64,000 nucleotides of DNA from NCBI RefSeq assembly GCF_020991085.1, contig NZ_CP087719.1, positions 3,802,001-3,866,000 on the forward strand. The letters run 5' to 3'. The stretch's first letter is position 1; each line of letters opens with the position of its first letter. Below are positions 1 to 64,000 of this stretch, piece after piece. Origin of the DNA: Roseomonas sp. OT10 (GTDB taxonomy: Bacteria; Pseudomonadota; Alphaproteobacteria; Acetobacterales; Acetobacteraceae). Under the pieces are notes generated by a model. The model was not told where the DNA came from. It did not search any database and saw only the letters and a program-made list of their open reading frames with translations. The position numbers and the translations under genes were made by a program.

Positions 1-1201
1 CGGCCTGCGCCGCGCGCGCGGGGTTGAGCCCGAAGGCGCGCGACATCGCCCCCGTCAGCCGGTCGATCGGCGAGCCCTCCTGGGTGCCGGAGGCGAGGTA
101 GACGCCGCGCAGGAAGGGCGCCGGGTCCATGCGCGAGCCGCCGAAGGCCGCCTGGACGAAGCCGGCGAGCGGCGGCTCCAGCGAGGCGAGCTGCGCCGGG
201 AAGCCGGCGATGGCGGCGCGCTGGGCGGGGCCGCGCTCCGTCTGCAAACGTTCCAGCAGCCGGTCGTTGAGGCGCTTGAGCAGCAGGGAGAATTCCGGGG
301 CGAAGCGGGCGGCGGCCCCCTCCGGGCCTTCCTCCACCGGGAAGGTGAAGCCCCAGACCTGGTTGCGCGTCTCGCGGTCCAGGTCGTCGAACATCTCGAC
401 GAAGCCGGGCAGCAGGTCCGCCTTGGTGACGATCAGGTAGACCGGCAGGCGCTGTGCCAGTCCCGTCTCCAGCTCCTTGATCCGGCGCCGCACCGCGCGC
501 GCATGCGCCTCGCGCTGCGCGGGGTCCAGCTTCGCGATCATGTCCACGCCGAAGGCGACGATCACGCCGTTCAGCGGCTGCCGCGGCCGCGTCCGGCGCA
601 GCATGCCCAGGAAGTTCTCCCAGCCCGCCTTGTCCGCCTGGGCATCGGAATCCTGGGTGGTGTAGCGGCCGGCGGTGTCGAGCATCACCGCCCGCTCGCT
701 CAGCCACCAGTCGCAGTTGCGCGTGCCGCCGACGCCCGCGACCTTGCCCTCCGCCAGCGGGAACTCCAGGCCGGAGCGGGCGATGGCCGTGGTCTTGCCG
801 GAGCCCGGCGGGCCGATCAGCACGTACCAGGGCAGCTCGTACAGGTAGCTGCCCTTGCCGGCGGAGGTGCGGCGCAGCGCGCCCAGCGCTTCGGCCAGCT
901 TGCCACGCAGCGCCGCCTCCTCCTCGGCCACCGCGCCGGCGGTGGGGTCGGGGGCGGAGGCCGTCTCGACGATGGCCTGGTCGCGCTTCTGCCGGCGCTT
1001 CCCCTGCCACCAGAGGAAGCCGAGGTAGAGCAGCACGACCAGCAGGCACAGCGCCGCACGGGCCCAGGCCGGCTCGAAGGGGCGGAACTCCCCCGTGCCG
1101 AGCAGGGGTGCGAAGAGCCAGATCACCGGCAGCAGCACCAGAACGGCCAGCAGCCCGGTGAAGCCCGGCACGCTGCGCAGGGCCAGCATCAGGGGGCGCA
1201 T
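1..1201 (-). CDS. tssM: Type VI secretion inner-membrane protein TssM (IcmF), N-terminal part
   Basis: TssM is the large inner-membrane component that, with TssL and TssJ, anchors the T6SS tail to the envelope. About 400 N-terminal residues are visible and the rest lies beyond the left edge. I read two hydrophobic segments at about residues 14-34 and 47-64. A cytoplasmic NTPase domain follows, with a Walker A motif GPPGSGKTT at residues 130-138 and the family motif VMLDTAGRY at about 172-180. The ATG at 1201 shares one base with the tssL stop (TGATG), so translation is probably coupled. The presence of the Walker A motif suggests the nucleotide-binding version of the family; some TssM proteins lack it. 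Confidence 0.95.
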   Translation of the reverse strand, partial: MRPLMLALRSVPGFTGLLAVLVLLPVIWLFAPLLGTGEFRPFEPAWARAALCLLVVLLYLGFLWWQGKRRQKRDQAIVETASAPDPTAGAVAEEEAALRGKLAEALGALRRTSAGKGSYLYELPWYVLIGPPGSGKTTAIARSGLEFPLAEGKVAGVGGTRNCDWWLSERAVMLDTAGRYTTQDSDAQADKAGWENFLGMLRRTRPRQPLNGVIVAFGVDMIAKLDPAQREAHARAVRRRIKELETGLAQRLPVYLIVTKADLLPGFVEMFDDLDRETRNQVWGFTFPVEEGPEGAAARFAPEFSLLLKRLNDRLLERLQTERGPAQRAAIAGFPAQLASLEPPLAGFVQAAFGGSRMDPAPFLRGVYLASGTQEGSPIDRLTGAMSRAFGLNPARAAQA

Positions 1202-2577
1202 CAGTTCGTCCCCCCGTTCTGCACCACGATCTCGATGCGCCGGTTCTCCTCACGCCCTTCGGGCGTCCGGTTGTCGGCGATCGGCTCGGCCTCGCCGCGC
1301 CCCTCGGCGCGGAACCGGGCGGGGTCGCCGCCCGTGGCGCGCTGGACCACCGCCATCGCCGATTCCGCGCGGGCCTGGGAGAGGTGGAAGTTGGACGGGA
1401 AGCGCACGGAGCGGATGGGCTGGTTGTCGGAATGGCCCAGCACCACGACGCGCCCCGGCTCCTCGCGCAGCGCCTCGCCGATGCGGGCCAGCAGGGGGGC
1501 GAAGCGCTGGTCCAGCGTGGCGGAGGCGGAGGCGAACATGCCGCTGCCCCGGATGCGGACGAGGGTGCTCTGCGCGTCGCCCGAGACGGTGACGAGGCCC
1601 TGGCGGATCTCCGGCTCCAGGAAGACGCGCGCCTTGTCGGCCAGCGTCGGGCGCGGCGGGGCGGGCGGCGGCGCGGGCGGCACCGGCGGCGCGGTGCGGG
1701 CGATGGCGGGCTGCTTGCCGGGCGGCAGGCCGATCAGCCGCTCGAACAGCCCGTCGGTGGAATCGTTCAGCGAGCTGGACAGGCCGAACCAGCCGAAGCC
1801 CAGCACGGCCAGCACCACCGGGATCGCGGTCCAGGCGGGGATGCCGCGGCGCCCGGGCCGGTGCGGCGCATCCACGCCGCGCCAGTGCGGCGAGACCTCG
1901 CGCTCCCAGGCGCCGCGCAGCTGCGTCAGCGTCTGGTACAGGCCCTCGCGCACGCGATCGAGCTCGGCCGCGCCGCCGCGCGCCAGGCGGTAGCGGCCCT
2001 GCATGCCGAGCGCGAGGCAGAGATAGGCGATCTCCAGCGCCTCGCGGTAGCGGCCCGGGTCCTTCTGCATGCCGGACAGCAGGTCGAAGAAGCGCTCGCC
2101 GCTGCGCACCTCCTGGTGGAAGGTGGAGACGAGGGAGCGCGTGCCCCAGCTGGACGCCGAGCCCCAGGGCGTGGCCAGCGCCACGTCGTCCAGCGCGGCG
2201 GCCAGGGCGTAGTGCGCGGCGCGGAGCTGGTCGGGCGAGACCTCCGCCGCGCGCGCATCCGCCTCGAACTGGCGCAGCGCCCGCACCGCGCGCTCGCGCA
2301 GGTCGTCGGGATTGGCGACCTGGGTGGGGCCGGACAGCCGCGCGAGCAGGTCGAGCAGCGGCGCCGCGGCGGCGGCGAGCGGCGAGAGCCCGACCTGCGG
2401 GATGGCCTCCGCCTCCCCCGCCATGCGCCCCTGCGGCGGGGGCGGCGGGGCGGCGGGGCGCGCCGCGGCGGAGGCGGGCGCCGGCCCCCCGGGGGCCTGG
2501 GCGGTGGCGCGCGGCTGCGGGCCGCGCACCACCGTGCGGTCGGAATCCTCGGGTTCGGAGAAGGGGTTGTCGCTCAT
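1201..2577 (-). CDS. tssL: T6SS protein TssL, DotU domain fused to OmpA-like peptidoglycan-binding domain
   Basis: TssL is the DotU-like partner of TssM in the T6SS membrane complex. The protein is 458 residues long. A proline/alanine-rich N-terminus is followed by the DotU domain (about 70-250), a single membrane helix near 260-285 (IPVVLAVLGFGWFGL), and a periplasmic OmpA-like domain at about 340-455 with the typical HSDNQPI and ENRRIEI stretches. This is the extended TssL type that grips peptidoglycan itself, so a separate TagL anchor is not needed. The ATG overlaps the tssK stop by four bases (ATGA). The start is set by that overlap and by the MSDNPFSE-type N-terminus. Confidence 0.95.
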   Translation of the reverse strand: MSDNPFSEPEDSDRTVVRGPQPRATAQAPGGPAPASAAARPAAPPPPPQGRMAGEAEAIPQVGLSPLAAAAAPLLDLLARLSGPTQVANPDDLRERAVRALRQFEADARAAEVSPDQLRAAHYALAAALDDVALATPWGSASSWGTRSLVSTFHQEVRSGERFFDLLSGMQKDPGRYREALEIAYLCLALGMQGRYRLARGGAAELDRVREGLYQTLTQLRGAWEREVSPHWRGVDAPHRPGRRGIPAWTAIPVVLAVLGFGWFGLSSSLNDSTDGLFERLIGLPPGKQPAIARTAPPVPPAPPPAPPRPTLADKARVFLEPEIRQGLVTVSGDAQSTLVRIRGSGMFASASATLDQRFAPLLARIGEALREEPGRVVVLGHSDNQPIRSVRFPSNFHLSQARAESAMAVVQRATGGDPARFRAEGRGEAEPIADNRTPEGREENRRIEIVVQNGGTN

Positions 2578-3908
2578 CCGCGGATCGCCCAGAGCTCCAT
2601 GCGCAGGTTCGGGAAGTCGCCGGAGACGTGGATGGCGAAGCCGCCCGCATTCTGCATGAACTGCCACTCGTCGCTGCCGCGATCGAGCTCGAAATAGGTG
2701 GCGCCGGCCGAGAAGGGGATCTGCCGCGGCGCGACCGGCAGCGGCCGGACATGGATGCCGGGCAGCGCCACCGTCACCAGCTCGCGGATCCGCTCGACCG
2801 CGCCGATCTTCACCTGGTGCGGGAAGACGCGGCGGATCTGCTCGGCCGGCACGTCCGCCTGGACGGTCAGCACGAACTGGCTGGTGCGCAGCAGGTTGCG
2901 GTCGGTGATGGCGCCGACGCGGACGTTGTTGCGCCGTTCCTGCAGCGGGATCGCCACCGCGTTGGTGTCGAGCTCGGAGGACAGGGAGCGGCGCAGGTCG
3001 GCGACGACGGGCGCGAAGGAGCGTTGCAGGTCGTCGTGGCGATAGGGCGGATAGGCCTGCGCCCGGCGGCCGGGATCGGTGAAGGTCGCCAGCTCCCCCG
3101 CGATCTGCGCCAGCGTCGCGAACAGCGCCTCCGGATGCACGTTGCCCGACGATGCCCAGTGCGCCAGCAGCGGCATCCAGCGGTTCAGCGATTGCAGCAG
3201 CAGGAAGTCGGCGACATCGGCCACCCCGCGCGCGCCGGGCTGCGACAGGCGCGCGGCCAGCGCCTCGGCCCGCTGGCCCAGCATGCCGACCAGCTCCGGC
3301 ACCAGGTTGCCCAGCACGGGCGAGGCGGAGACGCGCAGGCAGGGCGGGATGAAGCGCTCGTCGATCAGCACGCGGCGGTCCGCCTGCACCTCCACGATCC
3401 GGGCGAGGCCCAGGCAGGTGAAGCCGGCGCGCTCCTCGCTCTCCAGCAGGTAGCGCAGGCGCAGCCGGCCGACCTGCAGCTCGGCCGGCAGGGTGCTGTC
3501 GGAATGGGTGTCGAAGGCCTCGAAGCCGCGCAGCCCGTAGCGCGCCCCGGACTGCTCCGGCGCGTCGGAGAAGGCGACCTCGGCGCTGCCGGCCTGCCGC
3601 ACCGGGGCGGCGAGGTAGACGATCTGGTTGCGCGTGCCCTCCGGCAGGTCGAGCGGGACGGGCGGATCGGCGGTGGCGGGGATCGCGAAGGGCGTGCCGT
3701 CCTCCAGGATGCCGGCGGCGGTCACGGCGAACTTCCCCGCGGCCAGCAGGTCGCGGTCCAGCGACACCTCGGTGACGCCCCAGGGGTGCGGGCGCAGCGG
3801 CGCGGCGCGGGATTGCAGCAGGTGCTCGAAATGGCGGTCCTGCTGCTGGAAGTGCTGCGCGCGCAGGAACATGCCTTCCTGCCACACGACCTTGTCGGTC
3901 CAGACCAT
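2574..3908 (-). CDS. tssK: T6SS baseplate protein TssK
   Basis: TssK is the trimeric baseplate connector that links the wedge to the TssL/TssM membrane complex. The protein is 444 residues, the usual length for the family. The N-terminus MVWTDKVVWQEGMFLRAQHF is the family signature, and YRHDDLQRSFAPVV and the C-terminal FPNLRMELWAIRG also fit. It lies directly upstream of tssL with a four-base overlap, the commonest order in this T6SS class. The start is unambiguous because the signature begins at the first Met. Confidence 0.97.
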   Translation of the reverse strand: MVWTDKVVWQEGMFLRAQHFQQQDRHFEHLLQSRAAPLRPHPWGVTEVSLDRDLLAAGKFAVTAAGILEDGTPFAIPATADPPVPLDLPEGTRNQIVYLAAPVRQAGSAEVAFSDAPEQSGARYGLRGFEAFDTHSDSTLPAELQVGRLRLRYLLESEERAGFTCLGLARIVEVQADRRVLIDERFIPPCLRVSASPVLGNLVPELVGMLGQRAEALAARLSQPGARGVADVADFLLLQSLNRWMPLLAHWASSGNVHPEALFATLAQIAGELATFTDPGRRAQAYPPYRHDDLQRSFAPVVADLRRSLSSELDTNAVAIPLQERRNNVRVGAITDRNLLRTSQFVLTVQADVPAEQIRRVFPHQVKIGAVERIRELVTVALPGIHVRPLPVAPRQIPFSAGATYFELDRGSDEWQFMQNAGGFAIHVSGDFPNLRMELWAIRG

Positions 3909-4086
3909 CCTGCTTCCTAGGCGCCGCGCATCGGCATGGGAGGTGAAGGCGGGTCGGCCGGCGGGACGGGGAAGGCCCCCCCCGCCCCGCCGGGGGCATC
4001 ATACGGGCGGCGGGCCGGCCCCGCGCGCGAGCCGCCGGCCGCCGGAACGGATGCCGGGGCGCCTGGCCGGGACCCGCGGGCGGGCC
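3909..4086. other. Gap between fha/tagH and tssK
   Basis: These 178 bases separate the fha stop from the tssK start inside an otherwise tightly packed operon. The sequence is very GC-rich with runs of C and G. I see no ORF, no convincing terminator and no repeat. It may be a leader or a weak internal promoter, but nothing in it proves that. Confidence 0.4.
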
Positions 4087-5637
4087 TCATTCGCCCCGCT
4101 CCCCACGGGACGCCTTCTCGTAGGCGCGGGCGAAGGCCTTGCCGAAGGCGCTGTCGAAGTCATCCTCGAACTGCTCGACCACCTGCTGGTGCAGCTTGCG
4201 GTAGGCGTCCCACAGCCGCTTCTCCCTGGCGCCGGGCAGCAGCCCGCCGCCGGGGTCGGCGGCCTCGACCCCCGCGGGCGCCAGCCGCTCCAGCAGCGCC
4301 CGTGCCGCCGCCTGGGTGGCGGCGAGGGTGGCCACCTGATGCGCGGACAGGTCGGCGACCGTCTCCCGCAGCCCGGCCAGCCCATGCCCGCCGAGCAGCG
4401 CGGCCAGCGCGGCCTCGTCCGTGGCGGCGAACTTCACCGGGTTGTTGCCGGCGGCGCGCAGCATCGTCTGCTCGATGCGGAACTCCCGCTTCACGTCCGC
4501 CCGCGCGATCAGCAGCGCGCGCAGGCCGCCCACCGCCTCGCGCAGCACGGCCCCGGCGGCATGCAGCACGGCGTCGGGATCGGCGCCGGCCAGGGTGCCC
4601 GGCGCGATGCCGGCGCCCTGCAGCAGCGCGGCGAGGCCGCCGCCCGACACGCCGGGCGTGGCCACGGGGGGAACCGGGGCGGGGGCCGGCATAGGAGCGG
4701 GGGCCGGGACCGGAGCGGGGGTCGGCACCGGGGCGATATCGGCCAGGAAGGGATCGGGCGCCGCCACCGGCGGCGGGGCCGGCGGCAGCACCGGCGGCGC
4801 GGCCGGCACGGCGGCCGCGGGCAACGGCGCGAAGGGATCGCCCGCGGGCGCCGCCGGGGCGGCGGGCGGCGCAGCCACCGGAGGAGGCGCGGCCGCCGGC
4901 GGCAGCAGCGGGTCATCGTCCCAGGGCGAGGGCGCGCGCGCACCCGGCGGGGCAGCGGGCGGCGGCGGCACGGCGGGCGGGACCGGCGCGGCGAACGGGC
5001 TGGCGGCCGGGGCCACGGGCAGGTCCAGGTCCCAGTCGTCCACCGAGGGCGGCAGCGGCCGCGCCGCCGGCGGCACGAAGGCGTCGGCGGTCGAGGGCCG
5101 GTGGTCCGGCATCGGGGCCTCGTCCTCGCCGAAGGGGTCGAAATCCTTCGGCCCGGGCGCCCCGCCGCCGGTCGGCCCGGCCCCGAAGGGCGTGCGCGGC
5201 GGCGGCGGCGGCGCGAGCGGATCGTGCAGCGGGTCGAAGGCGTTGCCCGCGGCCGGCGCCGCGGCGAAGGGGTCCGGCGCCCCGGCCCAGCCGGAATCGC
5301 TCCAGCCGCCCGTCGCCGTGGGGATGGCCAGCTGCGCCTCGATCTCCCAGGAGCCCAGGCGCAGCCGGTCGCCCGAGGAGAGCGGGGCCACCTGGTCGCG
5401 CCCGACCGGCTCGGCCGCGTGGTTCAGGAAGGTGCCGTTGGTCGAGGTGTCGCGCACCTGCCAGCCGCCGGCCCGGTACTCCAGCACGCAGTGCCGCTTC
5501 GACAGCACGCGGTCGGGATCGGCCAGCACCCAGTCGCACTCGTTGCCGCGGCCGATCACCATCTCCCCGCCGGAGAGCCGGCGCGTCTCGGGCACGGCGT
5601 TGTCCGGGCAGCGCAACACGGACAGGGTCAGCTCCAT
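4087..5637 (-). CDS. tagH: T6SS-associated FHA-domain protein (TagH/Fha type)
   Basis: FHA proteins bind phosphothreonine and couple T6SS assembly to threonine phosphorylation, usually by PpkA. In this 516-residue protein the FHA domain occupies about residues 25-80, with the core motifs IGRGNECDWVL, SKRHC and DTSTNGTFL. A long, low-complexity Pro/Ala linker (about 100-330) follows. The C-terminal TagH-type domain (about 335-515) includes FRIEQTMLRAAGNNPVKF and a final DFDSAFGKAFARAYE. The PAAR stop is only four bases upstream of the start. No kinase or phosphatase gene is visible here, so the partner must lie elsewhere. Confidence 0.9.
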   Translation of the reverse strand: MELTLSVLRCPDNAVPETRRLSGGEMVIGRGNECDWVLADPDRVLSKRHCVLEYRAGGWQVRDTSTNGTFLNHAAEPVGRDQVAPLSSGDRLRLGSWEIEAQLAIPTATGGWSDSGWAGAPDPFAAAPAAGNAFDPLHDPLAPPPPPRTPFGAGPTGGGAPGPKDFDPFGEDEAPMPDHRPSTADAFVPPAARPLPPSVDDWDLDLPVAPAASPFAAPVPPAVPPPPAAPPGARAPSPWDDDPLLPPAAAPPPVAAPPAAPAAPAGDPFAPLPAAAVPAAPPVLPPAPPPVAAPDPFLADIAPVPTPAPVPAPAPMPAPAPVPPVATPGVSGGGLAALLQGAGIAPGTLAGADPDAVLHAAGAVLREAVGGLRALLIARADVKREFRIEQTMLRAAGNNPVKFAATDEAALAALLGGHGLAGLRETVADLSAHQVATLAATQAAARALLERLAPAGVEAADPGGGLLPGAREKRLWDAYRKLHQQVVEQFEDDFDSAFGKAFARAYEKASRGERGE

Positions 5638-5641
5638 CGCG

Positions 5642-5944
5642 CTAGCCCCCGATCAGCACGGTGGGCAGCCCGACGATGACCGTGCCGCCATGGGCGGTCA
5701 TGTCGCCGATGCGGATCGCCATGAGGCTGTTCACCAGCACCGTCACGCTGCCCTTCACCAGCACATCGGGCGGGCCGACGCAGACGCACATGTCGGTGAT
5801 GCGCGCCTGCGGCAGGCTGCCGGTCAGGACGTTGACCGAGCAGGGCGGCAGGATCGGCCCGCCGACATGCGGGATCGGCGGCAGGCCGGGCGTGACCATG
5901 GGGCAGACATGCATGTCGCCGATGCGGGAGGCGGGCATTCCCAT
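5642..5944 (-). CDS. PAAR-motif T6SS spike-tip protein
   Basis: PAAR proteins cap the VgrG spike and sharpen it. This one is 100 residues, a stand-alone PAAR with no effector extension. The sequence has the repeated glycine-anchored PAAR pattern: MPASRIGDMHVCP at the start, then ARITDMCVCVGPPDVLVKGS, and a final RIGDMTAHGGTVI. The His and Cys residues in HVCP, CVCVG and TAHGG probably ligate the metal at the tip. It sits between vgrG and the structural genes, so it is probably the dedicated tip for the VgrG encoded upstream. Confidence 0.92.
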   Translation of the reverse strand: MGMPASRIGDMHVCPMVTPGLPPIPHVGGPILPPCSVNVLTGSLPQARITDMCVCVGPPDVLVKGSVTVLVNSLMAIRIGDMTAHGGTVIVGLPTVLIGG

Positions 5945-5971
5945 GACGTCGGTTCTCCCTCGCGGCGCGGG

Positions 5972-6565
5972 TCAGGGGGCTTCGGGCGGCAGGCGGCCGG
6001 CGCCGCCGCCGGCGATGTCGCGGGCGGAGGTGAGGAAGCGCGCGAAGCGCTCCTGCACCCGCTGCGGCTTCGGCCCGCGCACGGCGGAGAGGGTGACGGA
6101 CCCCGCCACCGCCACGCCGGTCAGGTGGTCGCCGGGCGGGACCGCCGGTGCCTCCGGGGGCGCCATGGAGCCGCCGGACCAGAAGGCGCCGACGGCGGCC
6201 CAGGCCTCGGCGCTGCGGAAGCCGGACTTCTCGGCCGCCGCCATGGCGGCGCGGCGCTGCGCCTCCTCCGGGCGGCGCACCCAGGCCTCGGCCGCCTCCA
6301 GGGCGGCGAGGTCGTCGGGCGTCGCCTCGGCGAAAGGGACAGAGCGGGCGCACATGCAGGCCCACCAGACGCATTCGCGCTTGGGCAGGGCGTGGGCGGC
6401 CAGGCGCGAGGCCTCCTGCAGCAGGCCGGCTGCCTCCAGCCGCGCGACTGCCTCGGCCGCGTCCGGCGCGCCATCGAGCAGGGCCGCCGCCTGGCCCTGC
6501 AACTCCAGGCGCGGCAGCAGCGGCGCCAGCGGGACGGCGAGCTTGAGGGGGGCGGGGGGACTCAT
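5972..6565 (-). CDS. T6SS-linked protein resembling the DUF6931 family
   Basis: This 197-residue cytoplasmic protein has no signal peptide and no membrane segment. It is largely helical, with a Cys/Trp-rich stretch (KRECVWWACMCA) at about residues 62-73 and an alanine-rich C-terminal half. Sequence and position resemble DUF6931 proteins, which occur in T6SS operons next to VgrG and PAAR; their function is unknown to me. It starts ten bases after the vgrG stop. A role as an adaptor or chaperone for spike or cargo loading is inference from position only. Confidence 0.7.
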   Translation of the reverse strand: MSPPAPLKLAVPLAPLLPRLELQGQAAALLDGAPDAAEAVARLEAAGLLQEASRLAAHALPKRECVWWACMCARSVPFAEATPDDLAALEAAEAWVRRPEEAQRRAAMAAAEKSGFRSAEAWAAVGAFWSGGSMAPPEAPAVPPGDHLTGVAVAGSVTLSAVRGPKPQRVQERFARFLTSARDIAGGGAGRLPPEAP

Positions 6566-6575
6566 CGCGGCGCCA

Positions 6576-8597
6576 TCAGTTGATCATCACGAGGCCGCCC
6601 TTGATGACCATCAAGGCGTCGGCGGACTGCTGCACCATGACCCCCTTCACCTCGACCTTGACCGTCCCCTTGATGGTGACGCCGATCTGGTCGATCACGA
6701 TGGAGGAGCCGCCCACCTTCAGGGTGATCGACTGCATCGCCTCGATGTCGATCTTGCCCAGGGCAGCCTTGATGTCGATGTTGCCGAGCTTGACCTCGAG
6801 CTTCTCGTTGCCCATCGAGATCTCGGTCTCGCGATTGCCCATCTTCACCACGAGCTTCTCGTTGCCCATGGAGATCTCCGTCTCGCGGTTGCCCTGCTGG
6901 ACGGTATGGGTCTCGTTGCCCTGCTCGATGGTGACGGCGCGGTCGGCCTTGACCGTGTGCGTCTCCTTGCCCGTCGTGACCTTGGTCGTCAGGTCGCCCT
7001 TCTCCACCGTGACGGTGCGGTTGCCGCTCTGGACGGTGGTGGTGTCGTTGCCCTTCTGGATCTTGGCGTCGCGGTTGTCCTCGACGACCGTGTTCATGTC
7101 CTTCTCGGCGTGGAGATAGACCTCCTCGCTGCCCTTCTTGTCCTCGAAGCGCAGGATGTTGGCGTTCTCCGCGCTGCCCTGCTTGGAGGAGCGGGTGACG
7201 ACCCAGCTCCGCGTCATGTTGTCGGGCAGCGCGTAGGTCTGCTTCGCGTCGTTGTTGTAGAGGCTGCCGAGCACCACGGGCCGGTCCGGGTCCCCGTCCA
7301 TGAAGCCGACCAGCACCTCGTCGCCGATGCGCGGCAGGAACCAGGTGCCGCCCCAGGCGCCGGCCGCGCCCTGCGCGACGCGGGCCCAGCAGGAGGAGGT
7401 CTCGCGCCGGCTGCCCTTGCGGTCCCACAGGAAATGGATCTTCACCCGGCCGTATTCGTCGCAGTAGATCTCCTCGCCCTCCGGCCCGGTGACGATGGCC
7501 GATTGCAGCCCCGGCATGACGGGGCGCGGGCGCGGGTTCGGGTTGCGCCAGGGACGGTCGGCGGGGATCAGGGTGAGCGCGTTGCGGTAGACCGCGTCGC
7601 CGCCGCCCGCCATGTGCGTCTCGTCCACCGCGGAATGCCGCGCCTCGGTCACCAGCCAGGGCTTGGTCTCGCCCTCCAGCGCGGCCCGCACCAGCAGCCG
7701 GCCGCCCGCGAAGACCGCGGGGTTGCGGCCGTTGGCCTGCACCGCCTCGGCCAGCGCCTCCTCCGTCTCGATCTCCAGCTTCGCCGGATCGGCATCGGGC
7801 CGCACCGCCTGGCCGCCGGGCCAGTGATAGACCTCCCAGTCGCCGGAGGAGGTGTCCATCACCGTGCTGGCGGTCTTGTTCAGCAGCGCCGCCGGGCGCA
7901 GCCCGTCATAGTCGCGCGCCACCGTCTTCGCCGGGCGCTGCCGCGTGGAGGGATGCCATTCCCAGAGCGAGTCCGGCCCCGCCGCCTCCGCCCGCACCGT
8001 GACCGGGTCGCCGGGGATGGCGGGGAAGTCGGCATTGGCCCCGGTGACGTAGAGGGTGTGGTCGCCCTCGTCATGGCGGAAGAAGTAGCCGCCGCCCACC
8101 TCGTCCAGCAGGCGCTGGATGAAGTCGAGGTCCGTCTCGTTCCACTGCACCACGTAGTTGCGCGCGCCCGAGGGCAGCGTGCCGAAGCGCACCGGCGCGA
8201 CGTTGCCCTCCTGCAGGATGGCCTGCGCGATCGCCTGCACGCTCTTGCCCTGGAAGATGCGGCAGTCCGTCGTGCGGGTCAGCTGCCAGAGCCGCGGCGT
8301 CGCGTCGAGCCGGTAGCGGGTCAGCCCCCGCCCGTAGTCGCCGGCACGGGCGAAGCGGCTGACGATGCCGTGGAAGTAGCGCTCCGGCTGGTTCGGGACG
8401 GCGAGGATGCAGGTGACCGGCTTGCCGATCAGGTCGGCGGGCCGGAGGTCGTCGCGCGACGAGAAGACCTCCGCCTCGATGGCGAAGGGCCGGCCGATCG
8501 CCTCCACCACCTCGAGGCGGCGCAGGATGAGCACGTCGGCGCCCAGCGGGGTGGTGATCCGCAGCAGCCGGTCCGACTGGGCATACCCGCCTGACAT
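6576..8597 (-). CDS. vgrG: T6SS spike protein VgrG (TssI)
   Basis: VgrG forms the trimeric spike that carries effectors out of the cell. The protein is 673 residues. It has a gp27-like N-terminal region (about 1-370) with NETDLDFIQRLLDEVGGGYF, then the gp5/OB-fold region with WARVAQGAAGAWGG and FLPRIGDEVLVGF (about 400-450). It ends in a beta-helical needle made of short repeats such as GNRTVTVEKG and GNETHTVQQGN. It stops after the needle with VMIN, so it carries no fused effector domain. It is the first gene of the minus-strand operon, divergent from the lipoprotein/caspase pair. Confidence 0.96.
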   Translation of the reverse strand: MSGGYAQSDRLLRITTPLGADVLILRRLEVVEAIGRPFAIEAEVFSSRDDLRPADLIGKPVTCILAVPNQPERYFHGIVSRFARAGDYGRGLTRYRLDATPRLWQLTRTTDCRIFQGKSVQAIAQAILQEGNVAPVRFGTLPSGARNYVVQWNETDLDFIQRLLDEVGGGYFFRHDEGDHTLYVTGANADFPAIPGDPVTVRAEAAGPDSLWEWHPSTRQRPAKTVARDYDGLRPAALLNKTASTVMDTSSGDWEVYHWPGGQAVRPDADPAKLEIETEEALAEAVQANGRNPAVFAGGRLLVRAALEGETKPWLVTEARHSAVDETHMAGGGDAVYRNALTLIPADRPWRNPNPRPRPVMPGLQSAIVTGPEGEEIYCDEYGRVKIHFLWDRKGSRRETSSCWARVAQGAAGAWGGTWFLPRIGDEVLVGFMDGDPDRPVVLGSLYNNDAKQTYALPDNMTRSWVVTRSSKQGSAENANILRFEDKKGSEEVYLHAEKDMNTVVEDNRDAKIQKGNDTTTVQSGNRTVTVEKGDLTTKVTTGKETHTVKADRAVTIEQGNETHTVQQGNRETEISMGNEKLVVKMGNRETEISMGNEKLEVKLGNIDIKAALGKIDIEAMQSITLKVGGSSIVIDQIGVTIKGTVKVEVKGVMVQQSADALMVIKGGLVMIN

Positions 8598-8994
8598 GGC
8601 CCGAGACTTCGCCCCCGTTCAGCCCGGCGGGCCGGCCTTGCCGGGGCGGCGGAAGGGAAGCGGCCGGGGCATCCGCCGCGGCAGGCTCCGCGCCGTCGCC
8701 TGCCGGGTCGCCCTCGGGGCTGCCTGCGGGACCGACGGAACCCGTGCCGGGAGGCCTGCATCACGATGCACCATCTGCGCGCCCTTCCCTGCCCGCCAGC
8801 CCCTGCCGGCAACCGATTCTCTCACGGGACGACACCCTGCGGTAGAGCGGCGCGGCCGGAAAGGGCACATCGCCGGCCCGCAAGCCGACCCGGGCGAACC
8901 CTAGGCGCCGCCGCGGCGCGCCTCTCCATCCGTTCGGGTGATTCCCGACGCGCAACTTCTGCTCTACCGTCTCACGTCGAGAGAGGAGTCCGCC
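8598..8994. other. Divergent intergenic region between vgrG and the lipoprotein gene
   Basis: This 397-base region must hold the promoters for the T6SS operon (leftward) and the lipoprotein/caspase pair (rightward). Several open frames cross it, but all lack ribosome sites and recognisable protein features. A purine-rich ribosome site GAGAGGAG lies just before the ATG at 8995. I could not identify a convincing -35/-10 pair on either strand. Confidence 0.5.
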
Positions 8995-10113
8995 ATGTCG
9001 CTTTCGGTGAAGCCGGCCGCTGTCCGGTCCACTGCCTGGAATCCGGGCGGCCGGCATGCGGAGGCGCCGGCCACGGCGCGCCGGAGCGGGCGCGGCGCGG
9101 CGCATCGCGGCATCGCGGCCTTCACCGCCCTGTCCCTCCTCGCCGGCTGCGGCGGCGTCTCGACACGGGAGGGGCGCATCGGCGCCGATGACGGCGACGT
9201 CTGCCGCCCGCAGGTCGTGGCACTGGACAGCACGGGCAACTTCTTCGCCGAGGACATCCTCAAGGGGGCGGCCGTCGGCGCGCTGGGCGGGGCGGCGCTG
9301 GGCGGGCTGATCGGCGGCAACTGGCGGGGTGCCGCGATCGGCGCGGCGGCGGGCGCGGCCGCGGGGGCGGCGGGCGGCTACCTCTACGCGCTGCAGCAGC
9401 GCAACTCCGACCAGGCGGCGCTGAACGCCTCCCTCGCCGGCGACCTGGAGCGCGAGAACGCGGAGCTCGACCGCACGCAGCTCGCCTTCAACCAGCTCAT
9501 GGACTGCCGCTTCAACCGCGCCCAGCAGATCCGCACGGCGGTGGCCAGCGGCCAGATGGACCGCGCCACCGGCCAGGCGCAGATGGCCGACCTGCGCCAG
9601 CGCACCCAGCGCGACATCGCCCTGGCGCAGCAGATCAACCAGCAGATCGGCACGCGCGGCGCGGAGTTCGACACGGCGATCGACACCGTCTCGCCCGGCG
9701 CGCGCAGCGAGGTGGTCGCGGCGCGCAGCGCGCCCGCCCGCCCGGCCCAGGTCAGCCGCGCCACGCCGCTGCGGCTGCGCCCCGACTCCTCGGCGCCGCA
9801 GGTCGGGACGGTGACGGCCCGCGAAGCGGTGCAGGTGAAGCCGGCCGCCGGCGGCTACGCGCTGGTCGAGACGGCGAGCGGCGCGAGGGGCTACGTCCCG
9901 GACGACGCGGTGGGCGGTGCCACGGCGTCGCGCGGCCGCCGCTCGGCCGCCACCCCGGCCGGCACGGCCGCGGCCGGCAGCGTGCCGCCCGCCGCCTCCG
10001 GGGACGTCCGCTCCCTGGCGGCCAGCAACGTGGCCCGGCGCGACAACTTCAACGACAGCGTGGCCCAGGCACAGACCGCCGCCGCCCAGGGCGGCTTCGA
10101 GCTGGCCGGCTGA
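8995..10113 (+). CDS. Glycine-zipper, SH3-domain envelope lipoprotein
   Basis: The start at 8995 is chosen because GAGAGGAG lies seven to ten bases upstream; an upstream in-frame ATG at 8938 lacks a site. The product is 372 residues. After an unusually long basic N-terminus comes FTALSLLAGC, a plausible lipobox with the Cys at about residue 53. A glycine-zipper segment follows (about 80-120, GAAVGALGGAALGGLIGG), then a helical stretch (about 125-240), and a bacterial SH3 domain at about 245-310 with PLRLRPDSSAPQVGTVTA and GYVPDDAVG. The layout suggests an outer-membrane or periplasmic protein that contacts peptidoglycan. It lies 11 bases upstream of the caspase gene, so the two are probably co-transcribed. 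The function is not known. Confidence 0.85.
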   Translation: MSLSVKPAAVRSTAWNPGGRHAEAPATARRSGRGAAHRGIAAFTALSLLAGCGGVSTREGRIGADDGDVCRPQVVALDSTGNFFAEDILKGAAVGALGGAALGGLIGGNWRGAAIGAAAGAAAGAAGGYLYALQQRNSDQAALNASLAGDLERENAELDRTQLAFNQLMDCRFNRAQQIRTAVASGQMDRATGQAQMADLRQRTQRDIALAQQINQQIGTRGAEFDTAIDTVSPGARSEVVAARSAPARPAQVSRATPLRLRPDSSAPQVGTVTAREAVQVKPAAGGYALVETASGARGYVPDDAVGGATASRGRRSAATPAGTAAAGSVPPAASGDVRSLAASNVARRDNFNDSVAQAQTAAAQGGFELAG

Positions 10114-10124
10114 CCGGCGGGCCG

Positions 10125-13100
10125 ATGCGCCGCGGCAGGATCCTGGCCGGGGGACTCCGCACGCCCCGGCCGCTGGCCATGCTGTCGCTGATCATGCTGT
10201 CGCCGGCCACGCTGCTGGCAGCCGCGCTGCTGGCGGGCGTGGGCGGCCCGCCGGCGCTGGCGCAGACCAAGGCGCCCGCCGCCCAGGCCTCCCCCCAGAC
10301 CCCCCCGCAGGCCACGCCGGCGGAGCCGCCGCGCGAGCCGATTCTGCGCATCGAGACGGGGGCCCACACCGCCCCCGTGGCGCGGCTGGCCGTGGATGCC
10401 TCCGGCCGGCTGCTGGCCAGCGTCAGCGACGACAAGACGCTGCGCCTCTGGTCCCTGCCCGATAGCGGGGCGCGTGGGGTGCTGCGCCCCCCGATCGGGC
10501 CGAACGAGGAGGGCGAGCTCTACGCCGTGGCGCTCAGCGCCGACGGCAGCCGCGCCTTCGCCGCCGGCAGCACCGGGCGGAGCTGGGACGGCGCCTTCTC
10601 CATCTACGTCTTCGACACCGCCACCGGCCGGCTCGTGGCGCGCCTGCCGGGGCTGCCGGCCCCGGTGCAGCACCTGGCGCTGTCGCCCGACGGCTCGCGG
10701 CTGGCGGCGGCGCTGGGCGGCCGGGCAGGGATCCGCGTCTGGGACGCGCGCAGCGGGCGCCCGGTCTTCGAGGATGCGGGCTATGGCGGCCCGGCCCGCA
10801 TGGTGGCCTTCGACGCCGCCGGCCGGCTGGCCAGCACCGCCGCCGACGGCAAGGTGCGGCTCTACGACCCGCAGGGCCGGCGCCTGGCCGAGCGCGTGCC
10901 CGTGCAGGGCGCCCGGCCCTTCGGCCTCGCGCTGTCGCCGGACGGCACGCTGCTGGCCATCGGCTACGAGGACCGGCTGCGGGTCGAGGTACTGGCCCTG
11001 CCCGACCTGCGGAGCGTGCTGGTGCCCGACGTCGCCGGGCTGGAGGGCGAGGGCCTGCCGGCGGTCGCCTGGGCCTGGGACGGCCGGGGCGGCGTGCAGC
11101 TGCACGCGGCGGGCTATGCGCGCGGCGCCACGGCGGCGCCCCCGGCCCAGGGGGCGTCAGCCCAGGGGTCGCCGTCCCAGGGGGCGCCGTCCCAGGGCGG
11201 GCGCGGCGTCCGCCTGCCCCCGGCCCCCGCCGCGGCACCGGCGGCGCCCCGCCCCGCCCCGCCCCCGGCACCCTGGCGCGGCATCGCGGCCGCCCAGCAA
11301 CGGGACTTCGTGATCCGGCGCTGGGCGGATTTCGGCCTCGGCCCGGCACTCGACGTGCCGGCGGCGCGCGATTCCATCGCCCAGCTCCTGCCGCTGCCGC
11401 AAGGCGGCTTGGCCTTCGCCGCCGCCGATCCCGGCTGGGGGCGGCTGGCCCCGGACGGCGCCCTGGCCCTGGCGCCGAGGCCCGGCACGGGCGATTTCCG
11501 CGCCACGGGCGAGGGGCTGATGCTCAGCCCCGACGGGGCGCAGGTGGTCTTCGCCCTGCGCGCCGACCAGCCGGCGCTGCGCTTCGATGCCCGCACCGAC
11601 CGGCTGGAGCCGGCGGGCCCCGAGGTGAAGGCGGAAGGCTTCGCGGCCGGCCAGACCGCCAGCGCCCGGCTGAGCGTCACCGACTGGCGCAACGGCAACC
11701 GGCCGCGGCTGAACGGCCAGCCGCTGCGCCTGGGCGAGGGCGAGTTCGCCCGCGCGCTGGCCATCCTGCCCGACGAGTCCGGCTTCCTGCTCGGCACGGA
11801 CACGCATCTGCGGCTGTTCGACCCGCGCGGCGCGCTGCTGGATGCGGTGCCGGGCCCGGGCGCGACCTGGGGCCTGGCCGTCTCGGCCGATGGCGGCGTC
11901 GCGGTGGCGGCGCATGCCGACGGCACGCTGCGCTGGTACGGGGTGGGCGGCGGGCGGATCACCCGGCGCGGATCGCTCTTCGTGCATGCCGATGGCCGGC
12001 GCTGGGTGCTGTGGACGCCCGAGGGGCTGTTCGACCATGCCCCCTCCGGCGGGCAGGAGCTGGTCGGCGTCCACCTGAACGAGGGCCGCACCGCCACGCC
12101 GGAATGGGCCACCTTCCAGCAGGCCTACCGCGCCCTCTACGCGCCCGACGAGGTGCGGGCACGGGTCGCGGGCCAGGCGCCGCGGCAGGACCGGCTGGGC
12201 GACCTGCGCGCCCGGATCGGGCGCACCCCGGTGGCCAGGGCCGATTCCCTCTGCGCCGTGCTGGAGGATGGCAGTTGCACGCCCATCCCCTGGTCCTCCG
12301 CCACCGTCCCGCCGGGCACCGGCGCGCTGCGCCTGACCGTGGCGGCGCAGGATCGTGGGCTGGGGCTGGGACCGATGGACGTGCTGGTGAACGGCCGCAT
12401 CGCCGCGCGGGCGGAACCCCAGGGCGCCGCCGCCTCGGTGGAGGTGCCGCTGGACCCCGGGCCGAACCGGATCGCCACCCGACTCTACGCGGAGGACCGG
12501 ACCCTGTTCGGCGAGGGACCCTCGCTCGACCTGCGGCGCGAGGGCGAGGCGGGGCCGCCGCCCGGCGCCGGGCGGCTGGTGGTCCTGGCGGTCGGCGTGG
12601 ACCGCTATGCCGAGGCGTCGATGAACCTGCGCTTCGCGGTGGCCGATGCGCGGACCGTGGTGGACACGCTGCGCGTCGGCGGCGCCGGTCTGTTCGACGG
12701 CGTCGAGACCACGCTGCTCACCGATGCCGAGGCCAGCCGCGAGAACATCCTGCGCGCGCTGCAGGAGGCGGCGACGCGGGTGCGGCCGGAGGACACCTTC
12801 GTGCTCTACCTCGCCGGGCATGGGGTGAAGTCGGAATCGGACGGGCGTTTCCTGTTCCTGCCGGCCGACCTGCGCGACATCTCCTCCTGGGGCGCGATCC
12901 GTTCGGGCGCGCTGGACGACGACGCGCTGATCGGCGCGCTGGCGCGCATCCGGGCGCGGGACGGCTTCCTGCTGATCGACACCTGCTATGCCGGGCAGGT
13001 GGCGCTGGACAGCCTCTCCGCCATGGGGAACGAGACGGGGCGCTACCTGCTGGCCGCCTCCTCCTCGGTGCAGGAGGCGCTGGATTCCTACGACGACCGC

Positions 13101-13310
13101 AACGGCGTCTTCGCCTTCGCCCTGCGCGAGGGGCTGCGCGGCCGGGCGGCGACCGATCCGGAGGGGCGGGTCAGCGCGCTGGCGCTGGGCGAGTTCGTTG
13201 CCCGCCGGGTGCCGCAACTGGCGCGGGAGAAGCAGCATGACCAGAACGCCGTGTTCCGCACGGCGTCGCGGGACCTGCACGGGTTCCCGCTGAGCCAGGT
13301 GGCGCGCTGA
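10125..13310 (+). CDS. Secreted WD40-repeat protein with C-terminal caspase-like (peptidase C14) domain
   Basis: The protein is 1,061 residues. A signal peptide is apparent (SPATLLAAALLAGVGGPPA, then LAQ), so it should act in the periplasm or beyond. Beta-propeller WD40-like repeats fill about residues 75-660, for example DKTLRLWSLP, LALSPDGSRLAAAL and DGTLRWYG. They are interrupted near residues 342-360 by short QG-rich tandem repeats. The caspase-like domain starts around 820 (LVVLAVGVDRYAE) and has the catalytic pair expected of the family: His899 in LAGHGVKS and Cys954 in IDTCYAG. A propeller fused to a caspase-like domain is a known architecture, but its substrates are unknown here. It is paired with the SH3 lipoprotein and divergent from the T6SS operon. 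Confidence 0.88.
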   Translation: MRRGRILAGGLRTPRPLAMLSLIMLSPATLLAAALLAGVGGPPALAQTKAPAAQASPQTPPQATPAEPPREPILRIETGAHTAPVARLAVDASGRLLASVSDDKTLRLWSLPDSGARGVLRPPIGPNEEGELYAVALSADGSRAFAAGSTGRSWDGAFSIYVFDTATGRLVARLPGLPAPVQHLALSPDGSRLAAALGGRAGIRVWDARSGRPVFEDAGYGGPARMVAFDAAGRLASTAADGKVRLYDPQGRRLAERVPVQGARPFGLALSPDGTLLAIGYEDRLRVEVLALPDLRSVLVPDVAGLEGEGLPAVAWAWDGRGGVQLHAAGYARGATAAPPAQGASAQGSPSQGAPSQGGRGVRLPPAPAAAPAAPRPAPPPAPWRGIAAAQQRDFVIRRWADFGLGPALDVPAARDSIAQLLPLPQGGLAFAAADPGWGRLAPDGALALAPRPGTGDFRATGEGLMLSPDGAQVVFALRADQPALRFDARTDRLEPAGPEVKAEGFAAGQTASARLSVTDWRNGNRPRLNGQPLRLGEGEFARALAILPDESGFLLGTDTHLRLFDPRGALLDAVPGPGATWGLAVSADGGVAVAAHADGTLRWYGVGGGRITRRGSLFVHADGRRWVLWTPEGLFDHAPSGGQELVGVHLNEGRTATPEWATFQQAYRALYAPDEVRARVAGQAPRQDRLGDLRARIGRTPVARADSLCAVLEDGSCTPIPWSSATVPPGTGALRLTVAAQDRGLGLGPMDVLVNGRIAARAEPQGAAASVEVPLDPGPNRIATRLYAEDRTLFGEGPSLDLRREGEAGPPPGAGRLVVLAVGVDRYAEASMNLRFAVADARTVVDTLRVGGAGLFDGVETTLLTDAEASRENILRALQEAATRVRPEDTFVLYLAGHGVKSESDGRFLFLPADLRDISSWGAIRSGALDDDALIGALARIRARDGFLLIDTCYAGQVALDSLSAMGNETGRYLLAASSSVQEALDSYDDRNGVFAFALREGLRGRAATDPEGRVSALALGEFVARRVPQLAREKQHDQNAVFRTASRDLHGFPLSQVAR

Positions 13311-13343
13311 GCGGCTCCGGGGCGACGCCGCCGCGGCGTGCCA

Positions 13344-13724
13344 TCAGCGAGGGTCGCAGGCCTCCCGCGTGCCGGGCCGGGGAGGTTCGCGCGGATCGCG
13401 GCTGATCGGCATCGCCTGGTCCCAGGGGCCGAAGGAACGGCAGGCCTCCTTCTCCACCCAGTGGCCGGGCTGGGCGGTGGGATCGCTCCGGTCGCTCACC
13501 AGCATGGCCAGGGCCAGACCGGACCCGACCAACAGCAGCAGCAGCAGCCAGAGGTACCGGGGGCCTGTGGCTTCCGTCCCGGCGACTCCATGGCCGGTGG
13601 GCAGCCAGCGACGTTGCCTGCCCATCCGGGACACCGGAAGGGCGAACGCCTCATCGATCGATCCCGAGGACGTTTTTTGCGACTGCGCGTGATGGACAGG
13701 CCCGTTGGACGGGGGATGCTGCAT
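13344..13724 (-). CDS. Small hypothetical single-pass membrane protein
   Basis: This open frame gives a 126-residue product from the ATG at 13724 (MQHPPSNGPV); an upstream in-frame ATG at 13781 is less likely because it adds an odd Cys/Phe-rich leader. One membrane helix is clear (YLWLLLLLLVGSGLALAMLV, about 60-80). A charged tail of about 45 residues follows with two cysteines. Base composition around the start is less GC-rich than in neighbouring genes. No family is recognised. It converges on the caspase gene 33 bases away. It may be real or a chance frame. Confidence 0.45.
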   Translation of the reverse strand: MQHPPSNGPVHHAQSQKTSSGSIDEAFALPVSRMGRQRRWLPTGHGVAGTEATGPRYLWLLLLLLVGSGLALAMLVSDRSDPTAQPGHWVEKEACRSFGPWDQAMPISRDPREPPRPGTREACDPR

Positions 13725-14316
13725 CAGGAAGGCTCCGGGCGAGCCAATTTCATGGCACAGAACAGTAAAAAAGATACACAAATCTGCGGAACGTTCTGTA
13801 CCTCGGAAGGACGCGCCGTCGACCCGGCGAAGCCGGGCTGGGGAAAGGGCACGGGACGCCCGTTGCGCGAAGGGCCCCTCACGGACCAGCCAACATGTCC
13901 ATGCGGCGCCTCATCCCGACGGCGGGATGACCTGACCTGTCGTGCTGTGGTGTTCCGGCGTCGGACCAGGAGGGGCTACCATCAGCCTGCGGGCTGCACC
14001 CTGACGGAGCATGGACAGGCGGGACTCTGGAAAAGCGTCAAAGGCGTCAGCGAGTAAGGAGACTGTACCCGCCGAGGGGCCATGCTCCTCGGCGCCTCGA
14101 CCCCGTCACCACCATCGCGCGGCAGCGCTGATCGGGTCCAGGGCCCGCAGGGTCCTGGCGGAGTGGGGGTACGGGGGCGAGGCAGCGCCTTGCCCCCGGG
14201 CCACGGGCGCAACCCTGCGCCGGCACGGACCAGGGCATATGACAGCACGGATCGGCTCGGGCCGGGCAGCACCGCCGCCTCAGGGCTGGGACGACCGCCA
14301 ATGACGGTTGCAGCCA
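13725..14316. other. Long intergenic region with lower-GC segment and repeat copy A
   Basis: Between the small membrane gene and the tRNA lie about 590 bases without a convincing gene. Bases 13,740-13,800 are notably AT-richer than the surroundings (for example CAGTAAAAAAGATACACAAA) and could contain a promoter for the leftward small gene. From about 13,983 to 14,213 the sequence is copy A of a dispersed repeat described separately. Confidence 0.6.
13983..14213 (+). repeat. Dispersed composite intergenic repeat, copy A
   Basis: The module has four recognisable blocks in order: CAGCCTGCGGGCTG; GACAGGCGGGACTCTGGAAA with AAAGGCGTCAGCGAG; the hairpin around CCGCCGAGG/CCTCGGCG; and the paired hairpins CCAGGGCCC-GCA-GGGTCCTGG and GGGGGCGAGGC/GCCTTGCCCCC. 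It ends in GGGCCACGGGCGC. The same block order recurs in copies B (inverted) and C, and the last two hairpins recur in D to G. It contains no coding frame of note. Confidence 0.85.
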
Positions 14317-14391
<75 letters not shown>

Positions 14392-14463
14392 GCTCGGGTG
14401 GGCGCTCTCTAATGCCCGGGCCGTCCGGGCGCAACCCTCACCAGGCCAGGAGCTTCCCGCGTC

Positions 14464-14649
14464 ATGAGCAAGGCTGAGTCGCCCTCCCCCGCGGACAGCA
14501 CCCGCCCGGTGGCCGCGGATTCCCGCACGGAGCGCGAGGCCCGGCTGGCGAAGGCGCTGCGGGACAACCTGCGCCGCCGCAAGGCCCAGGCGCGCGCCCG
14601 GGCGGACGCCCCTGCCCCCGTCCCGGCCGAGGGTCCGGACAAGCCCTGA
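14464..14649 (+). CDS. Small basic hypothetical protein
   Basis: The product is 61 residues. The core is a strongly basic helix ([20 protein letters not shown], about residues 21-40) flanked by Ser/Pro- and Ala/Pro-rich tails. The start is supported by an AGGAG-like site in CCAGGAGCTTCC before the ATG. Short proteins with this arginine-rich core are frequent in Acetobacteraceae, to my knowledge without assigned function. It might bind nucleic acid, but that is only inferred from charge. Confidence 0.65.
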
Positions 14650-14776
14650 CCTGCCGGCGCCCAGCCGGCGGCCCCCGGCGCGATGCGATTCGGCCCGGGC
14701 GCCCACGTGGTTGCCCCCCGTGCCCCGGGGGGCTAATCCCCCGCACTTCCCTGGCCGCCCCGGACCCGCCCGCCCC

Positions 14777-15331
14777 ATGCCCATCCTGCCCGACACCTGG
14801 ATCCGCCGCATGGCGGCCGAGCAGGGCATGATCGAGCCCTTCGTGGAGGCGCAGCGGCGGGAGGGGGTGATCTCGTTCGGCCTCTCCTCCTACGGCTACG
14901 ACGCGCGGGTGGCGGACGAGTTCAAGGTCTTCACCAACGTGGACAACGCGCTGGTGGACCCGAAGCACTTCGCCGAGGACAGCTTCGTCACCCGCAAGGG
15001 GCCGACCTGCATCATCCCGCCGAACTCCTTCGCCCTGGCCCACACCATCGAGTACTTCCGCATCCCGCGCGACGTGCTGGTGATCTGCCTGGGCAAGAGC
15101 ACCTATGCCCGCTGCGGCCTGATCGTGAACGTCACGCCGCTGGAGCCCGAATGGGAGGGGCAGGTGACGATCGAGATCAGCAACACCACCCCCCTGCCCG
15201 CCCGCATCTACGCCAACGAGGGCATCTGCCAGTTCCTCTTCCTCCAGGGCGAGGGCGCGCCGGAGGTCAGCTATGCCGACCGGGCGGGCAAGTACATGCG
15301 CCAGCGCGGCGTGGCGCTGCCCCGGCTGTAA
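14777..15331 (+). CDS. dcd: dCTP deaminase
   Basis: Dcd converts dCTP to dUTP, feeding dTMP synthesis. The protein is 184 residues from the ATG at 14777, the usual length; an upstream ATG at 14711 would add an unrelated Pro-rich stretch. The N-terminus [20 protein letters not shown] is typical. The active-site region is clear: [10 protein letters not shown] followed by [17 protein letters not shown], which carries the catalytic glutamate. The last residues fold over the substrate site in this family. The gene lies 11 bases before murA and they are probably co-transcribed. Confidence 0.95.
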
Positions 15332-15342
15332 GGATCACGACG

Positions 15343-16602
<1,260 letters not shown>

Positions 16603-16705
16603 TGCCGGCGGGCCTGCGGCCGGCACTCGCCGGCGCCCCCGATGCCCATCCGGGGGGCCGCCCTCTCCGCCGGCCCGGCCCGCAAGCCGACCGCGGCCGC
16701 GAGGG

Positions 16706-18034
16706 TCAGAGCCAGGTCGCGAACATTCCGGCCACCGCCAGCCCCATCGCGCCCGTCGCCAGCCAGCCCAGCCGGCGCAGCCAGCCGCGGATGGCGAAGT
16801 CGCCCATGATGTCCCGGCGGGCGGCCGCCAGCATGATCACCACCATCACCGGCACCGCCGCCACGCCGTTCAGCACCGCGCTCCAGTACAGCGCCGCGAT
16901 CGGGTTCACGCCGGAGAAGTTCAGCGCCATGCCCACCAGCGTGGCCAGGGCGACGGTGGCGTAGAAGGCCTTGGCCTCCCGCCAGCGGCGGGAGAAGCCG
17001 GTCGGCCAGTGCAGCGCCTCGCCCAGCGCATAGGCGCCCGAGCCCGCCAGCACCGGCACCGCCAGCAGCCCGGTGCCGAGGATACCCACGGCGAAGACGG
17101 CGAAGGCGAAATCCCCCGCGATGGGGCGCAGCGCCTCGGCCGCCTGGGCGGAGGTGTCGATCTGCGTGACACCGGCGGGATGCAGCGTGGCGGCCGTCGT
17201 CGCCAGGATCGCCAGCGCCACCAGGTTGGAGAGCGCCATGCCCACCAGCGTGTCCAGCCGGATCCGGTGCAAGGCGCCCTTCCCCTGGCGCGGCGCGTCC
17301 AGCAGGTCCTGGCGGCGCGGATGGGTGTGCAGATCCTCCACCTCCTCCGCCGCCTGCCAGAAGAAGAGGTAGGGGCTGATGGTGGTGCCGAGGATCGCGA
17401 CGATGCCCGTGAGGTAGTCCGCGCCGCCCTGGGGCCGGAGCAGCAGCAGGCCCTCGGCCAGCGCGACCCAGTCCACGTGCACCGTCGCCAGCGCGACGAA
17501 ATAGGCCAGCAGCGCCAGCGTCAGCCATTTCAGCACGGCGACGTAGCGCGCGTACTGCAGGAAGACCTGCAGCCCGATGCAGAGCAGGGTGAAGCCCAGG
17601 ATGTAGGGCCAGCGCGGCCCGGGCAGCAGCAGGGTGACGGCATCCGCCATGGCGCCGAGATCGGCGCCGAGGTTGATCACGTTCGCCACCAGCAGCACGG
17701 CCACGGTCGCCAGCATCAGCCAGCGCGGGTAGTGCCGGCGCAGCACGCCGGCGATGCCATGGCCCGTGGTGCGGCCGATCCGGGCGCTGATCATCTGGAT
17801 CGCCGTCATCAGCGGGTAGCTGAACAGCAGTGTCCAGGCCAGGCCGTAGCCGAACTGCGCGCCGGCCTGGCTGTAGGTGGCGATGCCGCTGGGATCGTCG
17901 TCGGACGCGCCGGTGATCAGCCCCGGCCCCAGCAGCTTCAGCAGGCGGGGCTTGGACGGGCCGATGACGGGGTCGGGGGCTTCGGGATCGTCGTCGGGCT
18001 CCCGCCTGGGCGGCGGTTCCGGTCGGGCATGCAT
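16706..18034 (-). CDS. NRAMP-family transporter, divergent Mg/metal type
   Basis: The protein is 442 residues with about eleven hydrophobic helices. TM1 carries GASDDDPSG (DPSG at residues 47-50) in place of the DPGN of classical Mn/Fe NRAMP proteins. The TM6 region reads TTISPYLFFWQAAEEVE, so the MPH motif and its metal-selective methionine are missing. The rest (GIATYSQAGAQFGYGLAW, LGADLGAMADAV) marks it clearly as NRAMP superfamily. Relatives lacking the methionine include the Nramp-related Mg2+ transporters, so Mg2+ or another hard ion is a reasonable guess. It is divergent from mutL and convergent with murA. Confidence 0.88.
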   Translation of the reverse strand: MHARPEPPPRREPDDDPEAPDPVIGPSKPRLLKLLGPGLITGASDDDPSGIATYSQAGAQFGYGLAWTLLFSYPLMTAIQMISARIGRTTGHGIAGVLRRHYPRWLMLATVAVLLVANVINLGADLGAMADAVTLLLPGPRWPYILGFTLLCIGLQVFLQYARYVAVLKWLTLALLAYFVALATVHVDWVALAEGLLLLRPQGGADYLTGIVAILGTTISPYLFFWQAAEEVEDLHTHPRRQDLLDAPRQGKGALHRIRLDTLVGMALSNLVALAILATTAATLHPAGVTQIDTSAQAAEALRPIAGDFAFAVFAVGILGTGLLAVPVLAGSGAYALGEALHWPTGFSRRWREAKAFYATVALATLVGMALNFSGVNPIAALYWSAVLNGVAAVPVMVVIMLAAARRDIMGDFAIRGWLRRLGWLATGAMGLAVAGMFATWL

Positions 18035-18204
18035 GGGCTGGCGGCCCCTCCTGCGTCATCGCCGCGACGGCGGCGGGGCGTCCCCGGCCCCGCCTTCCTG
18101 GGCGCGCCGGCACCGCGAGGCAACCCCCTCCCGCCCCCGGGCGCCGTTCCCGCCCCGCAGGGGGCTGGCCTTCCCCCCGCGCACCACCCCATCTAGGGGA
18201 GGCC

Positions 18205-20052
18205 ATGCCCATCCGACTCCTCCCCGCCGCCACGGCCGACCGCATCGCGGCCGGCGAGGTGGTGGAGCGCCCGGCGGCGGCGGTGAAGGAGCTGGTGGAG
18301 AACGCGCTGGATGCCGGCGCCACCCGCATCATGGTGGAGATCGAGGGCGGCGGCAGCGAGCGGCTGCTGGTGGAGGATGACGGCGCCGGCATGGGCCCGG
18401 ACGACCTCGCCCTCTGCGTCGAGCGCCACGCGACCTCCAAGCTGCCGGACGAGGCGACGCTGTTCCGCATCGCGACGCTGGGCTTCCGTGGCGAGGCGCT
18501 GCCCTCGATCGGGGCGGTGTCGCGGCTGACCATCACCTCCCGCCCGCGGGGCGGGGAGGCCCATGCCATCGCCGTGGAAGGCGGGCGCAAGGCGGAGGTG
18601 GTGCCCGCCTCCGGCGCCCCGGGCACCCGCGTCGAGGTGCGCGACCTGTTCTTCGCCACGCCGGCGCGCCGGAAGTTCCTGCGCCAGCCGCGCAGCGAGT
18701 CGGACGCGGCGGTGGAGGCGGTGCGGCGCCTCGCCCTCGCTTGGCCGGGCGTGGGCTTCCGCGTCGCCGTGGAGGGGCGCACCGTCCTGGACCTGCCGCC
18801 CGCCGACCGCCCCGGCCGGGTGGCCGCCCTGCTGGGCGAGGAGTTCGCCGCCCAGGCCCTGGCGGTGCACGGGGCCTGGGACGGGCTGGCGCTGGACGGG
18901 CTGGCCGGCCCGCCGACCCTCTCCCGCGCCTCCGCCGCCGAGCAGCACCTGGTGGTCAACCGCCGCCCGGTGCGCGACCCGATGCTGCGCGCCGCGCTGC
19001 GGGTGGCCTATCGCGACGTGATGATGGCCGGGCGGCACCCGATCGCCGCGCTGTTCGTGGAGGTCGATCCCGAGGCGGTGGACGTGAACGTCCACCCGAT
19101 GAAGACGGAGCTGCGCTTCCGCGATTCGGGCGCGGTGCGCGGCGCGATGATCGCGGCGCTGCGCCGGGCGCTGTCCGGCGGGGCGGGCGAGGGCGCCATG
19201 CCGGTCGGGCTGACGGGCGGGCTGGCGGCGATGGTGCGCGGTTGGCAGCGGCCGGACCCGGCGCCCGGCCGAGGCGCGGAGGCGCCGGCGGGCTTCGCCG
19301 AATCCGGCGCGCTCTTCGCCGCCGGGCCGGGCGCCGCGCCGTTCCGGGCGCCGCCGGCCCAGGCCGGGCTCGCGCTGCCGCCGCGCCGCGTCGCGCCGCC
19401 GGACGCCCCGCCCCAGCTGGTGCCCGCGGTGTCCCCCGAGGCCGCGCCCCCGGGGGCCGTCGACGAGGATGGGCCGCTGGGCCGGCCCTTCGCGCAGTTG
19501 CTCGACACCTACATCCTGGCCGAGGCGCCCGACGGTGCGCTGGTGCTGGTGGACCAGCACGCCGCGCATGAGCGGCTGACGCAGGAGCGGCTGCACGCCC
19601 AGATGGTCGCCGGTGGCGTCCGTTCGCAGCCGCTGCTCCTGCCCGCGGTGGTGGACATGGCCCCGGCCCGCGCCGCGCGCCTGCTGGACGCCGCGGCGAC
19701 GCTGGAGCGCCTGGGGCTGGAGATCGAGGGGTTCGGCCCCGGGGCCGTGCTCGTCCGGGCGCTTCCCGCGCTGCTCGGTGCCCCGGAGCCGGCGCCGTTG
19801 CTGGCCGACCTCGCCGACCTGCTGGCCGAGGGCCGCGGGGCGGAGGCGCTGGAGGCGCGGCTGGATGCCGCCATCGCCCGCTTGGCCTGCCATGGCAGCG
19901 TCCGCGCGGGACGCCGGCTGAACGGGGCGGAGATGGCGGCGCTGCTGCGGAGCATGGAGGCGACCCCGCGCGCGGCCACCTGCAGCCACGGCCGGCCGAC
20001 CTTCCTGAAGCTGGACAAGGTGGCGCTGGAAAAGCTGTTCGGCCGGCGATAG
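18205..20052 (+). CDS. mutL: DNA mismatch repair protein MutL
   Basis: MutL links MutS mismatch recognition to strand incision. The protein is 615 residues. The N-terminal GHKL ATPase motifs are complete: ELVENALDAGA, DDGAGM, HATSKL and TLGFRGEALPSIGAVS. A Pro/Ala linker spans about 320-420. The C-terminal domain carries the metal-dependent endonuclease motif DQHAAHERLTQE starting at Asp450, plus the ACHGSVRAG and CSHGRPT zinc-site motifs (Cys593). It is therefore an endonuclease-type MutL, as expected where MutH is absent. Confidence 0.97.
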   Translation: MPIRLLPAATADRIAAGEVVERPAAAVKELVENALDAGATRIMVEIEGGGSERLLVEDDGAGMGPDDLALCVERHATSKLPDEATLFRIATLGFRGEALPSIGAVSRLTITSRPRGGEAHAIAVEGGRKAEVVPASGAPGTRVEVRDLFFATPARRKFLRQPRSESDAAVEAVRRLALAWPGVGFRVAVEGRTVLDLPPADRPGRVAALLGEEFAAQALAVHGAWDGLALDGLAGPPTLSRASAAEQHLVVNRRPVRDPMLRAALRVAYRDVMMAGRHPIAALFVEVDPEAVDVNVHPMKTELRFRDSGAVRGAMIAALRRALSGGAGEGAMPVGLTGGLAAMVRGWQRPDPAPGRGAEAPAGFAESGALFAAGPGAAPFRAPPAQAGLALPPRRVAPPDAPPQLVPAVSPEAAPPGAVDEDGPLGRPFAQLLDTYILAEAPDGALVLVDQHAAHERLTQERLHAQMVAGGVRSQPLLLPAVVDMAPARAARLLDAAATLERLGLEIEGFGPGAVLVRALPALLGAPEPAPLLADLADLLAEGRGAEALEARLDAAIARLACHGSVRAGRRLNGAEMAALLRSMEATPRAATCSHGRPTFLKLDKVALEKLFGRR

Positions 20053-20587
20053 CTCCCGACCGGACCGCATCATACGAACGGTGCGATGCCTTGATCTGCG
20101 CCGGCGTGGCTGGCGCCCGTGGCCCGGGGGCAAGGCGCTGCCTCGCCCCCGTACCCCCACTCCGCCAGGAGCAAAGCCCCTGGACCCGAGGGGCGCTGCC
20201 GCGCGGATGACTGTGACGGGGTCGAGACGCCGAGGAGCATGGCTCCTCGGCGGGACCGGCCTCCGCTCGCGCTGACGCCTCTGATGTTTCTTTCAGAGTT
20301 CCGCCTGTCCGCGTTCCGTCAGGGTCCAGCCCGCAGGCTGACGGTCACCCGAAGCACCAGACTCCCAGCGGGGTCCGGGGCCCGCTCGTGGCCCCGGCAG
20401 GGGAGGGTCCGGGACGGGGATCGACCCACGGCGTCGATGCCGCAGGCCGGTGTCCCCTCCCGGTCCCACGCCCCGACACGCCAGTACGACGGGTCAGGTC
20501 GTCACGCCGTCGGGATCAGGCCGCGCCGGCCGCGATGCCCTCCGGCCCGGGGGTCTCCCGCGGTCTCGGGGATCAGGGCGTGCCGTC
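20053..20587. other. Intergenic region between mutL and the metallohydrolase gene
   Basis: Roughly 535 bases lie between two converging genes. Most of it (about 20,112-20,471) is repeat copy B in inverted orientation. The remainder, about 20,472-20,587, shows no ORF with a ribosome site and no clear terminator with a T-run. Confidence 0.6.
20112..20471 (-). repeat. Dispersed composite intergenic repeat, copy B (inverted)
   Basis: Read on the minus strand it has the same block order as copies A and C. The outer segment CGTGGGACCGGGAGGGGAC is shared with copy C. The middle block includes CAGCCTGCGGGCTG and GACAGGCGGAACTCTGAAA. The GAGGAGCCATGCTCCTC palindrome follows, and then the terminal hairpins. 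The terminal hairpin has arms GGGGGCAAGGC (20,126-20,136) and GCCTCGCCCCC (20,140-20,150). It starts about 60 bases after the mutL stop. Confidence 0.85.
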
Positions 20588-21748
20588 CTACGCCGCGGCG
20601 AAGGCGTCGGCCTCGCGCGAATGCCACCAGCGGCCGTTCAGCACCACGCCCTCCGATACGATCTTCCGGTCGCCGATCAGGTGCTCGCCCGTCGCGTCCA
20701 CGTAGTCGAACTCGCCTTCCGGCACGGAGAGGACGGTGGCGTCGCCCACGCTGCCGGGCCGCAGGCTGCCCAGCTCCGGCCGTTGCAGCGCGCGCGCCGC
20801 CTCGACGGTCGAGCGCGCGATCACCTCCTCCAGCGGCATGCCCATGCAGAGGAACTTCGACATGGTCGTCACTTGGTCGAAGGCCGGGCCGTTGATGCAC
20901 AGCGCGTGCACGTCGGAGGAGATGGTGTCCGGCGGGAAGCCGTTGGCCAGCATGGCGCGGGCCGTCTTGAAGGCGAAGCTGCCCTGGCCGTGGCCGATGT
21001 CGAAGATCACCCCGCGCTCGCGCGCCGCCAGCACCACGTCCTTCACCCTTCCCTGCGCGGTGATGGGCGCGTTGGGGAAGGGGCGGAAGCAGTGGGTGAG
21101 GATGTCGCCCGGGCGCAGCCGGTTCACCACCTCCTCGTAGGAGGGCGGCGGGTGGTCGATATGCGCCATCAGCGGCATGCCGACCTCGTCCGCCACCTGC
21201 AAGGCGATGTCGAGCGGCACGGTGCCGGAATTGCCCGAGGCGTGCAGCCCCACGCGCACCTTGATGCCCACGATCACGTCGCGGTTGGCATCCGCCACCT
21301 GCACCGCCTCGATGGGGTTCATCAGCCGCAGGTCGCCGCTCTCGCCCACCATCACCCGCTTGGAGAAGCCGAAGATGCCGGCATGCGAGACGTGCAGGTA
21401 GGCGAGGATGCGGACCTGGCTGCGCTCGATGACGTGCTTGCGGAAGCCGGGCCAGTTGCCGGGGCCGGCGCTGCCGGTGTCGATGGCCGTGGTCACGCCG
21501 GAGAGGCGGCAGAACTCCTCGGCGTTGATGCCCAGCGAGGTGCCGCCGTCATAGACATGGGTGTGCAGGTCGATCAGCCCGGGCGAGACGATGAAGCCCG
21601 AGACGTCGCGGACCTCCGCCCCCGTCCGGTCCAGCCCCTTGCCGACCTTCGCCACCTTGCCGCCGGCGAAGGCGACATCCATCACGCCGTCGATCTTCTG
21701 CGAGGGGTCGATCACCCGCCCGCCGGTGAGGATGAGGTCGAAGGCCAT
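20588..21748 (-). CDS. Amidohydrolase/deacetylase-family metallohydrolase
   Basis: The protein is 386 residues, of the amidohydrolase superfamily and dihydroorotase-like. It has the metal ligands in order: HTH in GLIDLHTHVYDGG, a candidate carboxylated lysine in GIKVRVGLHA, His in AHIDHPPPS, His in LTHCFRP, and Asp in ISSDVHALC. The N-terminal LILTGGRVIDPSQKIDG and C-terminal LRPGSVGDATVL form the usual small beta domain. Related proteins are annotated as amidohydrolase/deacetylase metallohydrolases, some acting on N-acetylated or cyclic amide substrates. The substrate cannot be told here. No operon partner is visible. Confidence 0.88.
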   Translation of the reverse strand: MAFDLILTGGRVIDPSQKIDGVMDVAFAGGKVAKVGKGLDRTGAEVRDVSGFIVSPGLIDLHTHVYDGGTSLGINAEEFCRLSGVTTAIDTGSAGPGNWPGFRKHVIERSQVRILAYLHVSHAGIFGFSKRVMVGESGDLRLMNPIEAVQVADANRDVIVGIKVRVGLHASGNSGTVPLDIALQVADEVGMPLMAHIDHPPPSYEEVVNRLRPGDILTHCFRPFPNAPITAQGRVKDVVLAARERGVIFDIGHGQGSFAFKTARAMLANGFPPDTISSDVHALCINGPAFDQVTTMSKFLCMGMPLEEVIARSTVEAARALQRPELGSLRPGSVGDATVLSVPEGEFDYVDATGEHLIGDRKIVSEGVVLNGRWWHSREADAFAAA

Positions 21749-21876
21749 GCGTGGGCTCCCGGAAGGTCAGCAAGGGCGACAGGCTAGAGCAGGTCGCCGC
21801 GGGGCGACACGCCCCGGGCCCGGGGGGCAGCGCCGCATCGGGCGCCACTGGCACGGCACCCGTGGCGAGGGGAAGA

Positions 21877-22092
21877 TCGGAAGCGGTCCGGGCGGCCGCG
21901 GCCTGCGGCCATGCGGTGTTCGGCCTGCATCGGATCGATGCCTGGACCCTGCCGGGCAACGCGCCCTCGGAGCGGGTCCTGGCCAAGGCAGGCTTCCGTT
22001 TCGAGGGGCAGTTGCGGGAGAGGGCCTACTTCAAGGGACACTTCCACGACTTCCGGATCTTCGCACGGCTCGACGGCGACCCACCGGGCTGA
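21877..22092 (+). pseudogene. Truncated GNAT (RimJ-like) acetyltransferase remnant
   Basis: The last ~72 codons read as the C-terminal third of a RimJ/RimL-type GNAT: EAVRAAAACGHAVFGLHRID, then GNAPSERVLAKAGFRFEGQL and YFKGHFHDFRIFARL. Upstream, the same frame loses all resemblance and runs into the metallohydrolase promoter region, so the N-terminal two thirds of a ~180-residue enzyme is missing. An ATG at 21751 keeps the frame open for 113 codons, but the first 42 are unrelated Gly/Ala-rich sequence. I read this as a decayed gene rather than an active enzyme. Confidence 0.7.
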
Positions 22093-22220
22093 AGCACCCC
22101 ATCGGAGACAGGCCTGGCGATGCCCCAAGGCCGTCCCGGTCCGTCGCGCCCCGCCCCCGCCAGCCCCCCCCACCAGCCAGCCTCTGCGCCCGGACGGCAC
22201 GCCGGATCGGCGCCCCGGGA

Positions 22221-23072
22221 TCAGCCGCCCTGGCCGGAAGGTCCCGGAACCGGCCCCGGCGTGGCGAGGCCGGGCGGCACCAGCGGGGCGACGCCGAACA
22301 GTTCGAACACCTCCGCATACCCTTGCGGCTGGAGGAGGCGTGCCGCCGCGACGTCGCCAGTGGCGCCCGCCCGCACGGCCAGGACCCAGCCGCTCAGGGC
22401 ATACTCCAGCGGCCAGGGGGAGTGCGGACCCTGCCGGCGGCCGAACGCCGCGAGATCGCGCTCCGCCCGCGACAGGTCGCCGGCCGCCAGCCCCAGCCCC
22501 GCGCTGACCAGCAGCGCGTAGCCGGTGGTCCGGCCCGCGTACTCCGCGCCCTCGGCGGCGCGGTCGCAGGCCCGCACCGCCCCCGCGCGGTCCCCGAGCC
22601 GGAAGCGCACCGCGCAGAGGTCCGCCAGCACGTCGCGCGGCACGTCGGAGGGTCGCGACGACTCGATCCGCTGCAGCTCGGCCAGCGCCCCGGGCAGGTC
22701 GCCCGCCGCGCGGCGGAGATGGGCGCGCAGGTGCCCGCTCTCCGGGATCAGGGCGAGGGCCCCGGCGAGGTCGCCGCCCGCCGCGCGCCGCCGCGCCTCG
22801 GCTTCCGCGGCCCGGCGGGATCGCCGCGCCGCGGCCGCCGCCGGGGGGCCCGAACCCGGCCCGAAATCCAGCTGCATCGTGCAGGACCGCGTCCCCGGAC
22901 CGGCATAGCCGCACGGCGCGAGGGAGAGGATGTAGTCGGACAGGCGCGGCGGCGGGGCCGTCGCCGTCCCGCTCTGGGCCGCCGCCCCTCCGGACCAGGA
23001 CGGCACCGCCAGCAGGCCCAGGCAGAGCAGCCGGCACAGTCGACCCGCGATCGGCCCGGACCGCGGGGGCAT
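22221..23072 (-). CDS. Secreted TPR-like hypothetical protein
   Basis: The 283-residue product begins at the ATG at 23072, sharing one base with the stop of the upstream oxidoreductase (TGATG). A signal peptide is evident (LLCLGLLAVPSWSGGAAA, cleavage before QSG). The mature part has Cys residues near the start (APCGYAG, RSCTMQ) and then helical, TPR-like alanine-rich repeats such as GDLAGALALIPES and GDLPGALAELQRIES. I recognise no specific family. It is probably a periplasmic scaffold protein. Confidence 0.75.
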   Translation of the reverse strand: MPPRSGPIAGRLCRLLCLGLLAVPSWSGGAAAQSGTATAPPPRLSDYILSLAPCGYAGPGTRSCTMQLDFGPGSGPPAAAAARRSRRAAEAEARRRAAGGDLAGALALIPESGHLRAHLRRAAGDLPGALAELQRIESSRPSDVPRDVLADLCAVRFRLGDRAGAVRACDRAAEGAEYAGRTTGYALLVSAGLGLAAGDLSRAERDLAAFGRRQGPHSPWPLEYALSGWVLAVRAGATGDVAAARLLQPQGYAEVFELFGVAPLVPPGLATPGPVPGPSGQGG

Positions 23073-24082
23073 CAGCCCGCCCCCTTCGCCCGCGCCAGGA
23101 TGCGGTCCACCCAGCGCTGCGATTCCAGCGCCTCCGCCCCCGTCACCCTGGGGGGGCGGCCGTCGCGGATCGCGTCCAGCACGTCGGCGATCAGCCCGCG
23201 ATGCGCGTCGTGCGGGAAGTCCATGATGCTCGCCCCGCTGCCGGTCGGCCCCTCCGCCGCCACGCGCTCCTCGCGCCCGTCCACCCAGCGCACCTCCAGC
23301 GCGCCGCCGACCAGGGAAGCGGCGCCGAGGCGGCCCATCACCTCGATCCGCTCCGGCTGGCCGGGCGGGAAGGCGGTGGTCGCCATCAGCGTCCCCGGCG
23401 CGCCGTTGCCCAGGCGCAGCAGGGCGGCGACGTAGTCCTCCGTCTCCATGCGGTGCAGGCCGGTGGTGCGGGATTGGGCCGCGGTGACCTCGGCGATCCC
23501 GACCAGGGAGCGGAACAGGTCCAGCGTGTGGATCGCCTGGGTCAGCAGCACGCCGCCGCCGTCGCGCGCCAGCGTCCCGCGCCCCGGCTCGTCGTAATAG
23601 GCCTGCGGCCGCCACCAGGGCACGGTCATCGAGGCCGCCTCGACCTCCCCCAGCGCCCCCTCCGCCAGCAGCGCGCGCAGGCGCAGGCTGGCCGGGCGGA
23701 AGCGGTGCTGGAGCATCACGGCGAGCGTCCGGCCGGCGCGCTCCGCCGCCGCGACCAGCGCCTCGCCACGCGCGGCCGTCAGCTCCAGCGGCTTCTCCAC
23801 CAGCACGTGCTTGCCGGCGGCGAGCGCCCGTTCCGCGACCTCCAGATGGGCTGCGGGCGGGGTGAGGACGAGGACGAGCGACACGCGCGGGTCGGAGAGG
23901 GCGGCGTCGATGTCGGTGGTGGTGGGAAAGCCGGGGAAGTCCCGCGCGAAGGCGGCCAGCCGCTCCGGCGTGCGGCTGGCCGCCCAGACCACCTCCGCCT
24001 GGCCAGCCAGGTCGCGCAGGCTGCGCGCATGCGGCTGGACCGCCGGGCCCAGCCCGATGATGGCGACGCCGGTTCGCGTCAT
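23072..24082 (-). CDS. Gfo/Idh/MocA-family NAD(P)-dependent oxidoreductase
   Basis: These enzymes oxidise or reduce sugars, inositols and related compounds. The start is placed at the ATG at 24082, where MTRTGVAIIGLG gives the Rossmann GxGxxx motif at the N-terminus; a longer frame begins at 24172 but adds a non-homologous stretch. The protein is 336 residues. The family signature EKPLELTAARGEAL with the catalytic lysine is present at about 90-105, followed by the alpha/beta C-terminal domain with DGGGVLLTQAIHTLDLF. The substrate is not predictable. It overlaps the downstream TPR-like gene by one base. Confidence 0.9.
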   Translation of the reverse strand: MTRTGVAIIGLGPAVQPHARSLRDLAGQAEVVWAASRTPERLAAFARDFPGFPTTTDIDAALSDPRVSLVLVLTPPAAHLEVAERALAAGKHVLVEKPLELTAARGEALVAAAERAGRTLAVMLQHRFRPASLRLRALLAEGALGEVEAASMTVPWWRPQAYYDEPGRGTLARDGGGVLLTQAIHTLDLFRSLVGIAEVTAAQSRTTGLHRMETEDYVAALLRLGNGAPGTLMATTAFPPGQPERIEVMGRLGAASLVGGALEVRWVDGREERVAAEGPTGSGASIMDFPHDAHRGLIADVLDAIRDGRPPRVTGAEALESQRWVDRILARAKGAG

Positions 24083-24305
24083 GGCATTTCCCCGAAGGAT
24101 CGCAAGGGGCAGGGTAGGCCGAACCGGACCCGTGCCGCGATCCCAACCGTCACGCAAGCGGGTCACGTCCACCGTTGCGACCGCCTGCCATGAGCCGAAG
24201 CGGCCTCTACCCTGCCGGTCGCATCCATCCGGGAGGACGAAACCGCGACGCGGCAGGGCGGCCGCGTCAGGTGATCGTTAAGCATGGGACAGGCATGCTC
24301 ATCCC

Positions 24306-25016
24306 GTGAATCCCATCGGCTCCGGCTCCGCTCTCATCGTCTTCGCGACAGCCAAGGAGGCCCAAGAGGCCAGGGCCGCGATTGACGCGGCCGCACCCCC
24401 GTTGCAAGCCGGCGGCATCGCCCAGGGAGCGTCAGGCGGCGGGTCGGGCACCTTCACGACCCGGGAGCTGGGGCAGATCCTGTCCGCGCTGAGCCCAGCC
24501 GTGGAGAACCAGGATGAGAACGGCAAGGCGCGGTTCGTTGGCGACATCCTTGCTAACCTCTCCGCGAGGCGTTCCGCCGGCGAGGCAACGTTCATGGTCG
24601 CGGCGTTCTTCCCCGGAGGCGCCAGCATCATCTCGATGCGGTCCCCCAGCGAACTGGCAGCGGCGCTTGCGTCGGACGATCCCGGGTCGCTGGGCTCCTT
24701 CATCGACAATGATGGCACCGCCTACTTCGTCCGGGACATGCTGCGCGAAGCCCTTGGCATGCAGACCGGCCCCACCCCGGGGGACGGCTTCACCGCATGG
24801 GATAGCCGCGACGCCATCGCCGCTGCGATCGCCGAAATGTTGGCAGACGCCGCAGAGAAGGAAGGAGAGGGCTTGGCGGCGATCCGGGCGACCAGCAAGC
24901 CGGCCGACCTGGGCGGCATGGCGGGAGGCGGGGTCGGCATCGTGAGCCTCGCCGCCAGGGCGCCGACCGGAACCAGCCCGCCGGGGTCGCCCCTCCTGCT
25001 CGATCTCGCCGTTTGA
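24306..25016 (+). CDS. Orphan hypothetical protein, acidic and alanine-rich
   Basis: The 236-residue frame has a normal protein-like pattern with alternating hydrophobic and polar segments, such as GQILSALSPAVENQDENGK, GEATFMVAAFFPGGASIIS and TAYFVRDMLREALG. There is no signal peptide or membrane helix. I recognise no domain. Codon use is less extreme in GC3 than that of its neighbours (for example ACA, GTT, ATT codons near the start), which would fit recent acquisition. It converges on pgi 21 bases away. The start is the ATG at 24306; no strong ribosome site is seen. Confidence 0.6.
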   Translation: MNPIGSGSALIVFATAKEAQEARAAIDAAAPPLQAGGIAQGASGGGSGTFTTRELGQILSALSPAVENQDENGKARFVGDILANLSARRSAGEATFMVAAFFPGGASIISMRSPSELAAALASDDPGSLGSFIDNDGTAYFVRDMLREALGMQTGPTPGDGFTAWDSRDAIAAAIAEMLADAAEKEGEGLAAIRATSKPADLGGMAGGGVGIVSLAARAPTGTSPPGSPLLLDLAV

Positions 25017-25037
25017 TCTCCCGCCGCGCCGGCCGTT

Positions 25038-26648
25038 CTACCCCCGCGCCCCTTCCGGCCAGAGCCGACCCAGCTCCGCGATCAGCGCGGCGGTGGAACC
25101 GTCATGCTGCTTCGGCGTGCCGCCCGACAGCTCCGGCAGGATGACGCTGGCGAGCTGCTTGCCCAGCTCCACCCCCCACTGGTCGAAGGCGTTCACGCCC
25201 CACAGCGCGCCGAGGCAGAAGACCTTGTTCTCGTACAGCGCGACGAGCTGGCCGAGGGTGAAGGGCGTGAGCGTCTCCAGCAGGATCGTGGTGCTGGGCC
25301 GGTCGCCGGGGAAGAGACGGTGCGGCAGCAGCGCCTCGACCTGCGCCTCGCTCTTGCCGGCAGCGAGCATCTCCGCCCGCACCTCTTCCGCGTCGCGGCC
25401 GCGCAGCAGCGCCTCCGCCTGGGCCAGCCCGTTGGCGAGCAGCAGCCGGTGCGCGGCGGCGAAGGAATGGTCCGGCCGCGCGATCAGCACGATGTCGGCC
25501 GGAACCGGCGTGGTACCCTGGTGCAGCAGCTGCATGAAGCTGTGCTGGGCGTTCGTGCCCGGCTCGCCGAAGACCACCGGGCCGGTGGCGCGGGCGACGG
25601 GGGCGCCGTCGAGCGTCACGCGCTTGCCGAGCGATTCCATCTCCACCTGCTGGAGGTGGGCCGCGAAGCGCGACAGGCGCTCGTCATAGGGCAGCACCGC
25701 GCGGGTCGGCAGGCCGAGCCCGTTGACGTGCCACACCTCCGTCAGCGCCAGCAGCAGCGGGAGGTTCCGCTCGTCCGGCGCGGTGAGGAAGTGCTCGTCC
25801 ATCGCCCGCGCGCCGGCGAGGAGCTGCGCGAAGACCTCCCAGCCGCAGGACAGGGCGATGACGAGGCCGACCGCCGACCACAGGCTGAAGCGCCCGCCCA
25901 CCCAGTCGCGGAAGCCGAAGACCTGGCCCGCCGGCACGCCGAAGGCCGCGGTCGCCTGGAGATTGGTGGACAGCGCGACGAGCTGCGCATCCCCCGCCTC
26001 GCCCAGCGCGTTGCGCAGCCAGTCGCGCACGAGGTGCGCGTTGGACATGGTCTCGGCGGTGGTGAAGGTCTTCGACGCCACCAGCACCAGCGTCCGCGCC
26101 GGGTCGAGCTGCTGCCGCAGCGCGTCCCAGGCATGGCCATCGGCGTTGGACAGGAAATGCGCCCGCATCGGGCTATCCGGCTTGTGCAGCGCGCGCACCG
26201 CCATCAGCGGCCCGAGGTCGGAGCCGCCGATGCCGATGTTCAGCACGTCGGTGAAGCGTCCCTCCGCATGGATGCGCTTCGTGAAGGCGGCCATCGCGTC
26301 CAGCGTGTCGTGGACGGTGGCCGAGGCATCCTCCGCCCCGTCGCGGAAGCTGCCGCGCGGCGCGCGCAGCGCCATGTGCAGCACGGCGCGGTCCTCGGTG
26401 GCGTTGATGTGTGCCCCCTCCGCCATGGCGCGTCGCTGCCCCGCCACGTCGCGCGCCTTCGCCAGCGCCAGCAGCGCCTCCATCGCCTCCGGGCCGATCG
26501 AGGTCTTGGCGATGTCCAGGCGGATGCCGTCGGCGGTGAAGGCGAAGCGCCGTGCCCGTTCCGGATCGGCGACGAAGAGCGGCCGGATGGCCGAGGCGCC
26601 CGGCGCACGCGCCAGGGATTCGAGACGGGCCCAGGCGTCCTGCGTCAT
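25038..26648 (-). CDS. pgi: Glucose-6-phosphate isomerase
   Basis: Pgi interconverts glucose-6-phosphate and fructose-6-phosphate. The protein is 536 residues, close to the classical ~550-residue bacterial form. Substrate-binding stretches are present: IGIGGSDLGPLM, VASKTFTTAETM, the signature DWVGGRFSLWSAVGL, and FGEPGTNAQHSFMQLLHQG with the catalytic glutamate and histidine. FDQWGVELGKQLA near the C-terminus carries the conserved lysine. The start ATG is preceded by GAGGAGAG. It stands alone. Confidence 0.97.
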   Translation of the reverse strand: MTQDAWARLESLARAPGASAIRPLFVADPERARRFAFTADGIRLDIAKTSIGPEAMEALLALAKARDVAGQRRAMAEGAHINATEDRAVLHMALRAPRGSFRDGAEDASATVHDTLDAMAAFTKRIHAEGRFTDVLNIGIGGSDLGPLMAVRALHKPDSPMRAHFLSNADGHAWDALRQQLDPARTLVLVASKTFTTAETMSNAHLVRDWLRNALGEAGDAQLVALSTNLQATAAFGVPAGQVFGFRDWVGGRFSLWSAVGLVIALSCGWEVFAQLLAGARAMDEHFLTAPDERNLPLLLALTEVWHVNGLGLPTRAVLPYDERLSRFAAHLQQVEMESLGKRVTLDGAPVARATGPVVFGEPGTNAQHSFMQLLHQGTTPVPADIVLIARPDHSFAAAHRLLLANGLAQAEALLRGRDAEEVRAEMLAAGKSEAQVEALLPHRLFPGDRPSTTILLETLTPFTLGQLVALYENKVFCLGALWGVNAFDQWGVELGKQLASVILPELSGGTPKQHDGSTAALIAELGRLWPEGARG

Positions 26649-26894
26649 CTGCGCTCTCCTCGTCGATCGCGGGGCGAGTATAGGGCGGGTGCGCCGTGTG
26701 GGCGACGGGGGCGTGGCAGGGCATCAACGCGCGAGGCGGCTTATCCCGCCGGAGGTCGCTGACCTCCGGCGACTGGACCCTGTGAAAAACTGTCCCGCGG
26801 CAGCCCAACCGGGTCCAGGACCCGCAGGGTCCTGGCGGATGGGGGGTATCGGGGGGCAAGGCGGAGCCTTCCCCCCGGGCCACGCGCCCGACGC
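26649..26894. other. Region between hbd stop and pgi start, containing repeat copy D
   Basis: The first part next to pgi must hold its leftward promoter, but no clear boxes are visible. Bases about 26,785-26,885 are a partial copy of the dispersed repeat, described separately. Confidence 0.5.
26785..26888 (+). repeat. Dispersed intergenic repeat, copy D (3' part only)
   Basis: This copy keeps the block CTGTCCCGCGGCAGC (shared with copy C) and both terminal hairpins. The first hairpin is CCAGGACCC-GCA-GGGTCCTGG, perfectly paired. The second has arms GGGGGGCAAGGC and GCCTTCCCCCC. It ends in GGGCCACGCGCCCGACG and reaches to within a few bases of the hbd stop codon. The upstream blocks of copies A to C are absent. 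Confidence 0.8.
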
Positions 26895-27782
26895 TCAGCG
26901 CGTCGGCTTCGGCGGGTCCTGGCCGTAGTCGTAGAAGCCCTTGCCGGTCTTGCGGCCGTACCAGCCGGCCTCGACGTACTTCACCAGCAGCGGGCAGGGC
27001 CGGTACTTGCTGTCCGACAGCCCCTCGTAGAGCACGCGCATGATGGCGAGGCAGGTGTCGAGGCCGATGAAGTCCGCCAGCTCCAGCGGGCCCATCGGCT
27101 GGTTGGTGCCGAGCTTCATGCCCGTGTCGATGGAGACGACATCGCCCACGCCCTCGTGCAGGGCATAGGCGGCCTCGTTGATCATCGGCAGCAGGATGCG
27201 GTTGACGATGAAGCCGGGGAAGTCCTCGGCCGTCGCCGTGACCTTGCCCAGGCGCTTCGCCAGCGCCTCGACGGCGGCGTGGGTGTCGTCGCTGGTGGCG
27301 ATGCCGCGGATCACCTCGACCAGCTTCATCACCGGCACGGGGTTCATGAAGTGCATGCCGATGAAGCGCTCCGGCCGGTCGGACGCCGCCGCCAGCCGGG
27401 TGATGGAGATGCTGCTGGTGTTGGAGGCGACGATGGCCGAGGGCTTCAGCTTCGGGCAGAGCTCGGCGAAGATCTTCGTCTTCAGCGCCTCGCGCTCGGT
27501 CGCCGCCTCGATGACGATGTCGCATTCGGCGAAGCCGGCATAGTCCGTGCCCGTGATGACGCGGGCGAGCGCGGCGTCGCGGTCCCCGGGCTTCATCTGG
27601 CCCTTCGCGACCTGGCGCTCCATGTTCTTCGCCATGGTGGCGCGGGCCTTCTCCAGCGCCTCGGCGCTGATGTCCACCAGCACCACGGGCAGGCCGGCCA
27701 CCGCGCAGACATGCGCGATGCCGTTGCCCATCTGCCCGGCGCCGATGACGCCGACGCGCTCGACCACCGGGTTGCCGCTCAC
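26895..27782 (-). CDS. hbd: 3-hydroxybutyryl-CoA dehydrogenase
   Basis: The enzyme oxidises (S)-3-hydroxyacyl-CoA or reduces acetoacetyl-CoA, in beta-oxidation-type or PHB-related metabolism. The protein is 295 residues. The N-terminal NAD site is [14 protein letters not shown]. The catalytic His lies in [20 protein letters not shown], and the [16 protein letters not shown] stretch belongs to the C-terminal dimer domain. The start is a GTG at 27782 that overlaps the etfA stop by four bases (GTGA). This gene order with etfBA is common in alphaproteobacteria. Confidence 0.95.
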
Positions 27783-28708
27783 TTGCCCAGTTCCGCTTCG
27801 AGTTCTGGGATGATCTTGAAGAGGTCGCCGACGAGGCCGTAGTCGGCGACCTGGAAGATCGGCGCCTCCTCGTCCTTGTTGATGGCGACGATGACCTTGC
27901 TGTCCTTCATCCCCGCCAGGTGCTGGATCGCCCCCGAGATGCCGAAGGCCATGTACAGCTCCGGCGCCACGATCTTGCCCGTCTGCCCCACCTGGTGGTC
28001 GTTGGGCGCATACCCCGCATCCACCGCCGCACGGCTCGCCCCCACCGCCGCCCCCAGCCGGTCCGCGATCTTGTCCAGCAGGTGGAAGTTCTCCGCCGAG
28101 CCCATCGCGCGCCCGCCCGAGACCACCACCCGCGCCGCCGTCAGCTCCGGCCGCTCCGACTTCGCGATCTCCGCCCCCACGAAGGAGGACACGCCCGGAT
28201 CCGCCGCCCCCGGCGCCGCCTCGATCGCGGCCGATCCCCCCTCCGCCGCCACCGGGTCGAAGGAGGCCGCGCGCACGGTGATCACCTTCTTCGCATCCGA
28301 CGACTTCACGGTGGCCAGCGCGTTGCCCGCATAGATCGGCCGCACGAAGGTGTCCGCATCCACCACCGCCGAGATGTCGCTGACCGGCTGCACGTCCAGC
28401 AGCGCCGCCACCCGCGGCATCACGTTCTTGCCCACCGCCGAGGACGGCGCCAGCAGGTGCGTGTAGCCCGGCGCCAGCGCCACCAGCAGCGCCGCCACCG
28501 GCTCGGCCAACTGGTGCGCATAGGCCTCGCCCTCGGCCAGCAGCACCTTGGCCACCCCGGGCAGCTTCGCCGCCGCCTCGGCCACCGCGCGGGGACCGGC
28601 CACCAGCAGGTGCACCTCCCCCCCGATCCGCTGTGCCGCCGCCACCGCCGAGCGGCTCGGCTGGATCAGGGCGCGGCCGTCGTGATCGGCCAGGACCAGC
28701 ACGCTCAT
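27779..28708 (-). CDS. etfA: Electron transfer flavoprotein alpha subunit
   Basis: EtfA carries the FAD of the ETF heterodimer, which passes electrons from acyl-CoA and related dehydrogenases to ETF-quinone oxidoreductase. The protein is 309 residues. The FAD-binding C-terminal region is clear: [33 protein letters not shown], and [20 protein letters not shown]. It lies two bases after etfB and overlaps hbd. Confidence 0.97.
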
Positions 28709-28710
28709 CG

Positions 28711-29460
28711 TCAGATCACCTTCGCTTCGGTCTTGAGCTTGCCCACCAGCTCGGCCACCGAGCCCACCTTCACCCCCGCCTGCCGCTTCGGCGGCTCCTC
28801 CACCTTCAGCGTCGTCAGGCGCGGGGCGGCATCGACGCCCAGATCAGACGGCTTCACCGTCTCGATCGGCTTCTTGCGCGCCTTCATGATGTTGGGCAGC
28901 GAGGCATAGCGCGGCTCGTTCAGCCGCAGGTCCGTCGTCACCACCGCCGGCAGGGCCAGCCTCACCGTCTCCAGCCCGCCATCCACCTCCCGCGTCACGG
29001 TGGCCGCCCCGTCCGCGATCTCCACCTTGCTCGCGAAGGTCCCCTGCCCGCGCCCCAGCAGGGCGGCCAGCATCTGCCCCGTCGCGTTCATGTCGTCGTC
29101 GATCGCCTGCTTGCCCAGCAGGATCAGCCCCGGCTGCTCCTTGTCGACCAGCGCCTTCAGGATCTTGGCCACCGCCAGCGGCTCCACCGCCTCCGCCGTC
29201 TCCACCAGGATGCCCCGGTCCGCCCCCATCGCCAGCGCCGTGCGCAGCTGCTCCTGCGCCTGGGACGGACCGATCGAGACCGCCACGATCTCCGTGGCCG
29301 CGCCCTTCTCCTTCAGCCGGACCGCCTCCTCCACCGCAATCTCGTCAAACGGGTTCATCGACATCTTGACGTTGGCGGTCTCCACCCCCGTCCCGTCCGT
29401 CTTCACCCGGACCTTCACGTTGTAGTCCACAACCCGCTTCACAGCGACCAGCAGCTTCAT
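28711..29460 (-). CDS. etfB: Electron transfer flavoprotein beta subunit
   Basis: EtfB binds AMP and contacts the partner dehydrogenases. The protein is 249 residues, the standard length. It begins [19 protein letters not shown] and has [19 protein letters not shown] and the EtfB signature region [19 protein letters not shown] followed by [20 protein letters not shown]. It is the first gene of etfB-etfA-hbd. Confidence 0.97.
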
Positions 29461-29646
29461 GCAGGGGCGTCCCGTCGTTTCTCGGCCCGGCGGCCATCCG
29501 AAGGAACGGCACCGGACCCTGCCCGCATCCGGTCGTCCCGCCGCGCGGCGGGCGGGACCATACGCATCCCCCCCTGGCCCGGCAAGGCGAGCCAGCCCTT
29601 ACCGCCATGACCTTCCGCCGGGCGGGAACCCCGGCGGATGGCGGCC

Positions 29647-29862
29647 TCAGCCCTGGCTGCGCATCAGCAGCACCAGCAGGGCGAAGAGGCCCAGGGCCAG
29701 CCCCTGCAGCATCACGCGCCAGCGCATCAGCGCGTTGGAGCGGGCGGCGCGCCGGCTGTCCGGCACCTCCGGGCTGCGGACCAGCCCGACCACGCCGGCG
29801 AGGAGCACGCCGAGCGTCCCGAGCATGGCAAGGACGAGGAGGATGGTGACGAGGGTGATCAT
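29647..29862 (-). CDS. Twin-transmembrane (HIG1-like) small protein
   Basis: The 71-residue protein has two membrane helices, at about 2-27 and 48-66, joined by a basic loop SRRAARSNALMRWRV. It resembles the short bacterial HIG1-domain/twin-TM proteins often found upstream of cobalamin adenosyltransferase and etfBA in alphaproteobacteria. Here the adenosyltransferase gene is missing between it and etfB. Relatives in mitochondria modulate respiratory complexes, but a role here is not shown. Confidence 0.75.
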   Translation of the reverse strand: MITLVTILLVLAMLGTLGVLLAGVVGLVRSPEVPDSRRAARSNALMRWRVMLQGLALGLFALLVLLMRSQG

Positions 29863-30053
29863 GCCGGCAGATTTGGCCCGCCGCCCTGCGGACGCAACAG
29901 CGCCGGCCCGGACGCCGCCTCGCTGCTGCCACGCATTCCATGCCGGTCGTCGCCCGCCGGGCCCGGCCGGCGCACGCGGCGGTGACCGGCGCCGGGCCGT
30001 TCAGCGGAGCCAGCCCGCTTGACCGGGGCCCGGGGGCAGGCGAAGGCGCCGCC

Positions 30054-32492
30054 ATGCGAACCCCCCTCCCCGGCCGGCTGCTGGTCCTGGTGGTCCTGGC
30101 GCTGGCCGGGCTGCTTCCCGGCGGGCCGCCCGCCCGGGCACAGGTCCCGGTCGAAACGGCCCAGCCCGCCACCCCCGCCCAGCCGGCGCCCGCCCCGTCC
30201 GCACCGGCGCGGGCCGCCCCCCGGGCCAGCGGCACCGCCGCCCCGCCCGCCGCCTCCGCCACGCCCCATGAGGCGGAACGGCTGGCCGGCATCCTGCGCG
30301 ACGAGGCCCGCCGGGCGGAGCTGATCCGCAGCCTGGAGGCCCTGGCCGCGGCCGAGCGCGCCGCCCGCCCTGCCGCGGGCGCCGCTTCTGCCCCCGCCCC
30401 GGCCGCCGCTCCGGCCGCCAGTGGCGGTGCGGCCCCCGCCGCCCCGGCTCCGGCCGCCGAACCCGCGCCCGCCGCGGCCCCGGAGGCTCCGGCGGCTCCG
30501 GCCGTGCTGCCTCCCAACACGCTGGGCGCGCAGATCATCACCGGCGCGTCGGAGCGGCTGCAGGCGCTGTCGCAGCAGATCGTCGGCGCCGCCCGCGCCC
30601 TCACCGACCTGCCGGCGGTGGCCTCCTGGGCCTCCGGGGTCGCGCGGGACCCGGTGACGCGGACGCGGGTCTTCGACGCCTCCTGGAAGCTCGCCCTGCT
30701 CTTCGGGCTGGGGCTGCTGGCGGAATTCGCCGTCTTCACCCTGCTGCGCCGCTGGCGCGACCGGCTGGACGGCATGGCCCCCGCCCCGGGGGCGCGGTGG
30801 GGGTGGCTGCGCCGCGTGCCGGTGGTGCTGGGACGGCTGCTGCTGGACCTGATCCCGCTCTGCGCCTTCACCGTGGTCGCCTACGGGCTGATCCGCGCAG
30901 TGAACCCGCTGCCGACCACCGAGCTGATCCTGGCCACGGCCAACAACGCCTACCTCACCTGCCGGGCGATCATGATCGCCTCGCGCATGCTCTTCTCGCC
31001 TGCCTCCAGCCACCTGCGCCTGGTGCCGATGGCGGACGAGACGGCGGCCTACATCACCGTCTGGCTGCGCCGGATCGTGGCGGTGATGGTGCTGGGCTAC
31101 GCCATCGCCGAAGCCTCGCTGCAGTTCGGCGTGCCCTGGGCCGTCTATGACGGGATCGTCCGGCTGGTGATGCTGGTGGTCTCGCTCTTCCTGGTCATCG
31201 TCATCCTGCAGAACCGCACCGCGGTCGCCGAAGCGCTGCGCGCGCCGGCGCTGAAGCCGGGCGACGTGCCCGGCCGCGGCCGCCGCCTGTCCCGTGCCCT
31301 GCGCGACCGGCTGGCGGAGATCTGGCACGTGGTCGCCATCCTCTGGCTCCTCGCGCTCTGGGCGGTCTGGGCGCTGGAGGTGCATGACGGCTTCCACCGC
31401 CTGCTGCGCGGCACCGGCGCCACGCTGCTGATCCTGGCGGTCGCCAAGGGCGTGGACTACGCGCTGCGCCGGGTCATCGAGCGGGGCTTCCGCATCGCCC
31501 CCGACATGGCGCGGCGCTACCCGGGGCTGGAGGCGCGGGCCAACCGCTACACCCCCGTGCTGAAGGGCATCGTCACCGGCCTCGTGGTGGTCACGGCGGC
31601 GCTGACCATGCTGGAGGCCTGGGGCGTGGCGGCCTTCGACTGGTTCGCCAACGGCCGGCTGGGCTCCCGCCTGCTCGCCTCCGCCCTGTCGATCGGCCTG
31701 ACCGTGCTGATCGCGGTGACGGTGTGGGAGGCGGCGAACACCGCCATCGCCCGCCAGCTCGCCAAGGTCGCGCGCGACCAGCAGGCGGCGCGCAGCGCGC
31801 GGGTGCGCACCCTGCTGCCGATGATGCGCACCGCGCTGATGATCGTGATCGTCATCTTCGTGGTGCTGAACGTGCTCAGCGAGATCGGGGTGAACGTGGC
31901 GCCCCTGATCGCCGGCGCCTCGGTGGTCGGCGTGGCCATCGGCTTCGGCTCCCAGACCCTGGTCAAGGACGTGGTGACCGGCATGTTCCTGCTGCTGGAG
32001 GACGCGGTCGCGGTGGGCGACACGGTGACAGCCGCCGGCATGACGGGGGTGGTGGAGCGGCTGTCCATCCGCTCCATCCGGCTGCGCGCGGTGGACGGGG
32101 CGGTGCACATCATCCCCTTCAGCACCGTCACCTCGGTCACCAACATGACGCGGGACTTCGCCTTCGCCATGTTCGAGTTCTCGCTCTACTACGGCGAGGA
32201 CACGGACCGCGTGGCCGCCATGCTGCGCGAGATCGCGAAGGAGATGCGGGGCGAGGCGCGCTGGAGCACCGCGATCCGCGACGACCTGGACGTGATGGGG
32301 GTGGAGAAGCTGGCCGAGACGGGCGTGGTCCTGCGCGCCCGCCTCAAGACCGACCCCTCCCAGCGCTGGCCCGTGACACGGGAGATGAACCGCCGCATCC
32401 GCGAGCGGCTGGACGCCGAGGGGATCCGGATCCCCTCCCCCTGGCGCAAGGAAGGCGAGGCGGAGTTGCAGGAGACCCCGCAGGCGGCCTAA
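30054..32492 (+). CDS. MscS-family mechanosensitive ion channel with periplasmic N-terminal extension
   Basis: The protein is 812 residues from the ATG at 30054, which begins a clear signal peptide (LLVLVVLALAGLLPGGPPARA). The upstream in-frame ATG at 29940 would bury it. A Pro/Ala-rich periplasmic region (about 25-160) precedes about eight membrane helices. The MscS core starts near residue 600: NVAPLIAGASVVGVAIGFGS, QTLVKDVVTG, then LLEDAVAVGDTV, and the beta domain IRLRAVDGAVHIIPFSTV. The size and multiple helices resemble the large MscK/YbiO-type members that release solutes on osmotic downshock. Confidence 0.93.
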   Translation: MRTPLPGRLLVLVVLALAGLLPGGPPARAQVPVETAQPATPAQPAPAPSAPARAAPRASGTAAPPAASATPHEAERLAGILRDEARRAELIRSLEALAAAERAARPAAGAASAPAPAAAPAASGGAAPAAPAPAAEPAPAAAPEAPAAPAVLPPNTLGAQIITGASERLQALSQQIVGAARALTDLPAVASWASGVARDPVTRTRVFDASWKLALLFGLGLLAEFAVFTLLRRWRDRLDGMAPAPGARWGWLRRVPVVLGRLLLDLIPLCAFTVVAYGLIRAVNPLPTTELILATANNAYLTCRAIMIASRMLFSPASSHLRLVPMADETAAYITVWLRRIVAVMVLGYAIAEASLQFGVPWAVYDGIVRLVMLVVSLFLVIVILQNRTAVAEALRAPALKPGDVPGRGRRLSRALRDRLAEIWHVVAILWLLALWAVWALEVHDGFHRLLRGTGATLLILAVAKGVDYALRRVIERGFRIAPDMARRYPGLEARANRYTPVLKGIVTGLVVVTAALTMLEAWGVAAFDWFANGRLGSRLLASALSIGLTVLIAVTVWEAANTAIARQLAKVARDQQAARSARVRTLLPMMRTALMIVIVIFVVLNVLSEIGVNVAPLIAGASVVGVAIGFGSQTLVKDVVTGMFLLLEDAVAVGDTVTAAGMTGVVERLSIRSIRLRAVDGAVHIIPFSTVTSVTNMTRDFAFAMFEFSLYYGEDTDRVAAMLREIAKEMRGEARWSTAIRDDLDVMGVEKLAETGVVLRARLKTDPSQRWPVTREMNRRIRERLDAEGIRIPSPWRKEGEAELQETPQAA

Positions 32493-32670
32493 AGAAGGGG
32501 CATGATCGTTCGGATCCAGGCTGCCCCGTGGCAGCCGACCGCAGCGCGGACGAGCCTCGGGCGAATTATCCGCCCGGCCGCCTGAGCGGCCTCCCCGTCG
32601 GGGAGGCGGCGCGGCGGCCGGGGCGAACCCTTGCACCCATCCGCCGCACGCCTCCGAAGGTCCTTCCCCG

Positions 32671-32952
32671 ATGTCCGATGCCCTGCTCCCGCCCACGCCT
32701 GTCGCGGTCCGCTACGCCCTGCTGGCCGAGCCCTATCCCGGCCTGCTGCCGCGCCTGCTGGAGCCCTTCGCCAAGCGCGACCTGACGCCCACCCGCGTCG
32801 CCGCCCACCGGGAGGGCGGGGCCATGCGCGTCGAACTGTCGCTGGAAATGCCGCCCGGCATGGTTCACCTGGTCGCCGGCAACCTCGGCCAGGTGATCGG
32901 CGTGCTGGACCTGCGCGTGACACACGAAACCGCCCTCGCCGTCGCCGCCTGA
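32671..32952 (+). CDS. ACT-domain-like small protein
   Basis: This 93-residue protein has the beta-alpha-beta pattern of an ACT domain: VRYALLAEPYPGLLPRLLEP, FAKRDLTPTRVAAH, MRVELSLEMPPGM and VIGVLDLRV. It resembles the small acetolactate-synthase-type regulatory subunit but is not next to an ilv gene. It may sense an amino acid or act as a structural partner. The partner is unknown. Confidence 0.7.
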   Translation: MSDALLPPTPVAVRYALLAEPYPGLLPRLLEPFAKRDLTPTRVAAHREGGAMRVELSLEMPPGMVHLVAGNLGQVIGVLDLRVTHETALAVAA

Positions 32953-33363
32953 GAGCGGGCGAAACGGCACTGCGCCCCCCCCCCTCGGCGGTTCGACGTG
33001 GGACCGGGAGGGGACGCCGTCCCCTCCCAGACCCTCCCCTGCCGAGGCCACAAGCGGGCCCCGGTCCCCGCTGGGAGTTGGTTCTGTACGGTGGGCGTCA
33101 GCCTCCGGGCTGAACCCTGCCGGAGCGCGGACAGGCGGGACCCTGAAAAAGCTTCAAAAGCGTCAGCGAGGGCGGCGGCCGGTCCCGCCGAGGAGCATGG
33201 CTCCTCGGCGCTGTGACCCCGTGTCAGGCTGTCCCGCGGCAGCACCCATCGGGTCCAGGGCCCGCAGGGTCCTGGCGGAGTGGGGGACCGGGGGCGAGGC
33301 AGAGCCTTGCCCCCGGGCCACGGGCGCCACGCCGGCGGACGTCAACGCATCACGCCGCGGGAA
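32953..33363. other. Intergenic region with repeat copy C
   Basis: About 410 bases lie between the ACT-like gene and the stop of the leftward TolA-like gene. Nearly all of it is repeat copy C. I see no additional ORF with a ribosome site. Confidence 0.6.
32994..33334 (+). repeat. Dispersed composite intergenic repeat, copy C (longest)
   Basis: This is the most complete forward copy. It starts with GTGGGACCGGGAGGGGAC and continues with the CCTCCCCTGCCGAGGCCAC block. CAGCCTCCGGGCTGAACCC and GACAGGCGGGACCCTGAAAA come next, followed by the GAGGAGCATGGCTCCTC palindrome and CTGTCCCGCGGCAGC. The terminal hairpins are CCAGGGCCC-GCA-GGGTCCTGG and GGGGGCGAGGC (33,290-33,300) with GCCTTGCCCCC (33,304-33,314). 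It ends in GGGCCACGGGCGCCACGCC. Confidence 0.85.
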
Positions 33364-33870
33364 TCAGCCTGCCCTATCCCCTCGGCCGGGCGCGGCCGTC
33401 ATCCGCAGCATGCGCCCATGCACGACCAGCACGCTGCGGTTCAGGGCCAGGATGCCCTGGCGCGACAGCGGAAGCGGGTTGCAGCGCGGATCGCGGAAGG
33501 CGTCGCGCAGGTCCTCGTAGAGCGGGCGCATGGCCGGTCGCATGGGGGGGCGGCCATAGGCCGGGCGGACTGCGACCACCCGCGCCGCGCCATCCACCTG
33601 GACCTCCATCTCCAGCAGCGCGTCGGGCGATGCCGCCACCCCGCGCCGGCATGGGGCGATATGCCGCAGCAGGATCGTCAGCTCGTCCCGGTCCAGCGCC
33701 GCGACCTGCGCCTGGGCGGCACCGGATGGCAGGAGCAGGGCCAGGCCGATGGCAGCCGCCAGCCCGGCCCACCATCCCGGCCCATCCCGCCGCGTCGCAT
33801 CGCCTGGCGATCCGGGACGGGCCGGCGCAGGGCGGCCCTGTCCGGACGGGCGGAGGCGCGCCTCAGCCAC
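33364..33870 (-). CDS. Periplasmic protein with TolA/TonB C-terminal-like domain
   Basis: A signal peptide is visible (WWAGLAAAIGLALLLPSGAA, then QAQ). The mature part resembles the C-terminal domain of TolA-type proteins: LLEMEVQVDGAARVVAVRPA and RDPRCNPLPLSRQGILAL. No ATG lies close upstream in frame, so I chose the GTG at 33870 (168 residues); the true start is uncertain. It follows olsB after 74 bases and may belong to the fur-olsB unit. It lacks the TolA membrane anchor, so it is probably a free periplasmic or lipid-associated protein. Confidence 0.65.
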   Translation of the reverse strand: MAEARLRPSGQGRPAPARPGSPGDATRRDGPGWWAGLAAAIGLALLLPSGAAQAQVAALDRDELTILLRHIAPCRRGVAASPDALLEMEVQVDGAARVVAVRPAYGRPPMRPAMRPLYEDLRDAFRDPRCNPLPLSRQGILALNRSVLVVHGRMLRMTAAPGRGDRAG

Positions 33871-33944
33871 CGCGTGGAAGCGTGGCCGGCGGGCGGGGGC
33901 GGGCCTGGAACGTTCCGGCGGCGGGCGCGGCGGCCGGCACCAGG

Positions 33945-34823
33945 CTATTCCGTCCCGCCGCTCGTGCGCTCGTAGTGGCGGTAGTACTTCTCGGTGACCT
34001 GATCGGTCTTCACCACGATGCAGACGTCGGTGGTGTTGAATTGCCGGTCCACGACCGCGCCATCGCCGACATGCCCGCCCAGCCGCAGGTAGCCCTTCAC
34101 CAGCGGCGGCAGGTCCGCCAGGGCGGTGCGCGCATCCAGCCCGGCCGGGTCCATGCGCCGCATCTCCTCGTAGCGGTGCGGGAGGGCACGGGGCCGCAGC
34201 GCCGGCGGGGCCAGGTGGTGGGTGGCGAGGTAGGTCAGCGGTGCCGCCAGCGCATCCAGGTCGGTGCCCGGCAGCGAGGCGCAGCCGAACATCACCTCGA
34301 TCTGGTGGCGGAACACATAGGCGGCGATGCCGCGCCACAGCAGTTGCAACGAGCCGCGGGTGCGGTGGCCGGCGCCGACGCAGGAGCGGCCCAGCTCCAG
34401 CACCCGGCCCGGATAGGCGAGCAGCGGGGAGAGGTCGTATTCCTCGGCCGAGTAGAAGCGGCCCAGGCGCTCCGCCGCCTCCTGCCGGATCAGGCGATAG
34501 GTGCCGACGACGGATTCCGGCCCCTCGCCCAGCGCATGGTCCACCACCAGAAGATGGTCCGCCACCGCGTCGAACTCATCCGCATCCAGTCCCGGCGTCG
34601 CGCCGGGCAGCGGCTTCGCCCCCATCTCGTCGTAGAAGACCCGCCAGCGCAGGACCTGGGCGGCGGTGATCTCCCAGTGGTGCTCGGCGATTCGCACCCC
34701 CAGCGTGCCGGAGCGCAGCTCGCCGAACCCCGCCCCGCCGGGGTCCAGGGAGGAGGGGAGCAGGGCCGCGCCGCCTGGAAGCCCGGCCCCCGCGACGGTG
34801 TCGCCCTCGCGGGGCAGGGTCAT
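33945..34823 (-). CDS. olsB: L-ornithine N-alpha-acyltransferase OlsB-like
   Basis: OlsB transfers a 3-hydroxyacyl chain from ACP to ornithine, the first step of ornithine-lipid synthesis. The protein is 292 residues with the GNAT-like fold of this family. Conserved stretches include VLRWRVFYDEMGAKPLP, the dense acidic VDHALGEGPESVVGTYRL, LELGRSCVGAGHRTRG and LWRGIAAYVFRHQIEVMFGC. Its ATG overlaps the fur stop by four bases. No olsA is adjacent, so the O-acyltransferase must be encoded elsewhere. Fur co-transcription suggests a link between iron status and membrane lipids. Confidence 0.88.
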   Translation of the reverse strand: MTLPREGDTVAGAGLPGGAALLPSSLDPGGAGFGELRSGTLGVRIAEHHWEITAAQVLRWRVFYDEMGAKPLPGATPGLDADEFDAVADHLLVVDHALGEGPESVVGTYRLIRQEAAERLGRFYSAEEYDLSPLLAYPGRVLELGRSCVGAGHRTRGSLQLLWRGIAAYVFRHQIEVMFGCASLPGTDLDALAAPLTYLATHHLAPPALRPRALPHRYEEMRRMDPAGLDARTALADLPPLVKGYLRLGGHVGDGAVVDRQFNTTDVCIVVKTDQVTEKYYRHYERTSGGTE

Positions 34824-35299
34824 TCCTCCTCGCCCGGCTTCGCCCGGCTGCGCGGCAGCATGGCCGGCGCACCGGCCTCCGGCCGGCGGCCGAACAGCTC
34901 CAGCCGGTGGCCGACCAGGGAGAAGCCGAGCCGGGCCGCGATCTCCTGCGCCAGGGCCTCGTGCGCCGGCTCCTCGAACTCGATGACCTTGCCGCTGTCG
35001 ACGTCGATCAGGTGGTAGTGGTGGTGGCCGTGCTCGGTGGGCTCGTAGCGCGCCCGGCCGCCGCCGAAGTCGTGGCGCTCGAGGATGCCCTTCTCCTCCA
35101 GCAGCCGGACGGTGCGGTAGACGGTGGCGATGGAGACCTTGGCGTCGAGCGCCAGGGCGCGGCGATAGACCTCCTCGACATCCGGATGGTCATGCGCCTC
35201 GCTCAGCACGCGCGCGATCAGCCGGCGCTGGCCGGTCATCTTGAGACCGCGCTCCACGCAGAGGCGCTCGATGCGGGAGGGGTCGGGGCGTGCGTCCAT
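34820..35299 (-). CDS. fur: Fur-family metal-dependent transcriptional regulator
   Basis: The protein is 159 residues. The N-terminal winged helix is typical (MTGQRRLIARVLSEAHDHPD, SIATVYRTVRLLEEKGIL). Metal ligands are recognisable in HDHPDVEEVY and the run HGHHHYHLID, followed by KVIEFEEP. The CxxC structural zinc site is absent, as in many alphaproteobacterial Fur/Mur proteins. The HxH haem motif typical of Irr is not evident, so I prefer Fur/Mur over Irr. It is the first gene of the fur-olsB pair. Confidence 0.9.
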   Translation of the reverse strand: MDARPDPSRIERLCVERGLKMTGQRRLIARVLSEAHDHPDVEEVYRRALALDAKVSIATVYRTVRLLEEKGILERHDFGGGRARYEPTEHGHHHYHLIDVDSGKVIEFEEPAHEALAQEIAARLGFSLVGHRLELFGRRPEAGAPAMLPRSRAKPGEEE

Positions 35300-35454
35300 G
35301 CGTCCTGGTTCTATACCTGGCCCCTGTCCGGGACAGCCGACGGCGGACGTCCGGAGAGGCGCTATGGGCCGACACTAGCCGGGCGCGGCCCCCGGCGGCA
35401 AACATGGCGCGCCCCCTCCCCCCCTGCCGCCAACCCCGGCGCCAACCCCGGCGC

Positions 35455-35895
35455 CTAGCCCTGAGCGGTCCGGGCGCTGCGCGAGCGGGTGCCGAGGCCG
35501 CTGCGCTTGGCGAGGGAGGAGCGGTGCTCGGCGTAGCTGGGCGCGACCATCGGGTAGTCGGCCGGCAGGCCCCAGCGCTCGCGGTACTGCTCGGGCGTCA
35601 TGCCGTAGGCGGTCTTGAGATGCCGCTTGAGCATCTTCAGCTTCTTCCCGTCCTCGAGGCAGACCAGGTACTCCGAGGTGATGCTCTTCCTCACCGGCAC
35701 GGCGGGCTCGGGCCGCACGGCCGGCTCGGCCTCGGGCGGCCGGCCGAGGCCGAGCAGGGCGCGATGCACCTCGGTGATAAGGACGGGCAGTTCCGCGCTG
35801 TGGACCGTGTTGTTCGAGACGTGCGCGGCGACGATCTTCGCGGTCAGGCCCAGTATCCCATCGGTCGTCGCGCCATCATCCTGCGGTTCCGCCAA
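35455..35895 (-). CDS. mucR: MucR/Ros-family transcriptional regulator
   Basis: The start is a TTG at 35895, chosen because GAGGAGA lies five bases upstream and the product then begins MAEPQDDG-, like other MucR proteins; a longer ATG frame from 35961 lacks a site. The product is 146 residues. The family core is clear: LTAKIVAAHVSNN and LVCLEDGKKLKMLKRHL, ending in YGMTPEQYRERWGLPADYPM. The zinc-finger position has Cys79, Asp82 and His92, but the second His is replaced by Ala96, so the zinc site looks incomplete. MucR regulators act on exopolysaccharide, motility and cell-cycle genes. Confidence 0.93.
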   Translation of the reverse strand: MAEPQDDGATTDGILGLTAKIVAAHVSNNTVHSAELPVLITEVHRALLGLGRPPEAEPAVRPEPAVPVRKSITSEYLVCLEDGKKLKMLKRHLKTAYGMTPEQYRERWGLPADYPMVAPSYAEHRSSLAKRSGLGTRSRSARTAQG

Positions 35896-36009
35896 AGTCG
35901 TTCTCCTCAATGCAACAGGGCCATGGGCCACGGAATCCAGGACATGCGGCCAGCGCGGCAAGTCCAGGGTTAGCTAGTACAGTCCCAGGCCAGCACAACA
36001 GGAAATGCC

Positions 36010-36279
36010 GTGTCGAAGATCGAACATTCCGAAGACATCGCGCATGACGCAACACTGGATATCCGGAGGGACATCTGCCCCATGACCTTCGTCCGCACGC
36101 GTCTGGCCCTGGACCGGATGGAGCCTGGCCAGGTGCTGCTGGTCGTGCTGCGGGGCGAGGAGCCCCTGCGCAACGTCCCGCGCACGGCCGAGGAGCAGGG
36201 GCATGCCGTCCTGGCCTCGGCGCCGGGGGAGGATGGCACCACCCGCCTCTGGCTCCGCAAGGGCGGCGCTGCCGGTTGA
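36010..36279 (+). CDS. TusA-family sulfurtransferase-like protein
   Basis: The protein is 89 residues. The TusA signature is complete: LDIRRDICPMTFVRTRLALD, with the active Cys at residue 23 in the CPM motif, then the GQVLLVVLRG strand and a C-terminal EQGHAVL segment. These small proteins carry persulfide sulfur for tRNA thiolation, molybdenum cofactor or sulfur oxidation. No partner gene is adjacent. It is divergent from mucR with 114 bases between. Confidence 0.88.
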   Translation: MSKIEHSEDIAHDATLDIRRDICPMTFVRTRLALDRMEPGQVLLVVLRGEEPLRNVPRTAEEQGHAVLASAPGEDGTTRLWLRKGGAAG

Positions 36280-36311
36280 CAAGCGGCGTCCGCCGCCGCC
36301 TAGCTCCCGGC

Positions 36312-36490
36312 GGATGGTCCCTCCGCAAGGGGGGTGAAAAGGGAAGGCGGTGCGGGGCTCGGGCCCCCAGGCCGCCGCTGCCCCCGCAACTGTAGGCGGA
36401 GAGCGCCCGGCCGAGACGCCACTGGGGTCCCCGACCCCGGGAAGGCCGCCGGGCGCGTTCGATCCGCGAGCCAGGAGACCTGCCATCCCA
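36312..36490 (+). ncRNA. Cobalamin (B12) riboswitch
   Basis: The leader upstream of the cob cluster carries all conserved blocks of the class: GAAAAGGGAAGGCGGTG at about 36,336-36,352, GCTGCCCCCGCAACTGTAGG at about 36,377-36,396, CCACTGG followed by CCGGGAAGG at about 36,419-36,444, and the B12 box GCGAGCCAGGAGACCTGCC at 36,466-36,484. Adenosylcobalamin binding should shut off the downstream genes. The DUF1636 gene starts 175 bases further on. Confidence 0.96.
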
Positions 36491-36614
36491 CTGGATCGCG
36501 CGGCCGGGCGGGGTGCCCCGGATCGCGGCGTCGCGGCCGTGGGCGAAGGACCCCGCGACCGGGAACGACCCACGCGCCGGGGTGCGGGGGCGGTCGGCAT
36601 CCCGTGACAGCATG

Positions 36615-36632
36615 CCGGACCGAAGGGTCCGG
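36615..36632 (+). promoter_or_regulatory. Hairpin between riboswitch and first gene, possible expression platform
   Basis: A perfect seven-base stem CCGGACC/GGTCCGG closes a GAAG tetraloop 26 bases before the ATG at 36659. There is no T-run after it, so it is not a Rho-independent terminator as it stands. It could be the regulatory stem that responds to the B12 riboswitch by exposing or hiding the nearby ribosome site CAGGGACAG. This role is inferred from position. Confidence 0.45.
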
Positions 36633-36658
36633 CGCGGAAGGGCCGCCAGGGACAGCCG

Positions 36659-37123
36659 ATGGATGCCACGACCCCGCCCGGCGCGCCCGCCGATGCGGCA
36701 CCCCCCGACGCACCGGCAACGGGGGCGCTTCCCTGCCTGCATGTCTGCGTCACCTGCCGCGCCGGCACCGGCGCGCCCGCCGGGGACGAGGCGACGCCCG
36801 GCCGCCGGCTGCACGATGCGGTGGCGGCGGCGCTGGCCGCCCACCCCGGGCCGCCCGTGACGCTGCGCGCGGCCACCTGCCTCGCCGCCTGCGACCATGG
36901 CTGTGCCGCCGCCATGCAGGGGGCGGGGAAGTGGGGCTATCTCCTCGGCCGGCTGACGCCGGACCTGGCCGGGGACCTGGTCACCTATGGCGCGGCCTAT
37001 GCCGCCTCGGCCAGCGGGGCGGTGCTGCCCTCGCGCCGGCCCGCCTCGCTGCGGCACGTCGTCCTCGGCCGCATCCCCGCCCTGTCTGCCCCGTTGCCCC
37101 TTCTTCCGGAGACCGCCGCATGA
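36659..37123 (+). CDS. DUF1636 metal-binding protein of the cobalamin cluster
   Basis: The 154-residue protein has a short disordered N-terminus, then CLHVCVTCRAG at about 26-36 and CLAACDHGC at about 75-83, in all six cysteines of the kind found in thioredoxin-like ferredoxins. This pattern is typical of DUF1636 proteins, which sit next to cobW in aerobic cobalamin clusters. A role in cobalt handling or redox is likely but not proven. Its stop overlaps the cobW start (ATGA). It is the first gene under the B12 riboswitch. Confidence 0.85.
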   Translation: MDATTPPGAPADAAPPDAPATGALPCLHVCVTCRAGTGAPAGDEATPGRRLHDAVAAALAAHPGPPVTLRAATCLAACDHGCAAAMQGAGKWGYLLGRLTPDLAGDLVTYGAAYAASASGAVLPSRRPASLRHVVLGRIPALSAPLPLLPETAA

Positions 37124-38178
37124 GCGCCCCCGCGACCCAGCCCCCCGCCGCCCGCACCCCGGCCACCATCGTCACCGGCTTCCTCGGCGCGGGGAAGACG
37201 ACGCTGGTGCGCCACCTGCTGGAACACGCGAACGGCCGCCGCATCGCCGTGATCGTCAACGAGTTCGGCGAGCTGGGCATCGACGGCGACCTCCTCCGCG
37301 CCTGCGGCATCCCGGGCTGCGCCGAGGACAGCATCGTGGAGCTGTCGAACGGCTGTCTCTGCTGCACCGTCGCCGACGACTTCATCCCGACCATGACGGC
37401 GCTGCTGGACCGGCCGGAGCCGCCCGAGCACATCCTGATCGAGACCTCCGGCCTGGCGCTCCCCAAGCCGCTGCTCAAGGCCTTCGGCTGGCCGGGCATC
37501 CGCTCGCGCGTCACGGTGGATGGGGTGGTGACGGTGGTGGACGGCCCCGCCGCGCTGACCGGCCGCTTCGCCGACGACCCGGAGGCGGTGGCGGCACAGC
37601 GCGCGGCGGACCCCTCGCTGGAGCATGACAACCCGCTGGCCGAGGTGTTCGGCGACCAGCTCTCGGCGGCCGACCTGGTGGTGCTGAACAAGTCCGACCT
37701 GCTGGACGAGCACGAGGCCACCCGCCTGCGCGCCGAGATCGCCGCCCAGCTCCCCCGCGCCGTGAAGGTGGTGCCGACCCGCGAGGGCCGCGTGGACCCG
37801 GCCGTGCTGCTGGGCCTGGATGCGGCGGCCGAGGACGACCTCGCCGCCCGTCCCTCCTGCCACGACGCGGTGGATGGCGAGCACGAGCATGACGACTTCA
37901 CCAGCTTCGCCGTGCCGCTGCCCGAGGCTGCCTCGCCCGAGGCGTTGGTCGAGCGGCTGCGCGCGGTGGCCGAGGCCCACGACGTGCTGCGGATGAAGGG
38001 CTTCGTCGCCGTGCGCGGCAAGCCCATGCGCCTGTTGGTCCAGGGCGTCGGCACCCGCTTCCGCCACGAATACGACCGGGCCTGGAAGCCGGGCGAGGCC
38101 CGCGAGGGGCATGTGGTGGTGATCGGCCAGACGGGACTGGACCGGGCGGCGGTGGAGACGGCGCTGGCGACGGCCTAG
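37120..38178 (+). CDS. cobW: CobW, GTP-dependent cobalt chaperone
   Basis: CobW is a COG0523 GTPase proposed to deliver Co2+ to CobN. The protein is 352 residues. Walker A is GFLGAGKTT at residues 20-28. The metal-binding motif GCLCC (Cys79, Cys81, Cys82) follows SIVELSN. The guanine-specificity motif NKSD is present in LVVLNKSDLLDE. A small His/Asp-rich stretch (DGEHEHDD) near residue 250 may help hold metal. The CobW C-terminal domain closes the protein (VLRMKGFVAVRGKPMRLLVQ). Confidence 0.97.
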   Translation: MSAPATQPPAARTPATIVTGFLGAGKTTLVRHLLEHANGRRIAVIVNEFGELGIDGDLLRACGIPGCAEDSIVELSNGCLCCTVADDFIPTMTALLDRPEPPEHILIETSGLALPKPLLKAFGWPGIRSRVTVDGVVTVVDGPAALTGRFADDPEAVAAQRAADPSLEHDNPLAEVFGDQLSAADLVVLNKSDLLDEHEATRLRAEIAAQLPRAVKVVPTREGRVDPAVLLGLDAAAEDDLAARPSCHDAVDGEHEHDDFTSFAVPLPEAASPEALVERLRAVAEAHDVLRMKGFVAVRGKPMRLLVQGVGTRFRHEYDRAWKPGEAREGHVVVIGQTGLDRAAVETALATA

Positions 38179-38491
38179 GCTCGCGTTCCCCGGGGGAGGC
38201 GTCGCAGCCTTCGGCCTCGACGCAATGCGTCGAGCCCCCGATGCCCCCTCCACCGGGGGCGGGCCGGCCCCCGGACCCCGGCGGGAGTCCGCGGGATCGG
38301 ATGCGGGCGGAGTTGGTCTGGCAGGTCACGCGCGTGGACGCCGCCGTCGCCGGGGAACGATGCTCCCCGGCGTGATCCGGCGTCCGTGAAAGGGGGTCCA
38401 GGGGCTCTGCTCCTTGTCCCCCCTTTGGGCGGGTGAGGGATATCGGGGAGAAGGCGGCGCCTTCTTCCCGAGCAACAGGAGACAGGCGGCA
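38179..38491. other. Region between cobW and cobN
   Basis: About 313 bases lie between two same-strand cob genes. The first half has only GC-rich inverted repeats, for example GCCTCGACGCAATGCGTCGA. The second half, about 38,340-38,470, is repeat copy E, which ends some twenty bases before the cobN start. I see no riboswitch here. Confidence 0.6.
38340..38470 (+). repeat. Dispersed intergenic repeat, copy E, leader of cobN
   Basis: It contains the CGCCGGGGAACGATGCTCC palindromic block, the GGGGTCCAGGGGCTCTGCTCC block, and the second hairpin with arms CGGGGAGAAGGC (38,444-38,455) and GCCTTCTTCCCG (38,459-38,470). The hairpin sequence differs from the other copies but stays paired. The cobN ribosome site AGGAGACAGG lies just after it. 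Confidence 0.75.
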
Positions 38492-41400
38492 TTGCACCTG
38501 CTGGTCCGGGAGGTCCGGGAGCTGGACGCGGCGGAGGCGGCTGCCGATCTGGGCCAGACGCCCGCGCCCTGCGTGCTGCTCTCCTTCTCGGACAGCGACC
38601 TCGGCGCGGCCGCGGCGGCGTGGGAGGCGATGGCGCCCAGGGGACCGCAGAGGCGGCGGCCGGGGCTGCGGCTGGCGAGCCTCGCGCGGCTGCGGCACCC
38701 GATGTCGGTCGACCTCTACGCCGAGGCGGTGGTCGCGCGCGCGCGCTGCATCGTGGTGCGGCTGCTGGGCGGGCTGGACTACTGGCGCTACGGCGCCGAG
38801 GAGGTCGCGGCGCTGTGCCGGCGGGAGGGGATCGCGCTGGCCCTGCTGCCCGGGGACGGGCGCGAGGATGCGCGGCTGCGCGACCTCTCCACGCTCGATG
38901 CGGCGGCGCTGGACCGGCTGGACGGGTATTTCCGCCAGGGCGGGCCGGCCAACATGGACGCGGCGCTGCGGCTGATGGCGCATCTCGCGGGCGCGGGGCC
39001 GGACGACGCCCCGCCTCCGGAACCGCTGCCCGAGGGCGGGGAGGTCGCGCTCGGCACCCCGGACCCCGACGAGGCGGGGCGGCCCGTGGCGGCGGTGGTG
39101 CTGTACCGCTCGCACCTGCTGGCCGGCGACGTGGCGCCGCTGCACGCGCTGGCGGAGGCGCTGCGGGCGCGGGGGCTGGCGCCGCGCGGCCTGCACGTGG
39201 CCAGCCTGAAGACGCCTGCCCTGGCCGCGATGGTGGCGGCGCGGCTGCGGGAATGGCGGCCGGCCGTGGTGCTGAACGCGACCGGCTTCTCCGCGCGGCT
39301 CGGCGAGGCGGGCTCGCCGCTCGATGCCGCCGGGGTGCCGGTGTTGCAACTGGTGCTGTCGGGCAGCGCGCGCGCGGCGTGGGAGGCGTCGCCGCGCGGG
39401 CTGTCGCCCACCGATCTCGCGATGCAGGTGGCGCTGCCGGAGCTGGACGGGCGGCTGCTGACCACGGCGATCGGCTTCAAGGCCGAGGGGGCGCCGATCC
39501 CGGCGCTGGAATACGCCCGCACGGCGCTGCTGCCGGAGGCGGAGGGCATTGCCCTGGCCGCCGACCGCGCCGCCGGCTGGGCGCGGCTGGCCGCGACGCC
39601 GCGCGCGGAGCGTCGGGTGGCGGTGCTGCTCTCCGACTATCCCGGCGCGGGCGGCGAGGCGCGGGGCCAGGTCGGGCAGGCGGTGGGGCTGGACAGCTTC
39701 GCCAGCCTGGAGGCGCTGCTGCGCGACCTCTCGGCGGCGGGCTACACGGCCGGGGCGCGGGATGCCCCCGCCCTGGTGGCGGCGCTGTGCCACGCGCCCC
39801 CGACTCCGATCCTGTCGCTGGAGGCGTACCGGCGGCGCTTCGATACCCTGCCGGCCGCATTCCGCGAAGCGGTCTGCGCCGCCTGGGGAGCGCCTGAGGA
39901 CGACCCCGGCCTGGAAAGGCTCGGGGGAGTGAACTCCCCCGAATCCCCCTCCTTTTTTCAGGAGTCCGCCACCGGCCCCGCCACCGCCCCACCCGCTGGC
40001 GGAGCCAGCGTGGTGGCGGCGCAGGTCCTGCCAACCGGCGGACTCCCGAAAGAGGGAGGGGGTGTGGGGGAGGTCACTCCCCCGCGCTTCACCCTGCGCT
40101 TCCTTCAGCTCGGCAACCTCACCCTCGCCGTCCAGCCGGATCGCGGGCACGCGACCGACCGGCGCGCCGGCTACCACGACCCGGACCGCCCGCCACGGCA
40201 CGGCTATGTCGCCGCCTATCTCTGGCTGCGCGAGGTGCTGGGCATCCACGCGCTGGTACATCTGGGCACGCACGGCACGCTGGAATGGCTGCCCGGGAAG
40301 GCGGTGGCGCTGTCGGCGGCCTGCGCCCCGGCGGCGCTGCTGCGCGGGCTGCCGGTGGTCTATCCGTTCATCGTCAACAACCCGGGCGAGGCGGCCGTGG
40401 CGCGGCGGCGGCTGGGGGCGGTGACGATCGGGCACCTGACGCCGCCGCTGCGCGCCGCCGGCTCGCACGGCGCGGCGCGGGAGCTGGAGCGGCTGATCGA
40501 CGAGTACGCCGCCGCCGACGGGCTGGACCGGCGGCGCACCGCGCTGCTGCGCGGGGAGATCCTCGACCGCGCCGCCGCGACCGGGCTGCTGGAGGAAAGC
40601 GGCATCCCGCGCGACTTGCCGGCGGAGGATGCGCTGGCGCGGCTGGATGCCTGGCTCTGCAACGTGAAGGAGATGCAGATCCGCGACGGGCTGCACGTCT
40701 TCGGCCGGGCGCCGGCCCCGGAGCGACGGGACGCGCTGCTCGCGGCGCTGGAGCGCGCGAGCCCCGGCGTGCCCGATCTGGCGGCGCGTCTGGAGGACTC
40801 GCCGGCGGCTGAGCGCGATGCGCTGCTCGCGGCGCTGGACGGGCGCTTCGTGCCGCCGGGTCCCTCGGGGGCACCGACGCGCGGGCGGGCGGACGTGCTG
40901 CCGACCGGGCGCAACCTCACCGCGCTCGACCCGCGCGCGGTGCCGACCCGCAGCGCGCTGGTGCTGGCGGAGAAGGCGGGGGCGGAGCTGCTGCGCCGGC
41001 ACCTCCAGGAGCAGGGCGAATGGCCGCGTTCCCTGGTGCTGGACCTCTGGGGCAGCGCCACGCTGCGGACAGGGGGGGAGGAACTGGCGCTCGCCCTCTG
41101 GCTGCTGGGCACGCGCCCGGTCTGGGACGAGGGCTCGGCGCGCGTGCGGGGGGTGGAGGTGCTGCCGCTCGCCACGCTCGACCGGCCGCGGGTGGACGTG
41201 ACGCTGCGGGTCTCCGGCCTGTTCCGCGACGCCTTCGCCGCGCAGATCGCGCTGTTCGACGAGGCGGTGCGCGCCGTCGCCGCGCGCGACGAGGCGGCCG
41301 AGTGGAACCCGCTGGCCGAAGCCGCGCGCGGCCTGTCGGGCGAGGCGTTCCGCCGCGCCACCACCCGCATCTACGGCGCCGCCCCGGGGGCCTATGGCGC

Positions 41401-42040
41401 CGGGACGGGCGAGGCGCTGGGGGCGGGGCGCGAGGCGCTGGGCGCAGCCTACCTGGCCGGCTCCGCCGCCGCCTATGGCGCGGGTCTGGAGGGAGCAGCC
41501 GATCCGGAGGGGTTCCGCGCGCGGGTCGCGGCCGCCTCGGCCTTCCTGCATCCGCAGGACCATGACGGCACCGACCTGCTGGACGGGCCGGAGCATGGCG
41601 CCCATGCCGGGGGCTTCGCCGCCGCCGCGACCATGCTGGGCAACGCCCCCGCCCTGTACCACGGCGACACCTCCGACCCGCAGCGTCCGACGGTGCGCGG
41701 GCTGGCCGAGGCGATCGCCCGCGTCACGCGCGGCCGCGCCGCCAACCCCGCCTGGATCGCCGGCCAGATGCGCCACGGCTATCGCGGCGCCGCCGAGATC
41801 GCCCGCGCGGTGGAGGGGCTGCACGGCTTCGCCGCCACCCTGCCGCAGCGGCTGGACCGGCAGATGGACCTGCTCTTCGACGCCACGCTCGGCACGCCGG
41901 AGGTGGCGCGTTTCCTGAAGGCCGAAAATCCCGCCGCTCATTCTGTTGTTCAGAACTTTTTCGCGGATGCCCTATACCGCGGGCTGTGGCATCCCAGGCG
42001 CAACATCGTCCTGGCCAGGCTGGACGAGGACCCCCGATGA
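38492..42040 (+). CDS. cobN: Aerobic cobaltochelatase subunit CobN, with in-frame palindromic insertion
   Basis: CobN is the large subunit that inserts cobalt into hydrogenobyrinic acid a,c-diamide, with CobS and CobT. The start is a TTG at 38492 (LHLLVREVRELDA), preceded by CAGGAGACAGGCGGC. The product is 1,182 residues, a little shorter than the ~1,250 typical. The conserved centre is clear: DRRAGYHDPDRPPRHGY, ALVHLGTHGTLEWLPGKAV, and the C-terminal LQRLDRQMD-type region. Residues 478-531 encode a palindromic element that falls just before the conserved LRFLQLGNLTLAVQP strand; the frame stays open. The stop overlaps cobG (ATGA). Confidence 0.95.
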   Translation: MHLLVREVRELDAAEAAADLGQTPAPCVLLSFSDSDLGAAAAAWEAMAPRGPQRRRPGLRLASLARLRHPMSVDLYAEAVVARARCIVVRLLGGLDYWRYGAEEVAALCRREGIALALLPGDGREDARLRDLSTLDAAALDRLDGYFRQGGPANMDAALRLMAHLAGAGPDDAPPPEPLPEGGEVALGTPDPDEAGRPVAAVVLYRSHLLAGDVAPLHALAEALRARGLAPRGLHVASLKTPALAAMVAARLREWRPAVVLNATGFSARLGEAGSPLDAAGVPVLQLVLSGSARAAWEASPRGLSPTDLAMQVALPELDGRLLTTAIGFKAEGAPIPALEYARTALLPEAEGIALAADRAAGWARLAATPRAERRVAVLLSDYPGAGGEARGQVGQAVGLDSFASLEALLRDLSAAGYTAGARDAPALVAALCHAPPTPILSLEAYRRRFDTLPAAFREAVCAAWGAPEDDPGLERLGGVNSPESPSFFQESATGPATAPPAGGASVVAAQVLPTGGLPKEGGGVGEVTPPRFTLRFLQLGNLTLAVQPDRGHATDRRAGYHDPDRPPRHGYVAAYLWLREVLGIHALVHLGTHGTLEWLPGKAVALSAACAPAALLRGLPVVYPFIVNNPGEAAVARRRLGAVTIGHLTPPLRAAGSHGAARELERLIDEYAAADGLDRRRTALLRGEILDRAAATGLLEESGIPRDLPAEDALARLDAWLCNVKEMQIRDGLHVFGRAPAPERRDALLAALERASPGVPDLAARLEDSPAAERDALLAALDGRFVPPGPSGAPTRGRADVLPTGRNLTALDPRAVPTRSALVLAEKAGAELLRRHLQEQGEWPRSLVLDLWGSATLRTGGEELALALWLLGTRPVWDEGSARVRGVEVLPLATLDRPRVDVTLRVSGLFRDAFAAQIALFDEAVRAVAARDEAAEWNPLAEAARGLSGEAFRRATTRIYGAAPGAYGAGTGEALGAGREALGAAYLAGSAAAYGAGLEGAADPEGFRARVAAASAFLHPQDHDGTDLLDGPEHGAHAGGFAAAATMLGNAPALYHGDTSDPQRPTVRGLAEAIARVTRGRAANPAWIAGQMRHGYRGAAEIARAVEGLHGFAATLPQRLDRQMDLLFDATLGTPEVARFLKAENPAAHSVVQNFFADALYRGLWHPRRNIVLARLDEDPR
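39923..40083 (+). repeat. Palindromic element inserted in frame within cobN
   Basis: The two arms are 39,923-39,970 (starting GGGGGAGTGAACTCCCCC and ending CAGGAGTCCGCC) and 40,037-40,083 (starting GGCGGACTCCCGAAAG and ending GGGGGAGGTCACTCCCCC). They are inverted copies of one another at about 40 of 47 positions and enclose a 66-base loop. The element adds about 54 residues, with the Ser/Pro/Gly-rich composition of non-coding sequence, between conserved cobN segments. I classify it as a mobile or dispersed palindromic repeat. Confidence 0.8.
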
Positions 42041-43302
42041 TCCCCGAGGGCATGATCCGCGGCTGGTGCCCCAGCCTGTTCGAGCCGATGGCCTCCGGGG
42101 ACGGCCTCCTGCTGCGGGTGAAGCCCTATGGCGCACGGCTGGACGCCGGGGCTGCCCGGGCGGTGGGCGCGGCGGCGGCACGCCACGGCAATGGCTGGAT
42201 CGACCTGACCCAGCGCGGCAACCTCCAGATCCGCGGCGTGACGCCGGAGGGGGTGGAGCCCTTCGCCGCCGCCATGCGCGCCGCCGGCCTGGCCAGCGCC
42301 TCGCCCGATGCGGAGCGTCGGCGCAACCTGATCGCCCCGCCCCTGCTGGGCACCGACCCGGCGCTGGAGCCGGGCGCCGAGGCCCTGGCCACGGCCCTGG
42401 AGGCGATGCTGGAGGCAGCCGACCTGCCCACCCTGCCGGGCAAGATCGTCCTGCTCCTCGATGCCGGCGGCGCGCTGCCGCCGGACGGGGTGGCGGCGGA
42501 CCTGCGGCTGACGCTGCGGGCCGGAGCGGTGCGCCTCTCCCTGCCGGGCGGCACGGCCGCGGCGGAATGCCCCGCCGCCACGGCCCCGGCGGCGGCCGAG
42601 GCGGTGCTGCGCGCCTTCCTGGCCCTGGGCGGCGGGCAGGGCGAGGCGCGGCGGCTGCGCGGGCTGGTCGCGCGGGTCGGGGCGGGTGCGCTGCTGCGCG
42701 CTGCGGGGCTGGAACCCCGGGCCGACGTGCCGGGGTCCGGCGCGGCGGAACGCCCCCCGCCCATCGGGCCGCACCTCCTGGCGGGCGGCATCGCCTTCGG
42801 CCTGGCGCCGCCCTTCGGGCAGTTCTCGGCGTTGCAGCTCGGCACGCTCGCCGGGCTCGCGGAACGCCTGGGCGACGGCACCCTCCGCACCACCCCCTGG
42901 CGCACGCTGCTGCTGCCCGGCGTGGCGCCGCGCGATGGCCTGGCCCTGCGCGACGTCGTCCTCGCCGCCGGGCTGATCGCCGACCCCGGGGATGGGCGGC
43001 TGAACCTCGTCACCTGCCCCGGCCGTCCCGCCTGCCCGCGCGCCGGGGTCGCCACGCACCGTGACGCCGATTGGCTCGCCACGCGGCCGCTGCCGGGCTT
43101 GCTGCACCTCTCCGGTTGCGCCAAAGGCTGCGCCCATCCCGCGCCCGCGCCCTTCACCCTGGTCGGCACGCCGGGCGGCTACGCGCTGGTCCGCGGCGGC
43201 CGCGCCGGCGACCGGCCCGAGGCGGTGGGGCTGACGCCGGAGCAGGCCGCGACGCTGCTGGCGGCCGGCGGCACAGGCGCGGCAGCAACGAGGAGCGGAT
43301 GA
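42037..43302 (+). CDS. cobG: Precorrin-3B synthase CobG
   Basis: CobG is the monooxygenase that prepares precorrin-3A for aerobic ring contraction. The protein is 421 residues. It belongs to the sulfite/nitrite reductase superfamily. The 4Fe-4S ligands are visible as a CX5C pair at Cys327 and Cys333 (CPGRPACPR) and a CX3C pair at Cys361 and Cys365 (SGCAKGCAHP). The N-terminal IRGWCPSLFEPMASGDGLL and IDLTQRGNLQIRGV are family stretches. The start ATG overlaps the cobN stop. Confidence 0.94.
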   Translation: MIPEGMIRGWCPSLFEPMASGDGLLLRVKPYGARLDAGAARAVGAAAARHGNGWIDLTQRGNLQIRGVTPEGVEPFAAAMRAAGLASASPDAERRRNLIAPPLLGTDPALEPGAEALATALEAMLEAADLPTLPGKIVLLLDAGGALPPDGVAADLRLTLRAGAVRLSLPGGTAAAECPAATAPAAAEAVLRAFLALGGGQGEARRLRGLVARVGAGALLRAAGLEPRADVPGSGAAERPPPIGPHLLAGGIAFGLAPPFGQFSALQLGTLAGLAERLGDGTLRTTPWRTLLLPGVAPRDGLALRDVVLAAGLIADPGDGRLNLVTCPGRPACPRAGVATHRDADWLATRPLPGLLHLSGCAKGCAHPAPAPFTLVGTPGGYALVRGGRAGDRPEAVGLTPEQAATLLAAGGTGAAATRSG

Positions 43303-43931
43303 GCGCCCCCATCGACTACATCCGCGACGGCGCGGCCATCTACGCCCGCTCCTTCGCCACCATCCGCGCCGAGGCGGACCTCTCCGGCCTCTCCCCCGAG
43401 GAGGCGCGGATCGCCGTGCGGATCATCCATGCCTGCGGCATGGTCGAGGTCGCCCCGAGGCTCCGCTTCCACCCGGACTTCGCCCGCGCCGCCCGCGCCG
43501 CCCTGCTCGCGGGCGCGCCCATCCTGTGCGACGCGAAGATGGTCGCCCACGGCATCACCCGCCCCCGCCTGCCCGCCGGCAACGACGTGCTCTGCACCCT
43601 GGACGACCCGCGCGTCCCCGACCTCGCCCGCCGCCTCGGCAACACCCGCTCCGCCGCCGCGCTGGATCTGTGGGGCGATCGCCTGGCCGGCGCCGTGGTC
43701 GCCATCGGCAACGCCCCCACCGCCCTGTTCCGCCTGCTCGAACTCCTCGACGCCGGCGCCCCCCGTCCCGCCGCCATCATCGGCCTGCCCGTCGGCTTCG
43801 TCGGCGCCGCCGAATCCAAGGACGCCCTGGCCGCCCGGGGCGACCTCCCCTGGCTCGTCCTCCCCGGCCGCCTCGGCGGCAGCGCCATGACCGTCGCGGC
43901 CGTCAACGCCCTGGCCAGCGAGGCGGAGTGA
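43299..43931 (+). CDS. cobH: Precorrin-8X methylmutase CobH
   Basis: CobH moves a methyl group from C-11 to C-12, giving hydrogenobyrinic acid. The protein is 210 residues. The catalytic His44 lies in VRIIHACGMVEV. Other family stretches are ILCDAKMVAHGI, IGNAPTALFRLLEL and GLPVGFVGAAESKDAL. The ATG overlaps the cobG stop, and an AGGAG site lies just upstream. Confidence 0.97.
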   Translation: MSAPIDYIRDGAAIYARSFATIRAEADLSGLSPEEARIAVRIIHACGMVEVAPRLRFHPDFARAARAALLAGAPILCDAKMVAHGITRPRLPAGNDVLCTLDDPRVPDLARRLGNTRSAAALDLWGDRLAGAVVAIGNAPTALFRLLELLDAGAPRPAAIIGLPVGFVGAAESKDALAARGDLPWLVLPGRLGGSAMTVAAVNALASEAE

Positions 43932-43939
43932 TGGGGGCG

Positions 43940-44184
43940 TGGCGCCCGTTCCCCCAGGGAGGGCTCCGCCCCCCTGGACCCCCCGCCAGGAGCAGAGCCC
44001 CTGGACCCCTATTCGTAAAAGTGTGGCGCTGCCGGAGAGGGGGTCTCCTCGACGGCGTCGCCGCGTCGAGGAGACCCCCAGGCGGCCAGCGCGATTATGA
44101 AAGGGGGTCCAGGGGCTCTGCTCCTGGCGGGATGGGTGTGGGAAGGGCAGCGCCCTTCCCACGGGCCACGGGCGCCACGCCGCC
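43940..44184 (+). repeat. Dispersed intergenic repeat, copy F, double and inverted, leader of cobI
   Basis: Between cobH and cobI the hairpin block occurs twice in opposite orientation. The first part reads CCGCCAGGAGCAGAGCCCCTGG and the second CCAGGGGCTCTGCTCCTGGC. Between them is a further palindrome built on GGGGTCTCCTCGAC/GTCGAGGAGACCCC. The second hairpin has perfect nine-base arms GGGAAGGGC (44,140-44,148) and GCCCTTCCC (44,152-44,160). The segment ends CACGGGCGCCACGCCGCC, immediately before the cobI ATG at 44185. Confidence 0.85.
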
Positions 44185-44913
44185 ATGACCCCCGGCCGGC
44201 TGCACACGGTCGGCGTCGGGCCGGGCGATCCGGAGCTGCTGACGCTGAAGGCGGCGCGGCTGATCGCGGCGGCGCCGGTGGTGGCGTACTTCGCCAAGAG
44301 CGGCCGGGCGGGCCATGCGCGGACGATCGCGGCGGCGCATGTGGCAGCGGGGGCGGAGGAGCTGCGCTTCGAGTACCCGTTCACGACCGAGGTGCCGCTG
44401 GAGGACCCGCGCTATGCCGCGGGGATCGGCGCCTTCTACGAGGACTGCGCCGGGATGCTGCGGGCGCGGCTGGAGGCCGGTCGCGACGTGGCGCTGCTCT
44501 GCGAGGGGGACCCGTTCCTCTACGGCTCGGCCATGTACCTGTTCGACCGCATCCCGCCCGCCCTGCGCGGCGAGGTGGTGCCGGGGGTCAGCGGGATGAG
44601 CGGCTGCTGGAGCCGGGCGCAGCGGCCGATGACGCATGGCGACGACGTGCTCTGCGTGCTGCCGGGGACCATGGCGACCGAGGCGTTGACGGCGCGGCTG
44701 CGCGGGGCGGACGCGGCGGTGGTGATGAAGGTGGGGCGCAACCTGCCCCGCATCCGCGCGGCGCTGGAGACGGCGGGGCTGCTGGACCGGGCGCTGTACG
44801 TGGAGCGCGGGACCATGGCGGGCGAGCGCATCCTGCCGCTGGCCGAGCGGGACGACGCGCCGGCGCCGTACTTCTCGATGGTGCTGGTGCCCGGGCGCCA
44901 GGGGGCGCGGTGA
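44185..44913 (+). CDS. cobI: Precorrin-2 C(20)-methyltransferase CobI
   Basis: CobI methylates precorrin-2 at C-20 using S-adenosylmethionine. The protein is 242 residues. The SAM-methyltransferase motifs are VGVGPGDPELLTLKAARLI, LLCEGDPFLYGSAMYL and VPGVSGMSGCW, and the RGTM-type motif ends the domain. No normal ribosome site precedes the ATG; the upstream bases are the end of repeat copy F. The gene may depend on that structured leader or on a leaderless start. Confidence 0.95.
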   Translation: MTPGRLHTVGVGPGDPELLTLKAARLIAAAPVVAYFAKSGRAGHARTIAAAHVAAGAEELRFEYPFTTEVPLEDPRYAAGIGAFYEDCAGMLRARLEAGRDVALLCEGDPFLYGSAMYLFDRIPPALRGEVVPGVSGMSGCWSRAQRPMTHGDDVLCVLPGTMATEALTARLRGADAAVVMKVGRNLPRIRAALETAGLLDRALYVERGTMAGERILPLAERDDAPAPYFSMVLVPGRQGAR

Positions 44914-44952
44914 GGGGGAAGACTGTGCAAGCCGGTCCGGGAATGATGGCCT

Positions 44953-45399
44953 GTGCCGGCAACAGGGAACCGGATGATGACACGTCGGCGGAAGCGGGTC
45001 TGGGCACTGCCGTCGCCGAGGCGCCCGGCTCCGATCAAGGCGGACACGGCCACGCGCGACCTGATCGTGCGGACCTGCGACGCCTTCATCCGCGACGTGC
45101 TGAAGCCGCGCTTCCTGCCCGAGATCAGGCCCACCGAGTTCAATTACTGCATCGACATCCAGGGCTCGTGGCGGGCGGGACGCTATACCTTCGCCCAACG
45201 CTACAGGGTCGGCCCGCACAGCGAGTCCTTTGGCCAGGAATTCGCCGAGCCCTTCGTCCGGCTCGACCTGATGGGGCCGGACCGCTTCGACATCTTCTGG
45301 CACCGGCATACGGGGGAATGGCGAAGGCTCCATTCTGGCCAGTCCCTGGCGCAGGCGTTGCGTACCATCGAGGCGGATGGGCTGCTGCATCCGCTGTGA
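44953..45399 (+). CDS. Hypothetical protein inside the cob cluster
   Basis: The 148-residue frame has a basic N-terminus (RRRKRVWALPSPRRPAP), then a compact domain with FIRDVLKPRFLPEIRPTEFN, WRAGRYTFAQRYRVGP and DRFDIFWHRHTGEWRRL. This recalls DUF3024-like proteins, but I am not sure. Alternative ATGs at 44974 and 44977 fit better with the upstream CAGGGAAC. It has no apparent role in cobalamin synthesis and separates cobI from cobJ. Its codon use is slightly less extreme than that of the cob genes. Confidence 0.6.
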   Translation: MPATGNRMMTRRRKRVWALPSPRRPAPIKADTATRDLIVRTCDAFIRDVLKPRFLPEIRPTEFNYCIDIQGSWRAGRYTFAQRYRVGPHSESFGQEFAEPFVRLDLMGPDRFDIFWHRHTGEWRRLHSGQSLAQALRTIEADGLLHPL

Positions 45400-45721
45400 G
45401 GTTGGACCGGAGGGAGGGAAAGGCCGTTGACGCAGGCGAGGAGGCCATGCGGAACCGTCGGCGCGGGGGGAGAGGCCGCCAATCCGGCCTTCACCCCCAA
45501 CCATGCCGTTGGCTCGGACAGCGACGGGCGTGCCGCCGCGGCGACAGAGGCATCGGTCCGCAGCCGCTTCCGGACGTTGCGCGGCTGCGCGGGTCCTGGG
45601 CCGACGACGGATGCGGTCCTCGCCGAAACCCGCGGCGAGGATGGAACCTCGCTCCTCCGCGCACCGCAGGCCCGTGCCGTGCGACATGGGCCGGCGGTTC
45701 CCTCGTCGCCTTGATCACGCC
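45400..45721. other. Gap between hypothetical gene and cobJ
   Basis: This 322-base stretch has open frames but none with a ribosome site or recognisable protein. A TTGACG hexamer at about 45,427 lacks a good -10 partner. It is not a copy of the dispersed repeat. It probably holds the cobJ promoter region, but I cannot point to it. Confidence 0.4.
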
Positions 45722-46477
45722 ATGACCGGCCGACTCCGCATCCTCGGCCTCGGCCCCGGCGCGGCCGCCCAGCGCACGCCGGAGGTCTCCGCCGCCCTGG
45801 CGGAGGCCACCGACCTGATCGGCTACGGCCCCTATCTCGACCGGGTGGCGCTCGCCCCCGGCCAGCGCCGCCACGCCTCCGACAACCGCGAGGAGCTGGA
45901 CCGCGCCCGCCATGCGCTCGCCCTGGCGGAGGGCGGCGCACGGGTGGCCGTGGTCTCCTCCGGCGATGCGGGGGTCTTCGCCATGGCCGGCGCGGTGTTC
46001 GAGGCGATCGAGCACGGGCCGGCCTCCTGGCGTGCCCTGGACGTGCAGGTGCTGCCCGGCATCTCCGCCCTGCTGGCGGTCGCGGCCCGGCTCGGCGCGC
46101 CGCTGGGCCACGACTTCTGCGCGATCTCCCTCTCGGACAACCTCAAGCCCTGGCCGCTGGTCGAACGCCGCTTGGCCGCCGCCGCCGGGGCGGGCTTCGT
46201 GCTGGCGCTGTACAACCCGATCTCCCGCGCCCGGCCCTGGCAGCTCGGCGCCGCCTTCGCGATCCTGCGCGACCACCTGCCGCCCACGACCCCCGTCGCC
46301 TTCGCCACCGCGGTCAGCCGGGCGGAGGAGCGGCTGCTTCTCGCCACCCTGGCCGAGGCCGACCCGGCCGGCGCGGACATGCGGACCCTGGTCCTGGTCG
46401 GCTCCCCGGCCACGCGGGTGGTGGAACGGCCGGGCGGGGCGCGGCCCTGGCTCTACACGCCGCGCAGCGCCGGATGA
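45722..46477 (+). CDS. cobJ: Precorrin-3B C(17)-methyltransferase CobJ
   Basis: CobJ methylates at C-17 and promotes ring contraction. The protein is 251 residues from the ATG at 45722. Motifs: LRILGLGPGAAAQRTPEV, LIGYGPYLDRV, VVSSGDAGVFAMAG, QVLPGISALLAVAARLGAPL and the CAISLSDNLKPW stretch, ending with LALYNPISRAR. The last 25 bases overlap the convergent cobK 3' end. Confidence 0.96.
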   Translation: MTGRLRILGLGPGAAAQRTPEVSAALAEATDLIGYGPYLDRVALAPGQRRHASDNREELDRARHALALAEGGARVAVVSSGDAGVFAMAGAVFEAIEHGPASWRALDVQVLPGISALLAVAARLGAPLGHDFCAISLSDNLKPWPLVERRLAAAAGAGFVLALYNPISRARPWQLGAAFAILRDHLPPTTPVAFATAVSRAEERLLLATLAEADPAGADMRTLVLVGSPATRVVERPGGARPWLYTPRSAG

Positions 46478-47208
46478 GGGGCGAGCAACCAGCGCCGCGC
46501 GGCGGCGGCATCCGGCACGGTCTCGGCCGGCGGCAGCGGGGGGCGGGCCACCATCACCACCGTCACCCCCAGGGCGCGCGCGGCCTCCAGCTTGGCCGCG
46601 ACGGCGCTGCCGCCGGAATTCTTGGACACGACCACCTCGATCCCGCGCGCGGCGAGCAGCGCCTCCTCCCCCTCCCGGGTGAAGGGGCCGGTGGCGGTCA
46701 GCACCTCCGTGCCCGGCGGCAGGCTGGCCGGGTCGGGCGGATCGACGCTGCGCAGCGTGTAGCGGTGCCAGGGCGCCGCGGCGAAGGGCGCCAGCTCCTT
46801 CTGCCCGACGGTCAGCAGCACCCGGCGCGGCATCAGCCCGAGCACGGCCGCCGCGGCCGCCATGTCCGGCACCTCGGTCCAGAGGTCGCCCCGCTCCGGC
46901 CACCAGGCGGGGCGCTCGATGCGCAGGAGCGGGATGCCCGCCTGGGCCGCGGCCTCGACCGCGTGGCGCGACATCCGCGCGGCGAAGGGATGGGTGGCGT
47001 CCACCAGCCGTTCGATCCGCGCCTCGGCGAGATAGCGGGCCAACCCCTCCACGCCGCCGAAGCCGCCGACCCGCACCGGCACGGGCTGCGGCAAGGGGTG
47101 GCGGGTGACGCCGGCGAGCGAAAGGGTCGCTGCGAAGCGCGCATCCCCGGCCAGCAGGCGGGCCAGGGCCGAGGCTTCCGTGGTGCCGCCCAGGATCAGC
47201 AGGCGCAA
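46453..47208 (-). CDS. cobK: Precorrin-6A reductase CobK
   Basis: CobK reduces precorrin-6A to 6B with NADPH. The 251-residue product begins at a TTG (47208, LRLLILGGTTEASALARLL), which matches the usual N-terminus; an upstream in-frame ATG at 47292 would lie inside the cobL reading frame. The VDATHPFAARMSRHA and LLTVGQKEL motifs are clear, with VVSKNSGG near the end. It is on the opposite strand from the other cob genes, with only 11 bases between its start and that of cobL. Confidence 0.93.
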   Translation of the reverse strand: MRLLILGGTTEASALARLLAGDARFAATLSLAGVTRHPLPQPVPVRVGGFGGVEGLARYLAEARIERLVDATHPFAARMSRHAVEAAAQAGIPLLRIERPAWWPERGDLWTEVPDMAAAAAVLGLMPRRVLLTVGQKELAPFAAAPWHRYTLRSVDPPDPASLPPGTEVLTATGPFTREGEEALLAARGIEVVVSKNSGGSAVAAKLEAARALGVTVVMVARPPLPPAETVPDAAAARRWLLAPHPALRGV

Positions 47209-47219
47209 GGTTCCCCCCC

Positions 47220-48527
47220 ATGATGGACCTGCCTCCCATGGCCGCGCCGGGCCCTGCGCCGCAAGCCCCGCCGCCGCAACTCCCAGGGGCACGGATCGCG
47301 GGGACGCAACCTCCGGAGGCGCCGCCCTGGCTCGCGATCCTGGGCATCGGCGAGGACGGGTGCGACGGCCTCTCCCCTGCCGCCCGCGCCCTGCTCGCGG
47401 GGGCGGAGGCGGTATTCGGGGGGGCGCGGCACCTGGCCCTGGCGGCGCCGCTGCTCCGGGGCGAGGCGCATCCCTGGCCCAGCCCGATGGCCGGCGCCTA
47501 CCCCGCCATCCTGGCGCGACGCGGCCGGCCGGTGGCGGTGCTGGCCTCGGGCGACCCCTTCCGCTTCGGGGTGGGGTCGGCGCTGGCGCGGCTGGTCCCG
47601 GCCGGGGAGCGGGTGGCCGTGCCGGCGCCCTCCTCCATCGCGCTGGCCTGCGCCCGGCTGGGCTGGGCGGAGCAGGATTGCGCGGTGGTGTCCCTCTGCG
47701 GCCGGCCGCCGGAGCGGGTGCTGCCGCTGCTGCAACCCGGCGCGCGGCTGCTGGCGCTCTCCGCCGATGCCGGCACCCCCGCGACGCTAGCCGCGCTGCT
47801 GACGCGCCACGGCTTCGGCCCCTCGCGCCTGCACCTGCTGGAAGCCCTGGGCGGTCCGCGCGAGCGCCACCGCGAATCCCGTGCCGACAGCCCCGGCTTC
47901 CCCGCCCCAGACCCGCTGAACCTGGTCGCGGTGGAGGTGGCCGCCGGCCCGGGGGCGCGGATCGTCCCGCTCTCGGCCGGGCTGCCGGACGGCTTCTTCG
48001 AGCAGGACGGGCAGATCACCAAGCAGGAGGTCCGCGCCGTCACCCTCGCCGCCCTCGCCCCGCGCCAGGGCGAGCGGCTGTGGGATATCGGCCTCGGCTC
48101 CGGCTCCATCGCGATCGAATGGCTGCTGCGCCATCCCGCCAACCGCGCCCTCGGCATCGAGCCCAACCCCGACCGCGCCGCCCGCGCCGCGCGCAACGCC
48201 CTGTCCCTCGGCGTGCCGGGGCTGGAGGTCGTGGCCGGCGAGGCCCCCGCCGCCCTGGCCGGGCTGCCCCCGCCGGACGCGGTCTTCGTCGGCGGCGGCG
48301 TCTCCCGCCCCGGGGTGCTGGAGGCCGCCTGGGCCGCCCTTCCCCCCGGCGGCCGGCTGGTGGCCAACGGTGTGACGGTGGAGGCCGAGGCCAGCCTCCT
48401 GGCCGCCCGGGCGCGCTGGGGCGGCCGCCTCACCCGCATCGGCATCGAGCGGCTGGACAGCCTCGGCCGCCTCCACGCCTTCCGCCCGGCCATGACCGTC
48501 ACCCAATACGCGGCGGTGAAGCCGTGA
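47220..48527 (+). CDS. cobL: Precorrin-6Y C5,15-methyltransferase (decarboxylating) CobL, CbiE-CbiT fusion
   Basis: CobL methylates C-5 and C-15 and decarboxylates the C-12 acetate. The protein is 435 residues with two domains. The N-terminal CbiE-like part covers about 35-240 (LAILGIGEDGCDGLSPAAR, ASGDPFRFGVG). The C-terminal CbiT-like part covers about 250-435, with the SAM-binding DIGLGSGSIAIEWL near residue 287 and FEQDGQITKQEVRA before it. The first ~35 residues are Pro-rich and not conserved, so a later start is possible. The stop overlaps cobE. Confidence 0.95.
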   Translation: MMDLPPMAAPGPAPQAPPPQLPGARIAGTQPPEAPPWLAILGIGEDGCDGLSPAARALLAGAEAVFGGARHLALAAPLLRGEAHPWPSPMAGAYPAILARRGRPVAVLASGDPFRFGVGSALARLVPAGERVAVPAPSSIALACARLGWAEQDCAVVSLCGRPPERVLPLLQPGARLLALSADAGTPATLAALLTRHGFGPSRLHLLEALGGPRERHRESRADSPGFPAPDPLNLVAVEVAAGPGARIVPLSAGLPDGFFEQDGQITKQEVRAVTLAALAPRQGERLWDIGLGSGSIAIEWLLRHPANRALGIEPNPDRAARAARNALSLGVPGLEVVAGEAPAALAGLPPPDAVFVGGGVSRPGVLEAAWAALPPGGRLVANGVTVEAEASLLAARARWGGRLTRIGIERLDSLGRLHAFRPAMTVTQYAAVKP

Positions 48528-48952
48528 CCCTCCCGCCCACCCCCGTCGCCCCCCGGGCCACCGCCCCGGGCGCCGCCGCCGGAACCGTGGTCGCGGGCCT
48601 GGGCCTCCGCCCCCAGGCCACGGAGGACGCCATCCTGGCCCTCCTCGCGGCTGCCACGGCGGAAGCCGGCCGCCGCCCCACCCTCCTCGCCGCCCCGGCC
48701 TTCCGCCAGGATGCCCCGGGCCTGCACCGGGCCGCCGCCGCCCTCGCCCTCCCCCTCCGCCTGCTGGACCACGCCGCCCTGCTCGCCGTCCAACCCCTCT
48801 GCCCCACCCGCTCCGCCGCCGCCGAACGCGCCACCGGCCTCGCCTCCATCGCCGAGGCCTGCGCCCTCGCCGCCGCCGGCCCCGGCGCCCGCCTGCTCCT
48901 CCAGCGCCGTGGCTCGGGCGCCGCGACCTGTGCCCTGGCGGTGATGGCGTGA
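48524..48952 (+). CDS. cobE: Cobalamin biosynthesis protein CobE (CbiG C-terminal-like)
   Basis: The 142-residue protein starts at a GTG (48524) that overlaps the cobL stop (GTGA). It matches the CobE/CbiG C-terminal fold: [38 protein letters not shown], and a closing [19 protein letters not shown]. CobE may act as a corrinoid-binding chaperone or stimulate CobJ-type chemistry in the aerobic pathway, but its precise step is not firmly known to me. Confidence 0.88.
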
Positions 48953-48956
48953 CGGG

Positions 48957-49061
48957 GTGGCGTGGCGCTTGTGGCCCGTGGGAAGGGCGCTGCCCTTCCC
49001 ACACTCATCCCGCCAGGAGCAGAGGAGCGGAGCCCGCCCTGCGAGGCACGGGCGCCCCGCC
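48957..49061 (-). repeat. Dispersed intergenic repeat, copy G, leader of cobM
   Basis: Between cobE and cobM the block TGGCCCGTGGGAAGGGC and the perfect hairpin GGGAAGGGC (48,980-48,988) with GCCCTTCCC (48,992-49,000) occur, followed by the CCGCCAGGAGCAGAG block. It ends CACGGGCGCCCCGCC directly before the cobM ATG, the same ending as copy F before cobI. Confidence 0.8.
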
Positions 49062-49826
49062 ATGACCGTCCACTTCATCGGCGCCGGGCCGGGGGCGGCG
49101 GACCTGATCACGGTGCGGGGGCGGGATCTGCTGGGGCGGTGTCCGGTGTGCCTGTATGCCGGGTCGATCGTGCCGTCGGCGCTGCTGGGGTACTGCCCGG
49201 CCGGGGCGCGGCTGGTGGATACGGCGCCGCTGGACCTGGACGCCATCGAGGCGGAGTTCCGGCGGGCGCATGCGGCCGGGCAGGACGTGGCGCGGCTGCA
49301 TTCGGGGGACCTGTCCGTGTACTCGGCGGTGGCGGAGCAGGTGCGGCAGCTGCGGCGGGCCGGGATTCCCTACACGCTGACGCCGGGGGTGCCGGCCTTC
49401 GCGGCGGCGGCGGCGGCGCTGGGGCAGGAGCTGACGGTGCCGGAGGTGGCGCAGAGCCTGGTGCTGACGCGGGTGTCGGGCCGGGCCTCGGCCATGCCGC
49501 CGGGCGAGACGCTGGAAGCCTTCGGCGCGACCGGGGCGACGCTGGCGATCCACCTCGCCATCCACGCGCTGGAGCGGATCGTGGAGCGGCTGGCCCCGCT
49601 CTACGGCGCGGACTGCCCGGTGGCGGTGGTGGTGCGGGCGAGCTGGCCGGACGAACGCGTGGTGCGCGGCACGCTGGGGGACATCGTGGCGCGGATGGCG
49701 GAACAGCCGGCCGAGCGCACGGCGTTGGTGCTGGTCGGGCCGTCCCTGGCGGCGGAAGGGTTCCGGGACAGCGCGCTCTACGACCCCGACTACCGGCGGC
49801 GCTTCCGCGGGGGTGGGGGGTGCTGA
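49062..49826 (+). CDS. cobM: Precorrin-4 C(11)-methyltransferase CobM
   Basis: CobM methylates precorrin-4 at C-11. The protein is 254 residues from the ATG at 49062; an earlier in-frame ATG at 48957 lies within the repeat and adds a non-conserved stretch. Motifs: [50 protein letters not shown], and [19 protein letters not shown]. There is no usual ribosome site, because the upstream bases belong to repeat copy G. Confidence 0.96.
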
Positions 49827-49845
49827 TCCCGGGCAACCGGCTGGT

Positions 49846-49865
49846 TTTTGATTGCATAATCAAAA
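49846..49865. promoter_or_regulatory. AT-rich perfect palindrome downstream of cobM
   Basis: The sequence TTTTGATT-GCAT-AATCAAAA is a perfect eight-base inverted repeat around a four-base centre, in a short AT-rich stretch that stands out against its GC-rich surroundings. It lies 20 bases after the cobM stop and 65 before the next ATG. It could be an operator for the following hydrolase gene. Its stem is too AT-rich for a strong terminator. Confidence 0.6.
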
Positions 49866-49929
49866 CAAACTTGCGTCCCGCCGGCGGCTGGGGAAGTCTC
49901 CGTCCCCGCCATTCCCTGGGAGACCGGCC

Positions 49930-50547
49930 ATGACCTACCTGTCCTCTCTCCTCGACCTCGCCCGCTCCGTCACCACCGAGGCGCAGGAGGATTTCGAAAC
50001 CTGGTGCGAGGCCAACGCCCCCTGGCTCTCCACCGCCTATGGGGAACTCGGCGTGAAGGAGGTCGCCGGGGCGGGCCGCAGGAAGAGCAACCCGCAGATC
50101 AACGCGTATCTGCAAAGCTGCTGGAACACCGCGAAGACCGGAACCTACGACCTGAAGGACGATTCCACCGCCTGGTGCTCCGCCTTCGTCAACTGGTGCC
50201 TGCTGAAGCAGGGCATCAAGGGGACCGGCAGCACCTGGAGCCACAGCTGGCTGACGTGGAAGGGCGGGCTGCACCTGGGCAAGACGCTGGAAAGCGCGCC
50301 GGTCGGCTCGATCGTGGTGATGTCGCGCGGCGATGCGGCGAAGCAGCAGGGGCACGTCGCCTTCCTGTGGTCCCGTTCCGGCGGCAAGCCGCAGTACCTC
50401 GGCGGCAACCAGGGCGACGGGACGCTGTCCAACCGCGCCTCCGACCGCGTCAGCATCGCGCACTACCCGAACAAGATCCTGGGCGTCATCTGGCCGCTGC
50501 GCGCGATCGCGACGCCGTCGCCCTGGGCCGACGGGCGCGTCGCCTGA
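49930..50547 (+). CDS. TIGR02594-type NlpC/CHAP-like cysteine hydrolase
   Basis: The 205-residue protein has the layout of TIGR02594 proteins, CHAP-like peptidoglycan or amide hydrolases. The likely nucleophile is Cys83 in DDSTAWCSAFVNWC. His142 lies in QGHVAFLW and Asn160 in GGNQGDG. There is no signal peptide, so it would need a holin, T6SS or lysis to reach the wall. The start ATG at 49930 has GGGAGACCGG just upstream. It is solitary, next to the end of the cob cluster. Confidence 0.82.
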   Translation: MTYLSSLLDLARSVTTEAQEDFETWCEANAPWLSTAYGELGVKEVAGAGRRKSNPQINAYLQSCWNTAKTGTYDLKDDSTAWCSAFVNWCLLKQGIKGTGSTWSHSWLTWKGGLHLGKTLESAPVGSIVVMSRGDAAKQQGHVAFLWSRSGGKPQYLGGNQGDGTLSNRASDRVSIAHYPNKILGVIWPLRAIATPSPWADGRVA

Positions 50548-50557
50548 CGCGCGGCGC

Positions 50558-52732
50558 TCAGCGGGCGAAGCCGGCCACGCCCCGGCGCAGCGCGTCCTGC
50601 CGCCCGTCGCGCGTGACCGTCCAGAGCGGGTTGTCCACGGACAGGCGCTGGCCACCGTCGCGCTGCACGGGGCGGATCAGGGCCTGGGCCACGCTGCGCG
50701 TGCGCGCGCCCAGCAGGTCGAGCGGGATGCGGACATAGATGCCCTTGTCGAAGGAGCCCTCGCCGAAGCGCGAGAAGGGCACGTCGGTGAAGGTGGCGAA
50801 GCCGCCGACCTCGATGCCGGAATCGAAGCGGCGGCCCAGCTCGATGGTGCCGCCCCAGTCGCCGGCCAGGTAGCGGCCGCCGCGCAGCACCGTGTAGAGG
50901 TTCCACACCGGCAGGTCGGCATAGAGCGAGAGGTGGCCGGTCGCCACCTCGTAGTCGCGGAAGGCCAGGCGCTGGTCGAAGCCGCGCTGCCTCACCCAGT
51001 TCACGTCCAGCCCCAGCGCCCAGGGCCTGTCGTGCGGCCGCCACAGCACCTCGCCCGAGACGCCGCCGAACATCGGCTCCAGCAGCCCCGCCGTGACGCG
51101 GCCGAAGACATCGGGCGCGAGGTTCCAGATGCGCTCGGCGTAGAGGGCGGGAATCGCCGTCTCGCCCTCGCGCGCGTAACGGGCATAGTCGCTGCGCACA
51201 TGCGGCAGCACGCTGTCCGAGGGCGGCCCGTCGGCAAGGTTGCCCGCCAGCGTCTGCTGCACCGCGCCGGCCAGGGCGAAGCCGCCGCCCAGCTCCACCC
51301 GCGCCCCGGCCGCCGCGGCCGCCTGCCAGCGCAGCGTGCGCGTCGGATCGCCCAGCAGCAGCGACACGCGCGGCTCCAGCCCCCAGCTCAGCCGCGGCAC
51401 CGGCGTGCGCGCGGCGCCGGGCCAGTCCAGCCCCTCCGCCGGCAGCAGGGTGGTGGCGGCGAAGGCCTCCTCCGGGCTCAGCGTACCGCGCCCCGCACCC
51501 ACCAGGATCGTGCGCGGCGCCAGGGCGGCCGCGACCTCCGTGCCGCCCAGCCACCAGGAGATGCGCAGGATCTGGGCCGCCGGCGGCAGCAGCGGATCCG
51601 TCGCGCGCGCCACCTGCGCCATGACCTGCGGCAGGGTGCGGAAGGGCCCGTCCGCCACCGCGATCCGGGCCTCCACCCCGTCCAGGGCGAAGGCCAGGGG
51701 GCGGAAGCCGGCGGCGGAGAGCGCTGCGAAGACGCGCTGTGCCCGTGCCGCCTCGTCGGCCGGCGGGGCTTCGGATGCCGCGGCGGGCGGCCGGGGGCGC
51801 GGCGGGCCGGGCGGATCGGCCGGGTCCAGCCGCGCCGAGACGCGGAACAACAGGTCGGTGCCATGGACGAAGTGGATCCCGGCATCGAGCCATTCGTTCG
51901 ACCATTGCAGCCCGGCATTGATGCGCGAGCGTGCCTCGCCGCGCAGGCCTTCGCTGCGCGCGGGATAGCCGCCGCGCTCGTCGCGCAGCGAATCCCCGGA
52001 CCATTCCAGCTTGGCGCGCAGCCCGTCGAGGAGGCCGAGCGGCGTGTCCGTGGCGGGAATGGTGTATTCCACGCCGCCGAAGACGGAGACGTCGTCGCCG
52101 CGGAAGACGTCCGTCCGCAGCGTCCCGCCCCGCCCCACGTCGCGCGGGCGGCTGCGGAAGCGGTCGGACAGCGCCACCAGCGGGTTGTTGGTGTCCGCCC
52201 CCGTGCCGAGACGCCCCCAGCCCAGGCCGAGCGAGACGTCCAGCCCGTGCCAGCGCTTCGAGGCGACGACGTACTCGCCCGCGTAGATGCCGGTGCCGAT
52301 CAGATCCTGCAGCCCGACCGCGACGGCCGGCGTCCAGGCCCCCTCCCGCAGCAGGCGCAGCTTCAGGTCGAAGGCGCGGTCGGTGGTCATGCCCGCGCCG
52401 GTCGTGCCGTTCAGCCGCTCGCTGAGGCGGAAGGTGGTCTCCAGGAAGGGCAGCGCCTGGAAGGTCAGGAAGTGGAAGCGCCGCTGGTGCCGCAGCGACG
52501 TGCCGGCCTCCAGCGTGCCGTCCGGGCGGAAGCGCGCGTTGCGCGTCTCGATCAGCCCGACGCCGCCGAAGTCGCTGCCGGTGGCCGGCACCTCCTCGGC
52601 CGCCGCGCCGCCGGCCGGCCCTGTTCGGGCCGGCATCGGCACGGCTGGCACGGCGATGGCCAGCGCGGCCAGGACAGGCAGGAGGAGACGGCGCACGGTT
52701 CGCGTTCTGCGGAGCGTCTCATTCTCGCGCAC
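50558..52732 (-). CDS. YjbH-like outer-membrane beta-barrel protein
   Basis: The 724-residue product has a hydrophobic N-terminus (LLLPVLAALAIAVPAVPMPA), then the typical YjbH/GfcD start DFGGVGLIETRNARFRPDG. A long beta-rich region follows, with many alternating aromatic strands and the closing YLAGDWGGTIELGRRFDSGI and FGEGSFDKGIYVRIPLDLL. Such proteins occur with exopolysaccharide export genes. No partner polysaccharide genes are present here. No lipobox Cys is seen after the signal, unlike E. coli YjbH. Confidence 0.85.
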   Translation of the reverse strand: MRENETLRRTRTVRRLLLPVLAALAIAVPAVPMPARTGPAGGAAAEEVPATGSDFGGVGLIETRNARFRPDGTLEAGTSLRHQRRFHFLTFQALPFLETTFRLSERLNGTTGAGMTTDRAFDLKLRLLREGAWTPAVAVGLQDLIGTGIYAGEYVVASKRWHGLDVSLGLGWGRLGTGADTNNPLVALSDRFRSRPRDVGRGGTLRTDVFRGDDVSVFGGVEYTIPATDTPLGLLDGLRAKLEWSGDSLRDERGGYPARSEGLRGEARSRINAGLQWSNEWLDAGIHFVHGTDLLFRVSARLDPADPPGPPRPRPPAAASEAPPADEAARAQRVFAALSAAGFRPLAFALDGVEARIAVADGPFRTLPQVMAQVARATDPLLPPAAQILRISWWLGGTEVAAALAPRTILVGAGRGTLSPEEAFAATTLLPAEGLDWPGAARTPVPRLSWGLEPRVSLLLGDPTRTLRWQAAAAAGARVELGGGFALAGAVQQTLAGNLADGPPSDSVLPHVRSDYARYAREGETAIPALYAERIWNLAPDVFGRVTAGLLEPMFGGVSGEVLWRPHDRPWALGLDVNWVRQRGFDQRLAFRDYEVATGHLSLYADLPVWNLYTVLRGGRYLAGDWGGTIELGRRFDSGIEVGGFATFTDVPFSRFGEGSFDKGIYVRIPLDLLGARTRSVAQALIRPVQRDGGQRLSVDNPLWTVTRDGRQDALRRGVAGFAR

Positions 52733-52818
52733 GCGTGAGACGTGAAGGCAAGGGGCGCGACACCCCCTTTCCGCGGCCCGGCTGGACGGGCCGCGCCGCT
52801 GTGGCCGAAACTCCCCGC

Positions 52819-53475
52819 ATGACCTTCTCGCTGCTCGCCCGCTGTGCCCGCACGGGCCAGGTCGGGGCCGTCGCCGCCACCTCCAACATCGGGGTCGGGG
52901 CGCGCGTGATGGCGCTGGCGCCGCGCCTCGGCGGGGTGCTGACGCAGCACCGGACCGACCCCCGGCTGGGGCCGCGCGGGGTGGCGCTGCTCGTCTCCGG
53001 CTGCTCGGCCGAGGAGGTGGTGGCGGCGCTGGTCGCCTCCACCCCGCATCACGGCTGGCGACAGCTCGCGGTGGTGGATTCCGCCGGCCGCACCGCGCAT
53101 TTCCACGGCGCGCGGGTGAAGCCGGAGTCCGGCGCGGCGCATGGCGAGGGCTGCGTCGCCATCGGCAACATCCTCTCCAGCGCCGAGGTCCCGGCGGCGA
53201 TGATCGCGGCCTTCCTGTCGGCGCCGGAACGCCCCCTGGCGGAACGGCTGCTCGCCGGGCTCGCGGCGGGCGAGGCGGCGGGGGGCGAGCACGGGCCGGT
53301 GCTCTCCGCCGCGCTGAAGCTCTATGGCGATCCCGATTTCCCGTTGGCCGATCTGCGCATCGACCGCGCCGAGCAGCCGATCAGCGCCCTGGCGGCGCTC
53401 TGGCGCGACTATGCGCCCAGCATCGACGAGTTCGTGCTGCGCGCCCTGGACCCGGACAGGGCGCGCGGAGGATAG
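52819..53475 (+). CDS. DUF1028 protein, Ntn-hydrolase-like
   Basis: The 218-residue protein begins MTFSLLARCARTGQVGAVAA, typical of DUF1028, with TSNIGVGARV, GCVAIGNILSS and a final DFPLADLRIDRAEQPI. DUF1028 proteins resemble Ntn hydrolases and have been linked to amide or peptide hydrolysis in catabolic clusters. The substrate is not known. The gene is divergent from the YjbH-like gene with 86 bases between. Confidence 0.85.
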   Translation: MTFSLLARCARTGQVGAVAATSNIGVGARVMALAPRLGGVLTQHRTDPRLGPRGVALLVSGCSAEEVVAALVASTPHHGWRQLAVVDSAGRTAHFHGARVKPESGAAHGEGCVAIGNILSSAEVPAAMIAAFLSAPERPLAERLLAGLAAGEAAGGEHGPVLSAALKLYGDPDFPLADLRIDRAEQPISALAALWRDYAPSIDEFVLRALDPDRARGG

Positions 53476-53642
53476 GCGCCCCCCGCGCGCCGCCCCCCCG
53501 CCCACCGGGACAGCCCCGCCACGGCCGGGGCTTGGCGATCCGCCGTGTCTTGCTTTACCAGTCGGGGACACCCTCCCGGCCACCGCACCCGTTTCCGGTC
53601 GGACAGCCGGACCCCCGCGTCCCGGGACCTTGAACAATTCTG

Positions 53643-55220
53643 ATGATTACCGTGAACGAGTCGTCGCCCTCTCCCGCGGCTTGGCAGGCCCCTGACATCC
53701 TCTGGCACCACGCGGCCTTCTGCCGCATGGCCCTGCCGCTGCAGATCCCCTCCGGCCCGGCCTGGTCGCGGGACACGGCGCAGGGCGCCCTGCTGATGGA
53801 CGGCCCTGCCCTGCCCGGCGGCCCCGCCCTGCGCCTGCTGCTGCTGCACCTCTTCACCGCCGCGCTGCGCAGCGGCACCGCCGCCGTGCCGATCGGCACG
53901 GGCATCGAGGCGGTGCCCGCCGCGCTCGGGCTGGCGCCCGCACCCCGCCTCGTGGAAGCCCTGCGCGACCAGCTGATGCGCCTGCTGGGCGCGAAGCTGC
54001 GCGTGGCGGAGGGCCGCCAGGCGCCGCTGCCGCTCCTGGACGCCCGCAGCGTGCGGAGCTGGACCGATCCGACGGAATGGCGCCCGACGCTGCGGCTGAA
54101 CGAGCGCTTCCTCGCCAGCCTGCGCTCCGCCGCGGTCCCGCTGGACCGGAGCGCCGTGGCGCGGCTGGGCGATGCGCCGGCCGCGCTCGATGCCTATGCC
54201 TGGCTCGCCGCCACCCTGCCGGGCGTGGCGGAGGGGCGCATGCAGCTTCCCCGCTGGGAGGCGCTGCGGTCGCAGTTCGGCGAGCCGGAGGAGACGCCGG
54301 CCGCCTTCCAGGCCCGCTTCACCGCGGCGCTGCAAGGGGCCACCGCCGCCTATCCCGCCGCTCGCATCGCGATCGGCGAGGAAGGCGTGGCACTGTACCG
54401 CAGCCCGCTGCCGGTCGAGCCCGCCCTGCCCGGCGCCCCCCCCCGGCCGGTGGCCGTGACGACCCAGGGCCAGGACACATCCGCCGAGGCTGCGCCCGTC
54501 GAGGCGGCGCCCGCCGCCCCCGTCGCCCCCGCCCCCGCTGCCGTGCCCGCACCCGCTCCCGCCGTGCCGGACCGTGACGGGGCGGAGCCCGCTGCCGGAA
54601 CTGCCGTGGCCGTCGAGGCCGTCCCCGTCCCGGCCCCCCGCACCGAGGCCGCGGGACCGCCCGCCACGCCCTCCGCGGAGCGCCCCCCGGCGCGCCGCCA
54701 CGCCCCGGAACCCCGACAGGCCGCGCCGGCCCCGCGCGGCGCCCCACCCCAGGCCGCCCCACCCCAGGCCGCCCCGCCCCAGGTCGCCCCTCCCCCGGCC
54801 GCCGCGACCCGCCCCGCCGCCCCGCCGCCCCCGCAGGAAAGGCCCCAGCCCGCCGCGCCGCGCCCGGCGCCGAGCCGGCCGGACGGCGGGCGGCAGGGGC
54901 GCAGCGCCGACCGCGTGCGCCTGCCCCCCTCCGTCACCGGCCTGCCCCAGGCCGTGTGGCTCAAGCGCGGCGACACGCGGGAGAGCATCACCATCGAGGT
55001 GACGCCGGGTGCCGAGTACGACCCCGCGCGACGCTCCCTGCTGGCCATCGAGCCGATCGTGCTGCAGGTCTCGGGCTACCTCGTCCCGCGCGAGCTGGAG
55101 CGGATCGCCGCCTGGGTCACCACCAATGCCGGGGTGATCCAGGACTACTGGGACTGGTCCATCGATTCCGGCGAGGAGGTGATGCAACAGGTGCGGCGGG
55201 TCCCGACCTCGCGCTGGTAG
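53643..55220 (+). CDS. RepA-like plasmid replication initiator homologue with extra C-terminal domain
   Basis: Residues about 20-270 match the plasmid RepA (PF04796-type) pattern: FCRMALPLQIPSGPAW, ALRLLLLHLFTAALRSG, LRDQLMRLLGAK, LLDARSVRSWTDPTEWRP, and ALDAYAWLAATLPG followed by LPRWEALRSQFG and EEGVALYRSPLPV. A Pro/Ala linker follows (about 280-425) with tandem APPQA units. A compact domain (about 425-525) contains LPQAVWLKRGDTRESITIEV and LVPRELERIAAWVTTNAG, which I do not recognise. Iterons, parA or parB are not visible. The protein lies between chromosomal genes, so it may be a domesticated or integrated plasmid gene. Confidence 0.72.
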   Translation: MITVNESSPSPAAWQAPDILWHHAAFCRMALPLQIPSGPAWSRDTAQGALLMDGPALPGGPALRLLLLHLFTAALRSGTAAVPIGTGIEAVPAALGLAPAPRLVEALRDQLMRLLGAKLRVAEGRQAPLPLLDARSVRSWTDPTEWRPTLRLNERFLASLRSAAVPLDRSAVARLGDAPAALDAYAWLAATLPGVAEGRMQLPRWEALRSQFGEPEETPAAFQARFTAALQGATAAYPAARIAIGEEGVALYRSPLPVEPALPGAPPRPVAVTTQGQDTSAEAAPVEAAPAAPVAPAPAAVPAPAPAVPDRDGAEPAAGTAVAVEAVPVPAPRTEAAGPPATPSAERPPARRHAPEPRQAAPAPRGAPPQAAPPQAAPPQVAPPPAAATRPAAPPPPQERPQPAAPRPAPSRPDGGRQGRSADRVRLPPSVTGLPQAVWLKRGDTRESITIEVTPGAEYDPARRSLLAIEPIVLQVSGYLVPRELERIAAWVTTNAGVIQDYWDWSIDSGEEVMQQVRRVPTSRW

Positions 55221-55238
55221 CGCCCCGGCGGGGGCTCT

Positions 55239-55254
55239 CGGGGCGCGCGCCCCG
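55239..55254. terminator. GC-only palindrome between convergent genes
   Basis: The perfect 16-base palindrome CGGGGCGCGCGCCCCG sits between the RepA-like stop and the ROK stop. It could form a hairpin that limits read-through from both sides, but no T-run follows. Confidence 0.4.
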
Positions 55255-56220
55255 TCAGCGCATCGTCCGGGACCAGGCCTCGCGGGCCGCCAGGGCGGCG
55301 CCGACCAGCCCGGCATCGTCGCCTAGCGCGGCGCGGCGGATCAGCGCCGGGCGGAAGCCGGGCAGCAGGCGGGCACGCAGGGTGGCCTCGATGCCGCCCC
55401 GCATCTGCTCCAGCAGGGCGGAGACGCCACCGCCGACCACGATGCGCTCCGAGTCATAGGCATGCTGCAGGTTGGCGAAGCCGACGCCCAGCCACTCCGC
55501 CATCTCCTCCAGCAGGGCCAGGGCGGTGGGGTCGCCTTCCGCCGCCGCGGTGCCGACATGCCGCGGCAAGACCGGCAGCCCATCCGCCAGCGCGGCGAGG
55601 CGGGAGCCGGGCACGGCCCTCGCCTGCGCCCGCGCCGCCAGGGCGGGGCCGGAGGCCAGCGCCTGCCAGCAGCCGGTGCGGCCGCAGGCGCAGCGGACGG
55701 GCTGCTCGGTCAGGCGGGTGTGGCCCAGCTCGCCCGCCAGGCCGGAGGCGCCGCGCAGCAGCCGCCCCTCGGCCACGATCCCGGCGCCGATGCCCGTGCT
55801 GACGGTGACGTAGGCGACGTTGTCCGACCCCGCGCCGGCGCCGGCCCGCCACTCGCCGATGCAGGCGGCCTTGGCGTCGTTCTCCAGCACCACCGGCAGC
55901 CCCGTCGCCTCGCGCAGCCGCGCCGCCAGCGGCACCCCGCCCCAGCCGGGCAGGGCGGGTACGCCCAGCACGGTGCCGGCGGCGGGATCGATGGTGCCCG
56001 GCACGCCGACGCCCAGGGCCCGGATGCCGGGGGCGCGCGTCGCCGGGCCGCGTACCGCGCCGATCAGCGCCACCATCTGGGCGATGACCGCCTCCGGCCC
56101 GCTGCGATCCGTCTCTCGCCGTTCCGCGGACAGGACCTGGCCCGCGGCATCCACCAGCGCCACGCGCAGATGCGTACCGCCGAGATCGATGCCGAGGAAC
56201 TGGGCGGTGTCTGCGGTCAT
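55255..56220 (-). CDS. ROK-family sugar kinase
   Basis: ROK kinases phosphorylate glucose, N-acetylhexosamines or related sugars. The protein is 321 residues. The phosphate motif is FLGIDLGGTHLRVALVD. The substrate region has VLENDAKAACIGEWRAG and the GELGHTRL motif with the conserved His. The zinc site is CACGRTGCW. It begins 148 bases after the upstream DeoR gene's stop and is the last gene of the minus-strand sugar-acid locus. The substrate is uncertain. Confidence 0.93.
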   Translation of the reverse strand: MTADTAQFLGIDLGGTHLRVALVDAAGQVLSAERRETDRSGPEAVIAQMVALIGAVRGPATRAPGIRALGVGVPGTIDPAAGTVLGVPALPGWGGVPLAARLREATGLPVVLENDAKAACIGEWRAGAGAGSDNVAYVTVSTGIGAGIVAEGRLLRGASGLAGELGHTRLTEQPVRCACGRTGCWQALASGPALAARAQARAVPGSRLAALADGLPVLPRHVGTAAAEGDPTALALLEEMAEWLGVGFANLQHAYDSERIVVGGGVSALLEQMRGGIEATLRARLLPGFRPALIRRAALGDDAGLVGAALAAREAWSRTMR

Positions 56221-56368
56221 GTGCGACGGCTCCTGAAAGGAGGCTCCAGGCTAGACGCCCCCGGGACGGTCCGCACCGGGGGCCGGGCGCAGGATCAACC
56301 CCGCTCCCCGTCCGGCGTTGCGCGGCGCCCCGGCCGGCCGGCCGCCGGGGGCCGGCCCGCGCGCGGCC

Positions 56369-57136
56369 TCACCGGGCTGCGCCCGGGGCCGGGCGGATCA
56401 CGGCCAGGCCCTCCCGCCGGTAGGGCGCGCAGGCGGCCTCGTCGGCATCCGTCACCAGCGTCCAGCCCGGCTGGAACGGCACCCAGAAGGGCTGCCCGGC
56501 ATGGCCCAGCTTGCTGGCATCGGCCAGGATGTAGACGGCCGCCGCCTGGCGCAGCATCAGCGCCTTCAGCGAGACCTGCTCCAGCGTCGCCTCGCACAGC
56601 CCGCGCCTCGGGCTGAGCCCGTCGGCGCTGGTGAAGACCTTGTCCGCCGTCATCTGCCGCATCGCCTGCTCCGCCAGCGGGCCGGTGGTGCCCATGCTGA
56701 TCGGGCGCACCGCGCCGCCCAGCACCACCAGCTCCAGCCCCGGCGCGCCGGCCAGCACGGGGATCAGCGGCAGGCTGTTGGTGATGACGCGCTGGCGCCG
56801 CCCGCCGAGCCTCCGGCCCAGCATCTCCACGGTCGAGCCGCCGTCGAGGATCAGCGTCTCCCCCTCGGCGATCTGGGCCAGCGCCGCCTCGGCGATCGCG
56901 GCCTTGGCGCCGCGGTTCTGCGCGGATCGCGCGCTCAGGCTGATCTCGCGCTCCGGCGCGGCCAGCATGGCCCCGCCATAGGTGCGCGCGATTGCCTGCC
57001 GCTCCGAGAGGTCCTGAAGGTCACGGCGGATGGTGGAGGGCGAGACCCCGAAGCGCGCCGCGAGCCCCTCCACATCGGCGGGACCATCCGCCATGGCCTG
57101 CAGGATGGCGTCGAGCCGGCTTCGCCTGTTGCGCAT
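56369..57136 (-). CDS. DeoR/GlpR-family transcriptional regulator
   Basis: The 255-residue protein has the DeoR N-terminal helix-turn-helix (LAARFGVSPSTIRRDLQDLS, about 24-43, and ARTYGGAML) and the sugar-phosphate-sensing domain with LILDGGSTVEMLG, ITNSLPLIPVLA and the VFTSADGLSPRRGLCEA stretch. Such repressors respond to a phosphorylated sugar intermediate. It is most likely the controller of the surrounding kinase/dehydrogenase genes, possibly through the palindrome at 61,191. Confidence 0.94.
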   Translation of the reverse strand: MRNRRSRLDAILQAMADGPADVEGLAARFGVSPSTIRRDLQDLSERQAIARTYGGAMLAAPEREISLSARSAQNRGAKAAIAEAALAQIAEGETLILDGGSTVEMLGRRLGGRRQRVITNSLPLIPVLAGAPGLELVVLGGAVRPISMGTTGPLAEQAMRQMTADKVFTSADGLSPRRGLCEATLEQVSLKALMLRQAAAVYILADASKLGHAGQPFWVPFQPGWTLVTDADEAACAPYRREGLAVIRPAPGAAR

Positions 57137-57196
57137 GGCGCGCAGGATAGTGGGCGCCTGCCATGCGGCAAGCGCCCACCCTGTCCCGCCGGCGCC

Positions 57197-58627
57197 TCAG
57201 CCCGCCGGACGCTGCCCGGGGGCCACCCCTCGGGCGTCCAGCGCCGGCCGGACGGCGGAGGGCCCAGTCAGCAGCCGCTCGGCCACCAGCACGGCGAACG
57301 GCGTCACCGCCGCGACGTACATGTTGTCGATGCCGTAGGGGTTGTTGAGCAGGTACCAGGCCGTGGTGGCGATGGCCGAGGCGACCAGGCCAAGCGTCGC
57401 GCCGCGGTTGCTGCGGAAGAAGGGCAGGTAGAAGCCCATCACCGCCACGATCGAGATGGAGAGCCGCAGGGCGCGGGTGAAGAAGGAGAGCTTGAGGATC
57501 TCCGGCACGAAGAAGACGAAGATCAGCGGCAGGAAGCCGATGGCGAGCGAGATCCAGCGCGTCGCCTGGAACTCCCGCTCCGGCGTCGGCCGGGCGTAGG
57601 GGACGTAGAAGTCCTTCACGATCAGCGACGCCATGGCCAGCGCCACGGTGCTGACGCTGACGAAGACCGAGGCGACGAGCGAGGTGGTGACCAGCCCGGC
57701 CAGCCAGGGGTTCATCGCCTGGAGGAACATCGGCAGGGCGAAGAGGCTGTTGCCGTCGGGCTGGAGGAACTTCGCGGCGACGCCGATCAGGCCGAGGGCG
57801 ATGCCGAGCGGGAAGCACCAGGCGGCGGCGTAGAAGGCCGAACGCTGGGCGGCGGCCTCATCCTTGTTGGCGGAGATGGCCTGCATGATGAACTGGGTGG
57901 AGAAGATGGCGCCGACCGTGCCGATGACCCAGGCCAGGATGGTGGGCACGCCGATCCGCCCGGTCAGGGTGAAGTACTCGGGCGGCAGCCCCTCCACCAT
58001 CGGGCCGATGCCGCCGGTCATGTGCAGCGCGAAGCCCAGGATCAGGGCGATGCCCAGCACCTTCACCGCGCTGTGCAGGATGGTGATGTAGGCCACGCCC
58101 TTCAGCCCGCCGAAGACGTAGTAGAAGGTGCTGACGATGGCGATGATGAACATGCCGAGGGTGAGGTCGACGTGCAGCACCGTCGAGATGGCCGCCGCGC
58201 CGCTGACGTAGTTGCCGACGTTCACCAGCAGCAGCGCGTAGATCATGATGATCGAGACGGTGAGCTTGGTGGAGCGGCCGAACTTCTGCTCGATGGCGCC
58301 CGAGATGGTGAACTCGCCCGAGGCGTAGAGCCGGCGGACGAAGAACAGGCCGTAGAGCAGGAAGCCGATCGCCGCGCCGATCACCGACCAGGCGGCGGCG
58401 ATGCCGTAGTTGAAGGCCTCCTGCGAGGTGCCGACGGTGGACTTGGCGCCGATGAACTCGCTCATCAGCAGCACGCCGATGACGGCGGCGGGCATGGCGC
58501 GCGAGCCCACCATGAACTGCGCGCTGTTGCGGCTGCGCAGCTTCAGGGTCAGCCAGGAGGTGAAGAGGATGTAGGCGAGGATGATCGCGACGATGATCGC
58601 GCTCTCGCCGGAATCGAACTGATGCAT
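57197..58627 (-). CDS. Sodium:solute symporter family transporter
   Basis: The 476-residue protein has about 13 membrane helices of the SSS/LeuT fold. Typical stretches are FMVGSRAMPAAVIGVLLMSE, FIGAKSTVGTSQEAF and YYVFGGLKGVAYITILHSAV, and the region ASVFVSVSTVALAMASLIVKD is the Na2-site-type helix. It is probably the uptake system for the sugar acid degraded by the neighbouring enzymes. It lies between the pdxA2-like and DeoR genes. Confidence 0.92.
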   Translation of the reverse strand: MHQFDSGESAIIVAIILAYILFTSWLTLKLRSRNSAQFMVGSRAMPAAVIGVLLMSEFIGAKSTVGTSQEAFNYGIAAAWSVIGAAIGFLLYGLFFVRRLYASGEFTISGAIEQKFGRSTKLTVSIIMIYALLLVNVGNYVSGAAAISTVLHVDLTLGMFIIAIVSTFYYVFGGLKGVAYITILHSAVKVLGIALILGFALHMTGGIGPMVEGLPPEYFTLTGRIGVPTILAWVIGTVGAIFSTQFIMQAISANKDEAAAQRSAFYAAAWCFPLGIALGLIGVAAKFLQPDGNSLFALPMFLQAMNPWLAGLVTTSLVASVFVSVSTVALAMASLIVKDFYVPYARPTPEREFQATRWISLAIGFLPLIFVFFVPEILKLSFFTRALRLSISIVAVMGFYLPFFRSNRGATLGLVASAIATTAWYLLNNPYGIDNMYVAAVTPFAVLVAERLLTGPSAVRPALDARGVAPGQRPAG

Positions 58628-58804
58628 GCGTCGTTTCCCATTCCGGGCGTGCCCCTCGTTCCTCCGGGGGCCGCTGTGATGTTGGCAGGCATGGCTGCGG
58701 GGGCCCGGGAGGGGTCCAGGCAGGGCGCCGGCCCGCGGGCGTGCCGCGGGCGGCAGAGGGCGAGCGGGACCCCGGCGTCCCGCCCGGCCGTTCAGGCTAA
58801 CCGT

Positions 58805-59824
58805 TCAGGCTGCGGCGCGCTCGCGGCGCGGGGCCAGGTCCACCGCCTGGCGCAGCGCCTCGATCAGGCTGCCGTCGTCGGCGATGCCCTGGCCCGCGAT
58901 GTCGAAGGCGGTGCCGTGGTCGACGGAGGTGCGGATCACCGGCAGGCCGATGGTGATGTTCACCCCCGCCTCCAGCCCCATCACCTTCACCGGGCCGTGG
59001 CCCTGGTCGTGGTACATGGCGACGACCAGGTCGAAGTCGCCGCGCGCGGCGCGGAAGAACAGCGTGTCGGCGGGCAGCGGGCCTTCCACCTGCCAGCCCT
59101 TCGCGCGGCACTTCTGGACGGCGGGGATGATCTTCTCCTCCTCCTCGCCCTGGCCGAACAGGCCGTTCTCGCCGGCATGCGGGTTGATGCCGCAGACGCC
59201 GATGCGCGGCTCCGCGATCCCCGCCTTGACCAGCGTGGCGCGGCCGCGGGCGATGACGCGTTCGACGAGGCCGGGCTCGATCCGCCGGATCGCATCCATC
59301 AGGCCGATATGCGTGGTGACGTGGATCACGCGCAGCTTCGGCGCCACCAGCATCATCGAGACCTCCGGCGTGCCGGTCAGCTGCGCGAGAAGCTCGGTGT
59401 GGCCGGGATATTTGTGGCCGGCGGCGTGCAGCGCCTCCTTGGAGAGCGGCGCGGTGCAGATGGCGTCCGCCTCCCCCGCCTGCACCAGCCGCGTCGCGCG
59501 CTCGATGTAGCGGTAGGCCCCCTCGCCCGAGAGCGGCAGCACCTGGCCGAAGGGGTGGCCGGGCGGGATGATGCCGAGGTCGATCACGTCCACCGTGCCG
59601 CGCTCATAGCGCGCGCCGGAGGGATCGGCGAGCGGTCGCACGGCGAGGCTGGTGCCCACGATGGCATCCGCCTCGCGCAGCCGGGTCGCCTCGCCCACCA
59701 CCAGCGGGCGGCACATCGCATAGACCTCCGGCCGGGCCAGAGCCTTCATGATGATCTCCGGCCCGATGCCGGAGGCGTCGCCCATGGTGATGGCGACCAC
59801 AGGCCGTGCGTCGTGATGGCTCAT
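58805..59824 (-). CDS. PdxA2-like 4-phosphate dehydrogenase (D-threonate/D-erythronate type)
   Basis: The 339-residue enzyme belongs to the PdxA family of NAD-dependent, metal-dependent hydroxy-acid phosphate dehydrogenases. The start at 59824 gives MSHHDARPVVAITMGDASGI; an earlier ATG at 59869 is not preceded by a site and is less likely. Metal ligands lie in GHKYPGHTELLAQ and VAMYHDQGHGPVK, and THIGLMDAIRRI is conserved. Adjacent to a DUF1537 kinase, it fits the PdxA2 subgroup, which oxidises 4-phospho-D-threonate or -erythronate and yields dihydroxyacetone phosphate after decarboxylation. The stop codon of the upstream kinase lies only seven bases before this start. Confidence 0.88.
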   Translation of the reverse strand: MSHHDARPVVAITMGDASGIGPEIIMKALARPEVYAMCRPLVVGEATRLREADAIVGTSLAVRPLADPSGARYERGTVDVIDLGIIPPGHPFGQVLPLSGEGAYRYIERATRLVQAGEADAICTAPLSKEALHAAGHKYPGHTELLAQLTGTPEVSMMLVAPKLRVIHVTTHIGLMDAIRRIEPGLVERVIARGRATLVKAGIAEPRIGVCGINPHAGENGLFGQGEEEEKIIPAVQKCRAKGWQVEGPLPADTLFFRAARGDFDLVVAMYHDQGHGPVKVMGLEAGVNITIGLPVIRTSVDHGTAFDIAGQGIADDGSLIEALRQAVDLAPRRERAAA

Positions 59825-59831
59825 GGGTGCT

Positions 59832-61100
59832 TCACTCCCTTTCATCCAGCAGGGCGCGCAGCCGGGCATGGGCGCGCGCGATCGTGTCCGAGGTTCCGAA
59901 GCCGCCCGCCTTGGTGATGGCGGGAACGGCGAGCACGCCCTGGGTCAGGGCGAGCGGCATGCCGGGCTCCACCTCCTCGACCAGGCGGAGGCCATGGACC
60001 CCCAGCCGGCCGAGCAGGGCACGGGCGGTCTCGCCCCCCGTGGCGAAGAGCGCGCCCATGGCAAGGCCCGCCGGTTGCAGCAGCGACGCCAGCCCCTCGG
60101 CCAGGGCCGCGCCCTGCGACAGGTCGGTCGTGGCCTCGGCGGCGATGCTGACCAGCACGTCCTGCCCGCCGCGCAGAGCGGCGGCGATGTCGCCAGCGAG
60201 CGCGTCCCACGCCGCGCCGCCGCCGTCGCGCAACAGGGCGGGCGGCACGGCGAAGGGCCGCACGCCGCCCCCGGCCAGCAGCGTCGCGGCGGCGGCGCGG
60301 GAGGCCTCGGCGACGCTGCCCACCACCAGCAGCACGCCGCCGCCGGAGGCCACGGGGCGCGGAGGCTCGGCCGCCCCGCCGGGGCTGGCCGCGGCCAGCG
60401 CGTCCGCCAACCCGCCGGCGCCGACCCAGACCACCCGGCCCGCCAGGGGCAGGGTCGCGTGGGCCAGGGCGAGGAGGTCGGCCTCGGTGGTGGCGTCGCA
60501 CACCAGCGCCGCCCGGCCCGCCGCCAGGGCGTCGCGCACCGCCGCCGCCGTCCCGCCGCCGCGCAGGGCGTCGAGCGGCAGGTGCGCCGCCCCCAGCCCG
60601 GCGGCGGCGAACAGCGTGGGCAGGTGGGCGGTGGGGTAGCTGTGGTCGCGCGCCCAGAGGGCGGAGTCTTCCAGCGGCGCGCCATCCAGGCGGACGGCGC
60701 CGCCCTCCGTGGTGCGGCCGGTGGCGGGGAAGGCGGGCGCGACGATGGCGAGCGGCGGCGGCCCGCCCGCCCCGCGCAGCGCGCCGAGCGTCGCGGCCAA
60801 CTCCGCCGCCGGCTGGCCGCGCAGGGTGGAATCGATCTTCTTCAGCAGCGCCGTGCCGGGGGCATGGCGCGCCGCGACCAGGGCGCGGTGGCGGGCGGCG
60901 GCGGCCCCGGGCGGCAGGCGGCGGCTGTCGGCATCGACCGCCAGCACGGGCGTCTCCAGCATGAGCGTCTCCGGCGCGCGCGCCTCCCCGGCGGCTTCCG
61001 CCGCCCAGGACACGGCCGCCGCGTGGCCGCGCCGGGCGAAGGCCACGGCGCAGTCGGCCGCGCCCGTCAGGTCGTCGGCCAGGATCAGCCAGCGCGTCAT
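59832..61100 (-). CDS. Four-carbon acid sugar kinase (DUF1537 family)
   Basis: The kinase phosphorylates a C4 acid sugar such as D-threonate or D-erythronate at position 4. The 422-residue product starts at the ATG at 61100 (MTRWLILADDLTGAADCAVA); the longer frame from 61289 reads through the promoter region. The N-terminal DDLTGA motif and LLKKIDSTLRGQPAAELAAT are family hallmarks. The C-terminal part has LFATGGETARALLGRLGV and the FGTSDTIARA-type ending. It is the first gene of the minus-strand unit. DtnK/DenK substrate choice cannot be told. Confidence 0.9.
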   Translation of the reverse strand: MTRWLILADDLTGAADCAVAFARRGHAAAVSWAAEAAGEARAPETLMLETPVLAVDADSRRLPPGAAAARHRALVAARHAPGTALLKKIDSTLRGQPAAELAATLGALRGAGGPPPLAIVAPAFPATGRTTEGGAVRLDGAPLEDSALWARDHSYPTAHLPTLFAAAGLGAAHLPLDALRGGGTAAAVRDALAAGRAALVCDATTEADLLALAHATLPLAGRVVWVGAGGLADALAAASPGGAAEPPRPVASGGGVLLVVGSVAEASRAAAATLLAGGGVRPFAVPPALLRDGGGAAWDALAGDIAAALRGGQDVLVSIAAEATTDLSQGAALAEGLASLLQPAGLAMGALFATGGETARALLGRLGVHGLRLVEEVEPGMPLALTQGVLAVPAITKAGGFGTSDTIARAHARLRALLDERE

Positions 61101-61164
61101 GGGGCGGCGAAGGGGCAGGACATGGCGGCCTCGGATGCGGGGCGGCGATCCGCCCGTTGGCCGG

Positions 61165-61192
61165 ACCATAGCGGCCTGCGCCCAGGCTTCAA
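61165..61192 (-). promoter_or_regulatory. Leftward promoter for the kinase operon
   Basis: On the minus strand TTGAAG (61,192-61,187) and TATGGT (61,170-61,165) are separated by 16 bases. The -35 reaches two bases into the left arm of the palindrome. Both boxes deviate from consensus, so this is a tentative call. Confidence 0.4.
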
Positions 61193-61221
61193 GTTTTTTG
61201 CGCATTACGCGCAAAAAACTT
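61191..61221. promoter_or_regulatory. Perfect 13-base palindrome between divergent promoters, probable operator
   Basis: Arms AAGTTTTTTGCGC (61,191-61,203) and GCGCAAAAAACTT (61,209-61,221) flank the spacer ATTAC. It lies between the divergent kinase and FAD-oxidase genes in an AT-rich stretch. The palindrome is a natural operator for a dimeric repressor, and the DeoR protein encoded nearby is the best candidate. Confidence 0.75.
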
Positions 61222-61249
61222 TGCGCGGTCCGAGCATCAGTCCTATAGA
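61221..61249 (+). promoter_or_regulatory. Rightward promoter for the FAD-oxidase operon
   Basis: TTGCGC at 61,221-61,226 and TATAGA at 61,244-61,249 are separated by 17 bases, close to the housekeeping consensus. The -35 touches the right arm of the palindrome, so a bound repressor would block it. Confidence 0.5.
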
Positions 61250-61309
61250 GGACCGCAGAGAGCGGAGCGTCCCGGGGGCAAGTCCCCACGAGGCGGACGG
61301 GTGAGGAGG

Positions 61310-62815
61310 ATGCGTTTGAGCCACACGAGCACCGCTGCCCGTCCCGCCCCCGCCACGGCGCCCGCGCCCGCTCCCAAAGGGACGATGGACGCCGCGGCCC
61401 TCGTCGCGGCCCTGGCCGCGATCTGCGGCCGCCGGCACGTGCTCGCCGAGGGCGAGGACCAGCAGCCCTACCTGACCGACTGGCGCGACCGCTACCACGG
61501 CCGCGCCGCCGCCGTGGTGAAGCCCGCCGACACGGCCGAGGTCGCCGCGGTGGTACGGCTCTGCGCGGAACGGGGCGTCGCCGTGGTGCCGCAGGGCGGC
61601 AACACCGGCATGTGCGGCGCCGCCACCCCCGACGGTACGGGCCATTCGGTGGTGGTGCGGCTGGACCGGCTGAACCGCGTCCGCGCCGTCAGCCCGCTCG
61701 CCAACTCCATCACCGTCGAGGCCGGCTGCATCCTGCAGACCGTGCAGGCGGCGGCGGAGGCGGTGGACCGCCTCTTCCCCCTCAGCCTGGGCGCGGAGGG
61801 GAGCTGCCAGATCGGCGGCAACATCGCCACCAATGCCGGCGGCACCGCCGTGCTGCGCTACGGCAACACGCGCGAGCTGGTGCTGGGGCTGGAGGTGGTG
61901 CTGCCGGACGGCACCGTGCTCGACCGGCTGCACAGACTGCGCAAGAATTCCACCGGCTACGACCTCAAGCAGCTCTTCATCGGCGCCGAGGGCACGCTGG
62001 GGATCGTCACCGCCGCCTCGCTGAAGCTCTTCCCCTGGCCGCGCGCCTCCGCCCTCGCCATGGTGGCGCTGCCGGAGATCGAGGCGGCGCTGACCCTGCT
62101 GGAGCGGCTGCGCGGCGCGGTGGGCGACCGGCTGGCCAGCCTGGAGGCGATGTCGCGCGGCCAGATCGCGGTGATCGCCGAGCACGTCCCCGACGTCGCC
62201 ATCCCCTTCGCGCTCGAAGCCCCCTGGTACCTGCTGATCGAGCTGACGGACACGCTGGCCGGCGCCGACCTGCGCGCGCCGCTGGAGGAGGTGCTCGGCG
62301 CTGCCTTCGAGGAGGGGCTGGTGGTGGACGCGGTGATCGCGGAGAGCCAGGCGCAGGCCCATGCGCTGTGGCAGATCCGGCACTCTGTCTCCGAGGGCAG
62401 CAAGCGCGCGGGCTACGTCGTCTCCCACGACAGCGCCGTGCCGCTGGAGAACCAGGCGCTCTTCGCCCGCGAGGCGGAGCGGCGCATCCTGGAGGCGGTG
62501 CCCGAGGCCCGCGTGGTGATGCACGGCCATCTGGGCGACGGCAACATCCACGTCCTCGCCCTCCTCGACCGCGCCCGCTTCCCCGACGCCGCCACCGCCG
62601 CCCCCGTGGTCGCGCGGATCAACGCCGTGGTGGACGCGGTGACGACGGAGCTGGGCGGCGTCATCAGCGCCGAGCACGGCATCGGCATCAGCAACCGCGC
62701 CCGGCTGGGCCGGGTGGCCGATCCCGCGGACCTCGCCCTGATGCGGCGCGTGAAGACGCTGCTCGACCCGGCCGGGCTGATGAACCCCGGCAAGGTCCTG
62801 CCGCCCGAAGCCTGA
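61310..62815 (+). CDS. FAD-linked oxidase / D-2-hydroxyacid dehydrogenase
   Basis: The enzyme resembles D-2-hydroxyglutarate or D-lactate dehydrogenases of the GlcD/FAD_binding_4 family. FAD motifs are PQGGNTGMCGAATPDG and IGGNIATNAGGTAVLRYGN; the C-terminal domain has VMHGHLGDGNIHVLAL and GGVISAEHGIGISNRARLG, with metal-binding His residues. Start is uncertain: ATG at 61310 abuts AGGAGG too closely, TTG at 61316 has better spacing, and ATG at 61385 begins the conserved region. The product has about 475-501 residues. It likely oxidises the hydroxy acid imported by the locus. Confidence 0.88.
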   Translation: MRLSHTSTAARPAPATAPAPAPKGTMDAAALVAALAAICGRRHVLAEGEDQQPYLTDWRDRYHGRAAAVVKPADTAEVAAVVRLCAERGVAVVPQGGNTGMCGAATPDGTGHSVVVRLDRLNRVRAVSPLANSITVEAGCILQTVQAAAEAVDRLFPLSLGAEGSCQIGGNIATNAGGTAVLRYGNTRELVLGLEVVLPDGTVLDRLHRLRKNSTGYDLKQLFIGAEGTLGIVTAASLKLFPWPRASALAMVALPEIEAALTLLERLRGAVGDRLASLEAMSRGQIAVIAEHVPDVAIPFALEAPWYLLIELTDTLAGADLRAPLEEVLGAAFEEGLVVDAVIAESQAQAHALWQIRHSVSEGSKRAGYVVSHDSAVPLENQALFAREAERRILEAVPEARVVMHGHLGDGNIHVLALLDRARFPDAATAAPVVARINAVVDAVTTELGGVISAEHGIGISNRARLGRVADPADLALMRRVKTLLDPAGLMNPGKVLPPEA

Positions 62816-62842
62816 CACGACGACACCCGGAGGAACCCCCGC

Positions 62843-63829
62843 ATGCACCGCCGCACCCTGCTGGGCGCCGCCCTCGGCTCGCCGCTGCTCGCCGCCCCCG
62901 CCATCGCGCCCGCCCTGGCCCAGAAGCCCTGGCCCGACCGGCCGGTGCGCCTCGTCGTCCCCTACCCGCCGGGCGGGGCCACCGACGTGCTGGCGCGCCT
63001 CTATGCGGAGCAGGCGAGCAGGACGCTGGGCCAGCCGGTGGTGATCGACAACCGCGCCGGCGCCAGCGGCAACATCGGCATCGACGCGGTGGCGAAGTCG
63101 CCGGCCGACGGCACCACCTTCGGCGCCGCGACGGTCAGCAACTTCTCGATCAACCAGTTCCTGTACCGCAGCGTCCCCTACGACATCGAGAAGGACCTGC
63201 GCCCCGTCGCGCTGGGCTGGGAATTCCCCAACATCGCCGTGGTGGCGCCGAACAAGGTGCCGGCGAGGACGCTGGCCGAGTTCATCGCCTGGGCCAAGGC
63301 GAAGCCCGGCGGCATCACCTACGGCTCGACCGGGGTCGGCACGACGACGCACCTCTCCTCGGCCATGCTGTTCAGCCGCATCGGGGTGGAGGCGGTCCAC
63401 GTCCCCTTCCGCGGCGCGGCGCAGACCATCCCGGCGCTGCTGAACGGCGACGTGGACTTCGCGCTCGACGGCGTCGCCTCCTACCTCGCCCTGGTGCAGG
63501 GCGGGCAGATGCGGGCGCTGGCGGTGACCTCGGCCGAGCGCTGGCCCGCCCTGCCGGAGGTGCCGACTATGGGTGAGGCGGGGATGGACGATTTCGTCGT
63601 CACCGTCTGGGGCGGCTTCGTCGCCCCCGCCGCGACGCCGGACGCCATCGTGGAGAGGTTCGGCCTCGCCCTGAAGCAGGTGGTCGAGGACCCGGCCCAG
63701 GCGGAGCGCTTCCTGAAGGTCGGCGCCAAGCCGATCTGGAGCACCCCCGCCGAGGCCGCCGCCCGCGCCGCGCGGGAGCGTCCGATGTGGCGCCAGCTCA
63801 TCCAGGCCTCCGGCGCCCAGGCCGACTGA
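62843..63829 (+). CDS. Bug-type (TctC) tripartite tricarboxylate transporter solute-binding protein
   Basis: The 328-residue protein has a signal peptide with an RR-containing start (MHRRTLLGAALGSPLLAAPA, cleavage near ALAQ). The mature part has the Bug pattern: PDRPVRLVVPYPPGGATDVL, VIDNRAGASGNIG, and ITYGSTGVGTTTHLSS. The typical FALDGVASYLALVQGGQMRA follows. It would bind a carboxylate in the periplasm. No TctA/TctB membrane subunits are visible nearby, so it may serve an unlinked transporter or have another sensing role. Confidence 0.93.
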   Translation: MHRRTLLGAALGSPLLAAPAIAPALAQKPWPDRPVRLVVPYPPGGATDVLARLYAEQASRTLGQPVVIDNRAGASGNIGIDAVAKSPADGTTFGAATVSNFSINQFLYRSVPYDIEKDLRPVALGWEFPNIAVVAPNKVPARTLAEFIAWAKAKPGGITYGSTGVGTTTHLSSAMLFSRIGVEAVHVPFRGAAQTIPALLNGDVDFALDGVASYLALVQGGQMRALAVTSAERWPALPEVPTMGEAGMDDFVVTVWGGFVAPAATPDAIVERFGLALKQVVEDPAQAERFLKVGAKPIWSTPAEAAARAARERPMWRQLIQASGAQAD

Positions 63830-63854
63830 ACAGACGGGAACGCAGGACAACGCC

Positions 63855-64000
63855 ATGACCAGCCTCACCGCCCCGATCGGGCTGATCCGCCCCGAGCTGA
63901 TCGAGTTCGGCTCCGGCACCGTCGCCGCCGCCGGCCGCTGGGCCGGGGCGCGCGGCCTCTCCCGCGCCCTGGTGGTCTCGGACACCTTCAACGCCGGCCG
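63855..64000 (+). CDS. Iron-containing alcohol dehydrogenase, N-terminal part
   Basis: Only the first 48 codons are in the window. The start MTSLTAPIGLIRPELIEFGS and WAGARGLSRALVVSDTF match Fe-dependent alcohol dehydrogenases or maleylacetate reductases, where the N-terminal Rossmann-like domain binds NAD(P). It follows the Bug gene after 25 bases and belongs to the same operon. The metal site lies beyond the edge. Confidence 0.75.
   Translation, partial: MTSLTAPIGLIRPELIEFGSGTVAAAGRWAGARGLSRALVVSDTFNAG

Follow-up and report, generated by a model that had tools for sequence, protein, structure and literature searches.

The cobN gene of Roseomonas sp. OT10 very probably carries a dispersed palindromic repeat that was inserted in frame into its coding sequence and is tolerated in a loop of the encoded protein, the large subunit of cobaltochelatase. 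The gene lies in the window, by which we mean the whole stretch of 64,000 nucleotides that was analysed, and the features under discussion are collected in Table 1. The start of CobN was placed at the TTG codon near which the alignments of its relatives begin, and the residue numbers of the insert assume this start.

Table 1. Features of the cobN gene, its palindromic element and the copy near cobO (window positions, except for the last line, which refers to locus L004)
Feature	Position	Strand	Basis
cobN, cobaltochelatase large subunit, 1182 aa from TTG 38492	38492..42040, stop included	+	Pfam PF02514, E 7.7e-267; PDB CobN 9uk9_A, E 1.5e-250
Palindromic element (in-frame insert, 162 nt, 54 codons, CobN residues 478-531)	39923..40084	+	palindrome, loop arithmetic, 13 other genome copies
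Left terminal hairpin, CGGGGGAGTGAACTCCCCCG	39922..39941	.	
Left arm, main stem, CCCCCTCC...GGAGTCCGCC	39945..39970	.	
Central hairpin of the core, CGCTGGC GGA GCCAGCG	39994..40010	.	
Right arm, main stem, GGCGGACTCC...GGAGGGGG	40037..40062	.	
Right terminal hairpin, GGGGGAGGTCACTCCCCCG	40066..40084	.	
Full element copy between cobO and a CobB/CobQ-family gene	L004:1467-1641		

The most direct evidence for an insertion comes from the length of the loop that contains it. Between a WG motif and the next strand, 72 of the 80 relatives compared (the best 80 of 559 loci, with Pseudoroseomonas as the first-ranked named one) have 17 residues, whereas Roseomonas sp. OT10 has 71; taking away the 54 residues of the insert, which is flanked by GLERL and RFTL, leaves exactly 17. 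The other loops are of 10 residues (n = 4) or of 18, 19, 29 and 56 residues (n = 1 each), and the one of 56, in a metagenome-assembled genome (MAG), is the sole comparably long loop at the insert site among the 80, its insert being itself palindromic. In a separate alignment the 54-residue segment was absent from all 15 relatives, including three distant ones (G005, G010 and G047, about 30-35% identical). Among the matches listed in a family-wide search, read by eye, the longest other full CobN row spans 804 nt against 948 nt here, and in a class-wide search six rows (G567, G443, G662, G699, G646 and G731) span 849-951 nt, a comparison of length only. The cobN insertion site of this species was seen in one strain, and no target-site duplication could be read there.

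The inserted DNA is a palindrome in three parts, consisting of two terminal hairpins (GGGGGAGTGAACTCCCCC and GGGGGAGGTCACTCCCCC), a main stem formed by the two arms listed in Table 1, and a central hairpin. The first-pass annotation of this DNA had described the segments 39923-39970 and 40037-40083 as inverted copies matching at about 40 of 47 positions, and on realignment 41 of 48 columns were identical. Its start for the element stands as well; its end, at 40083, is best placed one base further, because it is the removal of 39923-40084 that restores the 17-residue loop of the relatives. The frame remains open through the whole palindrome, arms and loop alike, for the gain of 54 residues that had been claimed. 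As a single strand, the region 39915-40090 (176 nt) folds with a predicted energy of -138.4 kcal/mol, while 200 dinucleotide shuffles average -83.7 (sd 4.7), so that the fold has a z of -11.6 and none of the 200 shuffles is equally stable. The palindrome is also beyond chance because a further copy, the next-best match in this genome, agrees with it at 84% of positions over 170 nt (E 3.3e-46). A comparison of ten copies found compensatory changes in 6 of the 51 predicted pairs and a covariation term of +0.28, which does not clearly point to selection for pairing in an RNA; Rfam families gave four matches, the lowest E being 0.2 and all of them far under the gathering score.

The codon usage of the insert is foreign relative to the rest of cobN. 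Its log-odds score is -0.135 per codon, against +0.128 for the lowest of 340 windows sampled elsewhere in the gene, and its third-position GC is 0.76 against 0.92-0.95. An open frame could be taken as a mark of coding selection on the element, a reading that was rejected since 34 of the 60 frames across the ten copies are free of stops anyway. The alternative that the segment is spliced or processed out of CobN, also raised in the first-pass annotation, has no sign in the sequence, and no such step is needed because the cobN frame remains open.

The place of the insert in the protein was considered with an AlphaFold model of CobN (alignment of 34 sequences; mean pLDDT 84.5, pTM 0.84) and with the solved CobN structure 9uk9_A, in which chain residues 487 and 492 correspond to the flanks of the insert. 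In the model the insert lies between a helix ending at residue 465 and a strand beginning at residue 532, and residues 480-499 and 501-524 have a pLDDT below 50. Modelling the insertion, as had been proposed earlier, thus gives a low-confidence loop between folded flanks, and the 54 residues probably form an extruded, disordered loop rich in Gly, Pro and Ala. We infer that CobN with the insert is most likely still functional.

A search of the genome for the arm sequence, the other check that had been proposed, found the element at 13 further sites. With a 176-nt query there are 14 separate sites at E<=3.2e-9, the cobN copy included, and a second query recovers the identical 14; the census should be read as at least 14, with 40 of 194 candidates scored for the first query and 40 of 52 for the second, and worn copies may be missed. 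The supposition that an element of this kind exists in the lineage is therefore borne out by the 14 sites and by the absence of the loop insert from relatives. An equivalent loop in orthologues and a lack of other arm copies, the two outcomes named beforehand as speaking against it, were both looked for and neither occurred. The 14 sites include three half copies, at genome positions 2505373, 3507450 and 2773263, and a worn copy at 3685681. The copies are about 72-88% alike, which indicates that the amplification was not very recent. A pattern for the end hairpins occurs at 18 places in the genome, 16 of them in element copies (backward control, 0), and at 0 to 3 places per genome in 14 congeners.

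By a coding-potential scan 13 of the 14 copies are intergenic, the cobN copy being the sole genic one. Ten of the intergenic copies are in unidirectional gaps, three in convergent gaps and none in divergent gaps, each of them 3' of at least one gene; gene positions here rest on a codon model, for which 33 ORFs of the window, cobN among them, served as the training set, and not on annotation. Among the 26 proteins neighbouring the copies, 22 have a Pfam match, to ordinary enzymes, transporters and similar, and none of these 22 is a transposase. The genome has no match to the Y1 transposase (PF01797), for which the same search was positive in 5 of 14 control genomes, and a search of a plasmid collection with one genomic copy found none at E<=1e-5. 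Two copies lie in or next to B12 genes, namely the cobN copy and another that separates cobO from a CobB/CobQ-family gene.

Outside this genome the full element was found in none of 59 genomes at E<=1e-8, 14 of them congeneric, and at E<=0.001 three of the 14 congeners match over stretches of about 30 nt only. All four congeners with CobO lack the element at the cobO site, where cobO runs almost straight into the next gene; to judge from these sequences, the copy beside cobO is a lineage-specific gain. No target-site duplication can be read at its junction, where the sequence next to the element differs over some tens of bases as well. Upstream of recF, at the site of the worn copy in Roseomonas sp. 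OT10, the 1.6 kb read in 14 congeners lacks the core motif, a comparison in which the G012 match starts at residue 63 and the dnaN end is beyond view in some congeners. The end modules are distributed more widely: at E<=1e-5 they occur in at least 20 of the 396 other genomes of the family (2 candidates scored per genome). Of those inspected by eye, most are between ORFs, and their cores vary by genus, for example CTGTCAG types; a GGACTCCCGAAA core resembling that of the Roseomonas sp. OT10 element is present in genus g119, and coreless short forms are found in congeners G001 and G011.

These observations can be put together as follows. A non-coding repeat of about 160 nt, dispersed in the genome and normally located just 3' of genes, very probably entered the coding sequence of cobN in this lineage, copied or transferred at the DNA level and presumably with the aid of a trans-acting enzyme. 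The gene stayed open because the net gain was 162 nt and the repeat entered in a frame without a stop. The insertion site is a short linker that joins a helix to the strand RFTLRFL, for which reason CobN can carry the loop, most likely as a working enzyme.

We consider it quite unlikely that cobN is instead a pseudogene in the making, with a recent palindrome, a frame left open by luck and a protein that is inactive or badly translated from a stable mRNA hairpin. The predicted stability of that hairpin in the transcript would fit such a case, and so would the ease with which a GC-rich element offers an open frame, as seen in the ten copies compared. However, the rest of CobN is about 65% identical to the closest relatives, to which it aligns in a single frame, and codon scores are normal on either side of the insert; the flanks look intact, as had been noted at the outset; the gene is also the sole CobN in the genome, among the matches listed, at E<=1e-20 with the CobN profile. 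Far less probable still is an ordinary variable loop whose DNA is self-complementary by accident. CobN inserts without a long palindrome do occur in relatives (28 residues in L135 and 12 in L171), and the class-wide search has rows as long as that of the window, G567 among them, but the same element sequence stands at the 13 further intergenic places and this reading is refuted by the dispersed copies.

A different kind of doubt concerns the mover and not the insertion itself. The repeat might have spread by gene conversion or replication slippage among terminator-like palindromes at the 3' ends of genes and not by transposition, the cobN copy being a rare ectopic product. The end modules with different cores at intergenic-looking places in other genera, the short forms in congeners, the half copies and mosaics in the genome itself, and the failure to find a transposase in either the Y1 search or the neighbouring proteins are all in keeping with such a route. 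On the other hand, the cobO site is without such a palindrome in four congeners and the CobN loop of relatives is too short to hold one; since the congeners have no palindrome and the relatives' loop no room for it, there would have been nothing to convert at these two sites, and we regard this route as possible but doubtful.

The likeness to the Rickettsia palindromic elements (RPEs), suggested when the palindrome was first noticed, holds for the way the element works and does not extend to a claim of membership. As the RPEs (Ogata et al. 2000 and 2002) are portrayed in PMC10969869 and PMC3733652, both are dispersed palindromes of about 150 bp, found in frame in a metabolic gene, where about 50 residues are gained at a tolerated place. 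An excerpt on Rickettsia conorii places nearly half of 44 RPE copies within genes, each coding a conserved peptide (PMC10969869); here the cobN copy is the only genic one of 14, the open frames differ from copy to copy and the lineage is another one. With the GTAG and CGTC superfamilies of REP repeats the element shares, in the passages describing them, its location next to gene 3' ends, where the gaps are unidirectional or convergent (PMC3733652), and its occasional occurrence in genes, intragenic GTAG and CGTC palindromes being known in several species (PMC3733652). It differs from the repeats in those passages in its length of about 160 nt, its three hairpins and its number of about 14 copies. 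None of ten copies has a GTAG or CGTC tag at an end, and four of the ten (L003, L005, L006 and L009) have isolated internal matches; the same source, in its relevant passages, presents the Acetobacteraceae as lacking CGTC repeats (PMC3733652). Miniature inverted-repeat elements (MITEs) are similar in size (70-300 bp), in having terminal inverted repeats and in having no internal gene, again as excerpted (PMC10969869), but no target-site duplication could be read at cobN or cobO and no related transposase was found here.

Searches of the open-licence literature brought up no title or abstract that describes this family, whether as a repeat in Roseomonas or the Acetobacteraceae or as an intragenic palindrome or REP. 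Within the literature searched, the kind of event is thus already known, while the repeat family and the host gene look new. To the few known protein-coding palindromes the case contributes one that has neither GTAG nor CGTC tags and comes from a GC-rich, Roseomonas-like alphaproteobacterium. Before and after can be compared unusually cleanly, since the loop lengths add up exactly, relatives show the site empty and this lineage gained a further copy near another cobalamin gene.

Palindromes unrelated to this element are found in frame in 2 of the 80 other CobN genes. They came from the inspection of five relatives with long segments (L139, L183, L135, L171 and L165), the last three of which have no long palindrome in their CobN inserts. 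In a Reyranella MAG (L139:2967-3041) the arms are of 36 nt, 97% complementary, and occupy the same CobN linker as here; in a Rhodopila MAG (L183:2856-2951) they are of 39 nt, 82%, in a different linker. A motif common to these two inserts, which its first letters suggest to be CGTC-type, has 146 and 50 occurrences in their respective genomes (control, 1 and 0) and 6 in that of Roseomonas sp. OT10 (control, 0). The 80 relatives and the window together thus have three in-frame palindromic inserts, each with a different repeat sequence, and one linker holds two of the three. It is a tentative and rather speculative proposal that unrelated mobile palindromes may land again and again in certain CobN linkers, and that palindromic repeats, here without a RAYT, may repeatedly have supplied Alphaproteobacteria with new stretches of protein, with a mover acting in this lineage. 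With palindromes in CobN from three lineages, the question whether such DNA builds protein loops time after time can be tested on a single enzyme whose structure is solved.

A second family of palindromic repeats was noticed in the same region. Upstream of cobN, the segment 38187-38292 appears by eye to be a worn half copy of the cobN element followed by this second family, as in L012 and L016; in these two, similar sequence continues to the right of the half copies and then gives way to the GTCCAGGG family, which looks like recombination between two families of palindromes. The second family, with GGGTCCAGGGGCTCTGCTCCTGG arms, occupies 43925-44192, between two ORFs of the B12 cluster, and the GGGTCCAGGGGCTCTGCTCCTGG arm is found at four sites of the window (20165, 38394, 43986 and 44105), against 0.01 expected.
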